DNA of 25,768 nucleotides from Lobosporangium transversale (taxonomy: Eukaryota; Mortierellomycota; Mortierellomycetes; Mortierellales; Mortierellaceae). This document shows, in pieces, positions 1 to 25,768 of the stretch. Location of the stretch: assembly GCF_002105155.1 (NCBI RefSeq), contig NW_019029088.1, positions 1-25,768 on the forward strand, read 5' to 3'. The translations under genes and the position numbers were made by a program. How positions within the stretch are numbered: position 1 is the first letter of the stretch; the number at the start of each line of letters is the position of its first letter. Below the pieces are notes generated by a model. That model ran no database searches. It saw nothing but the letters and a program-made list of their open reading frames with translations, and was not told the origin of the DNA.

Positions 1-355
1 ATTTTCTCACACATATCAAATTTAAATCAATTGCAATTGTCGCTCCTTCTTTCCTTTGCTTCACTTCATTTTTGCACTCTCCCTCTTCCTTTACCCTTTT
101 TTTTTTTCACTTTTTCATATTTCACCCCAGTTTTGCTCCCATCAATTTTGCTCTTTTATTTATTCCAAGCCTTCATCTATTGTCTTTCCTTTCCTTTCCT
201 TTCCTTTCCTTTTTTTTTTTTTGCCTTACATATTTTTCATTTTTGTTTCATACAGCGACCACGAGTGTGAAAGAGTATAGAATATACCTTCGCCTATTTA
301 ACCATCATTCTCCCTGCATTTCAACCACACTCAGTCCCACTCATCTTAATTTTCA
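1..355 (+). promoter_or_regulatory. Pyrimidine-rich upstream region of the Crinkler gene
   Basis: The stretch before the Crinkler start codon is strongly T/C-rich, with long T runs and a TTTCC pentanucleotide microsatellite around 184-222. Such C+T-rich leaders are common just upstream of fungal start codons. The short ORFs here are low-complexity Phe/Leu/Ser translations of that tract and are not believed. I see no clear TATA box. The start at 356 lies in tttcaATGGCC, a reasonable context. Role as promoter is inferred from position only. Confidence 0.45.
184..222. repeat. TTTCC pentanucleotide microsatellite followed by poly-T
   Basis: About five head-to-tail copies of TTTCC/CTTTC run into a 13-14 base T tract, inside the pyrimidine-rich leader upstream of the Crinkler gene. 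Confidence 0.85.
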
Positions 356-2803
356 ATGGCCACCACAAGGAGCTCAACACAAAAAACCATGGCTGCAAAT
401 GATTCCACAGAGAGCCAAGCACAAAAAAAAATGACTGCAAATAAGCCTGAGGATGCCTCCACACCCAATAAACGAAAAAGAGTAAACCAGCACCCACAAC
501 GAAAAAAGCGCGCCATCCCACTTCTACTGCTGAACTGCGTTGTCGAGGGAGAAGCAACGTCGTTCCCAGTAGAGATTTTCTGCGATAAAACGGTCGGGAT
601 GCTCAAGCAAGCCATCAAGGTAGCAAAGAAGCCAGAACTTGATCATGTTGCTGCAGATAAGCTCATCCTCTACAAGGTCTCCATCCCTGACAAAGGCGAG
701 GCCATCTTTGAGTCAGAAATCGAGTCAAAAGAGGCTCTCACAATCGCGTCAATGGAGCTCGGGGAGATATTTAATTCTGAACTTCCAAAGGAAACTATCC
801 ATGTTTTTGTCAAGCCACCACAGCGAGGTATATCCTTGGCTCTTGATGGACTGATTGTTGATATTTTCAGCTGATGAAGCTTGGTTTGTATCTTAAACGG
901 CCATGTGCATAATATCACCATTTGGTTTGTGTCTTGATAACTCAACGTTCTTTCTCATTATTCGCTTTTGATACTTAGGTCAGAAAAGAAAACAAGATGG
1001 AGATTCTGGTGAGTGCTTTTGGCCGAGAATCTGGTTATTGATCATTTTAGAGTGATGTGCAATAAATCAAAAATATTGACTTTGATCACTCTATCTCCTT
1101 TATCAGAGTCACCCTCTAAAAAAGCTCGTCCAAGTATAGGTAGCAGAAGTGCTCTTACGGATGCGATTACAGAAGCAGGACTTGTAACGAAAGGGATAGT
1201 GAATGGTGACCCTGTAATCTCGCCTCTAAACTCGAAAGAGAGGGTCAAGCTGCTTTCGTACATGGGGGAGGAGTTATCAGGAGATAGTATTTACTGCAGC
1301 ATTATTAGCGTGGCTTGCGAGCTCCGAAATTCTGGTGGTATCAAGGATTCCAAAATATTGACTGCCCCTGAGGGTCGTATCTTCCCTATTGCTAAAACAA
1401 GGCATCTTTATATCAGAGATGAATATAAAGAGCTTTATGACCATATTACATCCAAATTAAGTACCCCTCATGAAGTAACTCGTTTGAACCGACTCTTTGT
1501 CACTGGAACGCCTGGAATTGGGAAGTCAGCCTTTTTGGTCTATTTTGCCATCCGCCTCCTTGCCGAACACGATGAGGAAAATCCACCGATTATTATTTTC
1601 CATGAGAAGCAGAGTACCGAATGTTATGCCTACGGAGGAACAACTTGCCGACGTTATGGGGAGAGAGTAGATTTCAAAAATTTCCTTGACCAACGTGAAA
1701 CGTGGTATTTAGTTGATAGTGGTGAAAATCCTCAACCAGGTGAAGCCAGGACGATATTTTCAGCATCGCCAAGAACTCTCTATGGGCATTACGATGAACT
1801 CACCAAGGAAAATACACCAAATAGCTACTATCACATGTCACTCTGGAGTCTGGATGAGCTTAAGGAATGTAGAGCCAATGTAAAGTTTTTTCATGTAGTG
1901 AGTGAAGCATTTTTGGAGGAGCTTTTTTACGACTTGGGGGGCGTGCCAAGACAGGTTCTACAGGCTCCAGCCGACGTACTATCCGATAATCAAAAATATA
2001 CTGAGCGTGCTAAAAAAGCTGCGTTTCTCCGCGTCAATGATGCCATTAGAACACTCGAGAAACCAGCAGATCTTCTAAGCCTCTTTGCACGAGGAAAAGA
2101 TGCGAGTGGATTTAGTTGTTTACTACATAGAGTCCCCACTTCTGACCATCTCGACTTCTACCTGGTGTGGGCATCTCGTTGGGTCGAATCACAGATTATG
2201 GACAAAATAAAAGATGACACGTGGGTCGATGTGTTGGCGAGACTTGTCAAAGGCGGAGAGGATATAGATAAAGGCCCACTATTTGAAATCTATGCTCATC
2301 ACTTATTTCGACGTGGTGATATTAGATTTCCCTTTAGGGATCTCCAGTCAGGCGAAACAGGATTTCTTGATTTTCCAGCAAATCCAGAAGAGGTGTTTAT
2401 CCGGACTTCAGAGGAATTATCAGGGCTCACTCAAGCAGCTGGCAAGTTGTTTGTACCAAAACATTCTAAATTTCCGTGCATTGATTTTGCATTGGGGCCC
2501 AACGAGCTATTTCAGATCACAGTATCAGAGAAGCATCCGATCAAGCAAGCACCATTCAGGAAGATAATTGATTATATTACTGGAGACCAATCAAAGTCGA
2601 AGGGAAGTGATGATATTTTCCTCTATTTTGTGGTGCCAGGAGACGTATATGACGATTTTAAAGTTCAGAACTTTCTTACCACCAGAAATACGGTCGTCCA
2701 GAATCCATATAAATGCTCAAAACATGTAAGACAGCGTGTCATAAAAATCGACATCGTAGCTGCATATTCAGGAGGATCAGCCGGTACGAATCTGGAGAAT
2801 TAA
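356..2803 (+). CDS. Crinkler (CRN)-type protein with P-loop NTPase body, three exons
   Basis: Predicted exons 356-827, 979-1008 and 1107-2803 give 2,199 nt, exactly 733 codons (732 residues). Both introns are phase 1 with clean ends (gtatat...ttag, gtgagt...atcag). Residues about 1-50 are a polar extension with basic clusters (KRKR, RKKR); the short middle exon adds KRK and, across the junction, SKKARPS, so nuclear import is plausible. Residues about 51-155 match the ubiquitin-like Crinkler header (IPLLLLNCVVEGEA, then VAADKLILYKVSIPD). A Walker A motif GTPGIGKS sits near residue 301, and a WYLVDSG strand near 365 may be Walker B-like. LGGVPRQVL follows near 440. The C-terminal part (IDFALGPNELFQITVSEKH, near 630) has the look of the restriction-endonuclease-like module that ends many such proteins; that part is inference. 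Crinklers are known as intracellular or host-translocated effectors in oomycetes and fungi. No signal peptide is visible. Internal Met codons (390, 431) are alternative starts. Confidence 0.85.
828..978 (+). other. Intron 1 of the Crinkler gene
   Basis: Starts gtatat after CAGCGAG and ends gatacttag. Removing it bypasses the in-frame TGA at 872-874 and keeps phase with the 30-base exon 979-1008. Confidence 0.75.
1009..1106 (+). other. Intron 2 of the Crinkler gene
   Basis: Starts gtgagt and ends tttatcag. It joins the Lys/Arg-rich micro-exon to the ESPSKKARPS segment in frame. An acceptor two bases later (gag) would break the frame. Confidence 0.75.
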
Positions 2804-3099
2804 ATCGAATAGCAATCAAGTGGATGAAACTTTGTCTTTTTTTAAAAAAAAGCATTATACCCGTTCCTTGAGGATTTTTTACAATGGTTCATTCTTTATG
2901 AATGGAGCTATCATTATCCACTTACCTTCTAGACGAATAAATAGAGCGGTTTAATCCGTCCTCCCTTCTACTGGGGCATTTAGAACTTTATAAAGCTGTG
3001 ATCATTGTGCGATCTTGTGTGCAAGAAAAGGCAGGATTTTGTGATACTATTATCAAAGAGTTTTGTAAAAACGGATAGAGATGAAGAATCCTGTGGAGA
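2804..3099. other. 3' region after the Crinkler gene
   Basis: No gene seen. It contains an AATAAA hexamer at 2936-2941, about 135 bases past the stop, that could serve as a polyadenylation signal, and a T7A8 tract near 2838. Confidence 0.4.
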
Positions 3100-4925
3100 A
3101 CCCAGTGAGAGTCTGATGATGAGACCCAAAATCATATTATTATCACCAGGACAGCTGGCATAGGAAATTATCCTTTCTCGTATGCTTTGTCATCTGGATG
3201 CTTGCCACTTGCGGAAGACCTATCAATTATCATCATCCAGGGCGCCAAAACGTTTACCGGGAGCTAGGATGACAGCTCCACTCTAAAGACATAAATGTCC
3301 CATGGTGCGCGTGCACGGGATGGCAACCTGTGGCCAATGAGATCATATTAGTTGTATGTTCGGCCAATTCAGTGTCAGTATGTGAAGGCGGCGCGTCTTG
3401 AATCTCTAGGCGTCCAGGGACATGGAATAAAAAAACATCAAGAATTTGGCCAAGGCTGCCACGCGCTTGACCGGTAAAATGTGATACGATATTGGATTGT
3501 GTCGTCAGTATATTAATAGTTCTCGGTATATTAATGCTACATGCTGTTGAGGGCATCAATCTCGCCAGAATCATCCCCTCTCACATCAATTCATGCTAGA
3601 TGGATGAAAGATTAGGAGGAAAAGGTCCTTGATGTCTGGGATATCCACGCTTGTTTATAATCTCACCAAATGTTCTGTGTCCTGCGTTCATAGGCGGTTA
3701 ATCGCAGTTTGGTTTTCGTATACCCCTTGAAGAACGTAAGCAAAAATGCCTTTATGTTTTATATTTGATACTCATCTATTTACCCTTTTTACTTGTCCGA
3801 AGGTAGAATGACGCCTAGCCAATGGATGCTATATGCTTGGTCCTGTGGTCGTCTCCGTCCAATGATCACTATAATAGAGAACGTCATTGGACGTGCCGAT
3901 GCAGGCCTTTGGAAGCAAGAAATCAAGGGCCTGGTGTGGTCGCTCACTGATCCAGGATATAAAGAATCTGGTAACCTATGCCATGAGTAATCTAGAATTC
4001 TGAAGCGTATTAACAAAGGGGATGCAGGAATTAAAACCAGTGTCGACATCAGGGAAACCTTCGGTCGAGCCGTAAAGAATGAATAGATTACTATATAGTA
4101 AAGACTTGATATTGGAGTACAATGAGCCTGTTCCGGTCGAGGTTTCGTTTGCTTGAATTGTCGTTAATCAAAGGAAGAAGGAGTTTACAATTATCGTTGA
4201 GCCAATATCATTTATAGCAGCAATTAACTTGTTTGAAGTGGATGACTCTTGATTGGCTAAATTGGTTAATAGTGTTGCTAGACGCCCCTACGTCTGGCAC
4301 AAAGGGCACACATTTTGAGTATTTCAGTCCCGCTTTGTTTAATTTCAATCTTCCAGAATTATAACAATGAACGAATTCTTAGATACTCACTGTAACAAAG
4401 ACTCCATACATGAATCCAAGTTAATCTCGCTTTTTTTTGTTTTGTTTCCAAAAGAGAACCCATCTGGACCAGATATCGTTTTTGTATTAGAATCGGAGGG
4501 TAAATATTATCCTGGTTCCGTACAGTCAAAAATCGGCGAGAAGGTCAAGAATTAAGGATGCCCACAATACAACTTGCCATAATTGCATCAAAGAACACCT
4601 CTCATCACCGTCTTCTCTCGGCTTTTGCTCGAATGGCATATCCTTGTTGCTGTTGTTTAGGCCTTACTTATCACGTTGCCTTATCATGTTGCCTTATCAC
4701 GAACAGGGTGATTATTCGCTAGCTAAAGTCAAAGAAGTTCCTACCATCAAAGACAAACGAATAGAAACGACGTACTCAATATTAGCTTGTTGAACTTCCT
4801 TGAAAGTGCAAGGGAGTCCCTCAAGAAGTCAGAATTGACTCGAGCTGTGGAGGATGAGGGAGAAGGAAGCAAGCCCAAAGAACCACAGGCAAGGAGGACA
4901 TCAAAGAGAATTGCCGATAAAGCTC
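3100..4925 (+). pseudogene. Decayed relic, probably of a Crinkler/NTPase-type protein
   Basis: Scattered coding-like pieces appear in order on the plus strand but in different frames with many stops. Near 3138 TRTAGIGNYPF resembles a P-loop whose Lys has become Asn, followed by LAEDLSIIIIQGAK, compared with the intact neighbour's GTPGIGKSAF...LLAEHD. Near 3615-3680 come RLGGKG and YPRLFIISPNVL, similar to the neighbour's LGGVPRQVLQAPADVL. Then 3793-4090 gives SCGRLRPMITIIENVIG and KRINKGDAGIKTSVDIRE. The piece 4367-4556 contains GPDIVFVLESEGKYYP, which reads like the nuclease-like tail I associate with fungal CRN/NTPase proteins. Near 4800-4920 a Lys/Arg-rich tail (ARRTSKRIADK) is open. The family link rests on motif resemblance only; the relic could combine two former genes. 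Confidence 0.45.
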
Positions 4926-5421
4926 AATCTATGGAGCATCGCCCTAGCTCATAGGATATGAGTCCAACGTTTTCAAGAAGTTTGGGGCTCCTCTTCCAGT
5001 TTATGTTTGCGTAGTCTTCATCAGTCAGGTCTTCACCGGCTGCCTTTAAAACACGCCGTGTTAAGGAACCCTTGTGAAAGTTTCAATCCCTGGCTGAGAT
5101 CTTCTTCATCTACGTCAGACTGCTGCTATCTCTTCGTCTGGATTGTGCCATAGGCAAGTGGATTCAGAACAAGGCCATTGGTAGAATCGTCCCTTTGAGT
5201 TTGAACCGAGTTATACCTTTGTCTTGTGCCTGTAGGGGTACCTTGTCTCGATAGCCATGAAACATGCGATCTCCTTCAATGTCACAAAGAGAGCCTGTAT
5301 CTAGACCTCTTTTGTTCCCTGTACACATTCAAACACTGCAGCCTTAGGAGGATTGTCGAGAGGATGTCAGTTAGGACGTGTTCAGACAGATACACATACC
5401 GAGGGGGACGTAAGGAAGTCT

Positions 5422-5453
<32 letters not shown>

Positions 5454-5487
5454 CACTCCATTGTTCTCTGGCAAGAAAAGCCCATCG
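4925..5487 (-). pseudogene. Antisense fragment of a Fanzor-like gene (second copy)
   Basis: The reverse complement aligns over almost its whole length with 15800-16390, the start of exon 3 of the Fanzor half of the fusion gene. Long shared blocks include GCAAACATAAACTGGAAGAG, GTGTACAGGGAACAAAAG and ACTCGGTTCAAACTCAAAGG, all in the same order. Differences include a roughly 50-base deletion (matching about 15906-15955), single-base indels, and expansion of a short A run (about 15823-15829) into about 30 bases, seen here as poly-T at 5423-5452. No frame stays open, so this is a dead copy. It shows the Fanzor gene is repeated within this locus. Similarity stops near 4925, where the decayed NTPase relic begins, so the fragment or its surroundings were rearranged. 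Confidence 0.85.
5423..5452. repeat. Poly-T homopolymer of about 30 bases
   Basis: An uninterrupted T run inside the antisense Fanzor relic. The equivalent position in the larger copy has only a short run, so it grew here, or the copy passed through an A-rich intermediate. Confidence 0.9.
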
Positions 5488-6065
5488 AACAATAAAAAAA
5501 ATAGAGAGCTTTAATAGAGAGCAATCGACTGCAGAATATGCAGGAGGATACTCTACACAAAGTTATATCTTTGTGCTCCTGTGGTGAATACATGGGTAGA
5601 TTTGACTCGGTCTGTAGGAACTGATTTGAAACAGGTGGCTACATCCTTGTCAAAGGTAACAACAAAAGAAAAAAAGTCTTCTTTCTTCTTTTTATCAGAG
5701 AATGGCCTCATATGATGCTCTTTGCTCCAACAGCTCCAGCACTTTTGCGTTAAAGCAGAGATATTCGTTGGCTCTCGGGGTCCGGCATCATTGGTGGAGA
5801 TAGGAGTGATGTAGTTGCATGCGCTTATTGCTTGTAGTAAGAACTATCTTAGTACCCTTCCTTACTAGACGACGCCTTGTTAATGGTGATATTGTGCAGC
5901 GCCTTGTGGAAGGAGGGAGAGCAGAAGCGAGATTAATACCGACGCGTTTGATCCTCTCCTAGAAGTATTTTTGATTATGGAGTGATCGCCAAATAAAGTT
6001 TGTTCATTTCTTCTGGAGGCACCAATGGAAAAGGCTTGTGTTTTAGCAAAATGTGTTTGTGCATG
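5488..6065. other. Gap between Fanzor relic and Tc1 element; unidentified open stretch on minus strand
   Basis: On the minus strand about 98 codons from roughly 5855 to 5560 are free of stops (contains KCWSCWSKEHHMRPFSD and STHVFTTGAQRYNFV). It has no convincing start and no family I recognise. It may be an exon of a broken gene or chance. The rest holds nothing I can assign. Confidence 0.25.
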
Positions 6066-6067
6066 TA

Positions 6068-6096
6068 CAGTCACCTGAAATAAAGTTTGGACAAAA
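6068..6096 (+). repeat. Left terminal inverted repeat of the Tc1 element
   Basis: Begins CAGTCACCTGAAATAAAG directly after the target TA and continues to GGACAAAA. It matches the inverted right end at 27 of 29 positions. Confidence 0.93.
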
Positions 6097-6268
6097 TGGA
6101 TTTTCTTGATTTTTTTTTGAACAACCTGGACAAACAGCTCATATGCAACATACATAAAGACTTCATCAATACACATGAAATTTTACATGCTCACTAAAGA
6201 GGTCAATACTGTTATTTATTGGGGTTTTGAAGACGGCATTGTTAGAGTAGCAAAAGTGCCATGTAGGT

Positions 6269-7282
6269 TCAATAGTGAGTGTTCCTACCATCGACCCCAT
6301 TCACTTCTTCCAGCCTTTCGGGCATGGTAGCGACAAGGCTGGCCAGCCTCTCTTGCGGTAAATTATTCCACTCTTCGATAAGAGCCCGTGTGAGAGTGGG
6401 AAGATCTCTTGGCCCTTTAGCGCGCCTATCGAGTGCATCCGCAAGAAGTGACCATACATGTTCAATAGGGTTCAAATCTGGGGAGCATGAAGGCCAGTCT
6501 GGAATCCTCGGGATGCTGTTTTTTTCGCGCCATTCTTTTGCAATCTTACAAGTATGAACTGGAGCATTATCCTCCATAAGTATGCCATCCTCTACCTCAG
6601 CCATAAATCTGGCTAGCTCGCCTTGATATACATCTTCCACGAAACACCGTCCATCTTTACGACCTCTTTCAAATACAACCAACCGAGACTTTCTGGTTGC
6701 TGTGAACGCCCCCCAGACCATCAGAGTTGTTCTACCACTTTTGAAAGTGGGTGCGAGGCAATCATGATCGTACTTTTCCTCTACTTTACGCCAAACTCTT
6801 ATTTGACGAAAATGCTCACCAACTTCAAATGATGATTCGTCAGTCCAAACTACCCGATTCCAGTCTTCCATGGACCAACTCATATATTTTTTGACAAACT
6901 GCAGCCTCCTTTTTATATGTCCTTCTTTTAAGAATGGTTTTTTTACTGCAATCCGGCTGAAAATACCCAGTGAATGCAATGCCTTCGCAACTGTCCTCTC
7001 GCAAACTTTGTTCGGCAATTGGTTAGTGATATCATTAAGAGTACACCTTCTATTCTGCTTAGTATGGCGAACGATGCTCCTGAGGTCCCGTTCACTTAGT
7101 ACTTTGGGCCGTCCTGGGATCGGAGTGCAAGCAGTGGTGCCTCTTTCTTGGTACACCCTGATAATATTAATAACAGAGGTTCGGGGTACACCGCGTTGCA
7201 ATGCGATTTCCGCAGCCTTCATGCCCGCGAGGTGCATTCCAACGATGATACCTTTATTCTCAATGTCTAAGTGTCTCGCCAT
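6269..7282 (-). CDS. Tc1-like DD35E transposase
   Basis: A 337-residue protein of normal Tc1 length. The N-terminal part (residues about 1-125) has the paired helix-turn-helix arrangement with the GRP hook (GRPKVLSERD, residues 57-66) that contacts the inverted repeats. The catalytic triad is D148 (WTDESSF), D238 (MEDNAPVHT) and E274 (SPDLNPIEHVW); by my count 35 residues lie between the second Asp and the Glu, against 34 in classical Tc1. The GxF strand WGAFTATRKS sits between. The protein cuts and pastes the element by DDE chemistry in the nucleus. The start is well placed (MARHLDIENKG), the frame has no lesion, and it lies between matched ends. A nuclear signal may be the basic stretch GHIKRR near 121. 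Confidence 0.95.
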   Translation of the reverse strand: MARHLDIENKGIIVGMHLAGMKAAEIALQRGVPRTSVINIIRVYQERGTTACTPIPGRPKVLSERDLRSIVRHTKQNRRCTLNDITNQLPNKVCERTVAKALHSLGIFSRIAVKKPFLKEGHIKRRLQFVKKYMSWSMEDWNRVVWTDESSFEVGEHFRQIRVWRKVEEKYDHDCLAPTFKSGRTTLMVWGAFTATRKSRLVVFERGRKDGRCFVEDVYQGELARFMAEVEDGILMEDNAPVHTCKIAKEWREKNSIPRIPDWPSCSPDLNPIEHVWSLLADALDRRAKGPRDLPTLTRALIEEWNNLPQERLASLVATMPERLEEVNGVDGRNTHY

Positions 7283-7374
7283 GGTGGTTTACTCAAGCTG
7301 TTTGTATGTGAAAAACAGGAAGGAAAGAGATTGAAGGAAACGCTTCCCAACGTAACTATTTCAATATTTTATTT

Positions 7375-7403
7375 TTTTGTCCAATCTTTGTTTCAGGTGA
7401 CTG
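7375..7403 (-). repeat. Right terminal inverted repeat of the Tc1 element
   Basis: Reverse complement begins CAGTCACCTGAAACAAAG, mirroring the left end, and is followed outward by the target TA at 7404-7405. Confidence 0.93.
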
Positions 7404-8397
7404 TACATGAACCTCGGCAGAGAAATAACTATTGCAAATATAATATGCGGTCGGGCTCTCCAAGGTATGAGTGCTGAAGGCCTTTGGCTATTTGCAATCA
7501 TCCTAAGGATCAGGTAACTCCATAAATATATACAAAATATACCTGCAATATGACATCTTTTAAAAAGGATTTGTCTAAACAATTTTATTGGAATTAAAGT
7601 AAATCACCGAACAAGCTCTTTTTAACTTCGTCCCAACAAACATGTCTTATCTGGGGATACTCCTGGACTTTATCAGTGTGATTGGGCAGTCTATGTAGTT
7701 CCTCGCCGTTGTCACCATAGTCATTTTTCCCGCGAATATACAAAATCTTAAAGTCCGGACACAGCACACCATCTCTCGTTACTTTGAAGTCCCTTTATAC
7801 CTGGTTTCTGATTTTTCTTCGTGGCACTGGAAGAAATGGTGTGAGCGGAAGAACCAATTTCCAAAGAAGGGGATCGGGAGATATTCCCTATCCTCTTCTC
7901 TAGCATACGACGGTGCCGATTGAACTGCCCATAGCATAAGGATCCAATTCGAGTATGAGATTCTACCTGAGCTTGAGACTGTCGATTATTTGTTGCACTT
8001 GAGGGAATATTCTGTAAATGCACAAGCCAAAGTTAGTGCCTGAATTTTTTTAAGTATTTATAATAAAATATGTATATATTTGTATTTATTTTTTTATTTT
8101 TTTATTTTTTATATCGCGTTCCACCTCCACTCCCTTCACATTCTGATCCCTGAGCTCAAGGCGGACATGCTGTTCACATTTGCTGCGTACCATAGTTTTG
8201 TAGCAAAAAAATAAAAAAAAGTCTTTGTTTATTTTTATTCCACGTGGCTTTGAACAATGTTCCATATTGGGATATTGTTTTATAAAACCTGAATGGGTTT
8301 GACATTTTATCGCTTCTCTCTCTCGTTTCTTGGCCTACCTCTCTTAATCACTTCTCTCTTCACTTCCTACACTCCGCCCCTCTATAAATAACTTACG
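7404..8397. other. Region between Tc1 element and helicase; possible minus-strand gene remnant
   Basis: On the minus strand 7796-7594 is open and ends in TAA (contains DFKILYIRGKNDYGDNG and HVCWDEVKKSLFGDLL), which reads like a genuine protein C-terminus. A polar 91-codon ORF at 8023-7748 lies upstream in another frame. I cannot link the two with good splice sites and do not recognise the family. From 8030 to 8397 the sequence is AT-rich with T/A tracts and a C+T-rich leader, fitting a promoter for the helicase gene; tctataaataac at 8381-8392 is too close to its ATG to be a normal TATA box. Confidence 0.3.
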
Positions 8398-10032
8398 ATG
8401 AATCCTAGTAACACTCCTTCGCTGGTTGATCATAGGAGTTACCGTCGCTTATCGGCCGAGCTACTTGGCGGCAATGATGAAATAGTCATCGAAAATAAGC
8501 TTTTTGATCGAACCGAAGCCACTGAACAATGCAAGAAGATATTCAAGGTCACCCCAAAAACTTTGCAGCTGGATGTTGTCGAATGCATTGGCAGTGGTCA
8601 AGATTGCATTCTTATTGCTGGATGTGGTTGGGGTAAGACCCTTGTTTACACCCTTCCACTCGTAATTTGGGGAGATCGGATCACTGTCGTCATCTCCCCT
8701 CTAAGGGTATTGATACAGGAGCAGCAGCAGAGCCTTCAAAAGCTGGGAATTAGTAGTGTAGCATTACTCAGTGGAGGAGCTATCACACGAGGAACAATCG
8801 ACGACGTGGCCGATGGGAAATATAGGGCTGTTTTCATGACGCCAGAGATTATCTTCGACAGCCCTATTCTGACGAAACTCTGGCCAAATCCAAAATGGCA
8901 AAAGCGGCTACAGGCAGTTGTCTTGGATGAGGCCCACTGTATTTGCAATTGGGGCAACAATTTCAGGACTTCTTATGGCCGTATTGCAGAGCTACGCTCA
9001 AAGGTCCCCCGTGGTGTAGCTTTCATCACTGTCTCAGCTATCCTTCCACCAGCGGTTCTAGAGAAGCTCAGAAGGTTAGCTCAATTCAAACCAGATGTCA
9101 AAATTGTCAACGTCGGTAACGATCGCCCCAATATCAGATTGGAAGTCCGGCATCTTAGCTCTAAGGATAAACCCAAGCACCTTGATTTTCTCCTTCTTGA
9201 TCTCAAAAAAACTATTGTCTACTTTCAGACCAAGGACGAGACTAGTTATTGGTATAGACATTTGTACCAGTTAGCAGAGGGCAAGTTCAAGATCGCTGAA
9301 TACCACGCCGACTTTCCCGAAGACTACAAGCAAGAAACTATGGAACGCTTCAAGCGTGGCGATATCCTCATTTTGCTGGCTACAGAGGGTGCTGGGATGG
9401 GGTGTGACATTAGTGATGTCCTCCGTGTTGTGCAGTACAAGTGTCCATCCACAATCTCGGCTCTTGTACAGCATCATGGTCGCGCAGCTCGCAACCCGCA
9501 ACTTCAGGGTCAGGGCATTTTATTGGTACCTCCATCGTCCATATATACCAAGTTTCTAGACGAGGACCTTGCCAATTACATTACGACCAAAGGATGTCGG
9601 CGGAAAGTCCTCAATGACATCTTTGACAATAAGCCCCAACCTAATGAGAACTGTTGTGATATCTGCCATCCAGTTCTTGAGCTGCTGCAACTTCCTTGCA
9701 ATGAAATTCGTGTTGATGCCACACCAAAGGTTCGACGTACAGCAAAGCAGAAGGAAGCTGCCAAAGAAGCTATTAAAAAGTGGAGATTGATGGTTTACAA
9801 AAGGGATTTCGAGCCAGTTTGGTCATGGTTAAGGGTTTCTTGCGTGCTGACTGATGCATTGGTCGATAAACTAAGCGAAGAGTTTGGCAATGTTACGTCG
9901 CCCGAATCGGTAACATCAATTACCGGTTGGACTTTTATAAATGACGACATTTTAGTGGAGCTCGCCAACCGCGTTATTAAATTAAATAAGGATATCGATA
10001 GTGCATGCCAGCCTAAAATGCAACCGCTCTAA
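8398..10032 (+). CDS. RecQ-like DEAH-box helicase
   Basis: A single-exon 544-residue protein with superfamily 2 motifs in order: Walker A GCGWGKT (residues 75-81), Ia SPLRVLIQEQ (100-109), II DEAH within VVLDEAHCICNWG (177-180), III SAILPP (213-218), IV IVYFQTKDE (273-281), V LLATEGAGMGCDI (326-338), VI QHHGRAARN (358-366). After motif VI a RecQ-type zinc-binding segment keeps CRRK (C400) and NCCDIC (C419, C420, C423). RecQ proteins unwind DNA 3'-5' in recombination and repair. It differs from the housekeeping type: no long N-terminal region, no HRDC domain visible, Trp inside Walker A, and a divergent motif VI (usual QExGRAGRDG). Solo RecQ-like genes of this sort are expanded in several fungi, often near chromosome ends, and could be carried by mobile DNA. 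The start at 8398 follows a C+T-rich leader. The frame is intact. Confidence 0.9.
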   Translation: MNPSNTPSLVDHRSYRRLSAELLGGNDEIVIENKLFDRTEATEQCKKIFKVTPKTLQLDVVECIGSGQDCILIAGCGWGKTLVYTLPLVIWGDRITVVISPLRVLIQEQQQSLQKLGISSVALLSGGAITRGTIDDVADGKYRAVFMTPEIIFDSPILTKLWPNPKWQKRLQAVVLDEAHCICNWGNNFRTSYGRIAELRSKVPRGVAFITVSAILPPAVLEKLRRLAQFKPDVKIVNVGNDRPNIRLEVRHLSSKDKPKHLDFLLLDLKKTIVYFQTKDETSYWYRHLYQLAEGKFKIAEYHADFPEDYKQETMERFKRGDILILLATEGAGMGCDISDVLRVVQYKCPSTISALVQHHGRAARNPQLQGQGILLVPPSSIYTKFLDEDLANYITTKGCRRKVLNDIFDNKPQPNENCCDICHPVLELLQLPCNEIRVDATPKVRRTAKQKEAAKEAIKKWRLMVYKRDFEPVWSWLRVSCVLTDALVDKLSEEFGNVTSPESVTSITGWTFINDDILVELANRVIKLNKDIDSACQPKMQPL

Positions 10033-10691
10033 AAAAAGGAGTCTCGTATTGACCAGAATGATCGTGTTCAAAAACCGTGATCTACCGCAAGGTCAAAGAT
10101 TGCGTTCCATAACATGACCTCTTTTGACTTTACTGAACGTGGAAACCCCGATAGCAGTTAACATGGAGTGTCATCACTAGTCCCTATCCTGTAACACCCT
10201 GTCCCCAATTGGTAGTAAATAAAGCGTACCAAATATTAGAATTCTATCCGGAAAAAGCCAAGTGTACATCTAGTTTCCATAAAATAAATAAATAAATAAA
10301 TAACGACACATTTTGTTACTCGACATTCAGTCCTCTCAAGTTTTGATAAAATTCGCTTAGAGCTGAATTCAATTTCATTCAATAACTGGCCTATCAGCTC
10401 TCATTCACGTACGCTATGAACTTGGGACCAAACTTGACTTTTTGGCTGGAGGTCTCTCTTTTAAGTGCAGACCATAGGAAAATGGCCTACGTGTGAAGCA
10501 TGCTACTAAATATATAAAATATATCTGTTTTTCTTGCTCCCATTTCATCGCAATCTCATTTATTCATCCGATTACCATTACGAAATATACTTCTCATTAC
10601 TATCATCCTTAAAAAAAATAAAAAAACTAAACGAAATAAATATATATATAAATGCCTGATATATACTCAATTGAAGTGAGCCTTTGATGAA
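10033..10691. other. Intergenic, AT-rich
   Basis: No gene seen. It contains an AAAT/AATA microsatellite at 10281-10303, possible polyadenylation hexamers (AATAAA near 10218 and within the microsatellite), and TATA-rich tracts near 10510 and 10640, before the decayed DUF6589-type gene. Confidence 0.5.
10281..10303. repeat. AAAT tetranucleotide microsatellite
   Basis: About five to six tandem AAAT units in the helicase 3' region. Confidence 0.85.
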
Positions 10692-12240
10692 ATGAAAAGA
10701 CAAAGACTATCGCTCAAGATCTATTCGCAAACGTGTTTCTCATCGAAAAATACTCTTGTCAAAGCGAGAGTTCGTTACTGTTATTACAGTGAAGGGCCTG
10801 CTGAAACTATGGCTCCCTTGCAGGGCCAAATGACAGATTCCCATCACGAAGAGAGTACCGTTCGCGCCGCCGCCAATTTTGTCCTCAGCTATGCCAAAGC
10901 CCTGTCCTTCACGCATTCTTATCAGGTATTGCATATGCAGATGATACATGCTCGAGGGACCGTGTTTGCGTTTCTCTGCAATCGCGGCTGCTACTTTCAA
11001 ATGATGCTTGGACTATATCTGTTCCATCAGGGCGCGGTATAGAAGCTCATCACGCTATTGCCGAAGGCGGGGATGTCGACCTCTCATCAATTGATCCTCA
11101 AGGCCACGGATTCATTGTCCAAGCTAAAGTCAAGGCCGAATCCTTTCACGTTATCTATGACAACATCAATATGGTCTGTCGTAAGTATGATCAGTGGCTC
11201 GAAAACTGGGACTCATTTGAGAGCGGAACCACAACAACGGCTGTAATCTCAAAGGAGACTGCAGAAGAACGAGATACCAATCCTGCTCGGCTTCTTCGCG
11301 TAGAGGGACTATTCCCCACACCGGTGAACAACGTATACCTCCGACAGACAATGCGATCCAATCCGGTCAATGTTTTGTAGCGGAACCTTACGTCGTTCAA
11401 AAATATGTCGATGCCTATTCCCTCAAAGTCACCGCTTCCTACTGAAAAAACAGAGATTTTCCCATTGCCATCAATGCACATCCAGGCCACGCTCGATGGA
11501 AATAGGGATATTCTGGAGACTGTGATGAAAGGCGCACTTAAATTTGACTCTGGTTGGTTCAATGGGAAAAGCAAATTGATTTCTGGCGATCGATCAGCTT
11601 ACAGTGAGCAAAATCCGTCATTACAAAAGCAACGGTGCGATGACATTTCATCCTACATGAGATTTGATTGAGCGATTCCTGTGATACAGCTTTTTCATCT
11701 GCAGATGATGCTTGCTACAACGATCTTACATACCTACTATGGCGACATAGGAGTACCAGGATCACTAGCTTTCTATGCATCAATGCTAGGAAGGAGTCGT
11801 GTCATCCTTGGTGGGCCTGATTTCCACGCAGCGAATGAGCTTCTTCAACATATGTTCGATGCCATGGTAGTCCGCGTGTGGGAGCTTGACCTGGGATGCG
11901 ATGACTTAGAAGCAGGCGTACATGGCATGCCCGACTATATCCTGCAAGAGAAACTCGAGCAGTGTAGACATTCTGGACAAGCTTATGAAGCCAAGCGACC
12001 TGAAGTAGCTCAATTGGGATAGTATCTATGAATGCTGCTCTATTCATAGAGATATGCCTATATATATAGAGCTATCATCTGCTGTCAAGGCTGGAGACAT
12101 TGGGTGCATACATAAGATGTTAGTATAGGTCACCATTATTTTCCAGGCTGGGTACAAAGGACTATGCGTACGAACTTTTGCGACTACAGTACGGTCTCAA
12201 ATACGCCTGGGCCGATCAATCAGTAAAAGCTGTCATGTGT
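10692..12240 (+). pseudogene. Decayed DUF6589-type gene
   Basis: Pieces in the order expected of the fungal DUF6589 family are spread over two plus frames. Frame 3 from 10692 to 11042 ends with QMMLGLYLFHQGAV. Frame 2 then runs from about 11042: FHVIYDNINMVCRKYDQ, ESGTTTTAVI, FPTPVNNVYLRQTMR, LISGDRSAYSEQ, LFHLQMMLATTILHTYYG, PGSLAFYASMLGRSRV and FDAMVVRVWELDLG. In that frame a TAG at 11378-11380 and a TGA at 11669-11671 interrupt with no plausible intron around them; the TGA stands where a Trp (RFDW) would be natural. A frameshift near 12005-12015 moves the continuation (NWDSIYECCSIHRD) to frame 3, and another near 12140 leads to DYAYELLRLQYGLKYA. At least two stops and three frameshifts make it dead. 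The family's function is unknown; its high copy number in fungi has suggested a link to mobile DNA. Family assignment is from remembered motifs. Confidence 0.7.
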
Positions 12241-13735
12241 TATCAACCAATGAATCAATAATACTTTTTTCCTTGTCTTTCATGAAAGTAACTAGATTTT
12301 AATATCCCTTAAACCGTCAACCTGGCAAATTTGCCATTATAAATGGGCTTAAAATCCAGCAATTCATGGGCATTGTCTTGAAATTTTATTTCGATGTCGA
12401 AATAAATGACCGAAAACTAAACTGTCATGGAGCTATCCTGGCTTCTTTATTTGTGCCAATAAAAAAACACTTGAAGGCTTTCGCATGACACTAGCATCCT
12501 CTTAGGGGGCCCATTGTGTTGTTTATTTATTGACTGGTGTAATAGCAGTGATAATATTCGCCATAGTATCGACTTGAAAGGAGGGCAATCTGAGTTGATT
12601 CATTCTACCGCACCATAGAGCTTGCTCGGCAAGACTTGATTGTCACATCATTTGCTTCCTCGTCTTCTTGATATATCTGGGTTGGTAAACACTGCTAATA
12701 GAGTTTGTTGGGCCTGTTGAAACCAGAGGGAACCACAGCAACATATCATACCCAAGGTGATACAAATATCTCTGTTGGAGTGAGTGGTGAACTGTGTGTG
12801 GTTCAGATGTAGTGGACATAAACGGCGAAAGAATGCATCGAAAGGATGTGAGCGATTATGAGAGCAAGGAAGAAGGGGTTGGTATGCCTGTTCAAGTCCT
12901 TGGCAAGAGAGCATGAGTAGCAGTTGTGATCAATGGTATAGTTTCTAGACCCTATCTTCCACGTACAGCATTGCATTATTGGTGTTTTCAGACCTGGCAC
13001 CAATCATGCGAGGTATTTCTTTTTCTGAGGATTCCTTGTGTTAAACGGCCAGACAGAAAGCTTAAAAGACAAACAGACACAACGGTGAAAAAAAAATGTA
13101 TGCGAGCAAACAGTTGCTGTGTTTATTTGTTGTCTGAACATGCCTTCTTTCATCGCGGGCTTTTTTTTTTTTTTAATTGTTTCGCAAATCTTGTTTCCTT
13201 TTTTGTTCGTCAATCACTGTGTGCACGAATAAGCAGCTGAAGCATCTCTTTGGTTTCTGTACATGCATAGCTATATATTTTTTCGAATGCTTACTTTGAT
13301 ATCTCAATGCTATTGTTTCCAATCTGTCGTTCATGCGAGAGCTTGTATTTATTTCTCAATCTCTGCTATTGACTGGGACAAAACCCCAATCCAAACAAAG
13401 GAACTGAATAAAGATTGATGTGGCCTGTGAAGCAAAGGATCGATATCAAAACTATATGAGACAATGATAAAACTCATCATCAATCCAGGATATAAAAAGG
13501 GATCATTGTCTTCCTCCTTCAAAGTCCCATCCCTTTTACCACTGCCACTTGTTCCTGTATCTTTCCCTCAATATTCTTTATCTATTCGCTTTGAATCTTT
13601 ACACCATAAAAAAGCTCATCCTTTTATACCTTTGTCGCTTTTTTTTTATTTTTTTTTTTTTTCTTTTTCTTTTTCATTTCTTTTCATCACCACCATTTTT
13701 CCTTTTTTCTTTCTCTTTTCGCTTAGATATTGACC
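12241..13735. other. Long intergenic region upstream of the nuclease fusion gene
   Basis: No gene I can support. Minus-strand ORFs at 12648-13003 overlap each other and lack a recognisable domain. From about 13490 to 13735 the plus strand becomes strongly pyrimidine-rich with long T runs, the same kind of leader that precedes the Crinkler and helicase genes, and probably includes the promoter and 5' leader of the fusion gene. The Phe-rich ORFs here are translations of that tract. Confidence 0.4.
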
Positions 13736-16700
13736 ATGGGGCTGAAGTCCCTCTTCAAACCGGTTGCAGATCGCGGGGTTTTACCTTCGGAAACTGACGT
13801 GGGCACTTTCTTGGCGGCAAATCCTGACCATTCTGTTCATTTAGATCTCCTCGGTACGTTCTATTACGATATCCTCCGCAGAGTCGTCCATGCAAAGATG
13901 AAAAACGAAACCATCATTGATGTAGGAAGGTCCCTGGCACTCGAGATAAAGGATCTTTTCACAACGGACAACCTGACTATACATATTGATGGGGAACCTT
14001 GTACTGAGAAAGAAAAAGCAAGGACAGAACGGCAAGCCATAAGACAAAAAAATATGGACGCTTTGGAGAACAATATGAGCACCTTCGAGAGAAATTCTCG
14101 GAGTGGGGTATGGACTCGTCCTCAAGTCATGAGGCGCATCCAGGAGGGTCTTCGAGAAGTCCACACCCTGAGCGTCCAGGACAAGGATCAGCTGGCAACA
14201 GGCCTTAGTTCTGTCTTCGATGTCTGTCTGTGTGCATATGAAGCGGACCCATGCATAGGGTGCCATGATGAGGAGAATGATAGGATCGTGATATCCCAAG
14301 ACTCTGATTTTTTTGCGTACGAACGAGTCTGCTTCCTAGTGCGACCCCTTCCGCACCGTAGACGGAAGTTTGGGGTTTACGACGTAGACAACGTTATCCA
14401 AGCACTAAGACTGCCAACACACGCGCATCTGGTGTTATTCTGTGCCATCGCAGGCAATGACTACTCAAGGAACCTCGAGACGTTAGGCCCGGTTAATAAT
14501 CTTCGATTAGTTCGAAAGGTTGCGTGGAACGAGAACTATAATAAAATGCTTCAAGATTACCTCGGGGAAGCTAATAAGGTGTTGGGAAGGAACGTAGCAT
14601 CTGAGGAAGGCCGTTTCAGTGTAGCTCTCCGCATTTTTACTTCCGGCCATCAAACGTCGGCCCAAGCGTTACCATCGAACAATGAGTTCGATAACTTCAA
14701 GCAGCGTCTACTCAATGGAAAGGATCTTCGCCATAGAATGGCTCAGCAAAGGCGAGCGCAGCGCCGCAGAACGTAAGAAAGCTCAAGCTATAGTTTTTGG
14801 CCTTGAAACCAGACGTCCCCAATACTAATCGTTAGTCCCTTTCTTGAATAATGTAGAGGCGTACCATCATTCTATATAGCGGAAGGGTCACATAGGAACC
14901 AGTTCCGGCCCGTCTTTTCTGACAAGGCGAGCATATTGGATGGGCGCACAGTTGATATCAGTAACTGCCGTCAGCACGATAGGCCGGGCCTTAAGCATCC
15001 ACCACGTCGGAGAAGGGCAAAAAAGAAGCAACAGAAAAAACAAAAGCGGAAGCACAAAGGCAAGAAGCCCCACAGGGCTAAAAAAGAAGGTGCACCAATT
15101 AGGAACTTGAAGGATGCTACGAAGGTTGATCACAGCTACAGCAGTAAGCACCCTATCAAGGCCTTAACAATTGGGTCCCTTAAGGCCTCCATGGCAAGGA
15201 AAGGCGGACTGGACGCAGATGAAAGGGATAGTATTGCAAGCCAGATCCGAGGGGCAGTTGTTGTCCTCAACCGACTACGCCGCTATGCATACTGGGCGAT
15301 TGCCTTGGACATTGAGAGGCTCATGCGGTTACCAGGGGCAGCAAAGTCGAGGAAAAAGGCACTGGACGAGGTCACAATGATTATTCCTTCCGTCTCGCCA
15401 CCCTTCTTTTGAGTGGTCAAGGTGGCCCCAATTCAGCTTACGCGAGGGCAAAAAAACAAGGAAAGGCGGTAGAAACGCCCCATTATCTCCTCGCCTATGA
15501 ACATTTCAAGGCCACCACTGAACTTTCCCCAATAAAGGATATAGACATCACATTGGGGGACGTCCAAGGCTTTGATCCCAAAAAGATCACATTTCCAAGA
15601 GCGTCAGACTTACTAATGGGCCAAGTACAGACATCATTAAGGCAGCACTACAGGAACGCAATGGTATAGCTTGTGTAGGGGTATTTTCATGCATATTCTG
15701 CAATCAAATGCTCTTTATTCACACCTTTTTTTTTTTTTTTTTTTTTTTTTTTAGTTTGATGTCGAGAAAACAAACGAAGATATGAGCGACATTGAGTTTT
15801 TTTTGCGGGAGAACAAAAAAGTGAAAAAATACTCAGACTTTCCTACGTCCCCCTGGTCACCCGGGTATGTGTATCTGTCTGAACACGCCCTAGTTGACAT
15901 CCTCTGGGCGAACGAAGATACCAAGCAGCTGCTGGAGCGTATTCTGCCTCTCAATAATGCTTCCAAGACTGCAATGTATGAGTGTGTACAGGGAACAAAA
16001 GGGGTTTTGATACAGGCTCTCTTTTGTGACATTGGAGGTGATCGCATGGTTCGTGGATGTCAAGACAAAGTATCCCTGCAGTCACAGGACAAAGATCTAA
16101 CTCGGTTCAAACTCAAAGGAACGATTTCTACCAACGGTCTAGTTCTGAATCTACTTGCCTATGACACAACCCAGACGAAGAGACAGCAGCAGTCTGACGT
16201 AGATGAAGAAGACCCCAGCCAAGGACTGGAGCTTTCTCAGGGATTTCTCAACACGACGTGTTCAAAGGCGGCCGGTGAAGACCTAACAGATGAAGACTAT
16301 GCAAACATAAACTGGAAGAGGAGCTCCAAGCTGCTTGAAAACGTTGAGCTCACATTCAACAAACCAGGGCGATGCCCATCCGCAAACACCACAACTATCG
16401 TCGGATGTGATCCTGGTATTGTTAACGCCCTTACGTTTTCCTCGCTGGACCCTCACAACCCTAACTTGCGGCAAACGGTAAAGGTGAGAAGCAGGTTCTT
16501 GTACCTCCCTGTCCTCCGCTTCAATCACCTGTTGAACAAAAGGAAGCGTGAAAAAGGAATGATTGAGGTTGAGAGCGCCATCCCTGTGTTTGGAAGGGAT
16601 ACGTATAATGAGTACTTTCAATGGATGAACGAGGAGTCTCAGACACAGACAGGATCAACGAATTTGGATGTGCTTCAAGAGTTCTACGAGTCCAGATGGC

Positions 16701-17231
16701 ACCTGAAAAAAAAATGGGACCTACGAAAGGCTCAACGAGCTACGTTCGACTACGCGGTACAGCGAGTGTTGAAGATGCTTGGGGATAAAGGAGTACTTGT
16801 CGTCGGCCTAGGGTCCTTTGAAAGTAGTAAAGGAGTTCCCAGCAAGCCACTGCTATAACGAGACATCTTGTCACACAGGTATGGCTGTTTTTAAAAAATT
16901 AAGCAAAGCTGGAAAGCCATAAAACCCTTGCTAATAAACGACTGCCATTTGAAACGCTTAGGTCAAAGCACGCGGACACTTCGCTGTAGGAGCGCACGAA
17001 TTTTACACCAGCGCCCGCTGTCCCCGACCCCTCTGCGATAGCTTTTTAGAGACGGTGTACCCTCGCTCTAAATATTGCCGGACATGTAAGGTATTCTTCG
17101 ACTGTGACGCAGTAGGGGCGGAAAACATCGCAAGAATCGGTCTTGCTCAAATTGAGAGGCAAGAGAGGCCTGCAAAGTACAAGCCCACGGAAGAGTCGCC
17201 TGCTCCGGCTGCAAAGCGCGCACGACGCTAG
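13736..17231 (+). CDS. FEN1/XPG-like nuclease fused to Fanzor (TnpB-like) nuclease; two frameshifts
   Basis: Model: exons 13736-14772, 14857-15663, 15755-16878, 16962-17231. The start is ACCATGG, giving MGLKSLF, like the conserved MGIxGL start of FEN1. Residues 1-300 carry the FEN/XPG acidic set: D37, D85 (IHIDGEP), E169 and D171 (YEADPCIG), D189 and D191 (ISQDSDFFAYE), D242 (IAGNDY). Exon 2 gives a Lys/Arg-rich linker (RRRRAKKKQQKKQKRK) and a helical segment. Exons 3-4 carry Fanzor marks: STNGLVLNLLAYDTT, RuvC-I VGCDPGIVN, RuvC-II-position VLVVGLGSF, zinc ribbon CPRPLC...CRTC, and RuvC-III FFDCDAVGAENIARIG. Fanzors are RNA-guided DNA nucleases; FEN proteins cut 5' flaps. Reading is broken by one apparent base loss between about 15350 and 15400 and one near 16847; adding two bases makes 3,240 nt, 1,080 codons. 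So it is either a recent pseudogene or an assembly error. I recall FEN-like N-termini on Mucoromycota proteins of this kind but cannot verify how well described the fusion is. Confidence 0.82.
14773..14856 (+). other. Intron 1 of the fusion gene (joins FEN half to Fanzor half)
   Basis: Donor gtaaga directly after CGCAGAAC, branch-like tactaatc about 28 bases before the end, acceptor aatgtag. Splicing is phase 2 and makes codon AC|A, after which the frame stays open to 15412. Without splicing the FEN half would stop at the TAA 14774-14776 overlapping the donor. A competing acceptor (gttag, 14835) exists. Confidence 0.75.
15664..15754 (+). other. Intron 2 of the fusion gene with very long polypyrimidine tract
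   Basis: Donor gtatagc after GCAATG, acceptor after a T run of about 27 bases ending in ttag. Phase 0, joining frame 1 to frame 2 (NAM to FDVEKTNEDMSD). Confidence 0.75.
16879..16961 (+). other. Intron 3 of the fusion gene
   Basis: Donor gtatggc after GTCACACAG, branch-like gctaataa near 16930, acceptor cgcttag. Phase 0, joining RHLVTQ to VKARGHFAVGAHEFYTS, which brings in the zinc ribbon and RuvC-III. Confidence 0.75.
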
Positions 17232-18233
17232 ACACAAGTATTTGGGTGCCGGCACACCCACAAAAAATTTGTAAGTTCTGTTTATTTTCGTCTCCTGTAT
17301 CCATCCTCTCTAATCTTTTGCCCCTGAATTTCTGGACTAACTTTAAAAACCGTACAGATCAACAGATAAGGTAATTTGGCCTTTTACCATTCTAGGGTCC
17401 TTAAGTATCTTCTAAAACCAGCTGGACCCTCTTGTTTGCTTTCAAGAAGATCTGTCGCAACCTGCTTGCCTGACTCCTGCCAGAGCAATTTATACCTCAA
17501 ATTACTACGTATTTCCTGTCCCAAATAAAGCAAACTTTATTACCGCCGTTGTAAAAAAACATTGATTGAATTGATGATTTGGTTACGACACAAAATGGTG
17601 ACCAACTTCTCCTCGGGCCTAATCTGATCCGCTTCAAATGGACTCTCGTAGCTTTCAAGAGAGCTGGGACAAAATGAAGTTCGCTTTCAAGCTTAAGGGG
17701 ACATTTCCGAGAGTCAAACAAAGCTGTCGCTGCTCTCCTCATAGTTAATATATTGCCTTTGAAAAAACAAGATAAAGAACAGGTAGCCCTCAACTTTAGC
17801 ACAGCCTGGTCTACTTTAAAGCCAATTAAATTGCCTAAAGGTTAGGCTTGAATGGCGGCCGATGTGCTCACTGACAGGCAGAGGCCCTTTTTTTAATTTG
17901 TTTTGTATTGGTTTATTTGGTGGTGATGGAATGATGCTTGTTTATAAAAAAAAATTGAAAATACGTTACCATTACTAATCATAAGCAGAAACAAAAACGG
18001 TGGTCATGGATACAGTACAATGCACTGATTCTCTGAAACGCCATGAGGATGCTCTTTTTTCTCTTCGTCTCTTTAATTGTGTTGCCCTCCGTCATTTTGA
18101 GATATCCAACCAAAGCGCATAACTGTTGTTTGTTTACAATGCAATCACATCCAATGGCAGTCACCTTATTTTCAAATATAATGCTAGACTTGTTAGATAA
18201 ATACAAAACTCGGCCATTGTCTATTTAGTCTAT
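17232..18233. other. 3' flank of the Fanzor fusion and spacer to the next gene
   Basis: Just past the stop lies the palindrome GTGCCGGCAC (17246-17255) inside gggtgccggcacaccc. In Fanzor and TnpB systems the guide RNA is usually made from the 3' end of the nuclease gene and its flank, so 17100-17500 is the natural place to look; nothing here proves one. A region at 17590-17800 has short open pieces in several frames but no gene I can support. From 17880 it is AT-rich. Confidence 0.35.
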
Positions 18234-19994
18234 TTATGATCTAAAAGTTGTCTTATTAATAACATCTATACTTGCACTCGAGCTTTTTGACCCTTGCTTC
18301 TGGCTCTGGTTCTGGTCCAACTGATGTATCAATGCGTTCAACCTCCGAAGCGCTACCTCATGTATAGCTTTTCGCTCTGCTTCATCCATTGGACTATCCT
18401 TCTGACTCTCTTCCTCTATAGCCTCTTTTTGCTTCTCCTGCTCTTCTTTTTCCCTGGCTCGTTCATCTGCTTCCTGCTTCTCCTGGGCAAGCGTCTCCAT
18501 CCATGCCTGAAGCATATCACCTTCAAAAACATCATCATTGTAGCCTTGGTCTGGACGCTCAATTGGTTGACACTCCAGAATGGGTTGGGACTGTGGTAGT
18601 ACTAGTGGTAGTGAAGATGCTGGTAATGAAGTCTGATGCTGATGTGGATTCTGACCACCTTGCGATGGTATAACCTCCGCTGTTGATGTAGTCAGTGACA
18701 AAAGATGTGAAGGGTCTGAGATATCGGGTGAATTGACGAAACCCTTGACATCAAACATAAAGCCGCAGGTTTTGAGTGATCCTCTTCTTTCACCCATATC
18801 CTGATTATGCTTTTGTTTCTGCGGCTGTGGATCAGTAGTGGTAATAGCTGAGGATCTTGAAAGCTCCTCTATCCGCTCATTTTGAGGGACTGCAGCCGTT
18901 GTCGACACTTGCGCTGACTTGTGAGATAAACCGGAATGGATTGGTTGTTGCGGTGGAGTATGGTACTGAAGAGGGTTGTAATATATGGCTCCATATTCCG
19001 GGGAATCTGTTTCAGCTCCGGAAGGCCATAATGCTGCTCCTTTATGAAATGATGAACCTACTCTGTCTGGAGTGGAGTACTGCTTTATGGAGTTGTAAGT
19101 TGTAGGCGCAATCGACTCATCCCAGACTTGATCCCATGCTACTGCTTCTTCCTGCTTATCCTTTAGTGAAGAAAAAGCACCATATCCAAGATCTATCATG
19201 ACTTGTTCCTGCTGTGATGATGCCCTCTTCATCTCAAACCCATGATCCTGAATGTTGCTATTCGCTTGCGATTGCCATTGCGATTGCGACTGTAATAATT
19301 GAAAAGCCTCTCGTGCCCGATGTCCCTGCTTCTGCAGATGACTGTGAGGTCGGTCTTGTGATAATAACAAAGTAGTAGCGTACGGATTGTGATGCCTCTG
19401 TTCTAAATGATCTTCCAATCGACTTTTATTCAGATCACCACGATCTGTGTTCAATTGGAATGACTCTGAGAAATCCACGATGGGTCCTAGTCCATCATGT
19501 CTATCTTGACTTCGAACGAGGGCCTCGCGAGCGTAATATTCTTGACGCTGCATCAAGTATTCGGAAATATCAACTCCATGGGTACCAGAATAGGGAGTAG
19601 AGAAGGGATGTTGTTGTTGAGCGCTGCCACTGTTAAAGATCGTGAACTCATCTTGGGCTTGAGAGATAGAAGGGATACTGTTACCCTTTGAGGCAAAATG
19701 ACTACTGTTTTTGGCAAGCGAAGAAGAAGAAGAAGATGATGATGATGATGATGATGATGGGAAAAGATGACTATTATAGTTCCCGAGAGGTTGATTGGCA
19801 AAAGAAGGATGGGTATATTTTCTGATGGTATTGTCGTCTGATACTGAGGCTGTTGAGTTGTGCGTCTATTTGCTGCCCCATAAACTCTTGTTCGTAAAAG
19901 TGGGTCAATGCCTGGAAAGGATTTGCAGAAGAAGACGAGAAGAGGAAGAGCCACTGGCACCTTTACCACTTGATTCGAAGAGTAGGCTTGTCAT
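18234..19994 (-). CDS. Gln/Ser-rich coiled-coil protein of unknown function
   Basis: Model: exon 1 19994-19967, intron 19966-19850 (gtaaag...caacag), exon 2 19849-18234, total 1,644 nt, 547 residues. Exon 2 is one uninterrupted frame. It is low in complexity: a poly-Ser run encoded by TCA and TCT repeats (plus-strand 19725-19760), Gln/His-rich stretches, and a charged helical C-terminus (QEKQEADERAREKEEQEKQ, then DEAERKAIHEVALRRLNAL) likely to form a coiled coil. No membrane segment or signal peptide. In another frame the predicted intron reads SSSSANPFQALTHFYEQEF, which has the flavour of peroxin (Pex5/Pex20) N-termini; if that were coding, frameshifts would be needed. I therefore prefer the intron model but hold the 5' end loosely. 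Function not recognised. Confidence 0.6.
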
Positions 19995-20402
19995 TTGGAG
20001 AAAAAAAAAGAAGTTTGTGTAATGGTAATGCTGCAAGAAGGAAGGCAACAAGAAGTCTAAAAGACCGACGGAATGACGGAGGGGAACTTGTTATAAAGAA
20101 AGAAAAAGGGAAAAAGGGAAAAAGGGAGTGATGAGTAGAGAAAGGAGGAAAAAGAAGATGAAAGAAGACATTTGCATGAGAACCAGTGTTGAATTGTGGG
20201 GTGTGTGTTTTTGTGGATGAGTAATTTCGATTCAGGTCGGACTCACACCCGTTGAGTAGGGTGTCTATTTGTCAAATTTTAATTTCAGTTACCGGAGCAC
20301 GGCGAAGTGAATTCCGATCAAATCCACACATGTGAGAACAATTTTTGTCTTTATTTATTAATTTTATTAGAGTCTGAATGAAAGGGATAAGGGTCTATGC
20401 TG

Positions 20403-20433
<31 letters not shown>

Positions 20434-20470
20434 TAAAATGTTTATGTTTTTTAACTATTAATACATTTAT
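19995..20470. other. Spacer with promoter-like and homopolymer sequence
   Basis: Upstream (minus-strand) of the Gln/Ser-rich gene. Its minus strand is C+T-rich (ctttttccc repeats near 20100-20130), like the leaders of other genes here. A poly-A run of about 28 bases lies at 20402-20428. No coding feature seen. Confidence 0.45.
20402..20428. repeat. Poly-A homopolymer of about 27-28 bases
   Basis: Uninterrupted A run in the spacer just past the 3' end of the minus-strand 2H-phosphoesterase-like gene. Confidence 0.9.
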
Positions 20471-21295
20471 TTACTTGGAAACAATCTTGTGGATGCAAGC
20501 ATTCTTGCCCTTGAAGACGCCATCCTCTGCATGGATATCACGGTGTCTGTAACCTAGGGTGATTGTGGGGCTTGAAATTCTCAGGGTCAAACAGAGCGGG
20601 GTTTCCTCCTTTCTTCACATACAGCTTGAAACATCCTCACGGAAACGGGTCAAGTCACGGTAGTTCTTGAGAATGATCTGGAGAGACTGTTGGAAGACAC
20701 CATCCGCCTTCGTCACCATCTGGACACGACCCAAGCACTCGGTTCGAACCTGGAGCGCTGAAGACGGTTCTTGTGTGAGGCAAGGGCGTTGATCTCTTCA
20801 ATGGTCACACCAGCAGGGTGAAGGATCTGATCATACTCCGTGGGCAAGATTACAGTGATATGTGACTCTCCACGGGAGATCAAGGTTCCGTTACCAAAGT
20901 CCTTAGTAGTGTTGACAAGATCAAAGACAGGTTTGACATACTTGAAATCTACATTCAATCCAACCCAATTGGCGAACAAGCCAGTGCCCTGTTGAAACCA
21001 TATTCAAATTGAAAGTTGTGCATTGAAGAAAGCAGTATATCAAGTGATGGTGTTAGTGTTGAGTAGAGTGAAACACCGTTATGTATTTTTATTTTCTCCT
21101 CCGAGCATTCAAGGCCTCCAGTATTGAACGTACACTATGAGGGATGAAAGGGACCTTCGAGGTTTGGAAGACTTTCTTGTTGATGACAATGGGCTTGCTG
21201 TGGTACTTCTTATTGCCATCAACAGTCTTGGGACCTGCCATGACAGTCGAGGCAACTAGAGCCAAAGTGGCGAACAAAAAAGTGGCAACACGCAT
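20471..21295 (-). CDS. Secreted 2H-phosphoesterase-like protein, with three single-base indels
   Basis: Exon 1 (21295-21134, 54 codons) encodes a classical signal peptide, MRVATFLFATLALVASTVMA, cleaved before GPKT. Intron 21133-20989 has donor gtacgt, branch actaac and acceptor tttcaacag, phase 0. Exon 2 (20988-20471) begins GTGLFANWVGLNVDF and contains a first HxT motif (ESHITVILPTEYD) and, in a shifted frame, a second (NFKPH then ITLGYRHRDIHAEDG), the paired HxT signature of 2H phosphoesterases, enzymes that act on 2'-5' or cyclic phosphates. The frame is broken by apparent base losses near 20745 and 20622 and a gain near 20562; allowing for them gives 681 nt, 226 residues, ending KIVSK. 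So it is either newly dead or a sequence-error case. A product acting on RNA outside the cell or in the secretory path is inference. Confidence 0.65.
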
Positions 21296-23204
21296 TGGTT
21301 ATGAAAAAATGAGGAGAGGATATGTGTCTGTTGGATGGAAAAAAGGTGAAGGAAGTGAGGTAGATGGATAATCGAGGAAACAGAATCCACTTTTTGGGCG
21401 CGGGAGAATTCCTTTTAAATGTTTTCCTTCGATCGAAAGAGTATTTTTTTTGCTTCTAAAATAAAATGTGCTTTCCTTTCCAGTAAGCACAGAGGACAGA
21501 TTGCCAAAGGGACAAGAGCAACAATCCATTGGCCATTGAGAGCATCAATAGTCTGTGTTGTAGTAGGTTTCTGGGAACGTGGACTATGGATTGGATGGAC
21601 AGGGGCCCAAGAGATAATAAATGAAGGGAACACAAACAGCAACAGAGCCAATAAAATTTAATACACTGGTTAGATGTCATAAACGTCATTTATGGTTCGC
21701 TCAACGATAAAAAACTGAAGAACTATCAAAAATCTGGATTGAATATGTAATTAATGCTCTATCACAGCGCTTTACAGTCGCCCAGTAGTCAACCCATATT
21801 CTCCCTCAAGCGCCACACGATTAGTGCTATAACTCATTATTGTGTCTCATGTTGAAGGCACATTGTTACAGGAAAGGAATTGCTCATACCCTCCTTCCAT
21901 AACTGTCAACCGCTCTGTCCGCGGTGAGTGGGACAAACAAAGGTCTGTAACCAGCGCGCGCTGTACAAGATAAAGGATTCCATTCGTTGACCAGACTAAT
22001 GGTGTTATGCCTCGGTAGTGATCATTGAAGTTCTATATCAGATCAAGAGTATGATTGAGCTTGCCTGCGTACAAAATAGCATATGCGCCGCTAATGGTTA
22101 AGAGTCCTTGAAAACACATGTCTCGATCCAAGTGGATCCATGTCATATGCACTTCTTTCTGGTCTTTGCTGTGTTCCCAGCAACGGTTATCTAGCATTTA
22201 TAACATTGAGCATTGGTGGCGTCATCTCTCTGTAGCGCTCCTTGAGAACTGCAGAAAGAACGCACACCTTCTCTCTGGCAACCAACCACATTTAAAGCTT
22301 CCATCCATGACCCTGTAAAAAAAGCGTTATGAGCATTCGGATTCATCACTCCATATACGAATGAATACTAGTGGCGTTGGATTATGGCTATGGTGGACTT
22401 TCGAATCCAAGCAGTGATACAAACCCCAATAAATCGAGTAGCGCCGGTTAACCGAGCAGTATCCGAGGATTTTCGAGCAGCAACGAGAATAGTCCATTAG
22501 GAGTATGAGGTGATCTGTTGGACCATCTGAATCTCAATCCGTAAATACACTATATATTAATACGAAGCTAAACTTTATGTCCAATACTGCTGCGGCTGGT
22601 CAACTCACGATGCAGATAAATAGCCACATCTCACATCTTTCGGTCAGAATGCCGTGAATTTGACACAAACGCTACAGATCTATCAAAGCACGCTGCTCTG
22701 CCCATGTCAAGCCAGCATCACATTCACCTTTGCCAGACCATTTCTTTTTAAAAAGTGGATTAACTTCTGAAGGATTTGTTTGGCCGATTGAATTGACCTA
22801 AGGCTCGGAAGTCCACCTAGGGGTGTATAGTCTTTTTGAATTAAAACAATCAAAATATGCGTTTTGAGTTCCAATGGTATTCAATAGTACGAGTTTGTTT
22901 AAAGTTTCTGGGCGACTCCCATGTAGCCTCGCGTTTATTAAAGCCCCCCATTGCACATGATATTCTATTTCATTCTTCCCCTGGTGTTATCCCAAACAAG
23001 CTTCTTTAAAGTTCTGGCCCCGCAACTCCAAAAAGTTATGTTTCCATATGTTGGAATTTCTACACGCGCATGGAGATATGGCTTTAAAAAGTGCTTCTAG
23101 CTGATATCCATGTTCCTTCCAGGCCATATCCTTTTGTTATGTCCCAGGGTTTGGAGGTTCCTCAAAAGAAACTTTCATTTTAATCCGTAATATCAGATTA
23201 ATTA
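21296..23204. other. Mostly non-coding, with an unidentified minus-strand relic
   Basis: 21296-21530 is the likely promoter side of the secreted 2H gene. On the minus strand from about 22118 to 21830 one frame reads almost through (contains SGAYAILYAGKLNHTLDLI, one TAG, then VWSTNGILYLVQRALVTD), and further upstream near 22290-22200 another frame is open (SAVLKERYREMTPPMLNVI). This may be a decayed gene, with a faint resemblance to fungal kelch-type proteins, but I cannot name it. Nothing supportable from 22320 to 23204. Confidence 0.25.
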
Positions 23205-23400
23205 GTGACGGCTATGGCAGGGCCTAATAAAAGGTTCCACATAGCAACCATAATAAACAACTCTCGATCTCCTTGGCATACCAGCCTTCAGAAAATATCC
23301 CAGCTTGTGGTCGTATCCTCGTGTTACTATCAACGGCTATATATATATATGTTTCTTTTTTTTTTTGTTCTGAGGATATGGCGAAGATGAAATAGCACAT
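23205..23400. repeat. Degenerate repeat unit A
   Basis: Shares ordered patches with unit B (23755-23970): tcgatctccttggcataccagccttcag against gcgatctccctaccttcag, then an AT-rich patch, a T run, and gaggatatggcgaagatgaaatag against gaggatttggccagaatggaatag, followed in both by ccttttcagcc-like sequence. Diverged duplication; no coding potential. Confidence 0.4.
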
Positions 23401-23754
23401 GATATCTTTTCAGCCCCATCCGAACGAGTCGATACAAAGGAATGAAGGGATGAGACGGAGGTGTATTTCCATAGAAGAATAACACTTGCTGTCCTTGGTG
23501 GTTATTTTGCGCTATTCTGTAAATTTAGCCTGAATACAGCATCTGACACGCCGGCAATACAAAAAATGTCTGGGTCAAAAAATTCGGGTGTTTTTTCAGC
23601 ACACAAAAGTTCCCTCCGTTCCGCACAGCAGTATAATAGGTAAAATAGTGAGATCTGCTCTGGCTGGGCACGTATGGGGCCAGCATTGCGTTATGACTTC
23701 AAACCTGTCCTGGGCCCTCTCTACTAGATACATGTGCTTGCAAGGTATTCTATG

Positions 23755-23970
23755 CTTGTCGTGATCGGGACTCTACCAACAGCGATCTCCCTACCTTCAG
23801 TCGATAGACAAGGCTAGAGGGCATTCTTGGACGAAAGGCAACCACAATTCAGGCGCATCTTATATATTATTATCGGCCTTTTATTTTTTTTTTTTTTTTT
23901 TTGAGGATTTGGCCAGAATGGAATAGTCTTGTAGATGTTTCCTTTTCAGCCAATGAAGAACTGGCTCAGA
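23755..23970. repeat. Degenerate repeat unit B
   Basis: Diverged second copy of unit A, same orientation, about 550 bases away, with a T run of about 20 bases at 23885-23902 inside. The sequence between the two units holds no gene I can support. Confidence 0.4.
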
Positions 23971-25195
23971 TAAGGAGCATGTTCTACCAGTCGAACAAAA
24001 GACAGCAAGCTTTCGGTTGCCCCCGAGAAGACACCACTAATAAAACAATAGAGATATATCTATTTCTGCACATGCTGTCTTGCAGTTCTGGTATCGCGGT
24101 CTCTTTGGTTTTTTTCCGGACACCAATAAAGTAACTGTGTTCTGGTAGAGCGCCATGCCTGAAACAATGGCCACATGCCATGCATAAAAGATAAAGCCCT
24201 TAAATTCAGAGCCCTTTTAATACTTTTCACACATGGTGGCAAATACCATCAATTTGTGCTTGACGATTCGCCACCATCTCCATTTGATTGGCTAGGTTTT
24301 GTCTTTCCCTGTGGCTGATTAAATACTGTCATTCTGAACATGTTGTTCATTGCCAATAGCGCTTTGTGGTTCGGTCATCCACAGCTCATCAACGCAATAG
24401 CTAATAGCTGACGCGAACTTTTATTTGCAACAGCAGCATATTACTCTTTGTCCAATATTCGCCTGTTTTATCTTCAAAGAATTAGTTGCTATACTTTCTT
24501 TTTCAAGTACTATTTTCTCTTTTCAATTCTTTTTCCTCCTCTCTACCAGCAATCGATAGCTGTCGAGCCGACGAGCACTATAGTTCAGCTCAACTATCAT
24601 CAGCTCCGCCCCCCAGCTTTCTGCCATATTGAGCAGACAGATATGAATATGGCTCACATAACCTCTTCGAGCTAGACAGTCGTCTAGCATCCTGTCAAAC
24701 ACTCAGCAATGTTAACCACATACCGTTCAAAGATTTAGAGCGTGGATAGGAAAGGGATATGACTGATGAATGTTTGACACCGGGACGTATAGTTGTGAAA
24801 GTAAAAGTTTAACACCAAGCCAGGCGAGGGAACCCTGGCAACAGCACAATGGCGGATGCAGTATTCCGAGAACCATTGTATACTCCCTCTATATCAACGC
24901 TGTGAAAAGGAACGTATAATAGAAAGGAGTAATAGTGAGGAAAAGAACAAATAGGAATCAAACAAAGGCGAGATTCACCAACCTCTTCAACTAATCCAGC
25001 TCCCCTAAAGTAAACCAAGTTGCTGCACAACTCATAAGGCAGCTTAAAAATAAAAAGAAAGTTCCTATTTTGAGACAAACGCATGTTGCATAGATATTCA
25101 ATTTGGGAAGCTACTCTCTGTTGGATAGTTCCTGCGATGCAATGCTTTGTACATATTTTTATTACTGTGGTGGCTCTTATTACCTTCATTATTAT
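23971..25195. other. Intergenic sequence without supported genes
   Basis: Short ORFs on both strands lack start context, domains and splice partners. 24430-24560 has a C+T-rich leader-like tract on the plus strand, perhaps the orphan promoter of a lost gene. A 126-codon minus ORF at 25189-24809 lies directly past the leucine-rich-repeat gene's stop and looks like chance. Confidence 0.4.
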
Positions 25196-25768
25196 CTAGA
25201 TTATGTTATGTGATTCAAAGAACTCTTCCAGCAAAGCAGCTGCATCTTCCTCGCCGTTCAGAACACCATGCACGCCTCTAAATCTTGGCCAATTGTTCAC
25301 CATCCATGTCGCATCCTCAAGCTGCATTCGCTGCTGATAATCTGTAACCCTTAGCGTATCTAGTCTCTTCAGATTGGCTAGTTCATCCAGACCTGCTCTT
25401 AGTCTTATGTCCAGTGTCCGACTGTAGAGCTGTGTTAGGTCAAGATGTTCTAGCCGAGTCAGCTTGCCAAGCTGCTTAAACGCAATACGTGCCTTTGCCA
25501 TCCCTTCTTCAGTCTCTTGATCAATATCTGCCTCAAGAGTGATACTCAAGTGAGTCAATCCACTACATACCCATTCTGCTCCATTGACAATCTCTGATAC
25601 TGTAGTTTTAGATCCTTCCAGTCTCTTCAGTCGTGGACAATTTGATAAATAGCCTGAGCAACACTGCTATCTCCAGCGAGCACTAACGTCTCAACTGTCT
25701 CACAGAGTCTCCGAAGCCTTGTCTTCTGTACTAGCTGTCCATTATCCATCACTTCTTGCTTGTCAGCT
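25196..25768 (-). CDS. Leucine-rich-repeat protein, C-terminal part (runs off the window)
   Basis: The open frame 25558-25196 extends upstream into SNCPRLKRLEGS near 25620-25650, then a one-base shift near 25650 links it to LRRLCETVETLVLAG at the window edge. Repeats of the LRR type are visible: LGKLTRLEHLDLTQLYS, LANLKRLDTLRVTDY. The end NWPRFRGVHGVLNG followed by an acidic tail is typical of the fungal F-box/LRR proteins that are expanded in Mortierella-like genomes; the F-box, if any, would lie beyond the right edge. Such proteins bring substrates to SCF ubiquitin ligases. The single-base break means either pseudogene or sequence error. Start not in view. Confidence 0.65.

Follow-up and report, generated by a model that had tools for sequence, protein, structure and literature searches.

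A mobile element of Lobosporangium transversale whose gene joins a FEN/EXO1-family nuclease to a Fanzor

One of the mobile elements of Lobosporangium transversale carries a gene in which a nuclease of the FEN/EXO1 family is fused to a Fanzor. We analysed a stretch of 25,768 bp (the window), which is the whole of contig C14 in a genome of 42.7 Mb. We hold with high confidence that positions 12305-17366 are a copy of this element, that it lacks detectable TIRs, and that the fusion is its sole recognisable gene. The fusion is common to two well-separated subfamilies in this genome and to Benniella, which belongs, like L. transversale, to the Mortierellaceae. The window copy itself is a relic whose reading frame is broken. 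Our full explanation adds to this anatomy a division of labour between the two nucleases, and we consider the chances of the two being right together to be evenly balanced.

The window gene lies on the forward strand and has four exons. Exon 1 (13736-14772) encodes the FEN/EXO1-family nuclease domain and is open in this copy, where translation of the open reading frame gives a FEN-like frame of 346 residues at 13736-14773. The 84-bp intron 1 (14773-14856, phase 2) opens with the donor GTAAGA at 14773 and closes with the acceptor TAG, whose last base is 14856; its removal joins AC|A in phase. The in-frame TAA that terminates the FEN frame sits within the donor. Exon 2 (14857-15663) encodes the N-terminal part of the Fanzor, including a basic stretch, and is separated by intron 2 (15664-15754, phase 0) from exon 3 (15755-16878), which covers RuvC-I (Asp codon at 16409-16411, in GCDPG) and the RuvC-II region. 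After intron 3 (16879-16961), exon 4 (16962-17231) encodes the zinc ribbon and RuvC-III (Asp codon at 17106-17108) and ends with the stop codon at 17229-17231. The preliminary description had proposed one transcription unit with a single intron. Donor, acceptor and translation confirm that this intron joins exon 1 to exon 2 in phase, and the end of the gene at 17231 is also correct, but there are three introns in all (14773-14856, 15664-15754 and 16879-16961). The FEN frame is open as described, but a frameshift in the Fanzor half had been overlooked. Relative to the sibling copy L032, exon 2 of the window lacks 7 nt at 15375, so that the spliced frame ends after 530 residues; the same comparison shows a 1-nt deletion at 16848 in exon 3, an exon that is itself broken at another point in L032. 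The spliced frame is open through the four exons in none of the six copies read (window, L031, L032, L074, L075 and L076).

Several lines of evidence indicate that the two halves form one protein, as had been proposed. Introns 1, 2 and 3 are located at the same positions in subfamilies A (that of the window) and B, whose FEN halves are 31-32% identical, and intron 1 has the same phase in both. Exon 2 is alike in A and B from its first codons onward, directly past the acceptor, and its first 111 (A) or 149 (B) codons contain no Met. Exon 2 is thus a continuation of the FEN half, unless translation starts at a non-AUG codon. In databases, a protein of Benniella sp. with 1,160 residues (labelled MAG) is 34% identical over 99% of a 936-residue query; its model spans the region from FEN to RuvC-I and stops ahead of the zinc ribbon. 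P0015, also of Benniella, skips exon 2 but includes the FEN domain, parts of RuvC and the first portion of the zinc ribbon, and the partial protein P0016 of Mortierella sp. NVP85 extends beyond the FEN/Fanzor junction. A public gene model of Lobosporangium (P0002) is spliced at exactly the junction of exons 1 and 2. The other database gene models cover one half each, and when the fused alignment was used as a profile against the protein database, two proteins matched among the 8,000 candidates scored.

The association is also visible across the genome. A FEN match is found on the same strand, 764-3,015 bp upstream, for 52 of the 82 zinc-ribbon matches (counted with 109 FEN places), against 2 when the same 82 are searched downstream and 1 and 1 when they are searched on the opposite strand. 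Seven further loci were read, chosen by their zinc-ribbon and FEN coordinates: five have pieces of both halves (three of lineage C, one of D and one of E), and two have Fanzor pieces without a visible FEN frame. These two represent the 30 zinc ribbons that have no FEN match upstream; many of the others in that group score exactly as B copies and may be truncated. The conserved intron, the spanning Benniella protein and the excess over the controls rule out chance adjacency. Given the related fusions in sister fungi, the FEN-Fanzor looks like a real enzyme design.

The FEN half has the 5'-nuclease fold of FEN, EXO1 and XPG, with 12-20% identity to FEN/EXO1 in structure alignments. Its window translation has all seven acidic residues listed in the preliminary description (D37, D85, E169, D171, D189, D191 and D242). 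These are invariant across four diverged members; one diverged lineage has KSD in place of the EAD motif and has lost an acid. The Pfam profile XPG_I scores 15.9 bits against the window FEN half (cut-off 24.9) and matches three of eight relatives at E-values of 0.1 or better (best 2e-5). The NCBIfam search returned no match above a cut-off. The seven database relatives of the window FEN frame are all proteins of L. transversale. The conserved catalytic residues and the EXO1/FEN1 fold are compatible with the proposed role in flap or R-loop processing. Elsewhere in the genome, a weak FEN match (E-value 5.4e-6; C36:244244-244531, forward strand) lies in an open frame of 827 residues that is perhaps a host gene of the FEN family.

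The zinc ribbon of the Fanzor half is of the TnpB type and is accompanied by the RuvC-III Asp; the RuvC-I Asp of the DPG motif is invariant in all four diverged members. The PF07282 zinc-ribbon profile scores 29.0 bits in a B copy (L074), above the cut-off of 26.3. In the window copy, PF07282 (23.9 bits) falls just under this cut-off. The top match of a profile search with exon 4 is the TnpB-like protein L79 (E-value 1.8e-8). A structural model of the whole Benniella protein has a pLDDT of 50, and its structure matches cover residues 2-338, i.e., the FEN domain only. The fold energy of the 3' end, used to search for a guide RNA, is not unusual (z of +1.74 and +0.72; -1.18 in a B copy). A search for viral relatives gave 49 pattern matches in viral contigs, none of which was confirmed.

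The element of the window (forward strand, around 5.1 kb) belongs to subfamily A, and its ends were set by comparison with copies L031-L033. It lacks around 0.4 kb near 13270 that is found in fuller copies. Across the genome, 121 matches to the FEN frame of exon 1 were counted: 15 rows of at least 299 residues form subfamily A (85-100% identity, the window among them), 15 rows with 31-32% identity to the window FEN frame form subfamily B, and the rest are fragments and more distant lineages. Comparison of A copies with their flanks revealed a sharp left end, TCCCTTAAACCGTCAACC, and a sharp right end, ACCGTACAGATCAACAGA. Pattern scans of the genome found 21 left and 43 right A ends, and none with the backward controls. 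The 121 matches and the sharp ends at 12305 and 17366 place the earlier suggestion that a transposon carries the gene on firmer ground than was previously visible.

The flanks suggest a short target. We inspected those of all 21 left ends and of 21 of the 43 right ends, which left 19 and 20 distinct flanks, respectively, after removal of duplicates. Of the 19 left flanks, 15 have CTA as their last three bases (ACTA in 11), and all 20 right flanks begin with TA. In the window, the left flank is ATA (12302-12304), a candidate TAM given the flank counts, and flank comparison identifies TA (17367-17368) on the right. The element starts with 5'-TC, its right end is CAGA, and the insertion is between A and T. 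Among B right ends, TA comes next in all 15 inspected (of 26 found) and TATA in 13 of them; in a further B copy (L075), AATA follows the right end. The left boundary of two B copies falls within or just after ACTA. No exact 10-mer is common to the inverted ends in four A copies, and neither the terminal hairpins (matched by 185 and 126 of 200 shuffles) nor a 14-bp perfect palindrome near the left end (TGGCAAATTTGCCA, 12323-12336) folds better than shuffled sequences. Contig C82 holds a diverged paralogue of the window flanks that has no element and reads TA|TA at the insertion point. At this one site, where the number of TA may have changed later, an alignment that assumes no duplication reaches a score of 222, and one with a TA duplication 212.

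Three arrangements of A sequences were found on other contigs. At 58-571 of L077 (C57), the A left end occurs at both termini, as an inverted pair, with TA on both sides, as in a MITE. The left 1 kb of an A element is present without the FEN-Fanzor gene at 57-1097 of L079 (C53). At C37:47447 (L049), an A element adjoins a B element precisely at the right end of the latter, where the B end GGAC followed by TA recreates a CTA|TA target.

Selection seems to constrain the two halves to a similar and modest degree. Pooled over A copies, pN/pS (point estimates without confidence limits) is 0.61 for exon 1 (n = 25), 0.59 for exon 2 (n = 26) and 0.44 for exon 3 (n = 22). The ten A copies with an intact FEN frame give 0.60, 0.74 and 0.63, respectively, and exon 1 of B gives 0.41 (n = 3 copies). 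For exon 2, the ratio is above 1 in two single pairs (1.44 and 1.16). These values are raised because copies decay after insertion. Frameshifts per kb amount to 0.80, 1.43 and 1.55 in exons 1, 2 and 3, but the loci were ranked by, and selected through, their FEN match. This biases the comparison and makes the rates uninformative either way, and we make no claim that the FEN half is retained while the Fanzor decays.

The window also contains a diverged remnant of a related element (4931-6044, reverse strand), around 84% identical over the exon-3 stretch. Inside this remnant sits a Tc1/mariner element (6068-7403, reverse strand; transposase frame 6269-7288) with ends CAGTCACCTGAAACAAAG and flanked by TA. 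The transposase gene contradicts the preliminary description, which had found none nearby, even if it belongs to a separate element. We rejected it as the transposase of the FEN-Fanzor element given its many genomic copies (20 full-length rows at 97% identity or more, including that of the window) and its own readable ends. The same mariner occurs at the corresponding point of another copy in C56 (L011). The right flank of the element (17367-25768) is shared with C66:93615-102500, at 96.6-99.7% identity in the three stretches compared. The similarity is absent upstream, with the breakpoint at the element. We rejected one-ended transduction, because the match continues to the end of C14, which indicates a duplication or a second haplotype. 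Two other regions on the forward strand have coding potential. Positions 350-2803 contain two frames that resemble by eye a Crinkler-type header followed by a P-loop NTPase, with weak Pfam matches for the second. Positions 8392-10032 contain a RecQ-like DEAD/DEAH helicase frame of 546 residues (Pfam: DEAD 2.4e-21, Helicase_C 2.3e-17, RecQ zinc-binding weak).

We tentatively propose a division of labour that we regard as possible, at somewhat less than even chances: the Fanzor half would cut, the FEN half would trim the ends, and repair would copy the element. In this scheme, the Fanzor half would be directed by an RNA derived from the element's 3' end and, in the manner of TnpB and Fanzor, would cut the empty site next to a 5'-CTA TAM. 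The TAM candidate is the left flank, (A)CTA, and the right flank would serve as the guide target. The FEN/EXO1-like half would then process the break by trimming its 5' ends or flaps, and repair from the locus holding the element would both restore and multiply it. A bolder version, which we consider doubtful, makes two claims jointly: that the FEN-Fanzor is a one-chain copy-back machine, whose own 5'-end resection or flap trimming would steer repair to homologous copying, and that an element lacking both TIRs and its own transposase could spread in this way by RNA-guided homing. Several observations weigh against our explanation as a whole: the broken copies, the ordinary 3' fold, the modest pN/pS, the 30 of 82 zinc ribbons without FEN, the Benniella model without a zinc ribbon, the pLDDT of 50 for the structural model that includes the Fanzor half, and the KSD lineage.

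The strongest alternative, although rather unlikely, accepts the fusion and assigns the FEN half to transposition. It would remove 5' flaps or junctions as the element moves via an intermediate that is single-stranded or of rolling-circle type, a Helitron Rep/helicase perhaps acting in trans, and the Fanzor half would serve for retention only. The lack of TIRs, the one empty site without duplication, the A|T insertion point and the 5'-TC start of the element fit this alternative. So do the 34 genome matches of Helitron_like_N (31 above the cut-off) and the absence of genome matches to Y1 HUH (PF01797) and serine recombinase (PF00239) profiles. However, the right end is CAGA, whereas Helitrons end in CTRR, and the terminal folds are no better than shuffles; the comparison concerns general end features of Helitrons. 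An unlikely alternative is that the gene has two products: retention of intron 1 would give a free FEN protein ending at the donor TAA, which may act alone, and splicing would give the fusion. In A as in B, the conserved donor contains the stop codon, and the FEN frame alone is open in 15 of the B rows and most long A rows, but the conservation of the position, phase and flanking coding sequence of the intron favours splicing. Less probable still, the FEN half might have ceased to be a working nuclease and become a module that binds DNA structures or replication forks and places the Fanzor. This would suit the low identity to FEN/EXO1 and the acid lost in one lineage, but hardly the seven acids invariant in four diverged members. 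Finally, two unrelated neighbour genes or an assembly accident would explain why several database models cover a single half, but this reading is scarcely credible in view of the intron position and phase shared with subfamily B, the Benniella and P0002 proteins, the 52 paired zinc ribbons, and the conservation of exon 2 right after the acceptor without an early Met.

The conserved fusion implies that it matters to the element how DNA ends are handled once they have been cut, which has direct relevance to the open question of how a Fanzor serves its transposon. It also points to a natural template for RNA-guided nucleases that carry their own end processing. The family, which has a countable target site but neither TIRs nor its own transposase, offers a setting in which mobility and repair outcome are testable.

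The architecture was called distinct in the preliminary description, and this holds within the full-text literature that we searched, which contains no description of a Fanzor with a second nuclease in its chain. The survey of Jiang et al. 2023 in Science Advances, reportedly a large one of Fanzor, is outside this scope. The same literature gave no match for Fanzor in Mortierella or Mucoromycota, or with an XPG or PIN domain. Queries for Fanzor with FEN1 and for a fusion of TnpB with a flap endonuclease gave nothing beyond a gene-therapy review. In the portions of text available, XPG and FEN are absent from PMC3627910, XPG and flap from PMC10711439, flap from PMC11423790, and the word 'fused' from PMC10432273.

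The element differs from the known systems that it resembles. Unlike Tc1/mariner, it has no shared inverted 10-mer in four A copies, and its one empty site fits the absence of duplication better. Helitrons lack TIRs, make no duplication, insert between A and T, start with 5'-TC and end in CTRR. The FEN-Fanzor element matches the first four features but not the last (CAGA), its 3' hairpin is not significant (126 of 200 shuffles are as good), and no Rep/helicase frame was found in the ORF lists inside the A element (PF14214 matches lie elsewhere in the genome). The TnpB elements of the IS200/IS605 and IS607 groups have a TnpB-type gene, insert beside a short left motif and lack TIRs. The FEN-Fanzor element shares all three features, but it contains no Y1 or serine recombinase, none was found in the genome, and it has the FEN fusion. 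Among Fanzor elements, the available text of PMC3627910 gives SPu-1 33-bp TIRs and putative TA duplications, whereas we detected no TIR in the window element and no duplication at the one empty site of its family. The Mucor Fanzor1 elements MCi-2 and MCi-5 likewise lack recognisable TIRs or a clear superfamily, but that text gives them target duplications of 11-12 or 6 bp and reports no FEN part (PMC3627910). The FEN half has the fold and seven catalytic acids of the FEN1/EXO1/XPG/GEN1 family, at very low identity, and is instead joined to a nuclease of the RNA-guided type and borne by a mobile element. TnpB and Fanzor make RNA-guided cuts beside a TAM, which is CATA for SpuFz1 according to PMC10432273. 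Insofar as the available texts describe SpuFz1 and other Fanzors (PMC10432273, PMC3627910), the window gene shares with them the RuvC-I DPG, the TnpB-type zinc ribbon and the RuvC-III Asp, and its element shares the residence in a fungal mobile element and the short T/A-rich left flank. What sets the window gene apart is an additional N-terminal nuclease of the FEN/EXO1 family, around 340 residues long.
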